From NCBI RefSeq assembly GCF_002846395.1, contig NZ_PJMU01000001.1:496001-560000 (forward strand): DNA of 64,000 bases, written 5' to 3'. This stretch comes from Pontibacter ramchanderi. GTDB taxonomy: Bacteria; Bacteroidota; Bacteroidia; Cytophagales; Hymenobacteraceae. This document shows, piece after piece, positions 1-64,000 of the stretch (its first letter is position 1; each line of letters begins with the position of its first letter). The position numbers and the translations under genes were made by a program. A model generated the notes under the pieces. It searched no databases and was not told the DNA's origin. It saw only the letters and a list, made by a program, of their open reading frames with translations.

Positions 1-277
1 CATTTGGTATTCCTTTGGAGCGGCCGTCCTTATGTCTATAGCCTTAAGGGCCTTCGACTTGCAAGGGTATTACTTAATGGACTTACTAGTGGGAGTACCT
101 GCTTTACTGGCGTTTGCCATTGCACCAGTAGGTTTGATTTATATTGTGAAGAGTTACCTTAAAAAGGAGAGTTATAAGAATCAGAAACTTTTATACCTGT
201 TCGGTATGCTATTCTTTAATCTTATTGTTGTTGCAATGGTTTTCGTGATCATTTCAGACATAAGTAAGCTATTCTAA
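1..277 (+). CDS. C-terminal part of an integral membrane protein (5' end outside window)
   Basis: The frame is open from base 2, so the gene begins before the window; the first in-window ATG (32) is probably internal. The visible part reads as about three hydrophobic segments separated by a short basic loop (KSYLKKESYKNQK), typical of a small polytopic inner-membrane protein. It ends with TAA 60 bases before gatB on the same strand. I do not recognise the family and no catalytic residues are visible. Confidence 0.6.
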   Translation, partial: IWYSFGAAVLMSIALRAFDLQGYYLMDLLVGVPALLAFAIAPVGLIYIVKSYLKKESYKNQKLLYLFGMLFFNLIVVAMVFVIISDISKLF

Positions 278-337
278 TAGCAGTAGCAAAGATAAATAGT
301 CATATTCATCAGGATAAGTATTCTTGCGATAAGCATC

Positions 338-1795
338 ATGGATAAAGAGATAAGAGACAAATACCAGGCAATCATCGGTCTGGAAGTACACGCCCAGCTG
401 TTGACGGAGAGCAAGGCCTATTCGTCGGACTCTACAGAGTATGGCGTGATGCCGAATACCAACCTAAGCGTGATCACACTGGGCCACCCGGGCACCTTGC
501 CGCGCATCAACAAAAGCGTGGTGGAGATGGCCGTGAAAATGGGTTTGGCAACGAACTGCGAGATTACCCGCTACAACATCTACGCCCGCAAGAACTACTT
601 TTACCCGGACCTTCCGAAGGGCTACCAGATCACGCAGGACAAAACACCTGTTTGTACGGCTGGTCACCTGGTGGTAAAAGACGCAGAAGGCAATGACAAG
701 CGCATTGGCATCACACGCATCCACATGGAAGAAGACGCGGGTAAGTCCATGCACCTGGCAGGCGAGACGGAAACGCTCATCGACCTGAACCGTGCTGGTG
801 TCCCTTTGATCGAGATCGTTTCGGAGCCGGACATCCGTGATTCGGAGGAAGCTTACAACTACCTGACGGAAATTCGCCGACTGGTGCGCTACCTCGAAAT
901 TTGCGACGGTAACATGGAAGAAGGCTCGCTGCGCTGTGACGCCAACATTTCGGTGATGCTGAAAGACTCTCCGCTTTGGGGTACCAAGGTGGAGGTGAAG
1001 AACATGAACTCGTTCCGCAACGTGCAGCGTGCCATCGAGCATGAAATAGAGCGCCAGATCATGGTGATCGAGAATGGCGGCAAGATCGATTCTGAGACAC
1101 GCAACTTCGACGCGAATACAGGCACAACAACAGCCATGCGCTCTAAGGAGACGCTCAACGACTATCGTTACTTCCCCGAGCCAGACCTGCCGCCATTGGT
1201 AATTGAACAGGAGTGGTTGGAGCGTATCAAAGCCACCATGCCGAGCCTGCCACAGGAGCTATACAAGCGCTTTACGCAGGAGTTTGGCTTGTCAGAGTAT
1301 GACGCAGGTGTATTGACCGACGCAAAAGAAATTGCGCTCTACTACGACGAGCTGTGTAAGCACACCAAGAATTATAAAGGTGCCGCCAACTGGGTAACGG
1401 GTCCTGTGAAGTCATACCTGAACGAACTGCAACTGCACATTAAGGACTTCCCGCTGCAGCCGCACGCCATTGCCGAGATCATCACGCTGGTGGACGAGAA
1501 CAAGGTAAGCCACTCTGTAGCTGCCAAGAAGATCTTCCCATACATGCTGGAAAACCCTGGTATACCGGCACACCAGGTAGCGGAGGAGCAGAACCTGCTG
1601 CAGGAATCTGATTCTGATGCACTAAAAGCGATCGTAGCTGAAGTACTTGCTGCCAATCCTCAAAAAGTGGAAGAGTACAAGGCTGGAAAGCAGTCGCTTA
1701 TTGGTATGTTCATGGGCGAGATCATGAAGAAAACCAAAGGCAAAGCCGACCCGAAAGCGGCAAACAATTTGTTGCAGGAAGGACTCAAAGCTTAA
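338..1795 (+). CDS. gatB: Aspartyl/glutamyl-tRNA amidotransferase subunit B
   Basis: GatB is the kinase/transferase subunit of the GatCAB complex. It activates misacylated Glu-tRNA(Gln) or Asp-tRNA(Asn) and transfers ammonia from GatA to form Gln-tRNA or Asn-tRNA. The 485-residue protein has the usual family length. It begins with the conserved IGLEVHAQL segment near residue 14, has the central DANISV and KNMNSF motifs of the catalytic cradle, and ends with a YqeY-like helical tail (FMGEIMKKTKGKADP) that binds the tRNA elbow. gatA and gatC are not in the window. The ATG at 338 fits the family start. Identification is firm. Confidence 0.97.
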   Translation: MDKEIRDKYQAIIGLEVHAQLLTESKAYSSDSTEYGVMPNTNLSVITLGHPGTLPRINKSVVEMAVKMGLATNCEITRYNIYARKNYFYPDLPKGYQITQDKTPVCTAGHLVVKDAEGNDKRIGITRIHMEEDAGKSMHLAGETETLIDLNRAGVPLIEIVSEPDIRDSEEAYNYLTEIRRLVRYLEICDGNMEEGSLRCDANISVMLKDSPLWGTKVEVKNMNSFRNVQRAIEHEIERQIMVIENGGKIDSETRNFDANTGTTTAMRSKETLNDYRYFPEPDLPPLVIEQEWLERIKATMPSLPQELYKRFTQEFGLSEYDAGVLTDAKEIALYYDELCKHTKNYKGAANWVTGPVKSYLNELQLHIKDFPLQPHAIAEIITLVDENKVSHSVAAKKIFPYMLENPGIPAHQVAEEQNLLQESDSDALKAIVAEVLAANPQKVEEYKAGKQSLIGMFMGEIMKKTKGKADPKAANNLLQEGLKA

Positions 1796-1812
1796 CTAGT
1801 TCGGACACAAGA

Positions 1813-1872
1813 TGTTTTGACAAAAGATGAAGGAGGCGCTTTCTTAAAGCTTCAACCAAAGATGTCAAAACA
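1813..1872. repeat. Inverted repeat TGTTTTGACA / TGTCAAAACA between gatB and the thioredoxin gene
   Basis: A perfect 10-base inverted repeat has arms at 1813-1822 and 1863-1872, separated by 40 bases. A smaller GGTTTTC/GAAAACC hairpin follows within the next 30 bases. It sits entirely in the 131-base gap. The spacing is long for a terminator, so it could be a pair of operator half-sites or part of the 5' leader of the next gene; function is unknown. Confidence 0.4.
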
Positions 1873-1926
1873 CAGGGTTTTCAGATTTTAATAGAAAACC
1901 TGACTTGATCCTTTGTCAAACAGTCA

Positions 1927-3048
1927 ATGAATAAACATATGAACCTAAAGAAGTATGTAGTACTGGCTTCAGCGGCTGCGCTTATGGCCAGTTGCCAGGG
2001 TAACAAATCCGCTACAAATGGCAGTGCTTATACCATTGAAGGAAGACTGCAGAACGCCACGCCAGGTCAGATTTTTCTGTTTGAACTAGGAGAGCAGCAG
2101 TTTATCGCCCGCGATACGGCTGATATTAGTCAGGATGGCACATTCACTTTTCAAGGGGAGGTTTCTGAACCTACTTTGTACCGACTTGGGCTTGACCAGC
2201 AGAATGCGATGATGATGGTTTTGGAGAATAAAGCTATTAAGGTGCAAGCCGATGCACGCGATCTGAACAGCACGGCTAAGTTCGAGAACTCAGAAGATTC
2301 AGAGCTTTTCCAGCAACTGAATAAAATGGTGACCGAGAACCGTCAGAAAGAAATGGCGCTGAGCGAGCAGTTTAACCGTGCCATGTCGGAAGGCAAAACC
2401 GAGGAAGCTGAAGGATATAGACAGCAGTATTTGAATCTGCAGAAAGATGTTAAGAGTTTTATCGCCAAACATCCAAACTCGATCGTTTCGGCTTTTGGTA
2501 CGCTGAGCCTTGTCAACCCGCAGCTGGACTTTGCCTTTGCTGATAGCATGCTCACGCTTTATACCCAGCACATACCGGAGTCAAGGTATACGAAAACACT
2601 GACGGAACGCCTCAGTTCGCTGCGCACAACCGCTATCGGCTCTGTGGCACCTGACTTTAAGCTTCCAACGCCAGAAGGAGGCGAGATTGCACTCTCTTCG
2701 CTCAAAGGCAAGTATGTGCTGATCGACTTCTGGGCCAGTTGGTGCGCTCCCTGCCGCAAAGAAAATCCGAATGTTGTGAAGATGTACAACAAGTACAAGG
2801 ATAAAGGCTTTGAGATTTTTGGGGTGTCGCTCGACCAGTCGCGTGAGAAGTGGTTGAAAGCAATTGCCGATGACAAACTGACCTGGCCGCAGGTATCCGA
2901 TCTGAAAGGTTGGGAAAGCGCCGCCGCTCAACTGTATCAGGTTGATGCGATCCCGCAAACCATCCTACTCGACAAGGAAGGTAAAATAATCGCAAAAGGG
3001 CTGAGAGGAGAGGAGTTGGAAGCTAAAATTGCATCGCTCGTAAACTAA
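1927..3048 (+). CDS. TlpA-like thioredoxin-fold lipoprotein with DUF4369-type N-terminal domain
   Basis: This is a predicted envelope thiol-disulfide oxidoreductase. A signal peptide ends in the lipobox ALMASC, so the protein is probably lipid-anchored facing the periplasm. The N-terminal half (about residues 35-230) resembles DUF4369, common in Bacteroidota; the C-terminal half is an AhpC/TlpA thioredoxin domain with WASWCAPC, the redox cysteines at about residues 273 and 276, and the cis-proline region DAIPQT. The 373-residue length is normal for this architecture. A second ATG at 1939 gives a more typical signal peptide and may be the real start. The substrate cannot be told; cytochrome maturation or general disulfide reduction are the known roles of relatives. 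Confidence 0.9.
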   Translation: MNKHMNLKKYVVLASAAALMASCQGNKSATNGSAYTIEGRLQNATPGQIFLFELGEQQFIARDTADISQDGTFTFQGEVSEPTLYRLGLDQQNAMMMVLENKAIKVQADARDLNSTAKFENSEDSELFQQLNKMVTENRQKEMALSEQFNRAMSEGKTEEAEGYRQQYLNLQKDVKSFIAKHPNSIVSAFGTLSLVNPQLDFAFADSMLTLYTQHIPESRYTKTLTERLSSLRTTAIGSVAPDFKLPTPEGGEIALSSLKGKYVLIDFWASWCAPCRKENPNVVKMYNKYKDKGFEIFGVSLDQSREKWLKAIADDKLTWPQVSDLKGWESAAAQLYQVDAIPQTILLDKEGKIIAKGLRGEELEAKIASLVN

Positions 3049-3073
3049 GGTTTATTTTAAGCAATTGAAATAA

Positions 3074-3104
3074 GAAAAGCCCCTCCTGATCGGAGGGGCT
3101 TTTC
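3074..3104. terminator. Intrinsic terminator, probably bidirectional
   Basis: A perfect 13-base stem, GAAAAGCCCCTCC pairing with GGAGGGGCTTTTC, flanks a 5-base loop. The A-rich start and T-rich end make it usable from both strands, which fits its place between the convergent thioredoxin-lipoprotein gene and the gene at 3191-3835. Confidence 0.9.
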
Positions 3105-3190
3105 ATTTATAGATCAACTCTGAATCAAAGATACTTTGTGCGGTACATACCTATAAAAACAAGGTACTTAGACATTAGGTATAGCACTTT

Positions 3191-3835
3191 CTATTTCTTA
3201 AATACACGCTGCAGGGCACCCCACAGCAATTTCTTCTGGTCCTTATCTCCGTCTAGCACGGCCAGAGACTGCGAGAAAACCACAGGCACATTACCCACCA
3301 GCACGGGATTGTAGAGCGTGAACTTTTCGTGTGGCAGCTCTGTGTCCAGTCGGCTGGCAAAACTCAGAATGTAGTTTGTGCGGTGTGTGGCGGAAAGTGT
3401 TTCAAACTTAGTAGTCGCACCCGAAACATTATTTACGAAGGCCACATCAGCAGGGCCAAAACCGATCGCAGCCAGAATCTTGATCAGGAATTCGGACTGA
3501 GGCAGCGCTTTGAACGCGGTGCCCGGTAAAGTAACCAGCACGACCAGGCCCTTGCGGTTCTCACCGATCACTTCAAATGTCTTCGGTTCCGCTACTTTTT
3601 CAACTTTCGGCAATTTAGGTATAGCGGCTGCAGTTGGGGCAGACCGGTTGTCAGCTACAACAGGCGTTTCATGCGTATCCGGAACAACAACAGGTATAGC
3701 AGTTTCTTCTGCCACCGGCGCAGGTATAGCAGCACTAACCTCACCGAAGTTTTCTTCGGGAATCAAGTAAAGCGTCTCCGGCAAAAAGTGGCGGAGAAAA
3801 TCGCTGTTCAGTTCTTCTGGGGTCAGTGCTGTCAT
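3191..3835 (-). CDS. Unknown conserved-looking protein with a possible DNA polymerase III psi-like fold
   Basis: I do not recognise this 214-residue protein with certainty. It has an N-terminal segment (residues 1-30, LTPEELNSDFLRHFLPETLYLIPEE), a low-complexity Ala/Pro/Val linker (about 30-75), and a C-terminal alpha/beta domain of about 125 residues. That domain has a strand LVVLVTLPG, a helix FLIKILAAIGF and an end region VVFSQSLAVLDGDKDQKKLLWGALQRVF. The order strand, helix, 'save the name of the answer', Lxx-LWxxLQ helix recalls the psi subunit (HolD), but this is only a fold-level impression. The gene lies 14 bases downstream of the thioesterase gene on the same strand and probably shares its promoter. 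The linker uses the ATA codon within CTATACCT three times. Confidence 0.6.
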   Translation of the reverse strand: MTALTPEELNSDFLRHFLPETLYLIPEENFGEVSAAIPAPVAEETAIPVVVPDTHETPVVADNRSAPTAAAIPKLPKVEKVAEPKTFEVIGENRKGLVVLVTLPGTAFKALPQSEFLIKILAAIGFGPADVAFVNNVSGATTKFETLSATHRTNYILSFASRLDTELPHEKFTLYNPVLVGNVPVVFSQSLAVLDGDKDQKKLLWGALQRVFKK

Positions 3836-3849
3836 TCGTTTAGGTAAGC

Positions 3850-4380
3850 TTATTCCTGATCTTCCTTTAGATCAAAGATGGAGCGCAATTCATTGGCTTC
3901 ACTCGGTTTCATACGTCCTGCCAACACCAAGCGCAACTGTCGGCGGCGCAGCGCACCATCGTACAACCTGATCTCCTCCTCTGTTTCCGGCACGGCCTCC
4001 GGCACATCAATCGCCTTGCCGGACTGGTCTACAGCTACAAACGTGAAGAAGGCTTGGTTCGACATGACTTTCTTACCGGATGGGATATCTTCGGCATACA
4101 CCACAATGTGCACTTCCATAGAAGAAGAAAAGGCACGCGTAACTTTGGCCTCCAAGGTGACTACGTTTCCTAGCTTGATGCTCTCTGCGAACGAAACGTT
4201 GTCTACTGAAGCGGTTACCACAATGCGGTTGGAGTGCTTCTGAGCGGCGATGGCCGACACAATATCCATCCAGTGCATCATTTTGCCGCCCATCAGGTTG
4301 TGCAGGGTGTTGGTATCGTTCGGCAATACCAATTCGGTCATGATCACGTAGGATTCGCTTACTTTTTTCTGTTTACGCAT
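3850..4380 (-). CDS. Acyl-CoA thioesterase, hot-dog fold (YciA/ACOT type)
   Basis: It is predicted to hydrolyse acyl-CoA thioesters to free acid and CoA in the cytoplasm. The 176-residue protein has one hot-dog domain, with the helix segment NTLHNLMGGKMMHWMDIVSAIAA carrying the catalytic Asp of this family (residue about 39). Next come the VTASVDNVSF and LGNVVTLEAKV strands typical of the YciA/BACH group. The first gene of a two-gene minus-strand operon, it has a good Bacteroidota promoter 23 bases upstream of its ATG. Chain-length preference cannot be read from sequence. Confidence 0.9.
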   Translation of the reverse strand: MRKQKKVSESYVIMTELVLPNDTNTLHNLMGGKMMHWMDIVSAIAAQKHSNRIVVTASVDNVSFAESIKLGNVVTLEAKVTRAFSSSMEVHIVVYAEDIPSGKKVMSNQAFFTFVAVDQSGKAIDVPEAVPETEEEIRLYDGALRRRQLRLVLAGRMKPSEANELRSIFDLKEDQE

Positions 4381-4402
4381 GTGAGTTCTATAAATTCTGT
4401 CG

Positions 4403-4431
4403 CAAAGATAGGAGACAGGAGCGCAAACAAA
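4403..4431 (-). promoter_or_regulatory. Bacteroidota-type promoter for the thioesterase operon
   Basis: Read on the minus strand there is TTTG (4428-4431), a 17-base spacer, then TATCTTTG (4403-4410), a perfect match to the -33/-7 consensus TTTG-N17..23-TAnnTTTG of Bacteroidota housekeeping sigma. It ends 22 bases before the start codon at 4380. Confidence 0.7.
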
Positions 4432-4466
4432 AAGCTGCGTATCAATTTAGCTGGTTTTATGCTGTC

Positions 4467-5129
4467 TTATAATGAGGACTTGTCCCAACCTGATTTACCA
4501 AGCAGAGGCACAAACTTAAAGTCAGCGAACTCTTCCTGCGTGAACTCGCTTTCGGAGGTGCGGGTAATGCGCAACATTTTCTGACTCGATTCACCACCGA
4601 CCGGAATTACCAGTATGCCACCGATGTTGAGTTGGCTCACAAGTGTTTTAGGTATACCGGGGGCACCGGCCGTCACGATGATCTTGTCAAAAGGCGCGTG
4701 TGCCGGCAGCCCTTGCGAGCCATCGCCATGGAAGGTGTGGGGAAATAACCCGTAGGTTCTGAAGAACTTCACGGCCTTGTCGTAAAGTGGCTTGTTGTAT
4801 TCGATAGTATATACTTTAGGCGTGATCTGCAGCAATACGCAACACTGATAACCCGAGCCGGTGCCGATCTCCAGCACTTTGTCTGTGGGTTGCAGCCTCA
4901 ATAATTCGGTTTGAAAGGCAACGGTGTAGGGTTGAGAAATGGTTTGTCCTTCACCGATTGGGAAGGCTTTGTCCTGGTAAGCCTGCTCCAGAAAGGCTTT
5001 CTCAAAAAAGAAGTGCCGGGGTACTGTTTCGATTGCCGCCAACACCCGTTCATCGCGTATACCTTTGTCTCTCAACTGTTTTACCAAGGCGCGGCGCATG
5101 CCTTTGTGTTTGTACAAATCTGTCTGCAT
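4467..5129 (-). CDS. pcm: Protein-L-isoaspartate O-methyltransferase
   Basis: The enzyme repairs isoaspartyl residues by transferring a methyl group from S-adenosylmethionine. The 220-residue protein shows the N-terminal family signature VPRHFFF and GEGQTISQPYTVA around residues 36-67. The SAM-binding motif VLEIGTGSGYQ follows near residue 85, and a post-II segment IIVTAGAPGIPKTLVSQL after that. Length is normal. It stands alone, divergent from the riboflavin synthase gene, with a 229-base intergenic region between. Identification is firm. Confidence 0.96.
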   Translation of the reverse strand: MQTDLYKHKGMRRALVKQLRDKGIRDERVLAAIETVPRHFFFEKAFLEQAYQDKAFPIGEGQTISQPYTVAFQTELLRLQPTDKVLEIGTGSGYQCCVLLQITPKVYTIEYNKPLYDKAVKFFRTYGLFPHTFHGDGSQGLPAHAPFDKIIVTAGAPGIPKTLVSQLNIGGILVIPVGGESSQKMLRITRTSESEFTQEEFADFKFVPLLGKSGWDKSSL

Positions 5130-5328
5130 TTCCCTTTGAGTCTGAATACTTTCAAATATTACACGAGCTGTTCTGATACAGGTTTAGGCCTACAGGGGGC
5201 CCATCGCAAAGCTCGTGTATGCGAAAATAAGCATACCTGCCCAGAGTTACCTAACCCGATCGCATAATAATCTCTTCCATCGTGCCGATTTCCCTCGGCG
5301 TGACCGTGTTTTTGAGCTAAATCGTAGC

Positions 5329-5336
5329 TAATTTTG
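5329..5336 (+). promoter_or_regulatory. -7 promoter element TAATTTTG upstream of the riboflavin synthase gene
   Basis: TAATTTTG matches TAnnTTTG exactly and lies 22 bases before the ATG at 5359, leaving a short leader. A TTTG at 5311-5314 is only 14 bases away, shorter than the usual 17-23, so the -33 partner is uncertain. No FMN riboswitch is visible in the leader. Confidence 0.6.
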
Positions 5337-5358
5337 TATACAAACAATTCCAGACGAC

Positions 5359-5946
5359 ATGTTTACAGGTATAATAGAAGGTATGGGCCAGGTACAGGCC
5401 ATTTCGGAAGAGGGCACGAACAAGCATTTCACTTTGTCGGCCCCATTCACGCATGAGCTGCAGATCGACCAGAGCGTGGCCCACAACGGCATTTGCCTGA
5501 CCGTCGTGAACATCGCTGAGAATTATTATACCGTAACAGCCATTGACGAAACACTTCAAAAAACTAACCTCAACAGCCTGCAAGTTGGGGACAAAGTGAA
5601 CCTGGAGCGCTGCATGACGGCAAACGGACGTTTTGACGGGCACATTGTGCAAGGGCATGTGGATCAGGTGGCGGTTTGCGAGTCTGTAGAAGACCAAAAT
5701 GGAAGTTGGCTCTTTACCTTCCGCTACGACCCGACTTTAGGAAATGTAACCGTGGAGAAGGGTTCTGTTACTGTCAATGGGATTAGCCTGACGGTTGTGA
5801 ACTCCAAAGAGGATCGTTTTTCTGTAGCAATCATCCCGTACACTTATGAGCATACCAACCTGCACCAGGTGAAACCGGGTTCTACGGTCAACCTGGAGTT
5901 TGATATCATCGGGAAGTATGTTGCTAGGTTGCTTGGGAAAGCTTAA
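5359..5946 (+). CDS. ribE: Riboflavin synthase, alpha chain
   Basis: The enzyme dismutates two molecules of 6,7-dimethyl-8-ribityllumazine to riboflavin and an amino-pyrimidinedione, the last step of riboflavin synthesis. The 195-residue protein opens with MFTGIIEGMG. It has two tandem lumazine-binding repeats: residues about 1-96 with VAHNGICLTV, and about 97-190 with VTVNGISLTVV. The linking motif is GRFDGHIVQGHVD. The gene is convergent with the DUF4249 gene, the two stops lying only 3 bases apart, and no terminator is visible there. The symbol ribE follows E. coli use; other species call it ribC or ribB. Confidence 0.97.
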   Translation: MFTGIIEGMGQVQAISEEGTNKHFTLSAPFTHELQIDQSVAHNGICLTVVNIAENYYTVTAIDETLQKTNLNSLQVGDKVNLERCMTANGRFDGHIVQGHVDQVAVCESVEDQNGSWLFTFRYDPTLGNVTVEKGSVTVNGISLTVVNSKEDRFSVAIIPYTYEHTNLHQVKPGSTVNLEFDIIGKYVARLLGKA

Positions 5947-5949
5947 CCG

Positions 5950-6882
5950 TTACTCCACTACAATCCGGTGATAGGTAACGCCGTAGCCGCCCCATATACC
6001 CAATCCGCCGTTAATATTTGACCGCGTCGTGTTGGGCGACCCGATTGGGGACCCGTTGTTGTTGCGCTCATTCTCCAGGGTATACCAAAAACGATAATGA
6101 GACAGATCGACCGCAGCCCAGCGCACCACGATCGTATCGCCTTTACCGAAATAGCTGTAGGTGTCCAGATCTACTTCTTGCCCGCGTGGTTCGCCCCGGT
6201 CCAGCGGGAAACTCAGGCTACGCACACCGTTAATCAATTCGTCGTTAAATACAGAGGTAAAGTAACCTGGGTAGAAAGGCTCACTGTTGCGCTTGGTGAA
6301 ATAACGGATACTGTTACCCAATGTGTCGGGATCCTGGTAGCGATAAAAGAGTGTAAACAGACTGTCCTGCTTAGGGTCAGGATGTAGCTGCAGAAAGAGT
6401 TCTTGAAGCGGATTTAGTTGGGGAATTGTCGTGGAGGAGGTAAGCACTTTGCCTTCGTGGCTGATGCGCAACTGGTAACTTCTACCGACTTCGCCCTTCA
6501 ACTCTTCGGAAGTATAGACATAAAAAACAAACTTACTGCCGCCAGTCAGTTGTGCCTCAGGTATAGCATACTGCTCCGACACCACCCGGCGCAGCTCAGG
6601 CCAGAAGGCAGCGGCAGGCAATTCTTTCAAGGTATAGCTTTTCCCACCTGAGCTCACCACTACCTGCGCGCCATGCACAAAACTACCTTCCAGATCAGCA
6701 GGCGAAAACCCCGCGAAAACAGGCATGCTGCGTGTGAGTACAACTACAGGAGGCGCATCTTGCTCTATATGCCCTTCTACCACCAGTTGCTCCTCGCCAG
6801 CAGGTATATCAAGGGTCAAATTCTCTTCGCAGGCGAGGAGGGAAGAAATGATCCATAACAGAAGCCAGATTCTGATTTTCAT
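5950..6882 (-). CDS. DUF4249 outer-membrane-associated lipoprotein
   Basis: A 310-residue lipoprotein: a short signal peptide ends in SSLLAC, followed by the beta-rich DUF4249 region (LVVEGHIEQDAPPVVVLTRS near residues 34-53, then VGRSYQLRISHEGKVLTSSTTIP near 132-154). In Bacteroidota, DUF4249 genes regularly lie directly downstream of TonB-dependent receptors, and here the start is 4 bases after the receptor stop. By analogy with SusD-type partners it may form a surface lid or ligand-binding partner for that receptor, but this is inference and the ligand is unknown. Last gene of a four-gene minus-strand operon. Confidence 0.88.
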   Translation of the reverse strand: MKIRIWLLLWIISSLLACEENLTLDIPAGEEQLVVEGHIEQDAPPVVVLTRSMPVFAGFSPADLEGSFVHGAQVVVSSGGKSYTLKELPAAAFWPELRRVVSEQYAIPEAQLTGGSKFVFYVYTSEELKGEVGRSYQLRISHEGKVLTSSTTIPQLNPLQELFLQLHPDPKQDSLFTLFYRYQDPDTLGNSIRYFTKRNSEPFYPGYFTSVFNDELINGVRSLSFPLDRGEPRGQEVDLDTYSYFGKGDTIVVRWAAVDLSHYRFWYTLENERNNNGSPIGSPNTTRSNINGGLGIWGGYGVTYHRIVVE

Positions 6883-6886
6883 AAAC

Positions 6887-9259
6887 TTACCATTTAAAGT
6901 TCCAAGTGACAGAGGGCAACGGGAAAGGGATCAGTGATACTTTTTTGGCCTGCACTTTTGTGTCATTACTGTAGGGCGTTCCCTCACTGTCGATGAAGTA
7001 CAGAAATGGGTTGCGACGTCCATACACATTGTAAATCGCAAAGGTCCAGCTCGATTGCAGTCTCATGTATTGTTTTCCTTCCAGCGTAGCCGAAAGGTCG
7101 AGGCGGTGCAGGGGCTCCATCCGGAAGCTGTTGCGGTCGCCGTACTGGTAATTGACTGTTCCCTCTATCAGGTAGCGCCGTTCGGGCATGGTGGTCGCCT
7201 GCCCGGTGCCGTAGACAAAGCTGCCGCCAAAAGTCCAGCGGGGGCCTAAGGTATAGGTGGCCACCACCGACACATCGTGGCGGCGGTCGAAGCGGGCAGG
7301 AAAAGTGCGTCCCTGGTTGATGTCGGGGAAGGTTCGGTCGGTGCGCGATAAGGTATAGCCGACCCAACCCTGTAGCTCGCCGTAGTTCTTGCGCAGAAAA
7401 AACTCCGCCCCATACGATTCGCCACTGCCACGCACAAATTCATATTCCAGGTCACGGTTGCTAGGCCCGGCGACAAAGCCCTCGCGGTACTCCAGCTGGT
7501 TTTCCATGGTTTTGTAGTAAAGCTCCACCGACCCTTCGAACATATTCTGTTTAAAACTCTGGAAATACCCTACTGCGTACTGCGTCGCGCGTTGCGGTTC
7601 CACAAGGGCTGAACTCGGCACCCAAACATCCAGCGGCAGTGTGGTATAGGCATTGGAGACCAGGTGGAGGTACTGCGCCGAACGGGTATAACTGGCTTTG
7701 ATAGACGAAGCCGCCGTTAAGGTATAGCGGGCCGAAAATCGTGGCTCCAGCGCCTGAAAAGTCTTCACACGCTCCCCAGAAGCATACTGCAGCGAATCTG
7801 TAGCCCGTTCATTCTCATCGAATTCATACAAGGTAAAAGGACCGATCTGCGCAAAATAACTGCCTCGTATACCTGCACTCAGCAAAAGCCGGTCGGTGAT
7901 GTTCCAATCGTCAGACAGGTATAGGGCTGCCTGATGGGCCGATTTGGAAAGGATTCGGCCGGTGGAGAAAACATCGCCTTCGGCTGTCTCGGCACTGCCA
8001 GTGCGGGGGCGCAAGGTATGGTGGGTGTACTGCAAGCCATATTCAAGCTGGTGCCGTGCGGAAGGAGTGTACACAAAATCGACCTTGGCGGAATAGTCCC
8101 GCACGCCGGTTTCCAGACCGGTCGTGATATCAGCGAAATCCCAGGTAAAATCAAAGGCATAATCGCTCAGTATACCCGAAACCTCCATGGTGTGCCTGTC
8201 TGAGAACCGGTGCTGCCAGCGAACGGTGGCAGCAGCGTTTCCCCATTGGAAATCAGCCACAAAGCGTCCGGATGATAGTTTCAGCGAGCCCACGTCTTTC
8301 CCATAGTAGCCGCTCAGGTATAGCTTATCTTTAGGCGATAAGCTATAGGAAAGTTTTCCGTTGAAATCATAGAAATGATAGGGCACGCCACCCTGCTCTG
8401 TATTCCGCAGAAAAGGGCCGAACAAAACATCCACATAGGTGCGCCGGGCCGAGAAAATAAAGGCGGCCTTGTCTTTCACCAGCGGGCCCTGCAGCGTTAG
8501 GCGGGAGGCGATCAGCCCAATGCCGCCCTCTGCCTGCAAACTGTCCGGACTGCCTTCGCGCAGCTCCACATCCAGTACCGACGAGAGGCGCCCGCCATAC
8601 CTGGCCGGCATATTGCCTTTGATCATGGTGGCGTTGCTGATGGCGTCGCTGTTGAAGACCGAGAAAAAGTTGAGCAAATGCCCCGGATTATACACCACCG
8701 CCTGATCAAGCTGAATCAGGTTCTGGTCGGATCCGCCGCCGCGCACATAAAACCCCGTGTTGCCTTCTCCGCCAGACTGCACGCCTGGCATCAGCTGCAC
8801 GGTTTTCATAATGTCAGTCTCACCAAACAAAACCGGCAGGGTCTTGACTGCTTGCATTGGGATGTCGAGCTCGCCCATAGTGGCGGTTTGGGTGATGGGT
8901 TTAAAACGTGTGCCGATTACCTCCACTTCGCGGGTACTGTAGGTGGCAGGCTCCAGCAGCAGATCCAGCGTTTCGTTGCGGTAGAGTTGCAGCGACATTT
9001 CCTGGCTTTCGTAACCGATGTAGCGAATAATCAGGGTATAGCTGCCGGCCGGGGCCAATAGACTATACCTGCCATCGGGTTCCGACACTGTGCCAATGGC
9101 GGGTTGCTCTTTCAAGCTGATGAAGGCGCCGGCCAAGGGCTCTGTGGTGGCGGCATCGAGCACACGGCCACGCAGCACAAAGGTATCCTGCGCCCGTGCC
9201 GGCAGCACAGACAACAGGAAAAGTGGCAGAAACAGGTATAGAAAGTGTTGTAATTGCAA
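6887..9259 (-). CDS. TonB-dependent receptor with carboxypeptidase-regulatory-like N-terminal domain
   Basis: This is an outer-membrane importer energised by TonB. The 790-residue precursor has a signal peptide ending at ARAQ. A carboxypeptidase-D regulatory-like domain follows (about 28-110, VLRGRVLDAATTEPLAGAFI), then a plug domain (about 120-230, LMPGVQSGGEGNTGFYVRGGG and DQAVVYNPGHLLNFFSVFN). The rest is a beta-barrel whose last residue is an aromatic Trp-Lys ending (SVTWNFKW). This is the architecture of the DUF4249-partner receptor family. Substrate unknown; no haem or siderophore gene is adjacent except hemF three genes upstream. It is translationally close to its DUF4249 partner. Confidence 0.93.
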   Translation of the reverse strand: MQLQHFLYLFLPLFLLSVLPARAQDTFVLRGRVLDAATTEPLAGAFISLKEQPAIGTVSEPDGRYSLLAPAGSYTLIIRYIGYESQEMSLQLYRNETLDLLLEPATYSTREVEVIGTRFKPITQTATMGELDIPMQAVKTLPVLFGETDIMKTVQLMPGVQSGGEGNTGFYVRGGGSDQNLIQLDQAVVYNPGHLLNFFSVFNSDAISNATMIKGNMPARYGGRLSSVLDVELREGSPDSLQAEGGIGLIASRLTLQGPLVKDKAAFIFSARRTYVDVLFGPFLRNTEQGGVPYHFYDFNGKLSYSLSPKDKLYLSGYYGKDVGSLKLSSGRFVADFQWGNAAATVRWQHRFSDRHTMEVSGILSDYAFDFTWDFADITTGLETGVRDYSAKVDFVYTPSARHQLEYGLQYTHHTLRPRTGSAETAEGDVFSTGRILSKSAHQAALYLSDDWNITDRLLLSAGIRGSYFAQIGPFTLYEFDENERATDSLQYASGERVKTFQALEPRFSARYTLTAASSIKASYTRSAQYLHLVSNAYTTLPLDVWVPSSALVEPQRATQYAVGYFQSFKQNMFEGSVELYYKTMENQLEYREGFVAGPSNRDLEYEFVRGSGESYGAEFFLRKNYGELQGWVGYTLSRTDRTFPDINQGRTFPARFDRRHDVSVVATYTLGPRWTFGGSFVYGTGQATTMPERRYLIEGTVNYQYGDRNSFRMEPLHRLDLSATLEGKQYMRLQSSWTFAIYNVYGRRNPFLYFIDSEGTPYSNDTKVQAKKVSLIPFPLPSVTWNFKW

Positions 9260-9302
9260 GTCCGGAAATCAGCTGTTCTAACAATACGACAGAAACAGCG
9301 GA

Positions 9303-9890
9303 TTATGACAAAGGTTTGTGCTGAAAGCGGGTATATTTTTGAAGCCACAGCCGATAGCCAACCACCGCCAGCATAGCCGTGCCAGTACCAACCAAGGCGC
9401 CTCCTACCACATCGCCCGGATAATGCACGCCCAGGTATATGCGGCTATAGGATACCACCACGGCCCAAAGCACCAGTAATATTTTGAAAATGAAGTAGCG
9501 GTCGGAGAGGATCAGGTTGAAGAACACCGCCAGCGCAAAACCCGTGGAGGCGTGCGACGACAGAAAACCAAACTGACCACCACAACCCTGCACCAGATTC
9601 ACCATGGCCGAGAGCTCCGGGTCGTGGCAAGGACGCAAACGGGCAAAATAAGGTTTGAAGATGCCCGAGGCCACATAATCGGCCAGCCCTATACCTACTA
9701 CCGCCATCAGCAGCATCGGGATGCTCTGCAATTTGTAGCGCCAGACGATGTAACCGATCAGCAGCAGGTAAAAGGGAATCCAGAAATACTTATTTGAGAC
9801 CGTTACCATGACCGTATCCCAGAACGGAGATTGTTGATCGTTCAGGTATAGGAACAGCTCCTGGTCGAGTTTCTCCAGTTGATCGAGCAT
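9303..9890 (-). CDS. PAP2-family membrane phosphatase (lipid phosphatase)
   Basis: It is predicted to remove phosphate from a lipid phosphate such as undecaprenyl diphosphate or phosphatidylglycerophosphate. The 195-residue protein has five or six membrane segments and all three PAP2 motifs: K79-x6-R86-P87 (KPYFARLRP), S111-S-H113 (SSHAS, with Ser in place of the usual Pro), and S149-R150-x5-H156-x3-D160. Its ATG lies 2 bases after the hemF stop, so it is probably co-transcribed with hemF and the TonB receptor downstream. The exact substrate cannot be told from sequence. Confidence 0.92.
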   Translation of the reverse strand: MLDQLEKLDQELFLYLNDQQSPFWDTVMVTVSNKYFWIPFYLLLIGYIVWRYKLQSIPMLLMAVVGIGLADYVASGIFKPYFARLRPCHDPELSAMVNLVQGCGGQFGFLSSHASTGFALAVFFNLILSDRYFIFKILLVLWAVVVSYSRIYLGVHYPGDVVGGALVGTGTAMLAVVGYRLWLQKYTRFQHKPLS

Positions 9891-9892
9891 GC

Positions 9893-10792
9893 TTACTTGA
9901 TATTGATCCAGTCAATGTCCTTCTTCAGATAGCTGAGCGTCTTTTCTTCCGGTCCGCCCGGTTCCGGCTGGTGGTTGTATACCCAGGAAGCGTGCAGCGG
10001 CAGACTCATCAGGATGGACTCTATACGCCCATTGGTGGCCAGTCCGAATTTAGTGCCCCGGTCGTACACGAGGTTAAACTCCACATAGCGGCCCCTGCGG
10101 ATGAGCTGCCATTGTTTCTCCCGCTCGGTATAAGGCAGGTTACGGTTCTCGTTAATGATCTTGGTATAGAAAGGCGCAAAAGCATAGGCCACATCGCGCA
10201 CAAAGGCAAAACGCTGCTCCAGGCTGATCTCGTCGGTTGCCATCAGGCGGTCGAAGAAGATACCACCCACGCCTCGGGTTTCCTGGCGGTGCTCATTGTA
10301 GAAATAATCATCGGCCCACTTCTTGAACTCCGCATAATAGGAGGGGTGGTGCTTGTCGCACACGGCTTTCATGGCCTCATGAAATTCACGCGCCTGTTTC
10401 ACATCCACGTAAATTGGGGTGAGGTCGATACCACCGCCAAACCAGGCCGTACCGTTGCCGGCCTCAAAGTAGCGCACGTTCATGTGCGTGATGGGCACCA
10501 TCGGGCTGTGCGGATGCATCACCACCGAAACACCTGTCGCGAAGAACTTTGGATCGGGCATTTGCAGCATTTTCAGGAATTGCGGAGAGAGCTCGCCCTG
10601 CACTGCCGAGAAGTTGACACCGCCTTTCTCAAGCACGTTGCCGTTTTCAATGATACGGGAAATGCCGCCACCCCCTTGTTCGTGCTGCCACTCATCTTTC
10701 TGGAATGTGGCGCCGCCATCGCAGTGCTCTAGGTCGCGCACCAGATCCAGCTGGAACTGGCGCATAAAAGCTTCAACTTCTTCTCTGAACAT
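9893..10792 (-). CDS. hemF: Oxygen-dependent coproporphyrinogen III oxidase
   Basis: HemF converts coproporphyrinogen III to protoporphyrinogen IX with O2 in haem synthesis, so the organism is adapted to aerobic growth. The 299-residue protein carries the family blocks GGGGISRIIENGNVLEKGGVN (residues about 40-60), HMNVRYFEAG followed by WFGGGIDLTPIY, and RGRYVEFNLVYDRGTKFGL with catalytic-region residues. Length is as expected. It is the first gene of a minus-strand run hemF, PAP2 phosphatase, TonB receptor, DUF4249 with gaps of 2, 43 and 4 bases. Identification is firm. Confidence 0.97.
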   Translation of the reverse strand: MFREEVEAFMRQFQLDLVRDLEHCDGGATFQKDEWQHEQGGGGISRIIENGNVLEKGGVNFSAVQGELSPQFLKMLQMPDPKFFATGVSVVMHPHSPMVPITHMNVRYFEAGNGTAWFGGGIDLTPIYVDVKQAREFHEAMKAVCDKHHPSYYAEFKKWADDYFYNEHRQETRGVGGIFFDRLMATDEISLEQRFAFVRDVAYAFAPFYTKIINENRNLPYTEREKQWQLIRRGRYVEFNLVYDRGTKFGLATNGRIESILMSLPLHASWVYNHQPEPGGPEEKTLSYLKKDIDWINIK

Positions 10793-11152
10793 TTTTCGCT
10801 GTAATTACTTTGACACATAGAAAGGACAATTTGGCGAAAGACTTGTTAACTTAATAAAACCGCCCTGAAGCTCTGTCGGACTTTTAATCTGAAAGTACTT
10901 TACCGGCAGATTAGTAATCCTCTTTAGAAAAGCTGATGCAACTAGCAAACTGACGGCTTATTAGCCCGCAAAACAGGTAGTTTCGGATTATCAATCCAGA
11001 TCAGCAACAAGAAAGTCTTTTGTCCATTGTCAATAAATCCTTTGTCAAGGAAGCCCAAAATTACCAAATAAAGCCCGCTCTACCGAACATTCGTAAGGAT
11101 TTCAGAAAAAGGTCTTTTTTCCTTAACTTCGTCCAATAACTACGCGCAACCT
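10793..11152. other. Divergent intergenic region between hemF and the dehydrogenase E1 gene
   Basis: No gene is visible in these 360 bases. They contain small inverted repeats: TAATCTG/CAGATTA at 10885-10891 and 10907-10913, overlapping CTGTCGG/CCGGCAG (one G-T pair), and GGATTatcAATCC at 10985-10997. The structured stretch superficially recalls a tRNA anticodon arm but lacks a T-loop and acceptor stem. It should contain both divergent promoters. Confidence 0.5.
11124..11131 (+). promoter_or_regulatory. Weak -7 promoter-like element TAACTTCG
   Basis: TAACTTCG differs by one base from TAnnTTTG and ends 21 bases before the ATG at 11153, a usual distance. No convincing -33 TTTG is present, so the call is tentative. 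Confidence 0.3.
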
Positions 11153-13231
11153 ATGTCAAAAGAACTTATGGAGGCTTTTAAGATTGACACGAGCATTCTT
11201 AAGAAAGCCTACCGCCTGATGATAACTGCCAAAACAATGGCAGACACCTACGAGGAAAATAAAACAATCTGCAGTAAATACGTCCACAGCACCTCGCGCG
11301 GGCACGAAGCCATTCAGTTGGCGGCCGCCTTCCAGCTAAAGCCTTACGACTACGCCTCGCTCTACTACCGCGACGACTCTGTGTTGCTGGGCATCGGCAT
11401 GCAGCCCTACGAGCTCATGCTACAGCTCATGGCAAAAGCCGACGATCCGTTCTCCGGCGGGCGAACCTACTACGGGCACCCCTCCCTGCGCCGCGAGGGC
11501 TTCCCGACCATACCACACCAAAGTTCTGCCACCGGTATGCAGGCTATACCTGCCACCGGCATGGCCCACGCCATTGCTTACCTGGAGTCGCAAGGGCTCA
11601 CGAATACCGAGGAGAAGCCAGTGGTGCTTTGCTCACTGGGTGATGGCTCTGTAACAGAAGGTGAAGTGGCTGAGGCCTTTCAAATGGCGGTGCTCAAGAA
11701 CCTGCCCATCGTATACCTGGTGCAGGACAACGACTGGGGCATTTCGGCCACAGGCAAAGAGATGCGCGCCATGGATGCCTACGAATACGCCGCTGGCTTT
11801 AAAGGAATGGAGCGCCTGCGTGTGAACGGCTCCGATTTTACTGAGTCTTATGAAGGCATGCGGGTAGCCTTTGAGTATGCCCGGGAGGTGCGCAAGCCGA
11901 TCCTGGTGCACGCTAAAGTGCCGTTGCTGGGTCACCATACCTCAGGCGTGCGCCGTGAGTGGTACCGTGGCAAGAACCTGCAGGAGCACAGCGTCAACGA
12001 CCCGATCCCGAAACTGCGCCAGGCTTTGCTAGAGGCTGATGTGACTTCTGAAGAAATACAGTGGCTTGAAAATGAAGCTCAGAAGGCTGTTGCGGCTGAT
12101 TACCAGCGAGCACTAGATGCTCCGGTGCCCGATCCGGCTACCTTTAACCAGCACGAATTTGCCCCAACACCGGTAACTGAAGAAAAAGGCGAGCGCAGCC
12201 CGTCTGGTGCCGACAAAGCCATTATGGTAGACGCTGCCCTGCACGCCGTGGATGACATACTGCGCACTTACCCGGAAGCCTTGTTCTACGGACAGGACGT
12301 GGGTGGAGAGTTGGGCGGCGTGTTCCGCGAAGCTGCGCTGCTTGCCAAAAAATACGGTGATGCCCGCGTTTTCAATACCCCCATCCAGGAGGCTTACATT
12401 GTGGGCTCCACAGCAGGCATGTCGGCAGTGGGCGCCAAAGCAATCGTGGAGATTCAGTTTGCCGACTACATCTGGCCAGGTATGAACCAGTTAGTGGAAG
12501 AGCTTTCGAAGAGCTGCTACCTGTCGATGGGCAAATTCCCGATCCAGTCGCTGATCCGTGTGCCGATTGGCGCCTATGGCGGTGGAGGGCCGTACCATTC
12601 GGGCAGCATCGAGTCTAACTTGCTCACCATTCGGGGCATCAAAGTAGTATACCCAAGCAACGCCGCCGACATGAAAGGCCTTATGAAAGCCGCCTTCCTC
12701 GATCCAAACCCAGTGATCATGCTCGAGCATAAAGGCCTGTACTGGTCAAAGGTAGCCGGTACGGAAGACGCCAAAACGGTAGAACCGGATGAAAACTACA
12801 TTCTGCCACTTGGTAAGGCCAACGTAGTGCAGTACGCCAGCAAAGAAGAGATACGCATGGGCAATTCCATGACCGTAATCACTTATGGCATGGGCGTGTA
12901 CTGGGCCAAAACAGCCGCTAAAAACTTCCAGGGTAGCGTTGAAATCCTGGATCTGCGTACGCTCAACCCGCTTGATTTTGAGGCCGTGATTGCTTCGGTT
13001 CGCCGCCATGGCAAAGCGCTGGTGCTTACCGAAGAACCTTTGATGAACTCATTTGCCGAGTCTCTGGCCGGTCGTATCTCCAAAGATTGCTTTCAGCAGC
13101 TCGATGCGCCTGTCTATACCCTGGGGGCCGCCAACCTGCCGGCTATACCTTTGAATGTGGAGCTCGAAAAGATGATGCTGCCTAATCCTGATAAAGTAGC
13201 TGCTGCCATGGAAGAGTTACTCAACTACTAG
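11153..13231 (+). CDS. Fused alpha-beta E1 component of a 2-oxoacid dehydrogenase complex
   Basis: This is a thiamine-diphosphate enzyme that decarboxylates a 2-oxoacid (branched-chain oxoacid or pyruvate) and passes the acyl group to the E2 lipoyl domain. The 692-residue protein is a fusion. The E1-alpha half (about 1-330) has the ThDP motif GDGSVTEGE from residue 163 to its Asn near 192 (QDNDW). The E1-beta transketolase-like half (about 345-692) has EAYIVGSTAGMSAVGAKAIVEIQFADY and a C-terminal domain with TYGMGVYWA. Fused E1 of this length is usual in Bacteroidota and is often annotated as a branched-chain enzyme. Monocistronic with a clear terminator; E2 and E3 are elsewhere. Confidence 0.92.
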   Translation: MSKELMEAFKIDTSILKKAYRLMITAKTMADTYEENKTICSKYVHSTSRGHEAIQLAAAFQLKPYDYASLYYRDDSVLLGIGMQPYELMLQLMAKADDPFSGGRTYYGHPSLRREGFPTIPHQSSATGMQAIPATGMAHAIAYLESQGLTNTEEKPVVLCSLGDGSVTEGEVAEAFQMAVLKNLPIVYLVQDNDWGISATGKEMRAMDAYEYAAGFKGMERLRVNGSDFTESYEGMRVAFEYAREVRKPILVHAKVPLLGHHTSGVRREWYRGKNLQEHSVNDPIPKLRQALLEADVTSEEIQWLENEAQKAVAADYQRALDAPVPDPATFNQHEFAPTPVTEEKGERSPSGADKAIMVDAALHAVDDILRTYPEALFYGQDVGGELGGVFREAALLAKKYGDARVFNTPIQEAYIVGSTAGMSAVGAKAIVEIQFADYIWPGMNQLVEELSKSCYLSMGKFPIQSLIRVPIGAYGGGGPYHSGSIESNLLTIRGIKVVYPSNAADMKGLMKAAFLDPNPVIMLEHKGLYWSKVAGTEDAKTVEPDENYILPLGKANVVQYASKEEIRMGNSMTVITYGMGVYWAKTAAKNFQGSVEILDLRTLNPLDFEAVIASVRRHGKALVLTEEPLMNSFAESLAGRISKDCFQQLDAPVYTLGAANLPAIPLNVELEKMMLPNPDKVAAAMEELLNY

Positions 13232-13251
13232 TATTAAGTAAAAAGAGTAAA

Positions 13252-13284
13252 AAAGAGCCCCGCCAGTTGAAAGCGGGGCTCTTT
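13252..13284. terminator. Intrinsic terminator after the E1 gene
   Basis: A 12-base stem, AAAGAGCCCCGC with GCGGGGCTCTTT, encloses a 9-base loop and is followed by more T residues. It lies between the convergent E1 and tamL genes and can serve both. Confidence 0.9.
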
Positions 13285-13304
13285 TTTTGTTGCTGCTTCG
13301 GTTT

Positions 13305-15737
13305 CTAGAAAGGATAACCTATACCTATATTCAGGTTGGTGCGTCGCTGGGTAGGGACGCTTTGGCGGAAGAGATCAGAAAAACGGAAGTCGCGGATCAC
13401 GAATTTATTGCCGTTGACATCTCCTGCCGGGTCGTATACCTGCGTGGCAAAGTCAAAACGCAGAATCACCACAGAGAAATTGAGGCGCAGACCAAAGCCG
13501 GTGCCAACAGCCAATTCCTTATAAAAACGGTTGAATTGAAAATCAGATCCTGGGCGGTTATCGGGTTTGAGCATCCACACGTTGCCAGCGTCCACAAACA
13601 CAGCTCCGTTCAAAAAGCCCACCATATTGAAGCGGTACTCGGCGCTGGCTTCCAGTAACACCTCACCTGGCTGCTCTGGTAGCACTGGTACGCCTTCTGT
13701 ATCAGATCGAAGCGTAGGATAGGAGCCAGGCCCTAAACGTCGGGCTGTCCAGGCGCGAACGCTTGAAGCGCCCCCAGCAAAAAAATACTTGTCGTAAGGC
13801 AGGGCGCTTGAGCCAAATAGCGGAGCACCCACCCCCGCATTGACTCTGTAGACAAAATAACGCTGCCCACCCAATGGGATGTAACGGCGATAGTCCGGGT
13901 TGATCCTGGCATATTGAAACTGACGCAAATTGCCCGTTTCAGGCATGATACCCAGTTTGGAAGTAATACCACCCACTTCGGTCAGCACGCGCAGGTACCG
14001 TGCATTGCGGGACTGAATAAAGTCATTGGTGTTGTAGATGAGGCTAAAGCTGACAAATGAAATAAAGCCGCTTCTAAAACTTTCGCTGAAGGACCGGATG
14101 CTTGGGTTCTGTAAGAATGTGCTGTCAAAAGCGGGGTTGATACGGCCCACCTGAATCACGTTCACGTTGACTGGAGAAAAGGTATACTGTACTGTTGGTG
14201 TCTGCAAAGGACGTGGGTACTTAAACCAGATGTAGTCAAGGGAGGCTTCGTAGATGGATCGGGAAAATTCGGAACGATTAACATTCGTATATCCAGTATA
14301 GATCCTGGTTCTGGGATTATAGTCTTCTAAAATATTCCTGCCGCCAAAAGGGAGTACAAAAGTTGGGAAGGTGAGGGCTGCATCACCACCAAACTCCCGG
14401 ATCATAACTGTTTCACTTGGATCCGAAATGTTAATCTGTCCTTCCAGACCTCCACGTATGCCAAAATCCAGGTTCTCAGCGCCACCAAAAACATTGCGCA
14501 CCTTTAGCCTGACACTGGAAAAAGGACCGGGGCGTCGCTCCGTAAAGTTCATACCCAGTTCGGTGGTTTCCTGAAATTTCTTCGAAGGAACCGCGTTGAC
14601 AAAGGCATTGAGCTGATGACCGGCCAGCGTATCCGTCAGATCTGTGATCTTGCTATAGCTCACGTTGTTAAACTGGAACACGTCCATTTCGGCCAGTCGC
14701 CTCTGCGTGAGCGAGGTTCTGAACTGGCTATAGCGCTGGCCCGGGTATACCGACACCTTTTTGTCTAGGATGTTGGGTGAGAACTTCTGATCATAGGCCA
14801 GATACTGCACATTGTTGAACTCCAGGGTATCTCTTACCAGGCCGAAGCGGTCTGCATCTGTTTTAAAGTATACGTTCCGGATGGTATAGGCTTTGTGGGC
14901 GTCCTGGTCTTCCGGGTTCTGGATGATGGTGTTCACCCGCACCGTGTTACCGCTAAAGCTGGTATCAACCTCGAACTCGATGTAGGCGCGGGCAAAGTCA
15001 AAGTACCCATTATGGCGGATCATTTCATACAGTCGGTCACGTTCGGAACTGATCTGCTGTTCATCGTATACATCGCCCACCTTCAGCAGCGATCTGTCCT
15101 CGTAGCGCTTCACAACACGCAGCAGCGAGTCGTCGGGCACTGTATAGCTGAATTGGCTGTAGCGGTAGGGCTCGTTTTCGGTTATGTTGAGATTGATGTA
15201 GACTTTTTTGCCCTTTTCCAGCTTTTCGTAGCTCACTTCGTGGTTAAAAAAGCCTTTGGTATTCATGTAAACGCTTACCTGCTCCAACGTACGGTTCATC
15301 AAAAGGGAGTCGTAGATGGCTGGCGGTTCTCCGATCTGCATCAACAGATTGCCTTCTTCCTTCCGGTCTCGCTGACGGGCGATGCGACGGTCGAAGCGAT
15401 CCTGGATCCGACGGGATTTGGTAGAATCGGCACCTACTTCGGCTATTTTGCTGGCGCGTTTCGCACGCAATTCCGCAATACGTTCATCTATGCGCGAAGG
15501 GCTGTAGAATCTTTTCCCGAAATTATAAATGGAAAGATAGGGAGTAGAGGCCAGGAAGGTACGGTTAGGTTGTTGCTGGTAGAGTCCTTCAATATCAGTC
15601 CGGCTAACATGCTTAATCCCCTTTGGTTCGATGCCCAACAAAAGTTGCTCGTTCTCGCCCAGACTTTTGGTCGGCACACAGGCGGCAAAACTAATAATTG
15701 TAATTACCAGCCCGAATATGTAACATCGTGTTCTCAA
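13305..15737 (-). CDS. tamL: TamL-like BamA-family outer-membrane lipoprotein
   Basis: It is a predicted outer-membrane assembly or translocation factor of the Omp85 superfamily. The N-terminus has a lipobox (ISFAAC) followed by VPTKSLGENEQLLLG, the hallmark start of TamL, the Bacteroidota lipoprotein relative of TamA. POTRA-like repeats occupy roughly residues 30-430, and a 16-strand-type barrel fills the C-terminal half with the Omp85 motif region (YRFNMVGFLNGAVFVDAGNVW) and a terminal Phe. I place the start at a TTG at 15737, which gives a clean signal peptide. The only upstream ATG (15866) would lie inside the divergent methyltransferase gene and would bury the lipobox. No tamB is in the window. 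Family firm, start uncertain. Confidence 0.85.
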   Translation of the reverse strand: MRTRCYIFGLVITIISFAACVPTKSLGENEQLLLGIEPKGIKHVSRTDIEGLYQQQPNRTFLASTPYLSIYNFGKRFYSPSRIDERIAELRAKRASKIAEVGADSTKSRRIQDRFDRRIARQRDRKEEGNLLMQIGEPPAIYDSLLMNRTLEQVSVYMNTKGFFNHEVSYEKLEKGKKVYINLNITENEPYRYSQFSYTVPDDSLLRVVKRYEDRSLLKVGDVYDEQQISSERDRLYEMIRHNGYFDFARAYIEFEVDTSFSGNTVRVNTIIQNPEDQDAHKAYTIRNVYFKTDADRFGLVRDTLEFNNVQYLAYDQKFSPNILDKKVSVYPGQRYSQFRTSLTQRRLAEMDVFQFNNVSYSKITDLTDTLAGHQLNAFVNAVPSKKFQETTELGMNFTERRPGPFSSVRLKVRNVFGGAENLDFGIRGGLEGQINISDPSETVMIREFGGDAALTFPTFVLPFGGRNILEDYNPRTRIYTGYTNVNRSEFSRSIYEASLDYIWFKYPRPLQTPTVQYTFSPVNVNVIQVGRINPAFDSTFLQNPSIRSFSESFRSGFISFVSFSLIYNTNDFIQSRNARYLRVLTEVGGITSKLGIMPETGNLRQFQYARINPDYRRYIPLGGQRYFVYRVNAGVGAPLFGSSALPYDKYFFAGGASSVRAWTARRLGPGSYPTLRSDTEGVPVLPEQPGEVLLEASAEYRFNMVGFLNGAVFVDAGNVWMLKPDNRPGSDFQFNRFYKELAVGTGFGLRLNFSVVILRFDFATQVYDPAGDVNGNKFVIRDFRFSDLFRQSVPTQRRTNLNIGIGYPF

Positions 15738-15752
15738 ACGATTCTTCGCTCT

Positions 15753-16505
15753 ATGTTGTCGAAAGCAATTATAAAGTACATTAACGCCCTGCAAGTAAAA
15801 AAATACCGCAACCAACACCAAGCCTTTGTAGTGGAGGGAGCAAAAAGCGTTTTGGAGCTGCTCCACTCAGACTTTGAGCTACAGCACCTGTTCATAACCG
15901 AGGAATTCCTGCAGGAGCATGGCAACAAACTAAACAAAGGTACACGATACGAACTTGTTACGGAACAGGATTTGACCAAGGCGGGCACTTTTTCAAGCAA
16001 TAATGCCGGATTGGCAGTCGCCCGCATGCGCCAGCTTCCCAACCTGAACTTCAAACCAAGTGATTTCACCATTGCCCTGGACGACATACGTGATCCGGGA
16101 AACCTCGGTACTATCCTCCGCATTGCAGACTGGTATGGGATCAAAAGCATCGTCTGTTCCGAAACCTGTGCTGATTTTTACAACCCTAAGACCATCTCAG
16201 CCACCATGGGTTCTTTTACCCGTGTTAAAGCCTATTACCTTAACCTGGCCGAATGGTTGCATCAGTTGCCGAAAAGCATTGCGGTATACGGTGCTTCGCT
16301 GGAAGGGGAGAATCTGCATCGGATGACATTGCAGCCACAAGGTGTGGTCGTAATGGGGAACGAAGCCAATGGAATACGACCTGAGATTGCCCGCGAAGTG
16401 AACCGGTTGATTAAAATTCCTGGCTTTGGCGGAGCCGAGTCGCTGAACGTGGCCACCGCGACGGCTATCATCATCGATAATTTCATGCGCCACGCATCCT
16501 CCTAA
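15753..16505 (+). CDS. SpoU/TrmH-family RNA methyltransferase
   Basis: It is predicted to 2'-O-methylate a ribose in rRNA or tRNA using SAM bound in a trefoil-knot fold. The 250-residue protein has an N-terminal RNA-binding substrate domain (QAFVVEGAKSVLELL, about 20-90) and a SpoU domain with DDIRDPGNLGTILRIADWYG, VVVMGNEANGIRPEI and the knot motif IPGFGGAESLNVATATAI. The frame is open far upstream inside tamL, but the real start is the ATG at 15753, where similarity to the family begins. Its start is only 15 bases from the proposed tamL start on the opposite strand. The specific nucleotide target cannot be told. Confidence 0.93.
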   Translation: MLSKAIIKYINALQVKKYRNQHQAFVVEGAKSVLELLHSDFELQHLFITEEFLQEHGNKLNKGTRYELVTEQDLTKAGTFSSNNAGLAVARMRQLPNLNFKPSDFTIALDDIRDPGNLGTILRIADWYGIKSIVCSETCADFYNPKTISATMGSFTRVKAYYLNLAEWLHQLPKSIAVYGASLEGENLHRMTLQPQGVVVMGNEANGIRPEIAREVNRLIKIPGFGGAESLNVATATAIIIDNFMRHASS

Positions 16506-16510
16506 AACAC

Positions 16511-16533
16511 AAAGGCCCCAAATCGGGGCCTTT
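16511..16533. terminator. Intrinsic terminator after the RNA methyltransferase gene
   Basis: Stem AAAGGCCCC / GGGGCCTTT with a 5-base loop starts 6 bases after the stop codon. It lies between convergent genes and could act on both strands, although the T-tract is short. Confidence 0.8.
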
Positions 16534-16565
16534 GCACTGATTAGTCTCACGCTATTAACTGCTCG

Positions 16566-17681
16566 CTAGTTAAGCAACCTCAGACCAAAACTGATCACGT
16601 TGGCATCCGGACCTCGGTTATCCTTGAACAGATCATTCATGTTGTATTTCACAAACAGGTCCAGGTTGCCGTAGCCGATGGTGCCTGTCACACCGTACTG
16701 GAAGTCACTCAGGTTGTAGCTACTGCGCACTTTTTCTTTCTGCGTACGACCTGCATCCTCGTACTTAAACTTCGAGTGAGCTCCCAAACGGTAGCCTAAA
16801 AACGGGCCGGCGCCTAATTTAAATCCTTCCTTGCCGTTACTTCGCTTGAACTTCAGCATGGGCATCAACGGCAGGTTAACCGATGAGTGCGTCAACTTTG
16901 ACTTGTCGTAGTTGATCTCCATTTCGCGGCGGAAGAAGGTTACTTCGTTCACATCCTCTTCGATCACATAGTTACGGTCGAACATATAGTTGTTGAAGGC
17001 AAACTCCAGACCCGATACCAGGTAGAAAGGACTCTTGCGACCACCGATCTGCGAGTTCAGGTGCCAGTTAAGACTCACGTAGCGGGAGCCCAGCGGTTTC
17101 AGATCCGGCACTTCCTGGCTGTTTTGGTTCAGGAAGTTGTTCAGCCCCAGGTCAATGTCAAAATTTGAGCGGGTAGCCTTGTATGGTTTCTCCTTTTTCA
17201 CATTCACAGAGTCATCGTCAGGAGTGGTTACGTTCACTTTGGTGTTGCCATCCTTTTCTTCAATCTCCACATCGATTTTGATGTTTTTGTTTATGCGGAT
17301 TTCGTGCTTCTCTTTCGACACTTTGCCGTCCTGGCCGGTTTCCTGTACCGTAATGGTAACTGTTTCCGGGTCGTTGCCATCTTTACCAAATACCACTGTG
17401 GTTTCCTGGGATTTCAGTTCTTTATTGGCGCCGTCCATGCGGTCTACCTGGTCTACATATTTGTTCAGAACGCGCATCAGCGAGTCGAGGCTGTAGTTTT
17501 CGAAAGCTTTGAGCTGCTCTATGTTTTGCAGGTATAGCACCATTTTGGCGCCGTTGGCCATTTTCACAACGATCGTGTCTTGCTGTCCGAGTCGCTCGCC
17601 TATGGTTTGACCGCCTTTGGCAGACACACCGGTGGCTGCAGCCATGATGATGGCTGTAATGAGAAGTAGTACCTTTTTCAT
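16566..17681 (-). CDS. Predicted outer-membrane beta-barrel protein of a sigma/anti-sigma operon
   Basis: A 371-residue secreted protein: the signal peptide ends near VSAKG. A charged, Lys/Glu/Asp-rich coil of about 130 residues follows (residues about 60-170, with KVNVTTPDDDSVNVKK), then a beta-barrel-like half. That half has alternating strands (YVSLNWHLNSQIGGRKSPFY, FKLGAGPFLGYRLGAHSKF) ending in ISFGLRLLN. This resembles the porin-family/PorT-type barrels of Bacteroidota. It is the third gene of an operon behind the sigma factor and anti-sigma-like protein (gaps 18 and 11 bases), so it is probably a member or target of that envelope-response system. Exact function unknown. Confidence 0.7.
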   Translation of the reverse strand: MKKVLLLITAIIMAAATGVSAKGGQTIGERLGQQDTIVVKMANGAKMVLYLQNIEQLKAFENYSLDSLMRVLNKYVDQVDRMDGANKELKSQETTVVFGKDGNDPETVTITVQETGQDGKVSKEKHEIRINKNIKIDVEIEEKDGNTKVNVTTPDDDSVNVKKEKPYKATRSNFDIDLGLNNFLNQNSQEVPDLKPLGSRYVSLNWHLNSQIGGRKSPFYLVSGLEFAFNNYMFDRNYVIEEDVNEVTFFRREMEINYDKSKLTHSSVNLPLMPMLKFKRSNGKEGFKLGAGPFLGYRLGAHSKFKYEDAGRTQKEKVRSSYNLSDFQYGVTGTIGYGNLDLFVKYNMNDLFKDNRGPDANVISFGLRLLN

Positions 17682-17692
17682 GGTTTTAAAGA

Positions 17693-18562
17693 TTAGAGAT
17701 TAATGACTTTTGATATTTTCTGTTTCCCGATTTGAGTTTCAAGTGCAATTCTGTCAGCATTGATACCGAGCTCCGACAGCTCAACCCGTTCCCCGTTAGA
17801 GAGGTTTCGCACCTGCTTAAAGATGTTTTTAGCGAGCTTTTGCTTCTTCTCGAAGCCATTTGGCTCCTCAATTTCTTCCGTATCCTGTACCGCCACAGCA
17901 CGCTTTATTATAATTTCCACCGGCTGAGCGTTCATGTCCGCAGTGTTGGAGGCCAGCATCACGGGTGGGGTGGCTCCTGTGTTATCGACAGCCGGCTTTT
18001 CGATTGCTACAGGTATAGCCGGCTTTTCCACTTGGGCCACAAGCTGCTGCGCTGGCTTTGTATCTTTTGCACCGTTTTTTGGACTCGACATTCTTACAAT
18101 AGCGCTTGGCTCAGCTTTGGCGATAAGTTGTCTTTCGCTTGCCTCAGGTTTTTGTGACTTTGTAGCAGGTATAGCCGGCGTGGTTTCAACTTCATCAGCT
18201 GCAGGTGCAGGTGTTGGCGCGGTTACTTGCGCCAGTTGCTCTTCGGCTTTGTCAGGTTCAGGTATAACAAGTGGTTGCTCTGGAATCAACACGTTGTTGT
18301 TTGCCAGATCGTCCCGGTTAACCGGTACGGAGCCGTTTTGCACGTTGAAGAACACAATGCCCACTGATAGTAGCAGCGTAATGGCCGCAGCGATCGAGTA
18401 GGAGAGCCACATAAAGCCTCTGGGTTTTGATTCGCCTTTGCTGGCTGCAGGCATCTCAGTTTCTATCCGATCCTGTAGCCTGTTCCAAAGGTCGGTGGGA
18501 GGAGTAGGGGCCGAGGAGCCCAAACGTTCCCTGAATAGTTTGTCTATGTCTTCTGGTTTCAT
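17693..18562 (-). CDS. Putative anti-sigma factor, single-pass membrane protein
   Basis: The 289-residue protein has a short cytoplasmic N-terminus typical of anti-sigma regulators in this phylum (MKPEDIDKLFRERLGSSAPTPP...LWNRLQDRIE). One membrane helix follows (about 50-75, MWLSYSIAAAITLLLSVGIVFF). A long Ala/Pro/Glu/Thr-rich periplasmic linker (about 85-220) leads to a charged C-terminal piece. No zinc-binding HxxxCxxC motif of the ZAS class is present. It starts 18 bases after the sigma factor stop, which with the topology supports an anti-sigma role; this is inferred. The linker contains several CTATACCT words. Confidence 0.7.
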   Translation of the reverse strand: MKPEDIDKLFRERLGSSAPTPPTDLWNRLQDRIETEMPAASKGESKPRGFMWLSYSIAAAITLLLSVGIVFFNVQNGSVPVNRDDLANNNVLIPEQPLVIPEPDKAEEQLAQVTAPTPAPAADEVETTPAIPATKSQKPEASERQLIAKAEPSAIVRMSSPKNGAKDTKPAQQLVAQVEKPAIPVAIEKPAVDNTGATPPVMLASNTADMNAQPVEIIIKRAVAVQDTEEIEEPNGFEKKQKLAKNIFKQVRNLSNGERVELSELGINADRIALETQIGKQKISKVINL

Positions 18563-18580
18563 GATCGAACCTCCTTTTTA

Positions 18581-19114
18581 TCAGCTGGCGACTGCTTCTT
18601 TTCCGGTTAGCCTGCGTTGCAGCATGGCGCGGGCCTTGCTCAATTGCGATTTCGAGGTGCCTTCCGTAATGTTCAGCATGTCGGCTATCTCTTTGTGAGA
18701 ATATCCTTCTATTGCATACAGGTTAAAAACTGCCCTGTAGCCGGCAGGTAAAGTGCGCAACAACTCCAAGAGCTCTCCCTCGGCCAGATCGTGATCGGCG
18801 CTTGGGCCACCCGCCACCTGTACATGGTCGTCTTCTATGGACAGGTATAGCGACTCCTTTTTTCTCAAAAACCCCAGCGCTTCATTCACCATGATGCGTC
18901 TTACCCATCCCTCGAAGCTGCCCTTGCCCTCAAACTTATCTATATTCTGGTATACCTTCATAAAACCGTTGAGCAAGGCATCCTCAGCATCCATCTGATT
19001 TTTGAGGTAACGCAGGCACACACCGTACATCGGCGAGGCAAAGCGCTCGTAAAGGCATTTCTGCGCTTTACTATCGGCCTTCTGGCAACCTGCTATTAAC
19101 TCCTGTTCCGTCAC
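18581..19114 (-). CDS. ECF-type RNA polymerase sigma factor
   Basis: A 177-residue group IV sigma factor directing polymerase to envelope-response promoters. Region 2 is at about 10-75 (CLYERFASPMYGVCLRYLKNQMDAEDALLNGFMKVYQNIDKF) and region 4 at about 110-165, with the helix-turn-helix LPAGYRAVFNLYAIEGYSHKEIADML. It is the first gene of an operon with a putative membrane anti-sigma protein and a barrel protein. No clear TAnnTTTG promoter is seen upstream, which would fit autoregulation through its own promoter type, but that is speculation. Confidence 0.92.
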   Translation of the reverse strand: MTEQELIAGCQKADSKAQKCLYERFASPMYGVCLRYLKNQMDAEDALLNGFMKVYQNIDKFEGKGSFEGWVRRIMVNEALGFLRKKESLYLSIEDDHVQVAGGPSADHDLAEGELLELLRTLPAGYRAVFNLYAIEGYSHKEIADMLNITEGTSKSQLSKARAMLQRRLTGKEAVAS

Positions 19115-19707
19115 GCTGGGTAAAATTTTATCAAATGATGTCGCTTATCTGGCCGCTTGTGAGCTGTTATGTTGCTCTTTACCTCCTAGATGTAGATAAT
19201 GCCCCGGAGGTTGCCTAAGCAGAAATAAATTTCTGATAATTTTTTTGATCAGCGTATTCGTTGGCTATGAAATATCAGCTGTCAACTAAATTTTAAGAAT
19301 TTGCCTGGAAAAAACTTAGTGAGGGAGCACATATAATTGTGCTTTTTAATAAATCAGGGAAAACAGAATACTAGCGGTTATGAGCTAAAACCCATACGAC
19401 CTTAGTAATTAGGGAAATGAATATAGTTTATTACAAATACTTGATGGGTCCCTTAACGAAAACAAATTGAAATATACTATCTGTAAGATCTTGGCCTGAG
19501 AGAATTGAATAAGAGTTTTAATTATAATAATAAAAAAATCAGTGTTAAGATAATGAATGTGCACAGATGTAGGGTAAACCCCGTCAATTTGTTTTTATAG
19601 ATATAAAATTTTGAAAGTGGTAGCTAGATTGTGGCTTGAATGTATACTTGTTTGATAATGTCATACAAACTAATCAATAGATCTCAGCTAGAATTGTTTC
19701 CAAGCCA
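19115..19707. other. AT-rich gene-free gap at the border of the polysaccharide locus
   Basis: These 593 bases hold no credible reading frame on either strand and no RNA gene I can recognise. Base composition drops sharply here from the balanced housekeeping region to the AT-rich locus, so this is the left edge of the polysaccharide region. No integrase, tRNA or direct-repeat attachment site is visible. Confidence 0.6.
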
Positions 19708-21099
19708 CTAATATACGTTATCATGCTTAGTAAGAATCTGACAAATAGTGAGGAAAATAATTTTAATATCAAGTAAAATAGACCAATGTTCTAAGTACCA
19801 TAGATCTGCTTGAACTCTATTGAGCATGGATCGAGTTTCCTTTGTTTCACCTCTGAATCCATTAATTTGTGCCCAACCTGTAATGCCTGGCGTTAGAAAG
19901 TGCCGAACCATATAGTTATTAATAACTTGAGAATAATCAGTGGTATGTTTAAGCATATGAGGACGTGGTCCAACTACAGACATATCACCCACAAAAACAT
20001 TAATAAACTGGGGAAGTTCGTCAATACTCGTTTTCCTGATGAATTTTCCAACTTTGGTGACACGAATATCTTCTTTACTAGCCTGTGTAACATCTGAGTA
20101 ATTATTTATTGTCATACTTCTGAACTTAAGGCAATAGAAAGGCTTATTATTTTTTCCTGAACGAAGTTGCTTAAAAAATACTGGACCTTGAGAGTCTAAT
20201 TTGATGATGATTGCCATTAACGGAATGAGCCAGCTCAGTAATAGTAGTATAACTAACATGGAGAAAAGTACATCAAAAGCTCGTTTGATTACTTCGTTAG
20301 CTTTGTTTTCTAAAGGCTCTTGCCGAGGTTTGAGAACCGGAAGATAGCCAAGCAAAGCTATTGAAAATTCACGCTGCATATTTCCCTTCATATCTGGGAC
20401 TAGCCTGAGTCGTACCATTTTATGATCGGCTTCCTGTAATAGTGTTTCTATTTTGTCACTTTGACTATAGGGTAATGCGCAATAGAGTTCACTAATTTTA
20501 TGATCGCTCGCATAACTGATACTATCATTTACACTCCCTAAATACTTTATGTAAGCCGGCACTCTACGACTATCATCATCAAAAATACCTGCTATTTGAT
20601 AGTCTAACTGTGGGTTATCCTGTAAGTATTTGTATAGATTTATGCCTGTGAGGTCTGCTCCAATAATAGCTATACTATTAGATCCCAACCAAGAGCCTCT
20701 GCGATATTTTCTAAGCAAAAGGAATGAAAAGCGCCAAGTAAGTATTAAAGTTGGAAATAGGGCAAAATAGTAAATAAACGGTGTTGGGGGAATATAAAGA
20801 TAAGGAAGCAAAAGCTTAATTAAAATTGCCATCACTGTGAACATACAAAGTGCTGCGAGGTTAGAAGTAATTACCGGAATTGATTCTCTACTAAGAATAT
20901 TACTATATATATCAAAAATATGGGAGCAGTAGAACCAGCAGAAGTTAAGAAGGAGAATGGATATACGGTAGTCATACACATTCATCCACGCCAATTTGTA
21001 GTCTGACAGTAAAAAGCATAAGTATAAAGCGCCATTTAAAATGGCATAATCTAGCACGACATTTATCCATTTAAATATGGTAGCGTATTTATGTGCCAT
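19708..21099 (-). CDS. Initiating sugar-phosphate transferase (WbaP/WcaJ-type polyprenyl glycosylphosphotransferase)
   Basis: It starts repeat-unit assembly by moving a hexose-1-phosphate from a nucleotide sugar onto undecaprenyl phosphate at the inner membrane. The 463-residue protein has four or five N-terminal membrane helices (about 10-135) and a soluble Rossmann-like CoA-binding-type domain (about 140-260, SIAIIGADLTGINLYKYL). A re-entrant hydrophobic helix (about 270-300) leads into the catalytic Bac_transf domain with LKFRSM, IDELPQFINVFVGDMSVVGPRP and TPGITGWAQINGFRG. The sugar (glucose or galactose, or an amino sugar) cannot be told. It is transcribed together with or just after the exosortase genes on the minus strand. 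Confidence 0.93.
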   Translation of the reverse strand: MAHKYATIFKWINVVLDYAILNGALYLCFLLSDYKLAWMNVYDYRISILLLNFCWFYCSHIFDIYSNILSRESIPVITSNLAALCMFTVMAILIKLLLPYLYIPPTPFIYYFALFPTLILTWRFSFLLLRKYRRGSWLGSNSIAIIGADLTGINLYKYLQDNPQLDYQIAGIFDDDSRRVPAYIKYLGSVNDSISYASDHKISELYCALPYSQSDKIETLLQEADHKMVRLRLVPDMKGNMQREFSIALLGYLPVLKPRQEPLENKANEVIKRAFDVLFSMLVILLLLSWLIPLMAIIIKLDSQGPVFFKQLRSGKNNKPFYCLKFRSMTINNYSDVTQASKEDIRVTKVGKFIRKTSIDELPQFINVFVGDMSVVGPRPHMLKHTTDYSQVINNYMVRHFLTPGITGWAQINGFRGETKETRSMLNRVQADLWYLEHWSILLDIKIIFLTICQILTKHDNVY

Positions 21100-21408
21100 A
21101 GAATGTATTATTTACTACTATTACAATCTAACTTAACCTAAATTGAAGTCAGGGTGAGATGTAACAACGAAGGAACTAGTATTAAAAAATGGCATTGATC
21201 TATCCTTATAAAAAATATACTTAAATTTAGGATTAAGGATTGCTATATACATTAAACTTTAGTGAAAGGCTTAAAATATGATGTAAAGCTGTTATTTTTG
21301 AATTCTATAAATATTTAAAATATTTATAGAATTCTTTAATTTTCTATAACGGCTTGTGTATAAAGGGCTAATATCTACTTGAAAACATATTGTAATAAAA
21401 TGTGATAA
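21100..21408. other. AT-rich gap with a long palindrome
   Basis: There is no gene here. The only outstanding element is the 35-base palindrome at 21300-21334, listed separately. The rest is AT-rich DNA between the XrtX-partner gene and the initiating transferase gene, both on the minus strand. Confidence 0.6.
21300..21334. repeat. Near-perfect 35-base palindrome (17-base arms, 1-base centre)
   Basis: GAATTCTATAAATATTT at 21300-21316 is followed by one A and its exact reverse complement at 21318-21334. As RNA it would form a long AU-rich hairpin; as DNA it could be a cruciform or a dimeric protein site. T-rich sequence follows on the plus strand only, so it is not a standard terminator for the minus-strand genes around it. 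Confidence 0.75.
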
Positions 21409-21897
21409 TCACTTATTCTTTAATTTAACCTGCAAGTATATTGTAGGAATAAATAAAATGACGGGCATAGGTGAAACAAGCAATGTATCTATCCGAAACG
21501 CTACAGTATGGAGTTGATCTAATTGTAGCTGATCAGCCGCAAAGTATAAGCCTAACGTTAGACTTAGCAAGGCTATATAAAGCAAAAAGGCAAGTTTTGT
21601 TATTACTATTTTTCTATAATAAGTTTGAATAATTAAAAGGCAAATACTACAATAAAGCAGTCTGTAGAACATATTGACCACCCTAACTGTAAGAATTTCA
21701 TAATCTATTAAAAGACCTTTTGCTTGAGCATTACGTGAAAGAAGTAGTAGAACTTTGCTACAGAAAAAATAAATTAAATCTTTAATATAAGCCTCATGAT
21801 GCCCTACAATTATTATGACTACTATAAAAACGCTGACAATCGCCCAATTTCTTGCTAAGATTAGCTGCTTATATTTCAATATCTTGCGCGTCAACAT
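21409..21897 (-). CDS. Exosortase-associated membrane protein (XrtX-partner type)
   Basis: This 162-residue protein has about four membrane segments (residues 20-36, 70-90, 100-120, 138-158) and no enzyme motif. It overlaps the 3' end of the exosortase gene by 29 bases, so the two are translationally coupled. In Bacteroidota a small multi-pass protein regularly accompanies the X-type exosortase; the position, size and topology fit that. I rely mainly on context, since the sequence itself has no hallmark residues. A role in assembly or regulation of the exosortase is inference. Confidence 0.65.
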   Translation of the reverse strand: MLTRKILKYKQLILARNWAIVSVFIVVIIIVGHHEAYIKDLIYFFCSKVLLLLSRNAQAKGLLIDYEILTVRVVNMFYRLLYCSICLLIIQTYYRKIVITKLAFLLYIALLSLTLGLYFAADQLQLDQLHTVAFRIDTLLVSPMPVILFIPTIYLQVKLKNK

Positions 21898-22390
21898 GTC
21901 TGGTCATACCTGAAAACCTCTTGACCCAATACATCCATAGCATAAATATGGCAGCATATACTACTAATGTAAAAGTGTATTTGTGATTGAAATCGACAGT
22001 ATGGCTGAAGTGGTGTGCATTAAGTGCGAGTGCAGTAACACGTAATATATTGAGCAGATTAATGAGAACTATTCCCAATGGAATATAAATGAGTTTCTTT
22101 GAAAGAGGACCCGGAAAAGCTATAATAAAACCAGCGAAAAGAGCCATTAGGACCATGCCATTACATGCATGATATACAAACACAACATCTACGCCATTTA
22201 TCTGTATCATAATATCCCTAGCCGCTGCATTGTAGCCTAGCATATTAATCGTGTAAACAGTAGCATGAACTATTTGTAAAGTGAGCCAATTATCCAAGTC
22301 ACTTAACCAGAAGTCATAAAGCAGAAACCAGCACAGGCAAAGGCCCAGGGCGTATAGCAGGAAACGTAAGACTTGCTTGTATTCTTGCAT
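21869..22390 (-). CDS. xrtX: Exosortase/archaeosortase-family transpeptidase (probably XrtX)
   Basis: Exosortases are membrane cysteine transpeptidases that cut a C-terminal sorting signal and are thought to attach the protein to a surface molecule. The 173-residue protein has about five membrane helices and the full catalytic triad of the family: Cys76 in HACNGM, Arg117 in NLLNILRVTALAL, and His136 in FNHKYTFTLVVY. At 173 residues it is a minimal form without the extra EpsI-type domain. It lies 57 bases downstream of a PID-CTERM protein gene and upstream of a small membrane partner, inside a polysaccharide locus, the classical context for exosortases. Assignment to the X subtype is from that context. 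Confidence 0.9.
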   Translation of the reverse strand: MQEYKQVLRFLLYALGLCLCWFLLYDFWLSDLDNWLTLQIVHATVYTINMLGYNAAARDIMIQINGVDVVFVYHACNGMVLMALFAGFIIAFPGPLSKKLIYIPLGIVLINLLNILRVTALALNAHHFSHTVDFNHKYTFTLVVYAAIFMLWMYWVKRFSGMTRHVDAQDIEI

Positions 22391-22447
22391 ACTTAAAATT
22401 TCAAAGTGTAAATTAAATAGGTTCGAAGCTTGTCTGCAGTTGAAGAT

Positions 22448-22693
22448 TTACTCTATCTCTTTTCTTTTCCTGCGAGAATCTATTAGTTTCTTTAGCCCAT
22501 AGGCTGCTCCAGCAACAAGCAATGCACTAGCACCTCCATCAATTGGCACTCCTGCTGCACCCCTGTTTTGACTGGGGACTTCTCCGTTTCGACTCGGTCG
22601 TACTTGAGATCTGCCCTGAGCATTAAGTTCAGTAGATAAGTGTAGTGAAATTGCAATTAGAAAAATTATAAGTTTTATGATTTGAGTTCTCAT
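22448..22693 (-). CDS. Small PID-CTERM exosortase substrate
   Basis: This 81-residue protein has a signal peptide (cleavage likely after residue 25, LNAQ) and a short Ser/Arg/Asn-rich stretch (26-48). A C-terminal sorting signal follows, with the motif V49-P50-I51-D52-G53-G54, a hydrophobic helix to about residue 67, and a basic tail (KK...RRKRK, 68-78). Motif, helix and basic tail are the tripartite layout of exosortase signals, and Pro-Ile-Asp is the PID-CTERM type. The mature part would be only about 25 residues, so it may be a small surface peptide. It is the first gene of the minus-strand exosortase operon. Confidence 0.85.
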   Translation of the reverse strand: MRTQIIKLIIFLIAISLHLSTELNAQGRSQVRPSRNGEVPSQNRGAAGVPIDGGASALLVAGAAYGLKKLIDSRRKRKEIE

Positions 22694-23221
22694 AGCTATT
22701 GTAATAAGAAGTTCACTAAACTCTTATGTCCATCTTATCAGTTGACTAATAAGAAAGACATATACAATAGAGTTAGTTAAGAAAAAAATTACGATTCGGC
22801 TAAATGAAGATATATTATTTGTAACTCACATATTTAAAACATACGTATTTAATAGTACATAGTTGACATAATATTGTTTAAACTGATTATATCATCAAAT
22901 TTCAACTTTGTTATATACAAAACAAATAATAGAAATATGCCCTAGTAACTTCTACCTGCAATTAATTATATCAGACTAAATTAATACTAGCTCCACACTT
23001 AATTAAAGGTCTTTTACACCTAAATAATATACATTTAACCAATATAATTATATTAATTATGAATATGTAAATATAATTTAATCTTTACCGTATAAGTATA
23101 TCATCTATTAATGCAAATAATTAATGGTTTAGTTGATAAACTATCTTCTTATAAGCGTTTGTATAGTTATAGATTATATAGGATTGAGAAAATCAAAATT
23201 TATAGATTCACTATAAAAGCT
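22694..23221. other. Very AT-rich divergent promoter region
   Basis: The region between the PID-CTERM gene (minus) and the oxidoreductase gene (plus) is extremely AT-rich, with stretches such as ATAATTATATTAATTAT near 23042-23058 forming short palindromes. A frame open from 23111 is best seen as non-coding upstream sequence. No exact TAnnTTTG element stands out. It must hold the divergent control signals of the two halves of the locus. Confidence 0.5.
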
Positions 23222-24274
23222 ATGATAAATGTAGGCATTATAGGCTATGGGTATTGGGGACCTAACCTGGTGAGGAATTTCTTTGCTGCGAATGACTGCC
23301 GTGTGATATCGGTGGCAGAAGCACGGCCGGAGCGCCTGAGGCTGCTGGAAAAAATCTTCCCTACAATTAAAGGCGTAAGCGACGCAGCAGAAATCATTTA
23401 TGATCCTAAGATAGATGCGGTGGTTATCGCCACTCCGGTAGCCACGCATTTTACTCTGGCACATAAAGCTCTTGCAGAAGGTAAACACGTTTTGCTCGAG
23501 AAGCCAATGACTTCCTCTACTGAAGAAGCAGAGCTTCTTATCAACCTAGCTGAGCAGAAAAGGGTACTGTTGATGGTGGACCATACCTTCCTGTACACAG
23601 GAGCAGTGCAGAAAATGAGGGACCTCGTCGATAGTCGGGAACTGGGAAACATAAAATATCTGGATTCAACTCGAATTAACCTAGGCCTATTCCAGTCAGA
23701 TGTTAATGTGCTTTGGGACCTGGCGCCTCACGATATCTCTATACTGAATTACATTGTTGATGAACGCCCGTACAGCGTAAATGCCACAGGTATAACCCAT
23801 ACCAACAATAACATCGAGAACATCGCCTACCTTACCGTAAACTACGCCTCAGGTTTTATCGCCCATTTTAACTGCTCCTGGACCAGCCCTGTAAAAGTGA
23901 GAATGATGCTGGTAGGAGGAGACCAGAAAATGATTCTGTACAACGATCTGGAGCCGACGGAAAAGATAAAGGTATACGACACAGGGTATAGCTACTCTAA
24001 TGATGAAGAAAGGAAACGAGTATTGGTTGACTACAGAACAGGGGATATACATGTTCCAAAACTAACCACAACGGAGGCGCTTCTCGGAATGGCCAATGAC
24101 TTTATTCATTGTATCCAGGAGAAGAAGCAACCTAAGTCATCCTGCCATCTGGGACTAGACGTGGTCCGGATTCTGGAGGCATCCAACAAATCAATCAAGC
24201 AAAACGGCCGGGAAGTCATACTGGAAAGTAACCTGGTGCCAACTATAACAAAAAGTAACGAAGTTTTAATCTGA
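23222..24274 (+). CDS. Gfo/Idh/MocA-family nucleotide-sugar oxidoreductase
   Basis: It is a predicted NAD-dependent dehydrogenase acting on a nucleotide sugar, for example oxidising C3 before amination. The 350-residue protein starts with the Rossmann motif GIIGYGYWG, has the family motif E-K94-P (LLEKPM), and a C-terminal alpha/beta domain with DLAPHDISILNYI. The frame extends to 23111, but the ATG at 23222 puts the Rossmann strand at the N-terminus, as usual. With the downstream LbH acetyltransferase and PLP aminotransferase it forms the set known from WlbA-WlbB/C or WbpB-D-E, which makes 3-amino or 2,3-diamino sugars. The exact sugar is inference. Confidence 0.87.
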   Translation: MINVGIIGYGYWGPNLVRNFFAANDCRVISVAEARPERLRLLEKIFPTIKGVSDAAEIIYDPKIDAVVIATPVATHFTLAHKALAEGKHVLLEKPMTSSTEEAELLINLAEQKRVLLMVDHTFLYTGAVQKMRDLVDSRELGNIKYLDSTRINLGLFQSDVNVLWDLAPHDISILNYIVDERPYSVNATGITHTNNNIENIAYLTVNYASGFIAHFNCSWTSPVKVRMMLVGGDQKMILYNDLEPTEKIKVYDTGYSYSNDEERKRVLVDYRTGDIHVPKLTTTEALLGMANDFIHCIQEKKQPKSSCHLGLDVVRILEASNKSIKQNGREVILESNLVPTITKSNEVLI

Positions 24275-24282
24275 TACAGCGT

Positions 24283-24786
24283 ATGGTGAAAGTTACAATT
24301 GATAATGACAAGCAGAGCCTGCATAATGTAAGACTCGGTAAGGACGTGAAGATTTTCAATTTCGTTAACGCCTATGGTTGCAGTATAGACGATGGTACCA
24401 AGGTGGGTACTTTTGTTGAGATCCAGAAAGGGGCTAGTATCGGCAAAAACTGCAAGATATCCAGTCACACGTTTATTTGTGAGGGGGTACACATCGCTGA
24501 TAATGTCTTTGTTGGGCACAATGTCACGTTCATTAATGACAAGTTTCCGAGGGCAACTAATGAGGACGGCTCTATGCAATTAGAAGCGGATTGGAACTGC
24601 GTGGAAACCTTTGTAGAGGACGGCGCTTCAATAGGATCCAGTGCTACAATTCTCTGTGGCATTAGGATCGGTAGAAAGGCGATTATTGGTGCGGGCTCAG
24701 TAGTTACACGGGACGTGCCTGAAAATGCTGTTGTGGCGGGAAACCCGGCTAAAATAATCAAATACACACACGAAGTCCTTGTCTGA
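24283..24786 (+). CDS. Left-handed beta-helix sugar N-acetyltransferase (WbpD/WlbB-like)
   Basis: The protein is 167 residues of hexapeptide repeats forming a left-handed beta-helix from about residue 17 to 155 (VRLGKDVKIFNFVNAYGCSI, ASIGSSATILCGIRIGRKAIIGAGSVV). It ends in the conserved AGNPAKII. Such enzymes N-acetylate the amino group added to a nucleotide sugar by the neighbouring aminotransferase, using acetyl-CoA. The conserved His of the family is probably in FVGHNVTFIND near residue 84. It lies 8 bases after the oxidoreductase gene and overlaps the next gene by 8 bases. Confidence 0.88.
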   Translation: MVKVTIDNDKQSLHNVRLGKDVKIFNFVNAYGCSIDDGTKVGTFVEIQKGASIGKNCKISSHTFICEGVHIADNVFVGHNVTFINDKFPRATNEDGSMQLEADWNCVETFVEDGASIGSSATILCGIRIGRKAIIGAGSVVTRDVPENAVVAGNPAKIIKYTHEVLV

Positions 24787-25912
24787 TATGCCTACACTTG
24801 CTCTGCAGGAAAAAATTCCTTGCCTTGACCTGAAAGGTCAACACCAGCAGATTAAAGAGGAAATATTCGAGGCTTTTGAAAAGGTGTATAACGACACCGC
24901 TTTTTCAGGAGGTCCGTTTGTAGAAGAGTTTGAAAAAAACTTCGCCGCTTGCTGCAAGACAAACTATGCAGTAGGGGTGAACAATGGTACCTCCGCCTTA
25001 CACCTGGCCATGCTGGCACTGGGCATTGGGGTAGGAGACGAGGTGATCGTACCGGCTAACACATTTATCGCAACCGCCTGGGGGGTGTCCTATACCGGAG
25101 CCACTCCAGTGTTTGTCGACTGCACTCCTGATACCTGGCAGATCGACGCTTCCAGAATCGAGGAGAAAATATCATCCCGGACAAAAGCTATTATAGGGGT
25201 ACACCTTTATGGACAACCTTTTGATGTGGAGGCTTTGCAGGTGATCTGCCAGAAGTATGGCCTTTATCTGCTTGAAGATGCAGCTCAGGCCCAGGGAGCA
25301 ACATATAATGGCATTCCAGTAGGTGGCTTTGGCGTAATGGCCTGCTTCAGCTTTTATCCCGGTAAGAACCTAGGCGCCTGTGGAGAGGCCGGAGGTATAA
25401 CAACCAATCAGGAGCATTATTACAAGCACTTACTCAGCCTGCGCAACCACGGCTCTACCGTGCGGTATTATCACGATGAGATCGGGTTTAACATGCGTAT
25501 GGGCGGATTGGAAGGAGCCTCTCTGAGTGTGAAGCTGAAATACCTTCCTTCCTGGAATAACCGCAGAAAGGAAATTGCCAAACGATACCAGCAGGAAATT
25601 ACAAATGAGCAGCTGCAACTTCAGGCGAAACCTGATTGGGCTGAGTCTATTTATCACCTTTTCGTGGTCACCACTGCAGACAGGGAGGGACTTTTTAAAT
25701 ACCTGAACGAACACAATATCTTTCCGGGCCTGCACTATCCTGTGCCCTGCCATCTACAGAAGGCTTATTCCCATTTGGGATATCAGGAAGGGGACTGTCC
25801 GCATGCTGAGTATCTGGCGAGCCATTGTGTCTCCTTGCCTATGTATGCAGAACTGACAGATGAAGAGGTCGCCTATGTGATCGATGTTCTAAATGCCTAT
25901 AGGAATGCCTAA
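24779..25912 (+). CDS. DegT/DnrJ/EryC1-family PLP sugar aminotransferase
   Basis: It transfers an amino group (usually from glutamate) to a keto nucleotide sugar. The 377-residue protein has the DegT fold: VGVNNGTSALHLAMLALGIGVGDEVIVPANTF near residues 62-93, VHLYGQP, the Asp of EDAAQAQG, and the PLP-binding Lys196 in SFYPGKNLGACGEAG. The 8-base overlap with the acetyltransferase gene indicates coupled expression. With the oxidoreductase upstream it most likely aminates the 3-keto sugar made there. A start at the second Met (MPTLAL) is possible. Confidence 0.93.
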   Translation: MSDMPTLALQEKIPCLDLKGQHQQIKEEIFEAFEKVYNDTAFSGGPFVEEFEKNFAACCKTNYAVGVNNGTSALHLAMLALGIGVGDEVIVPANTFIATAWGVSYTGATPVFVDCTPDTWQIDASRIEEKISSRTKAIIGVHLYGQPFDVEALQVICQKYGLYLLEDAAQAQGATYNGIPVGGFGVMACFSFYPGKNLGACGEAGGITTNQEHYYKHLLSLRNHGSTVRYYHDEIGFNMRMGGLEGASLSVKLKYLPSWNNRRKEIAKRYQQEITNEQLQLQAKPDWAESIYHLFVVTTADREGLFKYLNEHNIFPGLHYPVPCHLQKAYSHLGYQEGDCPHAEYLASHCVSLPMYAELTDEEVAYVIDVLNAYRNA

Positions 25913-26549
25913 AAAAAAACTCATCATTTTTCCCTTTAACGGTAACGGAATTGAGGCACTGGACTGCATCAATTTTGATGACTATGAGCTTGTTGGTTTT
26001 GTGGATGATGATCAGCAGAAGAGGGCGGATCTATACGAGATCTTCACCAGGGATATCTTGCAGCGATACAAAGAGCTTTTTGTGTTAGCCGTGCCAGGGA
26101 GCGCTACTTCTTTTCAGAGAAGGAAGGAAATAATTGCTTCCCTGGAACTCGACAGGAGCAGGTACATCACAGCCATACATCCGAAAGCTGCGGTTGGAAG
26201 AAACGTGAAAATAGGAGCCAATTGCCTGGTTATGGCAGGAGCAGTAATCACGAGCAACGCTTGTATTAAGGATCATGTCTGCATCCTGCCTAATTCGGTC
26301 ATTCACCATGATGTGGTAGTGGAGGAATATACCCTGATCGGAAGTAATGTGGTAGTAGCAGGAGGGACCCTGATTGGAAAGAATTGCTATATCGGGAGTG
26401 GCTCCAATGTTATGAATGGTATCAGCATAGGTGATGGAGCGCTGATTGGCTTGGGAAGTAATGTGCTGAAGAGTGTCACAGGTAACGCAAAGATGGCGGG
26501 GAACCCTGCCAGGGATCTGAATGAACAGCTACTATCAACTTCAATATAA
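25905..26549 (+). CDS. PglD-like sugar O/N-acetyltransferase
   Basis: The 214-residue protein has a Rossmann-like PglD N-terminal domain (KKLIIFPFNGNGIEALDCI, VGFVDDD) of about 85 residues. A left-handed beta-helix follows (about 95-205; VGRNVKIGANCLVMAGAVITSN, HDVVVEEYTLIGSNVVVAGGTLIG) and ends in MAGNPARDL. Relatives acetylate UDP-linked amino sugars or sialic-acid-type precursors. An ATG 12 bases upstream (25893) is in frame; I prefer 25905, which gives the usual N-terminus. It overlaps the aminotransferase stop by 8 bases. Confidence 0.87.
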   Translation: MPKKKLIIFPFNGNGIEALDCINFDDYELVGFVDDDQQKRADLYEIFTRDILQRYKELFVLAVPGSATSFQRRKEIIASLELDRSRYITAIHPKAAVGRNVKIGANCLVMAGAVITSNACIKDHVCILPNSVIHHDVVVEEYTLIGSNVVVAGGTLIGKNCYIGSGSNVMNGISIGDGALIGLGSNVLKSVTGNAKMAGNPARDLNEQLLSTSI

Positions 26550-26617
26550 ATGTCAATTTGATTAGTCTCCTCTCAGCATTAGCGGAATCGTTGTCCTTAG
26601 TTTAAATAATCAGGCTC

Positions 26618-27598
26618 ATGCATAAAAAGATCCAGAATTCCAGAATACTAATCACAGGTGGTGCCGGCTTTATTGGCTCATACTTGGTGGAGGAGTTATT
26701 AAAAAGCAGCCCGGCAAAGATCATCATCCTTGATAACCTGGTGCGGGGCAGCTTTGAGAATATGAATTCTTTTATAGGTAACTCAACTGTTGAGTTTATT
26801 GAAGGAGATATAAGAGATGCCGCACTTCTGGAAAGGTGCATAGCCGATGCAGATTACGTGTTCCACATGGCTGCTTTACGTATAAATGCTTGTGCAGCAA
26901 ACCCAAAAGAAGGATTTGAAGTGATGCTGCGGGCTACCTTTGAGTTGGCAGAACTCTGTGTGAAGTATAAAGTAAAGAAGCTGATCTATAGTTCGAGTGC
27001 ATCAGTATACGGTCTTGCACAGCATTTCCCTACTCCTGAAACAGATAACCCTTATGATAACCAGACGTTTTATGGCGGCGCAAAACTATGGGGGGAACAG
27101 TTGTTCCGGAGCTACAAATTCATGTACGGGCTAGATTATGTGGCTTTGCGTTACTTCAATGTATATGGACCAAGGATGGATACCGACGGTAAGTATACCG
27201 AAGTGATGATTCGCTGGCTTGATTGTATACGTGACGGTAATTCTCCGCTTATCTACGGGGACGGCAGTACCAGCATGGACTTTGTTTATGTGCGGGATGT
27301 AGCAAAAGCAAATGTGGCTGCACTAGTCTCGGAGGTCACAGATCAAGCCTTTAATGTCGGTAATTGTGAAGAAACGAGTTTGAAGCAGTTACTGGAGGCA
27401 CTATTAAAAGTGAACAAGTCTGCCCTTATACCTGCATACCGGGAAGAAAACACGGTGAATCCTGTAAGCAGAAGATTGGCTGACAACAGGAAGGCGAAAG
27501 AGCTACTTCATTTCGAGCCGACCTTCACCCTGGAAGAAGGTTTAAGCGAATTGAGCCAGTGGTATTTTGAAAAGAAAACTTCAGCATTGCCAATATGA
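26618..27598 (+). CDS. NAD-dependent nucleotide-sugar epimerase/dehydratase
   Basis: An extended short-chain dehydrogenase of 326 residues acting on a nucleotide sugar, by family either a 4-epimerase or 4,6-dehydratase. The cofactor motif GGAGFIG is at residues 15-21, and the catalytic set is the Ser-Ser-Ala-Ser-Val-Tyr strand plus F-Y-G-G-A-K near residue 150. The C-terminal half has FNVYGPRMD and the YGDGSTSMDFVYVRDVA segment. Its last four bases overlap the start of the next gene (ATGA). With the aminotransferase that follows, it resembles the dehydratase/aminotransferase pairs that make UDP-linked amino sugars, but the substrate is not provable here. Confidence 0.88.
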   Translation: MHKKIQNSRILITGGAGFIGSYLVEELLKSSPAKIIILDNLVRGSFENMNSFIGNSTVEFIEGDIRDAALLERCIADADYVFHMAALRINACAANPKEGFEVMLRATFELAELCVKYKVKKLIYSSSASVYGLAQHFPTPETDNPYDNQTFYGGAKLWGEQLFRSYKFMYGLDYVALRYFNVYGPRMDTDGKYTEVMIRWLDCIRDGNSPLIYGDGSTSMDFVYVRDVAKANVAALVSEVTDQAFNVGNCEETSLKQLLEALLKVNKSALIPAYREENTVNPVSRRLADNRKAKELLHFEPTFTLEEGLSELSQWYFEKKTSALPI

Positions 27599-28740
27599 TA
27601 CCGATTGCAAAACCCTACCTGACTGAGGACGAAGCACAGGCTGCTTACGACACGATACTGACGGGCTGGATCACCCAAGGCCCGAAGGTGCAAAAATTCG
27701 AAGAAAAATTCGCGGCCTATACAGGGGCAAAGTATGCTGTTGCAGTATCTAATTGTACCACTGCTTTACATCTATCCATGATTGTGGCAGGAATAGGGCC
27801 CGGTGACGAAGTCATTTGCCCTTCGATGAGCTATATTGCTACTGCAAATGCAATTCAATACGTTGGTGCTACACCCGTTTTTGCAGAGGTACAGCAAGCA
27901 ACATGTAACCTCGACCCAATTGACGCAGAGAAGCGCATTACTAAAAATACCAAAGCCATACTGCTGGTGCATCAGATAGGCATGCCAGCAGATATTGAAG
28001 CATTTCAGGAGCTATGTGACAGGTATAATCTGAAGCTGATCGAGGACGCCGCCTGTGCTGCTGGCTCTGCTTACAAAGGCAGGAAGATCGGCTCACATTC
28101 CGAGCTTGTCTGCTTTTCTTTTCATCCCAGGAAGGTCATCTCTACAGGAGATGGAGGAATGATTACTACAAACAGGGAAGACTACTATAACAGGCTAAAA
28201 CTCCTACGGCAACATGGGATGTCTGTCAACGACCGGGTGCGCCATGAAGCCAGCAGGATCATTTTTGAAGATCACGTGGAGGTGGGGTATAACTATCGCA
28301 TGACCGATATACAAGCTGCAGTGGGTATCAAACAGCTGGAGAAGCTGGACTGGATTGTGGAGGAGCGGAGAAAGATTGCTTCTGCCTACCATGAGGCTTT
28401 CAAAGTCATTGATTTTATCGGGTTGCCTCCTGAGGAAGAAGGATACTTTAGCAACTATCAGTCTTATTGCATTTATCTGAAACCTTCAAGTCCGATAGAC
28501 AGAAACACCCTGATGCAGGAATTATTAGACAGAGGTATAGCCAGTAGAAGGGGGATCATGAACTCACATAGGGAAACGGCCTACAGAGATTCCCATAGAA
28601 GTGTAGAATTGCCAATCTCGGAGGACTTGCAGGATCGCTCGATCATTTTGCCATTGTATGTGCCGATGAGGGAAGATGAAATAAGCCTTATAACCAATGC
28701 ATTTAAAGATATTCTTATTAAAAAAACAATAGTTATATAA
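27595..28740 (+). CDS. Second DegT/DnrJ/EryC1-family PLP sugar aminotransferase
   Basis: A 381-residue aminotransferase with the same fold as the one at 24779 but clearly a separate lineage. It starts IPIAKPYLTEDEAQAAYDTILTGWITQGPKV, as do PseC/ArnB/PglE-type enzymes. It has AVSNCTTALHLS near residue 50, EDAACAAG, and PLP Lys180 in SFHPRKVISTGDGG. Its ATGA overlap with the epimerase gene shows tight coupling and suggests the two work on one sugar. It closes the higher-G+C nucleotide-sugar block; a terminator-like inverted repeat lies about 260 bases downstream. Confidence 0.92.
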   Translation: MIPIAKPYLTEDEAQAAYDTILTGWITQGPKVQKFEEKFAAYTGAKYAVAVSNCTTALHLSMIVAGIGPGDEVICPSMSYIATANAIQYVGATPVFAEVQQATCNLDPIDAEKRITKNTKAILLVHQIGMPADIEAFQELCDRYNLKLIEDAACAAGSAYKGRKIGSHSELVCFSFHPRKVISTGDGGMITTNREDYYNRLKLLRQHGMSVNDRVRHEASRIIFEDHVEVGYNYRMTDIQAAVGIKQLEKLDWIVEERRKIASAYHEAFKVIDFIGLPPEEEGYFSNYQSYCIYLKPSSPIDRNTLMQELLDRGIASRRGIMNSHRETAYRDSHRSVELPISEDLQDRSIILPLYVPMREDEISLITNAFKDILIKKTIVI

Positions 28741-29109
28741 ATTCTTTCTATACTTTAATTGTCACAAGTCAGATTTATCTATGTGAACAGACCGTAACAC
28801 AGGGTGAACAAAACCAACGTTATATTCGAAAGCTTTTAGTGCGTTGATCACTTTTAATGTTAGGGAGTAAGCATTATTATAGTAAGGTAATATTATATAT
28901 TACTTATCTAGCCTTAATGAAAATTCAACTTAGGCATAAGTGATTAGCATGAATTGAATAGCACTAGCACACAAGCATAACATAACTTAAAATACTTTTA
29001 ATTATCCTATACCAATGATAAAAAGCGCCGTATAGGATAATAAAGTTTTTTCATTGCATGTAACCAATTGATCTTTTTCTTGCCACTATAGGGCTTTAAT
29101 GTACACTCT
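28741..29109. other. Gene-free gap before the export genes
   Basis: These 369 AT-rich bases separate the nucleotide-sugar block from the export genes. The only clear element is the 12-base inverted repeat at 29001-29041, listed separately. G+C falls abruptly here, which supports a different origin or age of the two blocks. Confidence 0.55.
29001..29041. repeat. Perfect 12-base inverted repeat upstream of the Wza-like gene
   Basis: ATTATCCTATAC (29001-29012) and GTATAGGATAAT (29030-29041) are exact reverse complements with a 17-base spacer. A run of six T residues follows at 29046-29051. It could be a terminator for the upstream operon or an operator for the export operon that starts 69 bases later. 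The arms contain CCTATAC, a variant of the word enriched in the first 19 kb. Confidence 0.65.
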
Positions 29110-29886
29110 ATGAAAGCCATAACACTTTATGTTATATTTTTACTTAGCATAGCTTCTTGCTCTCCTAGGAACCTGACATATCTCAGCGATTTACATCAAG
29201 AAATTACATTATCTGAGGCAATAGTAAATGATGTAGATCCTAAAATACAGCCAAATGACTTGTTAAATATCACCATAACGAGCTTAAGTGCTGAGTCTAA
29301 TATATTGTTCAACAGAGGCGTGATTCAAACAGGTAGCAGCGGGAGTTCTGAATCATCATTAAAAACAACAGGGTATTTAGTTGATAAAAGCGGTGATATC
29401 ACGTTGCCAGTGCTGGGAAAAGTTAAATTAGCGGGTTTGACAAAAGATCAAGCTGCAGAAAAGCTAGTATTCGAGTTGGGAAAGTATGCAAGGGACCCGA
29501 TCATTAATATCAACTTCCTCAATTTTAAAGTGACTGTAATTGGGGAAGTTAATAATCCATCCACATTCACTGTGCCTAGCGAAAGAATAAATGTATTTGA
29601 AGCTTTAGGCTTGGCCGGTGATATGACAGCTTATGGCAAAAGGGACAATGTGCTATTAATTAGGGAACAAGATGGAGAACGTACAACTACACGTATAAAC
29701 CTGAACAATAAAGACGTGCTGCAATCCCCATACTTCTACCTGCAGCAGAATGATATAATATATGTTGAGCCAGATAGGGTGAGGGCTGTACAAGTGAGTT
29801 CAGGCCGAAGTAACATGCAGTATGGCCTATCAATTGGACTTGCGCTTGTATCTGTCGTGACACTATTGGTAACTCAGGTTTTTTAA
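29110..29886 (+). CDS. Wza/BexD-type polysaccharide export lipoprotein
   Basis: It forms the outer-membrane export channel for the polysaccharide. The 258-residue precursor has a lipobox (LLSIASC at residue 18), then the Poly_export domain (about 45-125, IQPNDLLNITI and GYLVDKSGDITLPVLGKVKLAGLTK). An SLBB domain follows (about 138-215, VTVIGEVNNPSTFTVPSERINVFEALGLAG). The C-terminal hydrophobic segment (about 235-258) is typical of the Bacteroidota form. The stop lies 9 bases before the Wzc-like gene, its partner in the trans-envelope complex. Confidence 0.93.
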   Translation: MKAITLYVIFLLSIASCSPRNLTYLSDLHQEITLSEAIVNDVDPKIQPNDLLNITITSLSAESNILFNRGVIQTGSSGSSESSLKTTGYLVDKSGDITLPVLGKVKLAGLTKDQAAEKLVFELGKYARDPIININFLNFKVTVIGEVNNPSTFTVPSERINVFEALGLAGDMTAYGKRDNVLLIREQDGERTTTRINLNNKDVLQSPYFYLQQNDIIYVEPDRVRAVQVSSGRSNMQYGLSIGLALVSVVTLLVTQVF

Positions 29887-29895
29887 AAGATATCT

Positions 29896-32244
29896 ATGAA
29901 GAGTAGAGAGTTATTTCCCTTAAGATCTGAGCAGCCTGAGTCTAAAGATATTAGGGAGGTTGTTTCCAAGTATCTGCAATACTGGTATTTATTTATAATT
30001 GGTGGAGCTCTTAGTTTGGCTGCCGCTCATTTTTACTGCTCATATTATACTGTCCCACATTACAGTATCAGCAGCACTATTCTTCTTAAAGGCGGAGAAA
30101 ATGACGCTGACGCAGGTGGTTTGGGAGAGATTGGTATGATAAAATCATCCAAAAACATCAATAATGAGATAGAAGTGCTTTCTTCGATAAGCTTGATGCA
30201 GCGCGTTGTCAGTGAATTAGGGCTTTCAACAAGTTTTTTTGTTGAAGGCCGCGTGAAAGACATAGAGATATATGGGAGGGAAGTTCCCATAAAGTTGATC
30301 GTTAGCCATTTTGACACAGCTGCTTACGGAAAAAGTATTACTGTTAATTTAAAATCTGCAACTGAGTATGAAATTGAGGAGGAGCCCGAAAAGTTATTGG
30401 TATATAGGTATGGACAACAAGTAACAAGGCCCTACGGAATATTCAAAATAGTGATAGCTCCAGGCATTGCTGCCAAGGATATACCTACAAACCAGAAAAT
30501 TAAGGTGGTTTTTCAGAATATCAAAGCAGTAGCTAGGCACTACAACTACGCCTTAATGATTTATCCGAAAAGGGAGGAGGCTAGCGTACTGCAAATAAAC
30601 TTAGTTGATCCTATACCTGAGAAGGGGAGAAATATTATTAACAAACTTGTTGAGGTCTATAGTAAAGAAGCCGTTGAGGATAAGAACCTAAAGGCAGCCA
30701 GTACTATAGAGTTTCTGGATGAACGATTAAAATATCTTACCAGTGAGCTTTCTGATGTTGAGAAAGATGTAGAACAGTATAAACGAAAAAACGAGCTCAC
30801 AGATGTAGGTGCACAGGCTACCCAATATCTCGCGCAGGCAAGTGACTACAACAGCAAATTATCTGAATGGGCCATACAAATCGATATTTTAGAGTCGATC
30901 GAAGAGTATATGAGGAGTAGTAATAATCAATATAAAATGGTTCCGAGTACTCTAACCATTCAGGACCCAACTTTATCAGGCTTAATAGGAAAGTTCAATG
31001 AACTTCAATTGGAGCGTGAGCGAATTCTTCGCAATGCCTTCCCGGATAACCCCTTGGTGAAGAATATCGATGAGCAACTGAAGGATCTCAGAGCAAATAT
31101 TATTGAGAACCTTCGCAATATAAAGAAGGGCTTAGTAATTACGAGTAACAATTTAAAAGCCAACTCAGGTCAGTACCAGACAAAGATAAGTAAGGTTCCT
31201 TCTATGGAACGGGAGTTATTAGAAATAAACCGTCAACAGGCCATAAAACAAAACTTGTATTTATACCTTCTTCAGAAACGGGAAGAGTCTGCCTTATCAT
31301 TAGCTGCAAATATATCAAACTCCAGAATCATCGATCCTGCTATAGCAACAGATTACCCGGTTAGTCCTAACAAACAAACTATATACTTAATGTCTGTTTT
31401 GCTTGGACTGTCTATACCATTTGCTGGAATATTTGTAAAAGATTATCTGAACGATAAAGTGCAAACTCAGCGGGATGTAGAACAATTGACGGATACGCCA
31501 ATTCTTGGCGATATCATGCACAATGATTTTGAAACGCTTGTGGTAACAACGGGTAAACGAACGCCCATTGTTGAAATGTTTCGGCTCATCCGAGCCAAAC
31601 TTCAGTTTGCAGCGGTTGACAAAGAAAACAAAACGATGTTAGTCACATCTTGTATGAGTGGAGAGGGAAAAACCTTCTTCAGCATTAATATTGCTGCTAC
31701 TTTGGCATTAACTGGAAAAAAAGTTGTAGTTCTGGAACTGGATCTTCGCAATCCTAATATATCAAAGGAACTGGGACTTACTAAAGGCCCTGGAATTTCC
31801 GATTACCTGATCTCAAATGAAATTTCGATAGCCGATATTATCAAGCCTTTGGAAGAACCTCCTGGCATGTCTATAATAAGTTCTGGCCCCATCCCTCCTG
31901 ATCCGGCAGAATTGATGATGTCTTCCAAGTTAGCTGATTTAATAAATGACTTGAAGCATAGTTTTGATCACATAGTTATTGATACCGCGCCAGTAGGGCT
32001 GGTGGCAGATGCCTTTAGTCTTAGCCCAATTGTAGATTCAACGATCTATGTTGTGAGGTATAACTATACAAGTAAGAAGCATCTAAAAACAGTAGATGAT
32101 ATAAGGCGAAACAAAGAGTTAAAGTACCCCATGATCGTGATGAATGATGCAAAGAAAGGTAATGGTAGTTACTATGGATATGGGTACGGCTATGAAAATA
32201 AGAGCACAAAGAACAAGAAGTTCTGGAAGACAATAAATATATAA
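29896..32244 (+). CDS. Wzc-like polysaccharide co-polymerase and BY tyrosine autokinase
   Basis: It controls chain length and export through tyrosine phosphorylation cycles. The 782-residue protein has a Wzz domain with the first membrane helix near 35-52, a long periplasmic coiled-coil with GNVR-type ending (about 270-480), and a second membrane helix near 495-515. A cytoplasmic BY-kinase domain follows, with Walker A SCMSGEGKT near residue 585, Walker A' LELDLRNP near 615, and Walker B IVIDTAP. The tyrosine-rich tail YYGYGYGYENK is the autophosphorylation cluster. No separate phosphatase gene (Wzb) is in the window. Confidence 0.94.
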   Translation: MKSRELFPLRSEQPESKDIREVVSKYLQYWYLFIIGGALSLAAAHFYCSYYTVPHYSISSTILLKGGENDADAGGLGEIGMIKSSKNINNEIEVLSSISLMQRVVSELGLSTSFFVEGRVKDIEIYGREVPIKLIVSHFDTAAYGKSITVNLKSATEYEIEEEPEKLLVYRYGQQVTRPYGIFKIVIAPGIAAKDIPTNQKIKVVFQNIKAVARHYNYALMIYPKREEASVLQINLVDPIPEKGRNIINKLVEVYSKEAVEDKNLKAASTIEFLDERLKYLTSELSDVEKDVEQYKRKNELTDVGAQATQYLAQASDYNSKLSEWAIQIDILESIEEYMRSSNNQYKMVPSTLTIQDPTLSGLIGKFNELQLERERILRNAFPDNPLVKNIDEQLKDLRANIIENLRNIKKGLVITSNNLKANSGQYQTKISKVPSMERELLEINRQQAIKQNLYLYLLQKREESALSLAANISNSRIIDPAIATDYPVSPNKQTIYLMSVLLGLSIPFAGIFVKDYLNDKVQTQRDVEQLTDTPILGDIMHNDFETLVVTTGKRTPIVEMFRLIRAKLQFAAVDKENKTMLVTSCMSGEGKTFFSINIAATLALTGKKVVVLELDLRNPNISKELGLTKGPGISDYLISNEISIADIIKPLEEPPGMSIISSGPIPPDPAELMMSSKLADLINDLKHSFDHIVIDTAPVGLVADAFSLSPIVDSTIYVVRYNYTSKKHLKTVDDIRRNKELKYPMIVMNDAKKGNGSYYGYGYGYENKSTKNKKFWKTINI

Positions 32245-32287
32245 AGTTTCAAATTACTTCAACTATAGGTTTCTAAACAATAGAATA

Positions 32288-33766
32288 ATGACAGTTAAAC
32301 AAGCTTCCTATAGACAAATAATAAAGGCGACTTCCATATTCGGTGGAGTGCAGATTTTTAACATTATTATTTCCATTGTAAAAACTAAGTTTGTTGCCAT
32401 TCTTCTTGGTCCAGCTGGTATGGGGATAGCCGGCTTATTAGTTTCAACAACTGCATTAATAGGAAGTTTAACAAACTTTGGTTTAGCAACTAGTGCCGTG
32501 AGAAATGTCTCTGCAGCAGCTGCTAGCGAGGAAAAAATAGGCTTGACAGTCTCTGTTCTGCGTCGATTAGTTTGGCTTACAGGTCTGCTAGGTGCATTGT
32601 TTACACTTTTCCTCTCCTCTTACCTTAGTAAAATAACTTTTGGCAATGAAGAGTATACTCAGGCGTTTATGCTAATTTCTATAACGCTGCTTTTATCTCA
32701 ATTGGCAGCGGGGCAGCACGTAGTGTTGCAAGGTTTGCGTAAGCTCAAGTATTTAGCAAAGGCTGACATAGCGGGTATGCTTGTCGGGTTATTTGTTTCC
32801 GTACTTATTTATTATTGGTTAGGAGTACAAGGTATTGTGCCAGTAATTATAATAAGTTCTATTATATCATTTTGCTTCTCTTGGTTTTTCGCATCTAAAG
32901 TCCAAATCCCTAAAGTAAGAGCGAGTATATCTACCCTAAAGTCAGAGGGGGGAGGAATGCTAAAGATGGGATTTATGCTAACACTAAGTGGTCTGTTGCC
33001 AATAATTACTTCTTATTTCCTAAGGATCTTCATAAGTAGAACTGGTGGAGTAGAACAAGTAGGATTATACAGTGCAGGATTCGCAATGATCAATACCTAT
33101 GTTGGAATGATTTTCACAGCAATGACGACAGATTATTACCCACGTTTAACCGAAGCATCCGTAGATAATGTGGCTACGAATAACGCTATCAATGAGCAGG
33201 CTGAGATTGCTATTCTTATCATTGCACCCATTCTGGTTGGTTTTATTGCTTTTGTAGATTGGGCAATTGTTCTTCTTTATTCTAAAGATTTTCTAAAGAT
33301 AAATGGCATGTTACACTGGGCAGCCTTAGGTATGTTCTTCAAAACAGCCAGTTGGGCAATAGGATTTATTTTTTTAGCTAAGGGAGCTAATAGTGTTTTC
33401 TTCTGGAGTGAATTGGCTGCAAATCTTTATATAGTGTTGTTGAATGTCTTTGGGTATAAGCTTTTTGGCTTAGATGGACTAGGAGTGGCATTTTTCCTTG
33501 GGTACTTTATGTTGCTTCTGCAAAACTATGTTGTTTCTAAAAGACTGTATAAATTCAGATTTGTTAAAGATTTCTATACAATATTTCTAGTCCAGTTTGT
33601 AATTGGATTAGTGAGTTTTATAGTCTTCAAAAAGGTAATCTCACCCTATTCTTTGATCATTAATGGGGTACTTATCGGAATGTCAATGGTCTATTCTTAT
33701 AAAGAGCTAAACAAAAGAATTGACATAAGACGATCACTAATAAAAATGACAGAGAAGGTTAGATAA
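32288..33766 (+). CDS. Wzx-type oligosaccharide flippase
   Basis: It is predicted to flip undecaprenyl-linked repeat units across the inner membrane. The 492-residue protein is almost wholly hydrophobic, with 12-14 predicted helices and the N-terminal pattern of the polysaccharide transporter family (TSIFGGVQIFNIIISIVKTKFVAILLGPAGMGIAGLLVS). Charged residues are few and sit in loops, as usual. Position right after the co-polymerase gene and presence of a Wzy-like polymerase downstream support a Wzx/Wzy-dependent pathway rather than an ABC exporter, for which I see no gene. Confidence 0.9.
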   Translation: MTVKQASYRQIIKATSIFGGVQIFNIIISIVKTKFVAILLGPAGMGIAGLLVSTTALIGSLTNFGLATSAVRNVSAAAASEEKIGLTVSVLRRLVWLTGLLGALFTLFLSSYLSKITFGNEEYTQAFMLISITLLLSQLAAGQHVVLQGLRKLKYLAKADIAGMLVGLFVSVLIYYWLGVQGIVPVIIISSIISFCFSWFFASKVQIPKVRASISTLKSEGGGMLKMGFMLTLSGLLPIITSYFLRIFISRTGGVEQVGLYSAGFAMINTYVGMIFTAMTTDYYPRLTEASVDNVATNNAINEQAEIAILIIAPILVGFIAFVDWAIVLLYSKDFLKINGMLHWAALGMFFKTASWAIGFIFLAKGANSVFFWSELAANLYIVLLNVFGYKLFGLDGLGVAFFLGYFMLLLQNYVVSKRLYKFRFVKDFYTIFLVQFVIGLVSFIVFKKVISPYSLIINGVLIGMSMVYSYKELNKRIDIRRSLIKMTEKVR

Positions 33767-33882
33767 TGATCTCTTTTATCAAACTCTTCCGCATAACATA
33801 AAGATTGCTATTATATAAATTTTATCTGGGCTGACTACAAATGAGATTTAATAAAATAGTTGGTTTTAATACTAAATAAAAG

Positions 33883-35772
33883 ATGTTGGAAAAATCTGCT
33901 AAGAAACCGAGACTAGTCTTTTTTCAGTGGAAGCATGATATGTTGCCTAATTTTTTGCAATCTCATATGCAGCTCCATGTTAAGTGTCTATCCGAGTTCT
34001 TTGATGTGATATTGATCAACAGAGACTGTGATTATCAACAAGTATGTGATATTTATGAACCTGACTTAACTCTTTTTGAAAGCGGTTTCCGTTCTACTTT
34101 ATCAAAAAAAATAAAAATTTCTAACACTTTTAGCCATCCAACTATCCCAAAGTTAGGTTTACACAATGGAGACGCTTGGTGTGACTGTAGAGTCGGTTTT
34201 ATTTCTGATATGGAAAAGTGGGGAATAGAAACTTTTTTCTCTATAAGCACTACTATGGCTGAACATACTCCAGAGATATCCTGTGATTTATTTATTTGGC
34301 CGAACTTCGTAGACAGAACTATATACAGGGACTACAAGCAAAGTAAAATTATACCATTTACTTTTAATGGTAATATCAATTCATTATATCCTTGGAGACA
34401 AGAAATCTTTCACATCATTACTAAACATTATCCATCCTTTATATTTCCACATCTAGGCTACGAAAGTTCTTCACCATTCATGATATGTGGTGAGCAATAC
34501 GCTCGCACTATCAATGCTTCATATTTTGTGCCAGCATGTGGAACAGTAGCGAAAGAAGTGGTACGAAAACATTTTGAGATACCAGGGGCAAAAGCCTGTC
34601 TCATAACAGAAAAATCCCCAATGCTTGAGGCTGCAGGTTTTGTCGACATGCACAATTGTGTATTCGCAGATGGTAATACTGTACTTGATAAGCTAAGCTA
34701 TTTATTTAAAAACCTTCAAGAACTGAAGGATATAACAGATAGAGGTTACAAGTTGGTGCATTCTCACCATACGCTTCAGCAAAGAAATCAAATTTTACAG
34801 TGGTTCAATCTTAATAAAGAGCTTAAGTCCAATGAGAAAATTGTTCAGACAAACCCTTTTGAGGAACTAAGGATAGTAAATAAGTCAACTAAAGTTAGCA
34901 CTATAAAGTGTGATGGGTTGCATTTAATACTCTTGCAGAATGGAGACAAAAAATTGTGGGATGGTGAGTTTGATGAAGCTGAACAACTTTATTTAAAATG
35001 CCTAGAGTATGTATCTTGGATGAGCGAGCCTAAACTAAAGCTTGCGATCTGTAATCTTTATAAGGGTGATGCAGAAAAAGCACTTTTCTGGATTATGGCG
35101 CCGATACAGCATAGCTTAGGTTCATATGGTGCACCAGATCCAGACCCAATAGAATGGTCTTATTTTATTATTTCTCTGCTCTGCACTGGAAGGTTGAAAG
35201 AGGCAATCATTCGAGCTAATCAATATCCATCACTGTACCATCCTGAATTGCATCGTACGCGCTTTGTTGTCAGTTACTTTCAAAATATGGGAAAGAACAT
35301 TCCTGAATTAAATTATTTTGAATTAAAACAGCGCCGAAGTGTTCATCAACTTCCACAGCTAAGCTTTTCTGTCTGGATTGAAAATCTCTGTTGCATTTTC
35401 AGGGCTTGTCATAAACTTGAGTATGTTGAAGTAATAAAAGAGATGAATTATTTAGATAATGAAGCTTCTGAAAAAGGAAAATTATACTTAATAAATAGAG
35501 AGAAGTTCTTTAGTAGTTCATTATTAATGTTATACATAAGTTATTTGGAAAAGATAAACTCATTATTTGAAGAGCTAAATGTGCCAAAGTCAAGAAAAGC
35601 TTTGCCTTCTATCGATGTATACGATATGATATTTCGTTTAGCTAAATGGGGAAAGATAGGATTAGCCAAAACCTTTAAAAGGTGTCTTTTCTATTTAGAA
35701 AGTAAGTTTAGATCTTTTAATCTTTTCAAGATAAAAAAGAAAAAGAATTACTCTAGGTTATTCAAGACTTAG
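33883..35772 (+). CDS. CgeB-like glycosyltransferase with C-terminal TPR-like region
   Basis: The 629-residue protein has an N-terminal GT-B glycosyltransferase part (about 1-310). Its end follows the CgeB/Glyco_trans_1_2 pattern: EVVRKHFEIPGAKACLITEK, AAGFVDMHNCVFAD and HSHHTLQQRNQIL. The C-terminal half (about 345-600) is helical with TPR-like pairs (WDGEFDEAEQLYLKCLEYV, YKGDAEKALFWIM), followed by a basic end. It probably adds a sugar to the repeat unit or a side chain; the donor is unknown. The TPR extension may mediate complex formation. The gap to the flippase gene is 116 bases. Confidence 0.75.
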   Translation: MLEKSAKKPRLVFFQWKHDMLPNFLQSHMQLHVKCLSEFFDVILINRDCDYQQVCDIYEPDLTLFESGFRSTLSKKIKISNTFSHPTIPKLGLHNGDAWCDCRVGFISDMEKWGIETFFSISTTMAEHTPEISCDLFIWPNFVDRTIYRDYKQSKIIPFTFNGNINSLYPWRQEIFHIITKHYPSFIFPHLGYESSSPFMICGEQYARTINASYFVPACGTVAKEVVRKHFEIPGAKACLITEKSPMLEAAGFVDMHNCVFADGNTVLDKLSYLFKNLQELKDITDRGYKLVHSHHTLQQRNQILQWFNLNKELKSNEKIVQTNPFEELRIVNKSTKVSTIKCDGLHLILLQNGDKKLWDGEFDEAEQLYLKCLEYVSWMSEPKLKLAICNLYKGDAEKALFWIMAPIQHSLGSYGAPDPDPIEWSYFIISLLCTGRLKEAIIRANQYPSLYHPELHRTRFVVSYFQNMGKNIPELNYFELKQRRSVHQLPQLSFSVWIENLCCIFRACHKLEYVEVIKEMNYLDNEASEKGKLYLINREKFFSSSLLMLYISYLEKINSLFEELNVPKSRKALPSIDVYDMIFRLAKWGKIGLAKTFKRCLFYLESKFRSFNLFKIKKKKNYSRLFKT

Positions 35773-35900
35773 TTCGATTTCACAATGTCAACCAAGGATT
35801 TTGCCGATACAGCTAATGAGGACTTTGTATATATTTTGACGCTCTATTTGTTAAAATAAGACTAACAGTATCCATAAATGTTTGACTTAATATCAAACTA

Positions 35901-36845
35901 ATGTGTGAATATAAGAACAAGATTGATGTTGTCTTTGCAGTAGATGAAAATTATATCCAACATTTTTGTGTTGCTGTAACTTCACTTCTGGAAAATAATT
36001 GTGATAGAATCAATAATGTGTATCTTCTGCATGATATTCAAGAGAGTCAATTGTTAAAAAGTGTGATTTCTTTTTTGTTCAGAAGATACAAAAAAGAGTT
36101 AATAAGTCTGTATGTCAATGATTCTATTTTTAGTCGCTTTTATATTAGTGGTTATATATCTAGAGCTTCGTACTATCGCCTTATTCTTTCAGAAGTATTG
36201 CCGGATAGCATTGAAAAAGTCTTGTATTTAGATTGTGACTTAATTGTAACTTCAGGTTTAGACTCACTTGTTGAGTTAGAATTTTGGAAAAGCAGCAGCT
36301 ATCAAGTTAACGGGAGTGAAATTGGTAAAAACGAAAACACAGAACTGTTTTTGTATGCAGTAAACGAAGTGAAATGGCACAATATAGGTAGATTAAGAAG
36401 CCTTGGACTTACTGGAGAAAAATATTTTAATGCAGGTGTTTTACTTATAAATTTGAAAAGGTGGAGGTCTGAAAACATTTCAAAAAAATTTTTTTCGATA
36501 GCATTAAAATTTAATAATGAGTTGATGTTTCATGATCAAGATATTTTAAATATAGTTTTTGAAAATAGTTGGGGTGAGTTGAATGAAAAATTTAATTTAC
36601 TAAATACTTGGTTTAAGCAGGATTTGCGTAACAGGCAATATATTATAATTCACTATACGGGTAGTTCTAAACCATGGCACTTCAATGATAGTCACCCCTT
36701 GAAAAGTGCTTACTGGTACTATTTATTTAAAACTCCTTTTAAATTTTATATTCCTTATGACTTTAATTTTAAAAATCTCCTTTTAAAAATTCTAAAGTTG
36801 TTTTACTCTTTTGGAAAAGAAATTTTTATACGACAAACCGCATAA
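35901..36845 (+). CDS. Family 8 glycosyltransferase
   Basis: A retaining GT-A enzyme of 314 residues, typically transferring galactose or glucose from a UDP-sugar. It shows the family start (IDVVFAVDENYIQHFCVAVTSLL), the metal-binding D111-x-D113 in LYLDCDLIV, the YFNAGVLLINLKRWR block near residue 174, HDQDILN near 213 and the C-terminal HYTGSSKPWHF with the second metal-binding His. All motifs are intact. It is strongly AT-rich in codon use compared with genes in the first 19 kb. Confidence 0.92.
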   Translation: MCEYKNKIDVVFAVDENYIQHFCVAVTSLLENNCDRINNVYLLHDIQESQLLKSVISFLFRRYKKELISLYVNDSIFSRFYISGYISRASYYRLILSEVLPDSIEKVLYLDCDLIVTSGLDSLVELEFWKSSSYQVNGSEIGKNENTELFLYAVNEVKWHNIGRLRSLGLTGEKYFNAGVLLINLKRWRSENISKKFFSIALKFNNELMFHDQDILNIVFENSWGELNEKFNLLNTWFKQDLRNRQYIIIHYTGSSKPWHFNDSHPLKSAYWYYLFKTPFKFYIPYDFNFKNLLLKILKLFYSFGKEIFIRQTA

Positions 36846-37214
36846 TCAATCCTGAATAAATCTGACCCCTGTAAAACGGTGTTGGTTACTAATTTTCGAC
36901 TTAGCATTCTGTAGAAAATTATTTTCAAATATTGCAAAAGTAACGCTCTTAGAGGCTCCTCTTTCATAATGGATTAAGTGAGGAGAGTTTTTGAAAGTAT
37001 TTAGAAACTTTTCGTTGATCTACAAGCCAATCCACTTGTTTAATCTTATATGTAGGAGTATTCAATTTCTTGGCTACTTACTTATAACTTAGTTCACTAC
37101 ACTCACAAGCATATTCTCTTTTATGGTTATGAAATCTTTGGTGGAGGTACTTATGGGCTAAGAGATTTAGCACCACTTATAAAATAGATTTTCAACTGGT
37201 TTAACATTAATAGT
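36846..37214. other. Gene-free gap with a possible glycosyltransferase remnant
   Basis: No intact gene. Bases 37104-37187 read without a start codon as HKHILFYGYEIFGGGTYGLRDLA and then a few more residues to a stop. This looks like the N-terminal strand and glycine loop of a GT-B glycosyltransferase, so it may be a decayed gene start. The sequence near 36857-36890 (TCTGACCCCTGTAAAACGG) looks foreign but I cannot assign it. Confidence 0.35.
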
Positions 37215-38288
37215 ATGAAAAAGATTTTTGTAACAGGATCTTCAGGATTAATAGGATCAGAAGTTGTTGTATTCTTTGCTGAACTTGGATGGAAAGTTCA
37301 TGGCTTGGATAATAATCAGAGAGCAGTTTTCTTTGGTTCTAGTGGGGATACAAGATGGAATCAGTATCGACTCATAGACGAGCTCGGTGGTTCGTTTCAA
37401 CATCATGAACTCGATATTCGCGACAGGCAAGGTCTATTGGATCTACTCAAAGAAATAAAGCCGGATGCCATCGTACATACAGCCGCACAGCCCTCGCATG
37501 ACCTCGCTGCTACTATTACGTTCGATGATTTTGATACAAATGCAGTAGGAACATTCAATCTTTTAGAGGCTGCACGTAGATCTTGTCCTGAGGCTCCTTT
37601 TATTCATATGTCTACTAATAAAGTTTATGGGGACCTCCCAAACTCTATTTCACTTATAGAACTTGATACTCGTTGGGATTATGTTGATCAGCAATACAGA
37701 AATGGTATAGCAGAGGACTTTTCTATTGATCAATCAAAGCACTCCCTCTTTGGAGCATCTAAATTGGCAGCTGATATAATGGTTCAAGAGTATGGGCGCT
37801 ATTTTGGTATGCCTACATGTTGTTTAAGAGGAGGATGTCTTACTGGGCCAAATCATTCTGGAGTAGAACTTCATGGTTTTTTAAGTTATTTGGTACAGTG
37901 CAATTTAGAGGGGCGGGAATATAAAATTTTTGGATACCGTGGAAAACAAGTACGTGATAATATACACGCTTATGATGTAGCAAGATTTATTAAAGAGTTT
38001 ATTCTTTCTCCTAGAGTGGCAGAAGTTTATAATATTGGAGGGGGAAGGGCTAATTCCTGTTCAATTCTTGAAGCATTTAAATATGTGGAAAAATATTCTG
38101 GAAAAGCACAAAATTACATTTACAAAGATGAACCTCGGGTAGGAGATCATATTTGCTACATATCAAATCTTGAAAAAATGCGTAAACATTATCCATCTTG
38201 GGATATTACCATTTCTCTCGAAGAGACTATTCAACAAATTGTAGAAACACATACAATAAAGAGAAAACATAATGTTGTTTCTATGTGA
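37215..38288 (+). CDS. CDP-paratose 2-epimerase-like NAD-dependent epimerase
   Basis: A 357-residue extended short-chain dehydrogenase closely following the CDP-paratose/CDP-tyvelose 2-epimerase pattern. It has the cofactor motif GSSGLIG at residues 8-14, [12 protein letters not shown] near 130, [14 protein letters not shown] with the catalytic Tyr replaced in position by Phe-Gly-Ala-Ser-Lys, and [22 protein letters not shown]. In the known pathway it converts CDP-paratose to CDP-tyvelose, but no CDP-glucose dehydratase or paratose synthase gene is in the window, so the substrate here may differ. The gene is preceded by a 369-base gap and stands alone. Confidence 0.85.
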
Positions 38289-38421
38289 TACTGCCTTAAG
38301 TACCATTTAACGGTATTATGAACTATGTTATAAAATTATAATAGTTCTGTTTGTGTTCTATGTGGTAGGGGAGTGTACTTAGGGACTAGTGGTGGTTCGA
38401 ATGAAAAGCACTTTTAATGAT

Positions 38422-38446
38422 CTCCACCTTCATAAGGAAGGTGGAG
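38422..38446 (+). other. Strong GC-rich hairpin in the leader of a glycosyltransferase gene
   Basis: CTCCACCTTC and GAAGGTGGAG form a perfect 10-base stem with a 5-base loop ATAAG, in otherwise AT-rich DNA. No T-tract follows. It ends 36 bases before the ATG at 38483 and could be a regulatory leader hairpin or a remnant terminator of the preceding gene. Confidence 0.7.
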
Positions 38447-38482
38447 CTACAACGGTTAATTACTAAAAATTTTTCATCAAAA

Positions 38483-39589
38483 ATGAAACTTCTTTCTTAT
38501 CAGCCCTTTTCACTTTATTCCAATAGTGGTGGTAGCAGAATCCTGCGCCGACTTTACCAAGGATATGAATCTCAAGTAAACTCTTTAGTGTTGGAAGCAA
38601 ATTACTGGACAGCTCCAAAAGGACTAATTCTGGAACGAACCGTTGCCGCATCTCCCCAAGGACACAAGTATTATAGATGGTATGTACGAACTTGTGTTAC
38701 TTGGTTAAGGGAAAAGAAATTCAGGTTACGTAATATCAATCGCGTTCAAAAGGAGGCTGCTAATATTGAACACGATATTATTCATGTAATCAATCACGGC
38801 CCTTTTTCAGGTGCACTTTGTAAATCTAGGATTAGGCTTAAAAAGCAATTGTGGGTCTCTTTTCACGATCACTTCTCTACAACAGGTAGCACACAAGATG
38901 ATGCTAGAGAATTATGGAAACAGGCAGATAGGCGACTAGTTATTTCTAACGCATTAGGTGTTGAGTATTCCCGTCTATTTGGATATAGGAATTTTGAAAT
39001 CATTACGGATGGTGTAAAGAAGGAAGAATTAAGTATAGTTAATCCTGAGTTAAATGATGAGTTAGTTATATATTTTGCTGGATTACTTCATTTGGAGTAT
39101 TTGCCACTTTTTAAAGCTTTGGCTGAAGCTTTAGATTTACTGGTTCGCCAGGGCTTGAAAATAAAATTGGTTTTAAGAGGAACTCAACAGGTGAGTTTCT
39201 TAAAAAACAGATTGTTTGCAGTTGAGTACAAAAGTGTCTCATTCGATGAAAAAGAACTAAAGGAGGAGCTTGACGCTGCCGCAATCCTGTACCTTCCCAT
39301 CAAATTTTCTCCTTCTGAATTCTCACTATACAGTTTATCAACTAAAATGGTTGGTTATTTAAGCAGCTCTGGTGCTATTCTCTATCATGGACCGGAAAAC
39401 GGTGCTGCCTGCCTTTTACTGCAGGAAACAGGTTCTGCTGAGTGTTGCACATCGTTAAATGTACAAGATCTTACCAAGGCAATTCTGTCGTTAATTAACC
39501 ACCGGCAAGTACTTTCAGAAAATGCCAAACATCTGGCAGAACGGCAATTTAATATTTTAGACATACAAAAGCGCTTTTGGCTAGCATAA
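38483..39589 (+). CDS. GT-B glycosyltransferase
   Basis: A 368-residue protein with a GT-B layout: N-terminal KLLSYQPFSLYSNSGGSRILRRLY with a glycine loop, a central WVSFHDHF strand, and a C-terminal nucleotide-sugar half with IYFAGLLHLEYLPLFKALAEAL, LVLRGTQQ and STKMVGYLSSSGAILYHGP. The classical E-x7-E motif is not obvious, so it may be a divergent family. The frame opens at 38417, but the hairpin at 38422-38446 and the family-like N-terminus favour the ATG at 38483. Sugar specificity unknown. Confidence 0.72.
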   Translation: MKLLSYQPFSLYSNSGGSRILRRLYQGYESQVNSLVLEANYWTAPKGLILERTVAASPQGHKYYRWYVRTCVTWLREKKFRLRNINRVQKEAANIEHDIIHVINHGPFSGALCKSRIRLKKQLWVSFHDHFSTTGSTQDDARELWKQADRRLVISNALGVEYSRLFGYRNFEIITDGVKKEELSIVNPELNDELVIYFAGLLHLEYLPLFKALAEALDLLVRQGLKIKLVLRGTQQVSFLKNRLFAVEYKSVSFDEKELKEELDAAAILYLPIKFSPSEFSLYSLSTKMVGYLSSSGAILYHGPENGAACLLLQETGSAECCTSLNVQDLTKAILSLINHRQVLSENAKHLAERQFNILDIQKRFWLA

Positions 39590-39692
39590 AGCACACTTAA
39601 TTTTTAAGCTTGACGATGTTGAAAGTAAGGAAATTTTAAAAAAATAGTAGTGAGAAATTTAATAGTTTTAATTTGCCTTATTGTAACAGTAT

Positions 39693-40613
39693 ATGGAAAC
39701 TGCAATTTTTAAAGAAGCTGTAGTTACTTTATTTGAGAAAGACTATCATAAGGGGGTGGCTTCACTAATAAATTCGTTACATAAGAGCGAATTTGAAGGA
39801 TTAGTTTATGTGGGCTACAGAGGAGCATTGCCAGAATGGGTATCTCAACTAGAACCATTAAATAATGGCTATTACAAATTACAAAATATACATACTAAAT
39901 TTGTGCAGCTTGAATGTAAGATGCATTTTGGATACTATAAGCCTACAATATTAAGAAGCGTATTGAATGAGTTTCCTTCTGTTGAAAAAGTTTATTACTT
40001 TGATCCGGATATTGTTGTTAATGCTCCATGGAGTTATTTCACTAAATGGGTAGACAGTGGCATAGGGCTTTGTCTTGATAACTGCTTTCCTTTCGTTCAC
40101 CACAATCATCCTTGGAGAAAGGAGTGGAAAAGGTTGAGTAATTCTAATCTTGTAAATCACAATAATTTTTATGTTAATAGTGGGTTTGTTGGCATTGAAA
40201 GATCCAACAGAGTATTATTAGATCGTTGGGTAGATTTAACTCAAGAATTCAGTTTAACTGGCGGCAATACTTCATCATTCGAAAAAGATGGGTTTAGGGC
40301 AATCAAAGGTGATCAGGATATACTCAATGCAGTTATAGCTGTTTCGCCTGATTTAAGCTTTAGTATTATTGGTCAAGAAGGCATGGGTTTCACACAACCT
40401 GCTTATTTGATGTCTCATGCTGTAAATGGTATTAAACCATGGAATAAAAGTTATCTTGCTTTTTTGTTTAAAAGAGGCAGGCGGCCTGATTTTAGCGATA
40501 AGGATTATATAAAATATGCAAACTCACCAATTCAAGTTTTTAGTGGCAGATCATTTAAGTTTAGGAAACTGGACCTAAAGATAGCTTCGATATTGGGTAG
40601 GTTGATTGGTTGA
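39693..40613 (+). CDS. GT-A glycosyltransferase with DxD motif (GT8-like)
   Basis: A 306-residue soluble enzyme with a nucleotide-diphospho-sugar fold. It has an N-terminal strand (AVVTLFEKDYHKGVASLINSL), D104-P-D106 in VYYFDPDIVVNAPW for metal and UDP-sugar binding, VNSGFVGIERSNRVLLDRW, and GDQDILNAVI near residue 210. The layout parallels GT8 but sequence blocks differ. The stop is followed after 7 bases by a (TTA)14 microsatellite. Donor and acceptor unknown. Confidence 0.8.
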   Translation: METAIFKEAVVTLFEKDYHKGVASLINSLHKSEFEGLVYVGYRGALPEWVSQLEPLNNGYYKLQNIHTKFVQLECKMHFGYYKPTILRSVLNEFPSVEKVYYFDPDIVVNAPWSYFTKWVDSGIGLCLDNCFPFVHHNHPWRKEWKRLSNSNLVNHNNFYVNSGFVGIERSNRVLLDRWVDLTQEFSLTGGNTSSFEKDGFRAIKGDQDILNAVIAVSPDLSFSIIGQEGMGFTQPAYLMSHAVNGIKPWNKSYLAFLFKRGRRPDFSDKDYIKYANSPIQVFSGRSFKFRKLDLKIASILGRLIG

Positions 40614-40619
40614 TAAAAG

Positions 40620-40663
<44 letters not shown>

Positions 40664-40870
40664 GCTTCTGTATAATAATGGCCCCTTTTATAAATGGACG
40701 ACTTCCTATTATGTACTTAGAGTTAGGTGTATCTTGATCAGAACTACTAGTATTACCTGCCTATTTGGTCCTTGTTTAGACAGGAAGCATAGTTGAGAAA
40801 ATTTAGTTTTCACCTTAGCATCATTAACTAAGTATGACCCGAATATTGGCAGGAAGTGCTAAAAGCTATA

Positions 40871-41001
40871 AACATCATACGGATTGTTTTTTTGTGTAGT
40901 TCTCTAGAACCCGGACATGATAGTGTAGGGGATTATGTAAGGTGATTAGCAGTGGAACTAACTCAACAAATCATCAAACCTTGCTTATCCCATTGAATAA
41001 A
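40871..41001 (+). pseudogene. Decayed N-terminus of a glycosyltransferase paralogous to the gene at 41212
   Basis: Read from 40871 the translation is NIIRIVFLCSSLEPGHDSVG, then DYVR, a TGA stop at 40943 and LAVELTQQ. After a frame change near 40978 it continues TLLIPLNK. The intact downstream protein reads LNIIFFCGSLEPRCDGVGDY, then IRRLAGELVQQ and ATLISLND, so the two align over about 43 residues. The CGA-like Arg codon has become TGA and one frameshift has occurred. No start codon or further homology is visible. It is either a degraded tandem duplicate or the remnant of a related, displaced gene. Confidence 0.8.
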
Positions 41002-41211
41002 GCCTTGCAGACAGGAAAACTGAGCTTCAAGAGAAAATTAAGTATTTAAAAATATCTTTTTTTACAAAGACTCCTAATCGCAAGTGAGTAAATCAACTCT
41101 TGTAACTGCTTTATTAATATTATAAATATGGTTGGTTATAATGTGTTTTGCAGAATACTCAATTGGGTAATAGTTTGTGTACTGATATTTGATGTGTCTA
41201 AAATCTAATCT

Positions 41212-42390
41212 ATGGAAGTAACAGGGCTTAATATAATTTTTTTTTGTGGATCACTAGAACCTAGATGTGATGGTGTGGGAGATTATATAAGACGATTAGC
41301 TGGAGAGTTAGTGCAGCAAGGCCATAGTGCGACACTTATTTCTTTAAATGATTCTTTTGTTAAGAGAGAAATAGTTGGTAAACAATGTGTTGGTAAAATT
41401 GAGTTGACCGTTGTGCGTATCCCATCGGTAATGCCTAATGTAAAGAAAGTTCGATGTATTAAAAATTGGGTTGAAAAACTACATCCAGATTGGTTGAGTC
41501 TACAATTTGTTCCCTTTGCGTATCATTCCAAGGGCTTGCCTTTCACCTTATGCTTTTTTCTTATGAAGGTTGGAAAGGGTCGCAAATGGCACATAATGTT
41601 TCATGAATTATGGGTTGGCATGGAAATAAACTCAAGTTTAAAAGCTATTGTATGGGGTACTCTTCAACAAGTAGTAATTAAACTTTTGCAAGTAAATCTA
41701 AGGCCTCTCGTTTACCATACCCAAAGTAGCCTTTACCAACTACAACTTGCAAAACTTGGTATAGAGTCTAAGTGTCTCCCTCTGTTTTCTAATATTCCAA
41801 TAGCCAATAACGTAGTTATTCGTCAGGAAAATTCAACACTTTTATATAATGAAGGAAAAAAAATTTTTTTCGTACTATTTGGAGGTATACACCCTGGTGC
41901 ACCAATAGAAGAATTTACAGAGGAGGCAGCTTTATTTGCTTTAGAAAACAATGTGCAGCTGGTTTTAAGAATTGTTGGACGTTGTGGTCCTGAACAAGAG
42001 AACTGGGTAAAAACCTGGAGGGCTAAAGGATTGGATTTTGAATTGTGCGGTGAACAACCGGCTAAAGGTGTTTCTGAGCTGTTAGCAAATGCTTCTATAG
42101 GACTTACTACCACTCCAATTGCACTAGTAGAAAAAAGTGGTACTGTTGCAGCAATGAGGGAACATGGACTTCCGGTTTTCTGTATCAGAAATACTTGGAA
42201 GGCCAGAGGAGTTAAAGAGTTTAGTGTTCCCGCTGGTATTTATCAATACCAACCAGGCAATTTTAAAGACCTATTTATGCATAAAGGAGAAGTAGACTGT
42301 ATCTCTACAGTTTCATCAGTGTGTAAAACATTCATTGATGATATTTCAAACGCTTCTTGCAACTGTAAAAGCAATCATCAAGACATATAA
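41212..42390 (+). CDS. GT-B glycosyltransferase, intact relative of the upstream fragment
   Basis: A 392-residue GT-B protein: N-terminal LNIIFFCGSLEPRCDGVGDY with the acceptor-side glycine region, IMFHELWVGM near residue 127, then a C-terminal donor domain with FFVLFGGIHPGAPIEEF, LVLRIVGRCG and TTPIALVEKSGTVAAMREHG. In that last segment E-KSGTVAAM stands in the usual donor-binding place. It does not have the canonical EGFG-x3-E signature. The gene is preceded by a decayed copy of its own 5' part. Sugar specificity unknown. Confidence 0.78.
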   Translation: MEVTGLNIIFFCGSLEPRCDGVGDYIRRLAGELVQQGHSATLISLNDSFVKREIVGKQCVGKIELTVVRIPSVMPNVKKVRCIKNWVEKLHPDWLSLQFVPFAYHSKGLPFTLCFFLMKVGKGRKWHIMFHELWVGMEINSSLKAIVWGTLQQVVIKLLQVNLRPLVYHTQSSLYQLQLAKLGIESKCLPLFSNIPIANNVVIRQENSTLLYNEGKKIFFVLFGGIHPGAPIEEFTEEAALFALENNVQLVLRIVGRCGPEQENWVKTWRAKGLDFELCGEQPAKGVSELLANASIGLTTTPIALVEKSGTVAAMREHGLPVFCIRNTWKARGVKEFSVPAGIYQYQPGNFKDLFMHKGEVDCISTVSSVCKTFIDDISNASCNCKSNHQDI

Positions 42391-42462
42391 ATGCAAAGTG
42401 ATTGAAGTGAACATACGCTGTCTTTTGTAGAGTAACAAACAGTTAAATAAACAGCAAATAGA

Positions 42463-43500
42463 ATGGCTTTAAAAATTCTTCTAATCTCGCATAGGTTCTA
42501 TCCAGATATAGGTGGTATCGAGACGATAACTGAAATTTTAGCTTATTCTTTTTTTAAAGAAGAATACGATGTTCATGTATTGACATGGTCCGCCGATTCA
42601 ACAGGCAAAGCTTTTCCTTATAAAGTTATCAGAAAACCAAACCTTCTTACTCTCTTTCAAGAGAATGCTTGGGCAGATGTAGTCTTTGAAAATAATCCGT
42701 GTATGCGTCTTTCGTGGCCAAATATAATCTATAATCGTCCTTCTTTTACTGTTTTGCAAACTTGGCTTACTGTTGATAGTAAATTTAGCCTATCAAGTAG
42801 AGTTAAAACCTGGGACTTAGGCCGTAAAAAAAAGGTTGTAGCGATAAGTGATGCAGTCAGAAGAAAATGCTGGAAAGAAGCTATTGTTATAGGGAATACC
42901 TACGATACAAGTATTTTTAAGAATTTACCTAATATTCAACGCTCAGAAGACTTTGTGTTTGTAGGTCGACTGGTTTCTGATAAAGGAGCAATTTTGGCAG
43001 TTAAAGCAGTACATGCATTAAACGTACAGTCCACTAGAAATGGGAAAACATCTAAACGATTTTCTTTGACTATAGTAGGAGATGGACCTGAGCGAGCATA
43101 TATAGAAGGTATAGTAGCTAATTTACGATTACAAGGGCTTGTAAATTTTACAGGAGCTCTCTGTGGGGACGAACTTGCTAAATGCCTTAATCAACATAAA
43201 TACCTGCTTGTCCCTTCGATATGGGAGGAGCCATTTGGAATCGTTGCTCTAGAAGGTATGGCCTGTGGATGCTTGCCTATAGTATCAGATGGAGGAGGGT
43301 TGCCTGATGCAGTTGGTAACGCAGGCCTAACGTTTAGCAGAGGTAATGTAAATGCTATGGTGTCCTGTATTCAGAAGCTACAAGATGATGCTGAATTAGA
43401 AGAGCAACTTCGTAATGCCGCTAAGTTACATTTAGAGGCTCACCACCCAAATAAGATTTCCCAGAAGTTGCTCAATTTAATTCAAGAGGCTTTAGAATAA
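42463..43500 (+). CDS. Family 4 glycosyltransferase
   Basis: A 345-residue GT-B enzyme: N-terminal KILLISHRFYPDIGGIETI with the GG loop, LQTWLTV, and the family-4 C-terminal domain. The latter has FVFVGRLVSDKGAILAVKAV, LTIVGDGPER near residue 205, and the donor-binding EEPFGIVALEGMACGCLPIVS (E-x7-E pattern) near 262. All retaining GT4 motifs are present. It probably adds one sugar of the repeat unit in the cytoplasm. Gap of 72 bases to the previous gene. Confidence 0.9.
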   Translation: MALKILLISHRFYPDIGGIETITEILAYSFFKEEYDVHVLTWSADSTGKAFPYKVIRKPNLLTLFQENAWADVVFENNPCMRLSWPNIIYNRPSFTVLQTWLTVDSKFSLSSRVKTWDLGRKKKVVAISDAVRRKCWKEAIVIGNTYDTSIFKNLPNIQRSEDFVFVGRLVSDKGAILAVKAVHALNVQSTRNGKTSKRFSLTIVGDGPERAYIEGIVANLRLQGLVNFTGALCGDELAKCLNQHKYLLVPSIWEEPFGIVALEGMACGCLPIVSDGGGLPDAVGNAGLTFSRGNVNAMVSCIQKLQDDAELEEQLRNAAKLHLEAHHPNKISQKLLNLIQEALE

Positions 43501-43597
43501 ACAGATGTAGGTTGCTGATAAATTGACCTTGCGTTACTATGTATTTTCTGACTAACCTTGAATTAAGGTTGGTAACAAGTAGAATTGATTTATAAAA

Positions 43598-44761
43598 ATG
43601 AAAATAGTTTATACAGCGCCTAACAGGGGGCATCACTATTTATACGCTGGTGCATTAAACACAGCAGGCAACCTACACGCTTTCATCAGCGGTTTTCCAC
43701 GTATAAGTCCCAGAGCAAAAGCACCAGACTTGATGGGAAAGCTTTTTAGTGCTGATATTCTACAAACACTGTACGTTTTAAGTTTAAAGATGAAGTTGCC
43801 TGATAGGATTTGTACTTTCCTTGCTTTTCTGTCAAAGATTGAACAAGACTTAGCATGCCGAAAATTTGTTAAGAACTGTGATGTATTTCTATATTATAGT
43901 GGGAGTGGGCTGTTTAGCAGCAGATATGGTAAAAAGAGAAGCGTAATCAATATTGTTGAAGCTGTGAATAGCCATGTCGAATATCAGGAAGAACTTTTAG
44001 AGAATGAATTTTTAAAATTAAAATTGCCATGGAAGCCTTTCTTGAGTATTGAAAAAAAAAGGCGCTTACAGGAATATAAAGAAGCTGATTATATTTTGCT
44101 GCCTTCAGAGTTTGTAAAAAGAAGCTTTATTGAGAAAGGCTTTCCTGCTGAAAAGTTAATTAAAATCCCATATGGATTTAATAAACTAGATAACTCAAGA
44201 AGTAAAAGGGATGCGAGGAGTGAGAGTTTTACCGTCCTGTACGTCGGCACCATATCTGTAAGAAAAGGGGTTCGATACCTTATAGAGGCATTTAAACAGT
44301 TGAACTGTCCTCAAAAACAATTAATTATAGTTGGGCCAGATGCTAATGACGGGGCAATAAATGGACTTGATCTTACTCCAAATATTGTTTTTACAGGTGT
44401 GTTGAAGGGGGAAAAGTTAAAAGACGCTTATAGATCCGCAGATGTTTTTTGCCTGCCCTCAATTGAGGAGGGGCTAGCCTTAGTATTAGGGGAGGCTCTT
44501 TCGTATGGTTTGCCTGTGATAGCTACATGTAATACAGGAGCTGAAGATGTTATAGTTGATGGGAATGAAGGCTATATCGTTCCTATAAGGGATAGTGAGG
44601 TAATAAGAGAAAAGCTGCAGATGTTGATTGACAATAGAGAACTACTAAATAATTTACGCACAAATACAATTGCAAGATTGGAGAATTTGAATGGATGGGA
44701 AGAGGCTGGTAAAGAACTTATAAGTAACTTATATCAGGTCTTTTGCAGAAATAATAGATAA
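43598..44761 (+). CDS. Family 4 glycosyltransferase
   Basis: A 387-residue GT-B protein. The N-terminus (KIVYTAPNRGHHYLYAGAL) lacks the usual GG loop but has GRG-like HHY. The C-terminal half shows TVLYVGTISVRKGVRYLIEAF, LIIVGPDAND, and SIEEGLALVLGEALSYGLPVIAT with the E-x7-E donor motif near residue 290. The stop is 11 bases before the polymerase gene, so the two are likely co-translated. The donor sugar cannot be told. Confidence 0.9.
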   Translation: MKIVYTAPNRGHHYLYAGALNTAGNLHAFISGFPRISPRAKAPDLMGKLFSADILQTLYVLSLKMKLPDRICTFLAFLSKIEQDLACRKFVKNCDVFLYYSGSGLFSSRYGKKRSVINIVEAVNSHVEYQEELLENEFLKLKLPWKPFLSIEKKRRLQEYKEADYILLPSEFVKRSFIEKGFPAEKLIKIPYGFNKLDNSRSKRDARSESFTVLYVGTISVRKGVRYLIEAFKQLNCPQKQLIIVGPDANDGAINGLDLTPNIVFTGVLKGEKLKDAYRSADVFCLPSIEEGLALVLGEALSYGLPVIATCNTGAEDVIVDGNEGYIVPIRDSEVIREKLQMLIDNRELLNNLRTNTIARLENLNGWEEAGKELISNLYQVFCRNNR

Positions 44762-44772
44762 CAATTATTCAG

Positions 44773-46170
44773 GTGAAATCTACAAATAACAGAAGTACAG
44801 TATCTGATAAATGTGAGCTAATTATTTATAGCTTAGTTCTTTTATTGGTTTTTGAAGGTATTATTCGTAAAGCTTTACCTTCACTAGCAACTCCTGTTTT
44901 CTTCCTGAAGGATCTTCTATGTGTCGTTGGCATTTTCACGCTTAAAGGCCGAGAACTACCAGACATTATCTTTAAATTAAATTTGAAACGGATAACTCTG
45001 TTCATTCTGTTTCTGCCACTTCTGTATTTTACTGGGTTTAAGGATCCCTTACTGGCTATTTTTGCCGCTAAGCAGTATCTTCTCTATACAGTAGTTGGGG
45101 TACTTGTATCTGTTGCTTTTCCACCCCCACAAGAGGAAAAATTTAAAAAGTTTATTTTTTTCACCTCTTTACTTCTTGTTCCGACCTCCCTTGTTGCGAT
45201 TATGCAAAATGCTCTTCCAGCATCACACTGGCTCAATTTAAGTGTAGGTGGAGAATCATTAGAAGCATTTTCTGCTGCCGGATATTTAAGAGTATCATCT
45301 ACTTTTTCTTTTACAGGACAATATTCATGGTTTCTTGCGGCTGAATCTTTTTTTCTTGCAATTAGCTTTTTCTTACAACCAAAAACTATATTAGCCTTAG
45401 GGGTACGAATAAGGTATAATATTTATGTTGTTTTGTTAATACTATTAATTATAAGCGCATTTATAACTGGCGGTAGAACTGCTGTGTTAGGTTGTGGAGC
45501 AACCTTCATTTTAGGCTTATTTTTAATAGGATGTAAAAGGCCCGGCTGGTTCCTTTCTAGAGGAATCCCTATTATTTGTATTTGTTTAGTGAGTTTATCG
45601 GTATTGAAGGCAGTAAAACCTCAATACTTTGCTGCTTACAGCGCAAGGTCTTCTGGTTATAACCATATGTCACATAATGAAGAAATAACAGGTCGAGTGC
45701 TACACGGTTTCACTGGGTGGTCAGATTGGTTTTGGGAACAGGATTTAACTTCGGTATTGCTGGGAAATGGTTTAGGAGTGATGAGCAATGGATCTAGTCA
45801 AGTAAGTTCCTATGCAGCGAAAATTAGAGCAAACGGTTTCTGGACAGAAGGTGACATGCCAACAACATTTTGGGAAGGAGGGATGTATCTTATTATAGTA
45901 TGGTATGGGTTTAGGTTATCATTAATTATTTGGTGCTACTATCTATGGCGAGCTATGAGGACACAAGCTTTAGCGTCTGCTACCTCTTTTCTTCTTGCAT
46001 ATGTAGTTATTAGTGGTCTGATATCTCAACTTGGAATGCAGCCTCCGCTAGCAATATGGTGGTGGTTGGCCATTGGAATGATTATATTGTTGCATAGGCT
46101 TGAGAAACACGAACTTTCCACTGTTATAGAAGGTCTTTCTTTAAAAGAAGTTAAAGGAAGTTTAGTATAG
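44773..46170 (+). CDS. Wzy-like polysaccharide polymerase / O-antigen ligase family protein
   Basis: It is predicted to join undecaprenyl-linked repeat units at the periplasmic face. The 465-residue protein has 10-12 membrane helices and one large hydrophilic loop (about residues 290-360; SARSSGYNHMSHNEEITGRVLHGF, LLGNGLGVMSNG), the arrangement of the Wzy_C family. Basic residues before that loop (GGRTAVLG) are typical of the first periplasmic loop. It begins with GTG, 11 bases after the glycosyltransferase stop. Being the only such gene, it is the likely polymerase for this locus. Confidence 0.85.
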   Translation: MKSTNNRSTVSDKCELIIYSLVLLLVFEGIIRKALPSLATPVFFLKDLLCVVGIFTLKGRELPDIIFKLNLKRITLFILFLPLLYFTGFKDPLLAIFAAKQYLLYTVVGVLVSVAFPPPQEEKFKKFIFFTSLLLVPTSLVAIMQNALPASHWLNLSVGGESLEAFSAAGYLRVSSTFSFTGQYSWFLAAESFFLAISFFLQPKTILALGVRIRYNIYVVLLILLIISAFITGGRTAVLGCGATFILGLFLIGCKRPGWFLSRGIPIICICLVSLSVLKAVKPQYFAAYSARSSGYNHMSHNEEITGRVLHGFTGWSDWFWEQDLTSVLLGNGLGVMSNGSSQVSSYAAKIRANGFWTEGDMPTTFWEGGMYLIIVWYGFRLSLIIWCYYLWRAMRTQALASATSFLLAYVVISGLISQLGMQPPLAIWWWLAIGMIILLHRLEKHELSTVIEGLSLKEVKGSLV

Positions 46171-46257
46171 TGATAATACTCGTCGAGAGTCATTAGGCAA
46201 CTGTTCTCAAGAATTAAGTTTTTTCTAATTCTATATTACTAATTATGCTTTCAACAT

Positions 46258-47430
46258 ATGGTCGACTCATTACTTATTTTCGATACTCATCCTGTTCAAT
46301 ATAGGGTCCCTGTTTGGCAAGCTATAGAGGCTCTTAAACCTGGTCGTATTCGTGTAATTTATGCTAGTGATTGTTCAGTACGGGGTTATAGAGATAATGA
46401 GTTTGGAGAAAGAGTTGTTTGGGACGAACCATTACTAGAAGGCTATTCTTTTTCTATCTTGAATTGTGTAAATGGAGAGCCTTTAACCGGCTGGAATTCA
46501 TTAACAGGAGAAGGGGTAAGAGAAGAAATAGATAAGTTTTCTCCTTCTGCTATTCTATTAACTGGTTTTAACTATAAGTATGATTTTATTGCTTATAAGG
46601 AGGCCCTACTGCGTAAAATACCTATATGGATAAGATGTGAATGTCAAGATGAAGCTTTTGTTCGTTCTAATATTAAATCATTTATAAGATTTGGTTTCTA
46701 TAGCCTTCTGTACTCTCCTATAAAAAAGTTCTTTTATATAGGAGAATTAAATCGACTGCATTACATAAAGCACGGAGCTTATCCCCAAAAGCTAAGAGCT
46801 GCTTCTTATTGTACAGTGGATAAGTTTAAAGCATTGGACCATAATTCTAAAAGCCGATTAAGATCACAAGCTAGATCTAAAGCTGGAATTAAGGAATCTG
46901 ATTTAGTGATCGGGTTTTCAGGAAAATTTATAACAAAAAAAAATCCATGCATCCTCTACAAGATGCTTAATAATATGCCATCTTCTATTTTACAAAGGTT
47001 GGCCTTTTATTTCATTGGTAGCGGAGAACTAGAGGGAAAATTAAAAAGTTTAGGCCAAAACACTTTAAAAGAATTCGGGATAAAAAGTCACTTCACAGGC
47101 TTCGTTAACCAATCTCAATTAACTCAACATTACCTAGCTATTGATATATTAGTTTTACCATCGCAACGCATGGGGGAGACTTGGGGACTAGTGGCTAACG
47201 AAGCACTACAAGCTGGCTGCGGAGTTATAGTAAGTGATGCTGTTGGGTGTAGTGTTGATTTCGGAAGTTGGGATAGAGTAAAGGTTTTTAAAGAAAATAA
47301 TGCAGATGAATTAGCCAAATGTATTGTTGAGCTTTCACATTATTCCAGAGACTTCGATTGGGCAAAAGAAAGGATAGGTAACTACTCTGTAGATGCCGTT
47401 GCTGTATCGATAGCAAATGAACTTGCTTAA
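46258..47430 (+). CDS. Family 4-like glycosyltransferase
   Basis: A 390-residue GT-B protein: the N-terminal DSLLIFDTHPVQYRVPVWQ segment is characteristic of a group found in polysaccharide loci. The C-terminal donor domain has VIGFSGKFITKKNPCILYKML, FIGSGELEGKL and RMGETWGLVANEALQAGCGVIVSD near residue 305 with the E-x7-E pattern. An ATG at 46258 is used; upstream is a short AT-rich gap of 87 bases. Substrates unknown. Confidence 0.87.
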   Translation: MVDSLLIFDTHPVQYRVPVWQAIEALKPGRIRVIYASDCSVRGYRDNEFGERVVWDEPLLEGYSFSILNCVNGEPLTGWNSLTGEGVREEIDKFSPSAILLTGFNYKYDFIAYKEALLRKIPIWIRCECQDEAFVRSNIKSFIRFGFYSLLYSPIKKFFYIGELNRLHYIKHGAYPQKLRAASYCTVDKFKALDHNSKSRLRSQARSKAGIKESDLVIGFSGKFITKKNPCILYKMLNNMPSSILQRLAFYFIGSGELEGKLKSLGQNTLKEFGIKSHFTGFVNQSQLTQHYLAIDILVLPSQRMGETWGLVANEALQAGCGVIVSDAVGCSVDFGSWDRVKVFKENNADELAKCIVELSHYSRDFDWAKERIGNYSVDAVAVSIANELA

Positions 47431-47447
47431 AGCACATAAAAGATTAG

Positions 47448-47493
47448 CCGTGATGATATATCAAACTATACCGTGATGCTATATCAAAGTATA
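47448..47493 (+). repeat. Two tandem copies of a 23-base sequence at a start codon
   Basis: CCGTGATGATATATCAAACT ATA (47448-47470) is repeated as CCGTGATGCTATATCAAAGT ATA (47471-47493) with two substitutions. The second copy ends two bases before the ATG at 47496, so the repeat occupies the translation-initiation region of the next glycosyltransferase gene. Confidence 0.85.
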
Positions 47494-47495
47494 TA

Positions 47496-48665
47496 ATGAA
47501 TTTAGTTTTTTTTTCGCATCCCTCTTTTCTTGGCTCACAAAGCATGCCTCGCTTTACAAACTTGCTGGCAACTGGAATGCAACAGCGGGGACATACTATA
47601 GAGATATGGAGCCCTCAACCTTTATTTCATAAGCTTCCTATACCTGCTTCCAAGCGTAAATGGCTTGGATATGCTGATCAGTATCTTATGTTCCCTCATC
47701 AGGTGCGCACTAGACTTGCAGCTATCCCAAGGGATACACTTTTTGTCTTTACAGACCAAGCGCTAGGTCCATGGGTGCCACTAGTTTCCAATAGACCACA
47801 TGTGATACACTGTCATGATTTCTTAGCTCAAAAGTCTGCACTTGATCAATACCCTGAAAATAAAATCTCATGGTCTGGTCGTTATTATCAAAAGTTTATA
47901 AGACGGGGATATACCTGTGGAAAGAACTTCATTTCGGTTTCTCAAAAAACTCAATTAGATCTGCATAGCTTTTTAGAGAAAGAGCCACTACTATCAGAAG
48001 TAATTTATAATGGCTTAAACAACAACTTTGCTCCCTACAATCCCGAAAAATCAAGAGAATTCTTTAGCAGCGCAACAAGTCTTGATTTACAAAATGGATA
48101 CATACTGCATGTCGGTGGAAATGATTGGTACAAGAATAGACGAGGAGTTATTGAGATTTATGAAGTTTTGCGATTAAAGTACCAATTTGATTTACCTCTT
48201 ATAATGATAGGCTCTAAACCATCACCATACTTATTAGAGCTACATGCCCAATCTTCCTACAGACATGATATGCATTGGCTGAGTAATATAAGTGACGATA
48301 TTTTAAGATTTGCTTATGCTGGAGCCACAGTACTTTTATACCCTTCACTGGCTGAAGGGTTTGGTTGGCCAATTGCCGAAGCCATGGCCTGTGGTTGTCC
48401 AGTAATTACTACAGATGAAGCCCCCATGAATGAAGTTGCGGGGAGTAGGGGGTTTTACATTCCGCGCCGACCAAATAATAACTCTCTTGTAGTAGAATGG
48501 GCTGAAAAAGCTGCTGAAGTGGTTATGGAAGTTTGTTCTTTATCATTAAATAGGCGAGCTGAAGTCGTTTCTGCTGGACTATTAGAAGCAGAAAGGTTCT
48601 GTATAAAAGATTATCTTCTTCTAATAGAGCAGCACTATTATAAAATTTTAGAGGCGAGTAAATAG
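47496..48665 (+). CDS. Family 4 glycosyltransferase
   Basis: A 389-residue GT-B enzyme. The N-terminal NLVFFSHPSFLGSQSMPRFT segment is followed by HVIHCHDFLA near residue 105. The C-terminal half has YILHVGGNDWYKNRRGVIEIYEVL (the glycine-rich hinge strand), LIMIGSKPS, and PSLAEGFGWPIAEAMACGCPVITTD near residue 287, a textbook GT4 donor motif. Unusually, a tandem 23-base duplication lies directly upstream of the start. It is followed by a gap of about 640 bases. Confidence 0.92.
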   Translation: MNLVFFSHPSFLGSQSMPRFTNLLATGMQQRGHTIEIWSPQPLFHKLPIPASKRKWLGYADQYLMFPHQVRTRLAAIPRDTLFVFTDQALGPWVPLVSNRPHVIHCHDFLAQKSALDQYPENKISWSGRYYQKFIRRGYTCGKNFISVSQKTQLDLHSFLEKEPLLSEVIYNGLNNNFAPYNPEKSREFFSSATSLDLQNGYILHVGGNDWYKNRRGVIEIYEVLRLKYQFDLPLIMIGSKPSPYLLELHAQSSYRHDMHWLSNISDDILRFAYAGATVLLYPSLAEGFGWPIAEAMACGCPVITTDEAPMNEVAGSRGFYIPRRPNNNSLVVEWAEKAAEVVMEVCSLSLNRRAEVVSAGLLEAERFCIKDYLLLIEQHYYKILEASK

Positions 48666-49308
48666 GTATACTTGAAATTGTTGGACGCCATGTTAGCATA
48701 ACAGTTAAGCTGTATTTAGAAACGTAAAAAATTTTTTCCCCCATTTACAAAATCTATTCACGAATTATTTAAATTATTTTTAGTTGAATAATTCTTTTTT
48801 TACGTATTATTAATATTTAATCTTGTTTTGTTTATCAATAAATACTCAAACTTACAAAGCCTTATCTATTTGATCTAAGTTTAGAATGATTGAAAGCAAA
48901 AACTATACATTATATGCTTCCAATTACATTAATGAAGGATTCTGGTGATTATTAGGAATTCACAAATCTAGAAGCTAGCGAAGCACTCAAAACAAATGCA
49001 TATTTTGTCAGCTATTCAAAGCGGATTGAAGAGTATCTAACTTACTGACAAAGAAGTAAGGCATTTAAGAGCAGGTATTCTGCAATTGTTAAGAAATAGA
49101 CAGATAAAATTGTCATCTATATCGCCTGTGGACCTAGAAATTTTTATGTTCCGCTTTAGGGTAGTCCTAATTTTTGATCATGGTGGGTTTTGATACGTTG
49201 AACGTGGCCATTTAACACTCCGGGGATATTGCCACTGTTTTATGTTAGCAGGTATATAAAACTTACTAGATTGAACAATGTTAAAGCGTCTTGAAATTGG
49301 ATACTTTT
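48666..49308. other. Long AT-rich gap, possibly holding decayed mobile DNA
   Basis: No open frame with family resemblance is present in these 643 bases. The 3' part (49204-49242) has a GTGGCCATTTAACACTCCGG segment followed by GATATTGCCAC, which recalls the repeated TGGCCA...CCGG blocks near the ends of IS21-type elements in this phylum. No transposase remnant accompanies it. The rest is featureless AT-rich DNA. Confidence 0.35.
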
Positions 49309-51135
49309 ATGTGTGGAATAATAGGAAAAATAGCTTTCAGTAAGAGTATTCTACCGCTCCCGCAAATTGATTTGATACGTCATAGAGGGCCAGACGGGAA
49401 AGGTGAATGGATTAACTGTGAAGGTAATATTTACTTTGGTCACACAAGATTGGCCATTCTTGAGCCAACTCAAGCAGGATATCAGCCAATGCAGAGCTCA
49501 TCTAAGCGTTTCACAATAATATTTAATGGTGAAATATATAATCACCTGAACTTACGTTCTTTAATTCCTTTCAACTCTTGGCATGGCACTTCTGACACAG
49601 AAACTCTTATCGAGTTACTTGAATTCATGGGAACTAAAGCGCTTTCCCTACTGAAAGGTATGTTTGCTTTTGCTCTTCATGATTCAGTAGATAATTCTGT
49701 TTTGTTAGTTAGAGATAGACTAGGAATAAAACCTTTGTGGGTTCGGTTTGATGCAGCTGCGTGTACTTTTGCCTCAGAAATTAAGCCTCTTCTGAATCCC
49801 GATGATAAATTACCCTCCAGTCAAGCAATAAGTGAGTTTGTTGCTTTTGGGCGTATGACTGGAGTAGATGAAATATTTAGTGGAGTTAATGCCGTTTCTC
49901 CAGGAAGTCTGATAAAGTTGAATAATAAAGGAGAAATAAAAACAGAGAATTGGTGGACACCTGAATCGGCTCCATTAGCTAAACTTATACCTTATAATCA
50001 AAATTATTATGTTCAGAAAGTTAATAAGCTTGTAAAAAGTTCTGTAACTGAACATCTGATTTCCGATGTGGGTGTGGGGGCATTTTTAAGTGGGGGGATT
50101 GATTCTAGTATTATAGTGCTTGTAGCAGGTAAAGAACTGGGGAAAAATCTTAAAACTTTCACGGTTGGCTTTCATGAAAAGGCCTTTGATGAGCGGAAAG
50201 TTGCCAGAAAAGTAGCTCAAAAAGCTGGATCCGAACATTTTGAAATAGAAGTGAGTGAAGAGAGTTGTGTTTCTTGGGTAAAAGAAGCTGTGTATAACCT
50301 AGATCTTCCTTCTGTTGATGCCATTAATACTTACATTGTGTCTAAAGTGGTTAGAGAACAGGGGATGAAAGTTGCACTCTCTGGTCTTGGTGGAGATGAA
50401 TTATTCGGAGGATATCCAAGCTTCAAAAACGTTCCGCTTCTCACCTGGCTGAGCGCTTTACCAAAGAGGTATAGTGAGCAACTGGTTAAGCTAATGCCAA
50501 AACAACTGAAGCAAAAACTTTCTGGGCTTAACGGCTTTTCTGCGGCTGAGTTGACTGTGTCAAGAAGAAGATTTACATCCGTTTCAGAACTATGCAAAAT
50601 GGGTTTAAGTACAGGGCACTCGTATGTCCCTCCTCCTCCAGAAGGTGTTGATAAAATGGCAATTATTTCTTGGGCTGAAATTTATGGCTACATGATACCC
50701 TTGCTTCTACGCGATAGCGATCAAATGAGCATGGCTTTAGGGCTAGAAATCCGTGTTCCCTTCCTAGATCATCATTTAGTTGAAGAAGTTTTAAAAATAC
50801 CACAAAGCTATAAGAAAGGTTATGGTGTAAAACCGCTTCTTATAGATGCTTTTCGTTCGGACTTACCTAGAGAGGTTTATAACCGGCCAAAACAGGGCTT
50901 TGTTTTACCTATGGAAAATTGGATGAGGGGGCATTTAGCAGAATTTACAGAGGAGGGCATATATGCCGCTGCAGATTTGCTTGGTCTTTCTGAGCCTCTA
51001 CGACAAAGAGAAATCTTTATGAAAGGGCAATCTCATTGGACCCGTTTGTGGTTGTGGAGCGTACTGGGGCATTGGCTTTTAAATCATAAGGCTATACCAG
51101 TAGAAACATCGACTTCTAATATTGGAATAAGTTAA
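49309..51135 (+). CDS. asnB: Asparagine synthase (glutamine-hydrolysing), AsnB family
   Basis: It transfers glutamine-derived ammonia to aspartate or, in polysaccharide loci, possibly to a uronic acid or other carboxyl group of the glycan. The 608-residue protein begins Met-Cys-Gly-Ile-Ile, putting the nucleophilic Cys2 of the class II glutaminase at the N-terminus once Met is removed. This fixes the start at ATG 49309 rather than the in-frame TTG at 49291. The glutaminase domain runs to about 210, and the synthetase domain has the ATP-pyrophosphatase loop SGGIDSS at 261-267 and LGGDELFGGYP near 360. Intact copies inside polysaccharide clusters are common. The amidation target is inferred only. 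Confidence 0.92.
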   Translation: MCGIIGKIAFSKSILPLPQIDLIRHRGPDGKGEWINCEGNIYFGHTRLAILEPTQAGYQPMQSSSKRFTIIFNGEIYNHLNLRSLIPFNSWHGTSDTETLIELLEFMGTKALSLLKGMFAFALHDSVDNSVLLVRDRLGIKPLWVRFDAAACTFASEIKPLLNPDDKLPSSQAISEFVAFGRMTGVDEIFSGVNAVSPGSLIKLNNKGEIKTENWWTPESAPLAKLIPYNQNYYVQKVNKLVKSSVTEHLISDVGVGAFLSGGIDSSIIVLVAGKELGKNLKTFTVGFHEKAFDERKVARKVAQKAGSEHFEIEVSEESCVSWVKEAVYNLDLPSVDAINTYIVSKVVREQGMKVALSGLGGDELFGGYPSFKNVPLLTWLSALPKRYSEQLVKLMPKQLKQKLSGLNGFSAAELTVSRRRFTSVSELCKMGLSTGHSYVPPPPEGVDKMAIISWAEIYGYMIPLLLRDSDQMSMALGLEIRVPFLDHHLVEEVLKIPQSYKKGYGVKPLLIDAFRSDLPREVYNRPKQGFVLPMENWMRGHLAEFTEEGIYAAADLLGLSEPLRQREIFMKGQSHWTRLWLWSVLGHWLLNHKAIPVETSTSNIGIS

Positions 51136-51178
51136 TCTCTAAAGGTGAGCATTGTTCACTCTTTTACTAGTTGTTTTT

Positions 51179-52456
51179 ATGAGAATACTTCGTGTGATAG
51201 GTAGTATGAACCCAACTTCTGGAGGGCCATGCGAGGGTATAAGAAATTCAGTTCTTGAATTATCGAAATTAAATGTGCTTAATGAAGTGGCTTGTTTAGA
51301 TGCTCCGGATGCACAGTATTTAGGAGGAGATTCTTTCCCTATTCATATGCTTGGGCCTGGTAAAGGACCGTGGTGCTATTCCTCTAAGCTTTTACCTTGG
51401 CTTGTTGATCATCTGCCCAACTTTGATGCTGTGATAGTGCATGGGGTGTGGCTGTATCATAGCTTTGCTGTTCATCGGGCAATCAAGCTACTTAAGCAAA
51501 AATATAAGCATTCTCAACAATTGAGAGAAAAGCTTCCTAAAGTATTTATTATGCCACATGGTATGCTTGACCCGTACTTTCAAACAGCGCCAAGTAGAAA
51601 GCTTAAAGCAATACGAAATACGGTATACTGGAAACTTATTGAAAGCAGAGTAGTCAGACAAGCAACGGGGCTACTTTTTACCTGTGAAAGTGAGCTTAAA
51701 CTTGCTCGAGTTCCTTTTCGTCCTTATAAACCTAAGTACGAGATTAATGTTGGATATGGTATTACTGCCCCTCCAGCATATTTAAAAAAAATGGAAGAGG
51801 CATTCAAAGATAGGTGTCCTCAGATTCAGAACGAACCTTACTTTCTCTTCTTAGGTCGGATCCACGAAAAGAAAGGAGTGGACCTGCTTTTGAAAGCATA
51901 TGCGAAGTTGATAAAAACATTAACTGAGGTACAGTATGAACAACGGGAAATAAAGAATTTCCAATGGAATTCCAACATTGAATCATCTGACCACGCCCCA
52001 CTACCAAAGTTAGTTATAGCAGGTCCTGGAATTGAAACACCGTTCGGTCAGGAAATGCAAAAGTATGTCCGGAGTAGTAAAGAGATTAGAGATATGGTCT
52101 ACTTCCCTGGTATGCTTGCTGGCGATGCCAAGTGGGGTGCCTTCTATGGATGTGAAACCTTTGTGTTACCCAGCCATCAGGAGAACTTTGGTATAGCAGT
52201 AGTGGAGGCATTAGCATGTTGTAAACCTGTATTGCTTACAAATAAAATTAACATATGGCAAGAGATAGCTGACACAGGAGCTGGTTTAGTAGCAGATGAC
52301 ACAGTAGAGGGGGTGCTCTCAATGTTAAATAGCTGGCTTAATTTACGAGAAGTTGAAAAGCAGAGCTATGGTGAAAAGGCAGGAGCAGTATATCTAAATC
52401 ACTTTGCTGTTATGCCTGCTGTAATTAAGCTAGTAGATGTTATTAAACATAATTGA
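51179..52456 (+). CDS. Family 4 glycosyltransferase
   Basis: A 425-residue GT-B enzyme: N-terminal MRILRVIGSMNPTSGGPCEG with the GG loop, VHGVWLYHSFAV near residue 93, MPHGMLDPYF, then the donor domain with YFLFLGRIHEKKGVDLLLKAYAKL. An unusually long insertion follows (about 260-290), then VIAGPGIETPFG and SHQENFGIAVVEALACCKPVLL with the E-x7-E motif near residue 338. The frame is open nine codons upstream from a TTG at 51152; the ATG at 51179 is preferred because the first strand starts there. Confidence 0.9.
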   Translation: MRILRVIGSMNPTSGGPCEGIRNSVLELSKLNVLNEVACLDAPDAQYLGGDSFPIHMLGPGKGPWCYSSKLLPWLVDHLPNFDAVIVHGVWLYHSFAVHRAIKLLKQKYKHSQQLREKLPKVFIMPHGMLDPYFQTAPSRKLKAIRNTVYWKLIESRVVRQATGLLFTCESELKLARVPFRPYKPKYEINVGYGITAPPAYLKKMEEAFKDRCPQIQNEPYFLFLGRIHEKKGVDLLLKAYAKLIKTLTEVQYEQREIKNFQWNSNIESSDHAPLPKLVIAGPGIETPFGQEMQKYVRSSKEIRDMVYFPGMLAGDAKWGAFYGCETFVLPSHQENFGIAVVEALACCKPVLLTNKINIWQEIADTGAGLVADDTVEGVLSMLNSWLNLREVEKQSYGEKAGAVYLNHFAVMPAVIKLVDVIKHN

Positions 52457-52513
52457 TTTTTAAAGGCTTAGTGCTCGTTATTTGACATAAAAGATTGTTT
52501 ATAATTAAGTATT

Positions 52514-53626
52514 TTGAAAATAACAATAATACAAGGAGCCTTTCTGCCTGTTCCTGCTATACAAGGTGGAGCAGTAGAAAAGATATGGCATAGAATGGGA
52601 CAGGAGTTTGCAGCCTTGGGACATGAGGTTGTACATATAAGTCGCTCCATTTCTAATCTTCCAGTTAGAGAAAAGTTAAATGGAGTAGAATACATAAGAG
52701 TGAAGGGGTATAATACTCCATCCTCGCTAATTAAACTGAAGTGGCTTGATTTACTTTATTCCCTCCGGGCAATTAAAATGATTCCTGAAGATTCTGACAT
52801 TATAGTTACGAACACATTTTGGTCTCCAATGCTAATTCATAAAAATTTAAGCAGAAAGGTTTATGTAAGTGTTGAGCGCTTCCCAAGAGGGCAAATGAAA
52901 TTTTATAAAGCTGTTGGCAGACTTAGAGGGTGTTCACCAGTAATTTGCGAAGCAATTAAAAGCGAAGTTCCCTCCATACATCAAAATCTCATATCTTATA
53001 TCCCTAATCCTGTTCCTTTTGATATAGTGCCTGTACATATTAAACGTACAAAAACCATACTTTTTGTTGGGAGGCTTCATCCTGAAAAAGGAGTTCACAT
53101 CTTACTTAAATCTTTCAAACTATTAGAAAAAGAAGTCGGTAAAGACTGGAAGTTGATTATTATTGGGCCATCTAATGTACAAGATGGTGGTGGAGGGGAC
53201 GCTTATTGTAAAGCTCTGAATGACCTTTCAAGCGATCTCAACGTTGAGTTTACGGGCCCTATATATAATGAAAAAGACCTGATAAGCTTTTATGCGAGTT
53301 CAACCATATTTTGTTATCCAGTACAACAGGGAAGTGGCGATGCAGCACCAGTGGCTCCAAGGGAAGCAATGGCTTATGGATGTGTGCCAGTTGTTTCTGA
53401 GTTAGCGTGTTTCAATGATTTTATTCAAAATAACATAAATGGTTTGACATTTAATCAAAATGCAGCAGATCAGGAGTTTGTATTAGCGCAGACTCTAATT
53501 AAGTTAATACGAGATGAAAAAGGTCTAAAAGCGATGTCTGAAGCAGCCAAACTTATTGTAAAAAGATACTCTCCTCAAACTGTAGCAAAGTTGTTTGTTC
53601 AAGATTTTAAGAGTTTAAAAACTTAA
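52514..53626 (+). CDS. Family 4 glycosyltransferase (TTG start)
   Basis: A 370-residue GT-B enzyme beginning at TTG with KITIIQGAFLPVPAIQGGAV, which is the complete first strand and glycine loop, so no ATG start fits. The C-terminal half has ILFVGRLHPEKGVHILLKSF, LIIIGPSNVQDGGGGDAY and GSGDAAPVAPREAMAYGCVPVVS near residue 278. In this last segment the donor motif has a Pro-Arg-Glu variant. It closely precedes the WcaF-like acetyltransferase gene (7 bases). Confidence 0.87.
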   Translation: MKITIIQGAFLPVPAIQGGAVEKIWHRMGQEFAALGHEVVHISRSISNLPVREKLNGVEYIRVKGYNTPSSLIKLKWLDLLYSLRAIKMIPEDSDIIVTNTFWSPMLIHKNLSRKVYVSVERFPRGQMKFYKAVGRLRGCSPVICEAIKSEVPSIHQNLISYIPNPVPFDIVPVHIKRTKTILFVGRLHPEKGVHILLKSFKLLEKEVGKDWKLIIIGPSNVQDGGGGDAYCKALNDLSSDLNVEFTGPIYNEKDLISFYASSTIFCYPVQQGSGDAAPVAPREAMAYGCVPVVSELACFNDFIQNNINGLTFNQNAADQEFVLAQTLIKLIRDEKGLKAMSEAAKLIVKRYSPQTVAKLFVQDFKSLKT

Positions 53627-53633
53627 TGAAACT

Positions 53634-54185
53634 ATGGAAGATAGCGCTATTCATATTCATCAGCAACTGTCTGCTTATGATAGTCCTTGGAGTAAGGGGC
53701 AGCGTATAAAGATGTTACTCTGGGAGTATGTGTGGCGGTTGCTATGCTCTTGGACTCCAAAACCAGCGAATAATTGGCGACTCTTCTGGCTAAAAGCGTT
53801 TGGTGCACAAGTTTTTGGAAAACCGTTTGTACATCAAAGGGCTAGAATACAGATTCCATGGAATTTAACACTACATGATCGTGCAGCACTAGGTGACAGA
53901 GCTAATGCCTACTCATTAGGGAAGATTGAAGTTCATGCCCATGCAACAGTTGCACAGGAGGCCTACTTAAATACCGGAACACATGCTTTCGAACAGCCTG
54001 CAAAAAATCTGGTCACGGCTCCGATTATCATTAGAACACATGCCTTCATAGGAGCAAGAGCTTTTATAATGCCAGGTATTACTATTGGAGAATATGCTAT
54101 TGTTGGAGCATGTAGTGTGGTTACTAAATCAGTTTTACCTCGAACTACAGTAATGGGGAATCCTGCCAGAACAAAGCGACTGTAG
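53634..54185 (+). CDS. WcaF-like LbH acetyltransferase
   Basis: A 183-residue protein of the colanic-acid acetyltransferase type. It has a basic, Trp-rich N-terminus (SPWSKGQRIKMLLWEYVWRLLC, WRLFWLKAFGAQVFGKPFV) and left-handed beta-helix hexapeptides from about residue 65 (IQIPWNLTLHDRAALGDRANAYSLG). The conserved His region GTHAFEQP follows, and the end is MGNPARTKRL. It probably O-acetylates a sugar residue of the polymer or repeat unit with acetyl-CoA. It sits between two glycosyltransferase genes. Confidence 0.88.
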   Translation: MEDSAIHIHQQLSAYDSPWSKGQRIKMLLWEYVWRLLCSWTPKPANNWRLFWLKAFGAQVFGKPFVHQRARIQIPWNLTLHDRAALGDRANAYSLGKIEVHAHATVAQEAYLNTGTHAFEQPAKNLVTAPIIIRTHAFIGARAFIMPGITIGEYAIVGACSVVTKSVLPRTTVMGNPARTKRL

Positions 54186-54241
54186 GTTACTAAAAATAGG
54201 CTTGGATAAGCAATAAGTTAGGATGGTTGATAAAAATAACT

Positions 54242-55102
54242 ATGATCACTCCATTAGATTTGACAATTTCGATTCCGGTTAGAAATGAAGAAAAAAACCT
54301 ATCGGGGTGCCTTGAAGCAATAGGACATGATTTTGCCCGTCACATAGTAGTGATAGATTCTAGCAGCACAGACAGTACATGTGAACAAGCCATTGAATTT
54401 GGTGCAGAGGTAGTAGATTTCGCATGGGATGGGAAATTTCCAAAGAAACGTAACTGGTATTTAAGAAACCATACACCTAACACAAAATGGATTCTCTTTC
54501 TGGACGCAGATGAATACCTGACAGAAGACTTTAAAAATGAGGTTAGAAAGGCACTTCGAAAAGATGACAAAGCAGGCTACTGGCTGAATTACACTGTTTA
54601 CTTTCTAGGAAAACAGCTTAGGGGAGGGTATCCAATGCGTAAACTGGCTCTGTTCCGTGTGGGCTCTGGGGAATATGAGCAAATAGAGGAAGACAAGTGG
54701 AGCCAACTCGATATGGAAGTGCATGAACACCCCGTTATTCGCGGAGAAATAGGAATCATCAAAAGCAAGATAGACCACAAAGACCTTAGGGGTATATCCC
54801 ACTATGTGTTAAAACACTGTGAGTATGCAGCTTGGGAAGCAGCAAGACTCTTAAAGTCAACTGACGATTCTGAATCATCTGCTCATTGGACGTGGAGACA
54901 GCGTTTAAAATATTCACTCATGAGGAGTGTCTTGATTGGGCCTGCATTTTTTATCGGGAGCTACATTATTTATGGAGGATTTAGGGATGGGGCCAGAGGT
55001 CTGGCAGTAGCCATTCTTAAAATGTCGTATTTCACCCAGGTATATTGTAAAATCAGGGAGAGCAGGAGTTTGGCTCAAAATATTGCAAAACAGCCGCTGT
55101 AA
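54242..55102 (+). CDS. Family 2 glycosyltransferase (WaaE/KdtX-like)
   Basis: A 286-residue inverting GT-A enzyme: LTISIPVRNEEKNLSGCLEAI at the N-terminus, VVIDSSSTDST, KKRNWYLRNH, and the metal-binding Asp-Ala-Asp in ILFLDADEYL near residue 90. A C-terminal helical part follows with YVLKHCEYAAWEAARLL and a possible membrane-associated segment (IGPAFFIGSYIIYGGF). This pattern matches the WaaE-like group of GT2. I start at ATG 54242; an in-frame TTG lies five codons upstream. Followed by a gap of about 450 bases. Confidence 0.9.
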   Translation: MITPLDLTISIPVRNEEKNLSGCLEAIGHDFARHIVVIDSSSTDSTCEQAIEFGAEVVDFAWDGKFPKKRNWYLRNHTPNTKWILFLDADEYLTEDFKNEVRKALRKDDKAGYWLNYTVYFLGKQLRGGYPMRKLALFRVGSGEYEQIEEDKWSQLDMEVHEHPVIRGEIGIIKSKIDHKDLRGISHYVLKHCEYAAWEAARLLKSTDDSESSAHWTWRQRLKYSLMRSVLIGPAFFIGSYIIYGGFRDGARGLAVAILKMSYFTQVYCKIRESRSLAQNIAKQPL

Positions 55103-55554
55103 GGTTTAAAGTAACATAAGTCTGTAACACCATTCATGTTATAGTCAGCATAGATTAAATTATATCCTACGTCATTACATATTAACGCGTTTTTCAGCTA
55201 GACAGTACTGTTTACCGATAGTGCCTGTTATAAAACTCTTAAGTGAAAAGTACTTCTTTTCACAATGCTCCATCCCAAGCTTTCAAAACTTTAGTATCTC
55301 TTCACTCTTATGAGGGCTATGTAAATTTTTTAACATAGAACAATAGCATGTTAAAATGATTTTATTATCCATTCACATCTTAGAAAGTAACATTCATACA
55401 TAAAATTAATATACTAATAATTACAAAATTTATCATTCCGTATAATATTATGTAAGGCTACTTATTATTAATTGTAAGTAACCAGTTTTACTCTAGCATT
55501 ATTAAGACTTTTTCTCTGACTCTAAGCCTCTTTGTGCTCTAAAAATAAAATTGT
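55103..55554. other. AT-rich gene-free gap
   Basis: These 452 bases carry no open frame with family resemblance and no strong hairpin. They separate the main glycosyltransferase run from the WcaI-like gene, whose slightly higher G+C suggests a separate history. A promoter for that gene is expected here, but no exact TAnnTTTG element is visible close to the start. Confidence 0.5.
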
Positions 55555-56838
55555 ATGAAAAGAAGGGTCCTTTTAATCGGGTATAATTTTTATCCTGAGC
55601 CTACGGGTATAGGCAAGTATAGTGGGGAGATGATTGCCTGGCTTGCACAAAATGGATATGACTGTGAAGTAGTTACATCTTATCCCTACTATCCAGAATG
55701 GAAGGTGCAGGATGAGTACTCAAATAAGAAGCATTGGTATAGTACAGAATTTCAGAATTTTGGTGAAAGCAAAATCAAAGTGAACAGATGCCCGATGTAT
55801 GTCCCATCAGTGCCTTCAGGCTTTAAACGCATTCTGCTTGATCTGACTTTTCTTATATCCGCTTGCCTTATGCTCTTAACCTTGCTATTTCAGCGAAAAT
55901 TCGACTATGTTATTACTGTTGTCCCATGTTTTCAATTCGGCTTGTTAGGGGTATTGTATAAAAAATTACGTAAAACCACGCTTCTTTATCACATACAAGA
56001 TTTGCAGATTGAAGCTGCCAGAGACCTTAACATGATCACTTCTCCTGTCTTGATCAATACTCTATTTAAGCTAGAGAAGTATATTCTCAACGAATCAGAT
56101 GTCATAAGCAGCATATCTGAAGGGATGGTGCGAAAAATAAAAATCAAGGCCAAGAAAGACGTCTACCTTTTTGCCAACTGGACAGATTGCAAAGCCTTCT
56201 TCCCAATAAATGGCCGCTCGGATCTTAAGGAGGAATTTGGCTTTAAGCGATCTGATAAGATCATCCTGTATTCAGGTGCGATTGGAGAGAAACAAGGTTT
56301 AGAGGCCATTCTCTACGCTGCCAAAGCGATGGAAAAACAGCGAAGCTTTAAATTTGTTATCTGTGGATCAGGTCCCTATAAGGAAAAGCTTAGCTCTCTT
56401 TCCCAAAACTTAGGGCTTAATAATTTGATTATCTTCTCACTGCAGCCTGCAGAATGTTTTAATAAGTTTCTGAACATGGCAGATGTACATCTGGTAATCC
56501 AAAAGGCCACTGCAGGTGACCTTGTGATGCCCTCAAAACTAACCACCGTCCTAGGAGTGGGGGGACTGGCATTGATAACAGCAAAACAAGGCACCGGTCT
56601 GCACTCATTGATTAGTCAGCATAATATCGGGATTTTAGTCAACCCTGAAGACCAGCTAGCTTTAAATGAGGGAATCTGGAACGCTGTGATGGGGGATTAT
56701 GATAATGTCAGATTAAATGCAAGGATGTACGCAGAGGAAAATCTTTCAGTAGATAAAATCATGGGTAGATATAAGCATGATGTACTAGAGCCAAGTTTGG
56801 TTGTAAAGAAGTTACCTGTGGAGCAAGTGCCTGCCTAA
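55555..56838 (+). CDS. WcaI-like family 4 glycosyltransferase
   Basis: A 427-residue GT-B enzyme matching the WcaI group of colanic-acid-type glycosyltransferases. The N-terminal RVLLIGYNFYPEPTGIGKYS is followed by VVTSYPYYPEWKV near residue 40, a membrane-associated hydrophobic stretch (about 100-125), and HIQDLQIEAARDL. The donor domain has IILYSGAIGEKQGLEAILYAA, VICGSGPYKEKL and AGDLVMPSKLTTVLGVGGL. WcaI-type proteins typically add a fucose or glucose residue; here the sugar is unknown. It lies 32 bases before the barrel protein gene. Confidence 0.9.
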   Translation: MKRRVLLIGYNFYPEPTGIGKYSGEMIAWLAQNGYDCEVVTSYPYYPEWKVQDEYSNKKHWYSTEFQNFGESKIKVNRCPMYVPSVPSGFKRILLDLTFLISACLMLLTLLFQRKFDYVITVVPCFQFGLLGVLYKKLRKTTLLYHIQDLQIEAARDLNMITSPVLINTLFKLEKYILNESDVISSISEGMVRKIKIKAKKDVYLFANWTDCKAFFPINGRSDLKEEFGFKRSDKIILYSGAIGEKQGLEAILYAAKAMEKQRSFKFVICGSGPYKEKLSSLSQNLGLNNLIIFSLQPAECFNKFLNMADVHLVIQKATAGDLVMPSKLTTVLGVGGLALITAKQGTGLHSLISQHNIGILVNPEDQLALNEGIWNAVMGDYDNVRLNARMYAEENLSVDKIMGRYKHDVLEPSLVVKKLPVEQVPA

Positions 56839-56870
56839 TTCAGATATTTATATAATTTTATTTTTTACCA

Positions 56871-57563
56871 ATGAATAAATGTCTTCCTGCAATTTTTATA
56901 TTAACATTGATCTGCTCAGGTGTAAAAGCAGGTAAGATAAATGATAAGTCTATAACAAACAAATCTATAGAAAGTGATTTTTATGATGGAACTGTGGGTT
57001 TGTCTGATATGGAAGGCAGTAAAAAGCTTCATTTACGTGCAGGATTTAAGTTTGCTCTGAATCTCTCCAACACAAATTTTAATAAAGGTTTTCCTAAACC
57101 TAATATACCTGTAGAGACTGTATGGAAAACAGGCTTTAGCAGTGGAGCATTCCTGGAATTTCCAATAATCAGCAATGTGACTCTCCAGCAAGAGTATTTA
57201 TATACTTACCTGCGGAGTGAGTTGTTAACCGAAGAAACAGAGTATCACTTGAGTTATATTTCGTTGCCCTTACTTCTTAAGCTAGAAGTTAAGTCGAAGT
57301 TTACTGTTATGGCAGGTCCTCAGGTAGATGTGTTAACTCATGCGAAAGAACAACACAACGGGCAATATTTAAATATTACACATGAGGTAGAGGAGCGTCA
57401 AATTGGTGCTGTAGTTGGAGTAGCATACAAATTATCTAAAATATTCGGTTTTGAGGCCAAGTTCATCCACGGAATAAACCATGTTGGAATGCGGCAAGCA
57501 GGATATACGAGGGAATTCAAATTGGAACAAATTCAAGTTGGTGCAATTGTTACTCCATTTTAA
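56871..57563 (+). CDS. Small outer-membrane beta-barrel protein (PorT/OmpW-like fold)
   Basis: A 230-residue precursor with a signal peptide (MNKCLPAIFILTLICSGVKAG). About eight amphipathic beta-strands follow (LHLRAGFKFALNLSNTNF, VTLQQEYLYTYLRSEL, LSYISLPLLLKLEVK, FTVMAGPQVDVL), ending in IQVGAIVTPF with the terminal Phe of outer-membrane proteins. The PLLLK...GP pattern is typical of the porin-family/PorT barrel domain. Its position behind WcaI suggests a part in surface polysaccharide attachment or export, but this is a guess. Confidence 0.75.
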   Translation: MNKCLPAIFILTLICSGVKAGKINDKSITNKSIESDFYDGTVGLSDMEGSKKLHLRAGFKFALNLSNTNFNKGFPKPNIPVETVWKTGFSSGAFLEFPIISNVTLQQEYLYTYLRSELLTEETEYHLSYISLPLLLKLEVKSKFTVMAGPQVDVLTHAKEQHNGQYLNITHEVEERQIGAVVGVAYKLSKIFGFEAKFIHGINHVGMRQAGYTREFKLEQIQVGAIVTPF

Positions 57564-57969
57564 TTTATTTCTTTAAAATATATAAGGGCTCTAAGAATTT
57601 TCTACCCATAATAATGACATGTTCACAATCAACACTCTCTATTTTACCATATTTTTTGTTTATTTATTATAATAAAATAATTTTAAGTTGCACATTCTTA
57701 GAACTCAACCGTACAATGTTTTATACTTTGCTAATTATTTTTATAAATATATTATTAAGGCAGTATACTACGCAATACAATAATGTTTGAAATGAATTTT
57801 TGAATTAAAATATCCTAAGGACGCTGTCTTCTTCTGTAAATTCATCTCCTCTACATTCATGCATATTTTAATTTATTAAAACTACAATAACTCTATAGGG
57901 AAGAGTGAGCTTCAGAATTTACATAATGAAGTGGCCTATCACAGAAGTATAAGATATTTAAACAGTAAC
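57564..57969. other. Gene-free gap before the giant secreted protein gene
   Basis: These 406 AT-rich bases hold no open frame of note and no strong hairpin. They form the right edge of the AT-rich polysaccharide region; G+C rises quickly inside the next gene. The promoter of the giant gene should be here, but I see no exact TAnnTTTG near its start. Confidence 0.5.
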
Positions 57970-60900
57970 ATGCGTATGCATATGAAATTTACAGTTTTTG
58001 ATAGCTATTGGAAAATGTTACTGTTGTCCATAGCCGCCCTGTCTTTTATTATTTTTTCCACCCAACTGCTTGAAAGTAAGCCAATTCCTATCGCTACTTC
58101 GTTTGGCAATTCAATTACTGAAGATAACTCAACTTTTCGCAAGGAGACTGCTAGCGACTATTCAGTTGCACATCATGCGGCAACTGACAATGCCAGTTCT
58201 GCCCTTAGGAGCAGCGTTGATGCGGCCAGTAATAAAGAGTATAAAATAAAGGCAGACGGATCAGTAGCTGATTTTGCTGTAAATGCAGGTTCTGGCAATT
58301 CAATTTTAGTGATCAGTAGCACCTCTAATAAATTTAGCCTGTACACTACTGAAATTTTAACAGCGGAAGGACTAAATGGCTTTAGCTCCTTAGATATATT
58401 AGGAGTAAACTCTTCTGTTCTTGAAGCCTATGACGTGGTGATTATAGGTAATATCCCGCTTACAGATGCCCAGGTTAGCATGCTCAGCACCTGGACAAAT
58501 GCGGGGGGTACACTGATTGCGTTAAAGCCTGATACTAAATTATCCCAGCTACTAGGTATAGCGCCTGCTGGCGGTACGCTAGCCAATAAATATCTTCTGG
58601 TAAATACCGCAACAGGACCAGGCAAAGGTATAGTGAATCAAACCATACAGTACCAGGGAGTAGCAGATCTTTACACATTAAATGGGGCAACCTCTATAGC
58701 CAGGCTCTATTCCGGTGCAAGCACCTCCACGAACTATCCTGCCGTGACAATGCATAAAGTTGGGGGGCACGGAGGAACAGCAGTGGCATTTACTTTTGAT
58801 CTTGCACGATCGATCGTCTATACGCGGCAGGGTAACCCACAGTGGGCAGGGCAGAAAAGGGATGGGCAAGCCGGTCCTATACGTTCGGATGATCAGTTCT
58901 ACCCGGATTGGGTAGATCTAAATAAGGTAATGATACCGCAAGCAGATGAGCAGCAGCGACTTTTAGCTAACATAATCACATTAAAAGCGCGAAAGCCTGT
59001 GCCACGCTTTTGGTATTTCCCCCGAGGGTTAAAAGCAGCTGTAGTTATGACAGGTGATGATCATGGTAATGGAGGGACTAAGGCTCGGTTTAATCAATAC
59101 CTCCAGATGAGTACTGACAACAGTGCAGAAGCAGTTGCTGATTGGCGTGCCATAAGAGGGACTTCTTACATTTACCCAAATACTCCTCTTACAGACACAG
59201 AAGCAAGAGCCTTTGAACAGCAGGGTTTTGAAATAGCACTGCACCTGACCACTAACTGCACTAACTTTACTCCAACTTCATTAGAGCGAGATCTCAACAA
59301 TCAGCTGGCTGATTTCAAGACACGCTACCCAAGTGTCGCTCCTCCTTCAACTAACAGGACGCACTGTATAGCCTGGAGTGATTGGCACACACAGCCGAAA
59401 CTGGAAGCTCCAAAAGGTATAAGACTCGATGCCAACTATTATTACTGGCCAAGTCCGTGGGTACAGAACAGGCCCGGTATGTTTACAGGGTCTGGTATAC
59501 CTATGAGGTTTACAGATCTGGATGGTGAGCTAATAGACTGTTATCAACTGACCACCCAGATGACGGATGAGTCAGATCAGGCGTTTCCATACACAATTGA
59601 TCAGCTATTGAATAAGGCCTTAGGTTCGGAAGGGTACTATGGTGTCTTCTGCGCCAATATGCATACCGATGCGCCATACTCTGATGGGTCTGATAAGATT
59701 ATTGCTTCAGCAAAAGCCCGAAACGTGCCTGTTATTTCCTCAAAACAGCTTCTTACATGGCTGGATGGACGTAATGGCTCTACATTCGGCTCGATGAGCT
59801 GGAGTGAAAGTGAGCTAAGTTTTAAAGTGAATGTGGCAAGTGGAGCGAGAAACCTAGAGGGCATGCTGCCGATAACGGAAGCCACAGGTCGGTTGGTAAA
59901 GCTGACCCGGAATGGTGTAATTGTGCCGATCATCAAAACAGAATACATCAAAGGCGTTGAATATGCATTTTTCCCTGCTTCATCTGGTGATTATGTTGCT
60001 AGTTATGATAAAGAAGCATCGGTCAATCAACCGCCTGTCGTTGATATTACCACTCCGGCTAACAATGCCACTTTTACAGCGCCTGCCTCCATCACCATTA
60101 CAGCCAATGCTTCAGACGCAGATGGTGTTGTGAGTAAAGTTGAATTCTATAACGGAGATCAGAAAATAGGAGAAGACGTTGAAGGTGGTAACGGATGGAG
60201 CTACACCTGGAACAATGTTACAGCCAATACCTATACGCTAACTGCTAATGCATTTGATAATAGCGGCGATTCGTCTTCATCGGCTCAGGTGAAAATAGAA
60301 GTCACAGCGGTTTGCCCTTGTACAGTATTTGCCCCTTCGTTAGCACCGTCGAGCAGCCTGCAAAACGACGAGCAGGCAATCCAAGTGGGGATGAAGTTCC
60401 GCGCCTCCTCTAACGGCTACGTGACGGGGGTGCGCTTCTACAAGCAAAGCGGCAACACGGGCACGCACACCGGCCAGCTCTACAGCAGTAGTGGTGCCCT
60501 CTTGGCCTCTGTCGTGTTCAGCAACGAGACGGCCTCAGGTTGGCAGCAGGCGCTCTTCTCCTCGCCGGTGGCCATCACGGCAGGTACCACCTACGTCATC
60601 TCCTATCACAGTAGCGCGGGAAACTATACCTCCGATTATTCTTATTTCAACCAGGCCTACATCAGTGAGCCACTACGTGCACTGGCAGATGGTGAAGACG
60701 GCCCTAATGGGTTATACCGTTACACCAGTTCTCCTGCATTCCCGGCCAGCAACTACCAGGCCAGCAACTATTGGGTGGACGTGGTGTTCAGTCCGGATGA
60801 TACGCCGGCCAACCAGCCGCCGATGGTCAGCATGACCGCACCGGCCAACAATGCCACTTTTACGGCTCCCGCAACCATCACACTGACGGCAGACGCTTCT

Positions 60901-63900
60901 GATACAGACGGCACGGTCAGCAAGGTGGAGTTCTTCAACGGCACGAACAAGCTGGGCGAGGACACTGACGGCGGCAACGGGTGGAGCTTTGACTGGGATG
61001 AGGTGCCGGCGGGAAGCTATACCTTAACGGCCCGCACTACCGATGATCAAGATGCGGTGACAACGTCTTCGGCAGTAACTATCACGGTGACTGGAGGGAC
61101 ACTCTCATGTCCATGTACAGTGTTTAAACCAACAGATGCACCAGCAAACGCCTTGTACAATGACGGACAGGCAATCCAGGTAGGGATGAAGTTCCGCGCT
61201 TCCTCTAACGGCTACGTGACGGGGGTGCGCTTCTACAAGCAAAGCGGCAACACCGGCACCCACACCGGCCAGCTCTACAGCAGCAGCGGCACGCTGCTGG
61301 CCTCTGTTGAGTTCACGGGCGAGACGGCCTCGGGCTGGCAACAGGCAGCTTTCTCCTCGCCGGTGGCCATCACGGCAGGTACCACCTACGTCATCTCCTA
61401 TCACAGTAGCGCGGGAAACTATACCTCCGATTATTCTTATTTCAACCAGGCCTACATCAGTGAGCCACTACGTGCACTGGCAGATGGTGAAGACGGCCCT
61501 AATGGGTTATACCGTTACACCAGTTCTCCTGCATTCCCGGCCAGCAACTACCAGGCCAGCAACTATTGGGTGGACGTGGTGTTCAGTCCGGATGATACGC
61601 CGGCCAACCAGCCGCCGATGGTCAGCATGACCGCACCGGCCAACAATGCCACTTTTACGGCTCCCGCAACCATCACACTGACGGCAGACGCTTCTGATAC
61701 AGACGGCACGGTCAGCAAGGTGGAGTTCTTCAACGGCACGAACAAGCTGGGCGAGGACACTGACGGCGGCAACGGGTGGAGCTTTGACTGGGATGAGGTG
61801 CCGGCGGGAAGCTATACCTTAACGGCCCGCACTACCGATGATCAAGATGCGGTGACAACGTCTTCGGCAGTAACTATCACGGTCAACCCTCCGACCAACC
61901 AGCCTCCTGTTGTTGCTATAACCTCTCCAAAAGAAGGGGCTAGCTTTACAGCTCCTGCCAGCATCACCATAGTTGCCGCAGCCTCGGATGCTGATGGTTC
62001 AGTGAGTAAGGTCGAGTTTTTTAACGGGGAAACGAAATTAGGAGAAGCTACTGCAAGTCCATATGAATACTCCTGGACCAGTGTTGGTGCAGGCACATAC
62101 CAGCTTATGGCTAGGGCAACAGACAATTCCGGAGCAGTGACCAATTCAGATGTAGTGAATATTTCAATAACGGCCCCGGAGAACCGGCCTCCAGTTGTAG
62201 CTAATCCTATCGCAGATCAGGCAGCAGTTGTAGGTGTCGCCTTTAGCTTTACTTTTAGCCTCAATACATTTGCCGATCCGGACGAAGATCCATTGATCTA
62301 TACTTCAAGCCTGACAGATGGGGCAACACTGCCTGCCTGGCTGACATTCAACGGGGCCACCCGCACCTTTAGCGGCACTCCACCTGCCGGAAGCCAGGGG
62401 CAACTCAGTATCCGTGTGATTGCCAATGATGGAAGGGGAGGTACGGCAAATGATGATTTTAGCCTAACTATTGTTCAGCCTGATAACCAGGCTCCAGTAC
62501 TGGCAAGTATCGGAAACAAAACTGTGAACGAGCTGAGTCAGCTAAGCTTCATAGCAAGTGCTACCGATGATGGCTTGCCGAATAACTCATTGATCTACTC
62601 TATGGTCAGCCCCGTCGCAGAGGCAAGTATAAATCCATCAACAGGAGCCTTCTCCTGGACCCCGACAGAAGCCCAGGGACCTGGATCCTATACCTTTACT
62701 ATAAGAGTATCAGATGGGGAACTATCTGATGAAGAATTAATCACCGTCCAGGTGGCCGAAGTTAACCAGGCACCGGTACTGGCAACTGTGGGTAATAAGG
62801 AGATCGGCTTAGGCCAGACACTGATGTTCACCCTGCAGAGTTCTGACGTAGACATACCAGCTCAGACGCTTACTTATTCAGCCAACAAGTTGCCTGCAGG
62901 AGCCACACTCAATGCCAATACCGGAGAGTTCTCCTGGGCACCGACTTCTAGACAGGTAGGGAGCCATAAGATTATCTTCAGGGTGTCTGACGGAATCGCC
63001 CAGGTTAATGAAAGTATAACCATTACGGTAAAATCTACTCCGGTAGCTTCTGCTCCTGTCATTGCTTCGTTTAGCCCAACGAGCGGTAAAGTAGGTGACC
63101 AGGTTGTTATCAGTGGCAGCAACTTAACTGGTGCCAGTGCTGTGGCGTTTAACGGTGTGCTGGCTCTCATTCGTGAAAATAGTGCCTCTTCCATTACTGT
63201 CGATGTGCCTGCGGGTGCCACCACAGGCAAGATTAGTGTTTCCACTCCTGGTGGAACAGTATCCAGTGAAGCAAGTTTTACTGTAACAGGAGAAACATCA
63301 GGTATATTACCTTATGTGAGTATCACTTCTCCAGCTAACAGCTCGAGCTATACTGCTCCTGCTTCAGTTACCATCTCAGCCACTGCCTCAGATCCGGATG
63401 GTACTGTTGTCAGGGTGGAATTTTTTCAGGGAAATACGAAGCTGGGGGAAGGCACAAATGGTGCAGATGGCTGGAGCCTGGTTTGGAATAACGTGGCAGC
63501 AGGTAGTTATGCTTTAACAGCCAGAGCAACAGACAATACCGGTCTATCCGCCACGTCTGAACCGATCAATATATCAGTGACTTCCATAAGCACCAGTCCT
63601 CCACTGGTTACAAGCTTTAGCCCTCCGAGTGGGCCTGTAGGAGAGAGTGTGCTAATCAGCGGAAATAATTTATCCACTACCAACAAGATTACGTTCGGCC
63701 CCTCCAATGCTGAATTTACAGTTGATGGAAACGGTAATCTGATAGCTAAAGTGCCTGCTGTCAACGGCAAACTTCCTTCCAGTGTTAAAATTACTGTGAC
63801 TACTCCGTCCGGAAATAACACAACAAGTGACAAGTTTACTATTACATCCGGAATGGCAGCCAGTGTAGTAAGCTCCTTACAAAAGGCTGATGTGGAAGAG

Positions 63901-64000
63901 AGTGAAGGGCTTACTGTATATCCGAACCCATTCTCAGATAAAGCAACAATCAGTTTCACACTTCAGGAGGACAGCGATTATTATGTGAGGTTGTATGACA
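57970..64000 (+). CDS. Giant secreted modular protein: deacetylase-like domain, Ig/DUF4082/IPT modules, T9SS tail (3' end outside window)
   Basis: The frame stays open without a stop from ATG 57970 (alternatives 57976, 57982) to the window end, at least 2010 residues. Order: signal peptide (1-40); an unknown domain (90-260); a polysaccharide-deacetylase-like domain with D363-D364-H365 (MTGDDHG), H425 (ALHLTTN) and H465 (RTHC). Then come Ig-like modules (about 688-778, 951-1041, 1214-1306, 1312-1399, 1781-1872), DUF4082 modules (782-945, 1047-1210), putative-Ig/cadherin-like modules (1407-1689), IPT/TIG modules (1696-1774, 1876-1961), and from about 1976 the T9SS sorting domain (LTVYPNPFSDKATISFTL). 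It is predicted to be secreted by T9SS and held on the surface. A role in trimming or binding the locus's polysaccharide is inference. Confidence 0.9.
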   Translation, partial: MRMHMKFTVFDSYWKMLLLSIAALSFIIFSTQLLESKPIPIATSFGNSITEDNSTFRKETASDYSVAHHAATDNASSALRSSVDAASNKEYKIKADGSVADFAVNAGSGNSILVISSTSNKFSLYTTEILTAEGLNGFSSLDILGVNSSVLEAYDVVIIGNIPLTDAQVSMLSTWTNAGGTLIALKPDTKLSQLLGIAPAGGTLANKYLLVNTATGPGKGIVNQTIQYQGVADLYTLNGATSIARLYSGASTSTNYPAVTMHKVGGHGGTAVAFTFDLARSIVYTRQGNPQWAGQKRDGQAGPIRSDDQFYPDWVDLNKVMIPQADEQQRLLANIITLKARKPVPRFWYFPRGLKAAVVMTGDDHGNGGTKARFNQYLQMSTDNSAEAVADWRAIRGTSYIYPNTPLTDTEARAFEQQGFEIALHLTTNCTNFTPTSLERDLNNQLADFKTRYPSVAPPSTNRTHCIAWSDWHTQPKLEAPKGIRLDANYYYWPSPWVQNRPGMFTGSGIPMRFTDLDGELIDCYQLTTQMTDESDQAFPYTIDQLLNKALGSEGYYGVFCANMHTDAPYSDGSDKIIASAKARNVPVISSKQLLTWLDGRNGSTFGSMSWSESELSFKVNVASGARNLEGMLPITEATGRLVKLTRNGVIVPIIKTEYIKGVEYAFFPASSGDYVASYDKEASVNQPPVVDITTPANNATFTAPASITITANASDADGVVSKVEFYNGDQKIGEDVEGGNGWSYTWNNVTANTYTLTANAFDNSGDSSSSAQVKIEVTAVCPCTVFAPSLAPSSSLQNDEQAIQVGMKFRASSNGYVTGVRFYKQSGNTGTHTGQLYSSSGALLASVVFSNETASGWQQALFSSPVAITAGTTYVISYHSSAGNYTSDYSYFNQAYISEPLRALADGEDGPNGLYRYTSSPAFPASNYQASNYWVDVVFSPDDTPANQPPMVSMTAPANNATFTAPATITLTADASDTDGTVSKVEFFNGTNKLGEDTDGGNGWSFDWDEVPAGSYTLTARTTDDQDAVTTSSAVTITVTGGTLSCPCTVFKPTDAPANALYNDGQAIQVGMKFRASSNGYVTGVRFYKQSGNTGTHTGQLYSSSGTLLASVEFTGETASGWQQAAFSSPVAITAGTTYVISYHSSAGNYTSDYSYFNQAYISEPLRALADGEDGPNGLYRYTSSPAFPASNYQASNYWVDVVFSPDDTPANQPPMVSMTAPANNATFTAPATITLTADASDTDGTVSKVEFFNGTNKLGEDTDGGNGWSFDWDEVPAGSYTLTARTTDDQDAVTTSSAVTITVNPPTNQPPVVAITSPKEGASFTAPASITIVAAASDADGSVSKVEFFNGETKLGEATASPYEYSWTSVGAGTYQLMARATDNSGAVTNSDVVNISITAPENRPPVVANPIADQAAVVGVAFSFTFSLNTFADPDEDPLIYTSSLTDGATLPAWLTFNGATRTFSGTPPAGSQGQLSIRVIANDGRGGTANDDFSLTIVQPDNQAPVLASIGNKTVNELSQLSFIASATDDGLPNNSLIYSMVSPVAEASINPSTGAFSWTPTEAQGPGSYTFTIRVSDGELSDEELITVQVAEVNQAPVLATVGNKEIGLGQTLMFTLQSSDVDIPAQTLTYSANKLPAGATLNANTGEFSWAPTSRQVGSHKIIFRVSDGIAQVNESITITVKSTPVASAPVIASFSPTSGKVGDQVVISGSNLTGASAVAFNGVLALIRENSASSITVDVPAGATTGKISVSTPGGTVSSEASFTVTGETSGILPYVSITSPANSSSYTAPASVTISATASDPDGTVVRVEFFQGNTKLGEGTNGADGWSLVWNNVAAGSYALTARATDNTGLSATSEPINISVTSISTSPPLVTSFSPPSGPVGESVLISGNNLSTTNKITFGPSNAEFTVDGNGNLIAKVPAVNGKLPSSVKITVTTPSGNNTTSDKFTITSGMAASVVSSLQKADVEESEGLTVYPNPFSDKATISFTLQEDSDYYVRLYD
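60313..61088 (+). repeat. First copy of a 795-base DUF4082-Ig module
   Basis: Positions 60313-61088 match 61108-61883 at a constant offset of 795 bases (265 codons). The first 240 bases differ at scattered, mostly synonymous sites. From 60556 to 61088 the two copies are identical by eye. Codon choice is richer in G and C than in the surrounding parts of the gene. Confidence 0.93.
61108..61883 (+). repeat. Second copy of the 795-base DUF4082-Ig module
   Basis: This is the downstream copy of the module, in the same reading frame, so both encode a DUF4082 domain followed by an Ig-like domain. The identical part is 61351-61883. The diverged beginning (61108-61350) retains the CPCTVF motif in the form C-P-C-T-V-F-K. 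Confidence 0.93.

Follow-up and report, generated by a model that had tools for sequence, protein, structure and literature searches.

A small XrtX exosortase system from Pontibacter ramchanderi and the peptide-sized PID-CTERM products that may partner type IX secretion cargos in its relatives

Exosortases are discussed mainly with exopolysaccharide. A gene trio from Pontibacter ramchanderi was found to be an XrtX exosortase system whose PID-CTERM substrate class appears, as a rule, to consist of peptide precursors. The gene for such a precursor lies, in many relatives, directly behind that of a large secreted protein bearing a type IX secretion system (T9SS) sorting signal, which hints that the two products work together. 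On balance, we think it probable that the XrtX system makes a peptide and that in many relatives this peptide partners one T9SS cargo. Peptide precursors encoded behind T9SS cargos would link two systems of the cell surface and offer specific candidates for testing.

The window (the whole 64,000-nucleotide stretch of contig NZ_PJMU01000001.1 analysed here) carries the trio on its minus strand (Table 1). Because all three products exceed their NCBIfam cut-offs, the trio is a catalogued XrtX system, already modelled there; the scores and gene layout confirm the original prediction, made from the sequence alone, and both searches it proposed, with the PID-CTERM and XrtX models, gave matches over the cut-off. 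Along the minus strand, the 81-residue ORF is followed after 57 bp by the exosortase gene, which overlaps the membrane protein gene by 29 bp; a further 309 bp separates the latter from a gene for a WcaJ-type transferase. The small protein reads from its sequence much as described earlier, with a signal-peptide-like start, an LNA/Q site (Q26), PIDGG from residue 50, a hydrophobic helix and a basic tail, and it is matched by the PID-CTERM model at its C terminus (residues 49-72). Given a cut before Gln26, the Q26-D52 segment is 27 residues long, close to the 25 or so that had been estimated for the mature substrate. The exosortase has the expected Cys76, Arg117 and His136, invariant in an alignment of six sequences. 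Its overlapping neighbour, foreseen as a four-helix membrane protein, is modelled with six helices, of which four are long and two are short (pLDDT 89). The closest named relatives by XrtX are Pontibacter species (63-70% identity among the best five).

Table 1. Features discussed in the text. Positions are those of the window unless a locus is named.
Feature	Position	Strand	Evidence or remark
PID-CTERM mini-protein, 81 aa	22448..22693	-	NF046080, 43.6 bits (cut-off 26)
Exosortase XrtX, 173 aa	21869..22390	-	NF046081, 192.6 bits (cut-off 170)
XrtX-associated membrane protein, 162 aa	21409..21897	-	NF046082, 105.3 bits (cut-off 75)
WcaJ-type undecaprenyl-phosphate glucose phosphotransferase; neighbouring gene, uncertain member of the operon	19708..21099	-	TIGR03023, 443.8 bits (cut-off 410.75); same order in L064-L068
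AT-rich palindrome (17-bp arms flanking a single base) separating the genes for the associated protein and the sugar transferase	21300..21334		
Divergent polysaccharide-type genes, context only	23111..33766	+	NCBIfam matches, nearly all under curated cut-offs
PI[NDS] mini-proteins behind large cargos	L306:4998-5219, L306:9326-9535, L309:4511-4726, L313:3327-3542, L312:5518-5796		L312 belongs to another family

The operon had also been placed directly upstream of the initiating sugar transferase. The gene order agrees with this, and a shared transcript is uncertain: the 309-bp gap holds the palindrome, and the transferase therefore need not share the transcript of the trio. A promoter and terminator scan gave no more signals than were found in shuffled sequence. 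The divergent genes comprise those for a sugar dehydrogenase, an acetyltransferase, aminotransferases, an epimerase, an export protein, a Wzc-like kinase and a Wzx-like flippase. Further along the window, an asparagine-synthase-like protein (49291-51135) resembles the amidotransferase of the XrtA system (301.5 bits, cut-off 816.9). The genome contains one exosortase match (PF09721) only, and the suggested search for further proteins with the same C terminus returned no other PID_CTERM match over the cut-off, the two weaker ones scoring 18.0 and 13.7 bits.

XrtX exceeded its cut-off in 46 of 395 genomes sampled across the phylum, PID_CTERM matches were found in 62, and both occurred in 44 (44 of the 46 XrtX genomes; Fisher p 3e-41, not corrected for relatedness). 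All 62 PID_CTERM genomes fall within the 116 having any XrtX-model match, as judged by comparing the lists by eye, and the pairing of XrtX with PID-CTERM is a system, not chance. The xrtX loci fetched were the best 80 of 146. Among these, the associated protein adjoins xrtX in 75, and a PID gene is encoded on the same strand, at most 1.5 kb upstream, in 52 and elsewhere in the locus in 4; co-occurrence of the genes in related genomes, as anticipated by the original prediction, was thus found. A PID gene was not found within the fetched stretch of 24 of these 80 loci, which counts against the XrtX/PID model. Only 7 of the 395 genomes were matched by the model of the associated protein, which therefore, by its model, belongs to a subset of XrtX systems. 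One apparent large PID-CTERM protein (973 aa, L150:5983-8904) was rejected, as it is an MSEP-CTERM protein (TIGR04286, 742.9 bits); since its 28.9 bits exceed the PID_CTERM cut-off, another sorting class is admitted at this value and the model is not fully specific.

The size of the presumed product was estimated in 184 distinct PID proteins, after duplicates, one ORF of more than 200 aa and ORFs without the motif had been left out, with lengths taken by regular expression. An A-x-A/Q site behind a hydrophobic stretch was present in 172 of the 184, and in these the segment from the Gln through the Asp of PID has a median length of 17 residues (5-95% range 14-38). Its composition is 27% Pro, 13% Gly, 0.7% Lys and 0.1% Cys. 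To judge by sequence, the PID-CTERM class as a rule encodes peptide precursors. A Gln directly after the signal peptidase site corresponds to the Q-rule of Bacteroidetes, by which the Gln is converted to pyroglutamate (PMC5837995 and PMC10653852, in the sections available). According to the same sections of PMC5837995 the rule is limited to Bacteroidetes, so that applying it to the more distant classes sampled is an extension.

PID genes directly behind genes with T9SS signals were first seen in Botryobacter and Rufibacter loci. Neighbours were counted in 120 regions that surround PID_CTERM matches and, with few exceptions, are distant from xrtX. These regions were chosen from the best matches listed; matches beside an XrtX over the cut-off were left out, as were some at the ends of contigs and certain others. 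The choice of the first 40 regions preceded any look at their neighbours, and the other 80 were further listed matches added after the pattern was noticed. ORFs were called by a greedy script, PID genes were counted only with the upstream gene in view, and T9SS signals were recognised by a local HMM seeded from four PF18962 matches. A same-strand T9SS cargo gene lies directly upstream of 102 of the 130 PID genes sampled, related strains and near-identical paralogues being counted uncollapsed and L150 being kept as a miss, with a median gap of 70 bp; the same test on other ORFs of L064-L263 and the window gave 49 of 1715. The pairing is present in 39 of the 50 genomes and in 9 of the 10 families, with 71 of 80 in family f24 and 31 of 50 in the remaining families. 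One region that was kept (L247) adjoins a weak XrtX-model match, and its two PID ORFs, one of them a 40-aa fragment, were each scored as paired. All 29 paired cargos that were scanned match TIGR04183 and PF18962, that is, the type A T9SS signal. Among the best 80 of 146 xrtX loci, 21 of 58 PID genes are behind a cargo gene, including that of Pontibacter cellulosilyticus (L072), and this low share counts against the cargo partnership. Outside the window, no neighbour of PID genes is as strongly conserved as the T9SS cargo gene. The pattern is not seen in the window itself, where the gene upstream of the PID gene is divergent, sugar-dehydrogenase-like and without a T9SS signal; the genome has 39 T9SS-signal matches.

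The paired cargos differ in their N-terminal parts, which are ice-binding-like, lamin-tail, laminin-G, kelch, RCC1 and others. They share a stretch of about 390 residues, in most of them ending just ahead of the T9SS signal (median 16 residues). No match to Pfam or NCBIfam was obtained for any of 58 such stretches (the A3 set). A local HMM, for which 29 of the 123 paired cargos served as the training set, finds this domain in 119 of the 123, and in 90 of the 94 held out from training. Of the other ORFs with a T9SS signal in these loci, 23 of 95 have it, a figure that is not a genome-wide rate because each locus had been selected for a PID gene or xrtX. A confident structure model of the domain is all-beta (pLDDT 90, pTM 0.65) and had no clear match in the PDB. 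With at most four candidates scored per genome, the domain was found in 132 of the 395 genomes, and 58 of these are among the 62 with PID_CTERM; its occurrence without PID_CTERM counts against the cargo partnership. The local HMM found no match in the genome of the window. In four Hymenobacter xrtX loci (L095, L112, L113 and L123), a gene with the cargo domain was observed on the opposite strand, and no PID gene was found.

From these sequences and gene orders we infer the following route. The mini-protein would be exported via Sec and cut before Gln26 by signal peptidase I, and Gln26 would then cyclise to pyroglutamate in keeping with the Q-rule. XrtX, by its Cys76, Arg117 and His136, would cut at PID52 or close to it, so that the helix and basic tail stay behind in the inner membrane, and would pass the 27-residue peptide to an envelope acceptor, presumably with help from the associated membrane protein. 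In many relatives, not the nearest ones, the peptide is encoded behind, and is probably made for, one large T9SS-secreted protein with the conserved beta domain ahead of its sorting signal, and it may help this cargo to dock at the surface or to be finished there. The peptide of the window stands alone in a polysaccharide locus; as its genome gave no cargo-domain match and its upstream gene is divergent, the partnership cannot explain this copy.

The trimmed peptide might instead be joined to, or aid the assembly of, the polysaccharide of the neighbouring locus, with the T9SS pairing elsewhere as a second use. The polysaccharide context originally described is real in the window, where an asparagine-synthase-like protein, a Wzc-like kinase and a polysaccharide export protein are encoded; the trio also precedes a WcaJ homologue in L064-L068, as it does in the window, and the missing cargo domain fits such a role. 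In Flavobacterium johnsoniae, according to the sections available of PMC10936215, deletion of an aminotransferase gene in a polysaccharide cluster has the same list of phenotypes as deletion of xrtF. As a general rule, a tie to polysaccharide is not supported. Among the best 80 of 146 xrtX loci, 14 have a homologue of the WcaJ, Wza-like or Wzc-like protein of the window no more than 5 kb from xrtX (L064-L071, L074, L116, L129, L134, L135 and L138), six of them outside L064-L071, and the other 66 have none at that distance. The commonest other neighbour clusters in these 80 loci are MoxR-like (34 loci), MutS-like (19) and T9SS-signal proteins (18), and on clustering and homologue count we reject polysaccharide as the general partner. 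In the window, moreover, the transferase, export, chain-length, kinase and amidotransferase models of the XrtA system all score under their cut-offs (TIGR03013, 204.3 of 393.35 bits; TIGR03027, 53.1 of 180; TIGR03007, 95.6 of 278.85; TIGR03018, 118.7 of 230.65; TIGR03108, 301.5 of 816.9). In P. cellulosilyticus the trio lies behind the gene for a T9SS cargo, and the 20 kb fetched showed no homologue of the polysaccharide genes of the window. We regard this alternative as unlikely; in Pontibacter itself the peptide may yet have a polysaccharide role. The original interpretation is thus supported in part, for the XrtX/PID-CTERM system with a peptide-sized product and not for a general tie to polysaccharide.

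It seems less likely still that the mini-protein serves as a helper in the periplasm or membrane, a chaperone or adaptor that attends the T9SS cargo before secretion and is cleared by XrtX with no conjugate formed. The gene order behind the cargo and a small, variable, proline-rich middle would suit such a helper, but the C terminus matches a sorting-signal model, the family co-occurs with XrtX, and the predicted peptide has only about 14-38 residues. That the mini-protein is an uncleaved membrane hairpin, not a substrate, which regulates XrtX or the sugar transferase would agree with its gene being beside xrtX in the window and in 52 of the best 80 of 146 loci, and with the lack of a second PID_CTERM match over the cut-off in the genome of the window, yet it is very improbable given the signal-peptidase-like A-x-A/Q of 172 of 184 proteins and the several scattered PID_CTERM copies far from xrtX in other genomes.

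The preferred reading, a peptide that in many relatives partners a T9SS cargo, can be set beside known systems. The trio is identical in kind to the XrtX/PID-CTERM system of NF046081, NF046080 and NF046082 and differs from it in nothing; peptide size and T9SS pairing are added here, the comparison being with model names and descriptions, and the curators may know more. The XrtA/PEP-CTERM system likewise has an exosortase, a tripartite C-terminal signal and exopolysaccharide neighbours, whereas the window has PID rather than PEP, system-specific neighbour models under their cut-offs and peptide-sized substrates. A precedent for a cargo gene followed by a dedicated partner gene is given by type B T9SS cargos and their PorP/SprF shuttle genes (PMC12618676, in the sections available). 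Unlike that outer-membrane shuttle, the partner here would be a peptide precursor processed at the inner membrane, and the paired cargos that were scanned are type A. The word exosortase is absent from the available full text of two T9SS papers (PMC12618676 and PMC10202324). In the literature searched, which leaves most subscription papers outside, no mention of PID-CTERM was found, nor any relevant use of XrtX in titles and the beginnings of abstracts; some papers there, as far as their available parts go, name type IX secretion and exosortase together. These negatives are thus weak evidence of novelty. Three things look new: the class of peptide-sized substrates, the gene pairing with T9SS cargos, and the domain that these cargos have in common.

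The XrtF system of Flavobacterium (TIGR04128 and TIGR04127; Fjoh_1448/Fjoh_1449) is a further relative. The XrtX of the window scores 86 bits against the XrtF cut-off of 90 and so falls short of it, and for the associated protein the match to TIGR04127 is weak (17.7 bits, cut-off 35, E 0.003). The sections available of PMC10936215, a 2024 study, report that F. johnsoniae loses biofilm and zorbs on deletion of xrtF or its associated gene, that the phenotypes listed for xrtF, Fjoh_1449, porU and porZ deletions are identical, and that the exosortase substrates are a matter for future work. As the same list is given there for deletions of Fjoh_0651 (a hypothetical protein) and Fjoh_0334 (the polysaccharide-cluster aminotransferase), it is consistent with a T9SS link and does not single T9SS out. 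This parallel concerns XrtF, not XrtX.

Mini-proteins similar to those of the XrtX system are often present in XrtF genomes, differing in a PI[NDS] motif, and two scanned cargos ahead of them carry the type C T9SS signal (NF033708). In genus g15, which we infer from XrtF and its family to be Flavobacterium or close kin, such mini-proteins are sometimes encoded no more than 55 bp behind cargos bearing the shared domain (4 of 30 cargo loci in one set, and in a set of 20 regions five mini-proteins, listed in Table 1, of which that of L312 comes from another family). No adjoining mini-protein was seen in the cargo arrays of G206, G084, G025 and G057. One PI[NDS] mini-protein scores 19.6 bits with PID_CTERM, under the cut-off. 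A profile of six mini-protein C termini matches 57 of 81 g15 genomes at E 0.05, namely 51 of 68 with XrtF versus 6 of 13 without (p 0.05); at E 0.001 the counts are 38 of 68 and 6 of 13 (p 0.56). Among g15 genomes at least 97% complete, they are 40 of 51 versus 1 of 8 at E 0.05 (p 0.0006) and 30 of 51 versus 1 of 8 at E 0.001 (p 0.02), this filter having been chosen afterwards, when five of the six XrtF-negative genomes with a mini-protein match were incomplete (76-96%). In those six genomes no further exosortase came up with the general exosortase model, which gave matches in two of all 13. The tie between mini-protein and XrtF is thus weak in all 81 genomes, and only the near-complete genomes make the co-occurrence suggestive.

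The sub-threshold PI[NDS] mini-proteins are candidate XrtF substrates. A broader proposal, which we put forward tentatively and hold to be possible though doubtful, is that XrtX and XrtF are both peptide-finishing enzymes of the T9SS surface. Short peptides, blocked at the N terminus and modified at the C terminus, would dock or finish particular large cargos via the beta domain, forming an attachment route beside PorU and PorP/SprF, and the variants in XrtF genomes would be the missing XrtF substrates.

Mini-ORFs were picked by regular expression in 23 of 30 loci, and 11 of the 21 with an upstream gene in view lie behind such a cargo. Those of L318 and L339, with no upstream gene in view, look like false picks. 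In eight others of the 21 (L324, L325, L326, L330, L332, L333, L335 and L336) the upstream genes end alike, and in six of these, which were read, we take the gene to be that of peptide chain release factor 3.
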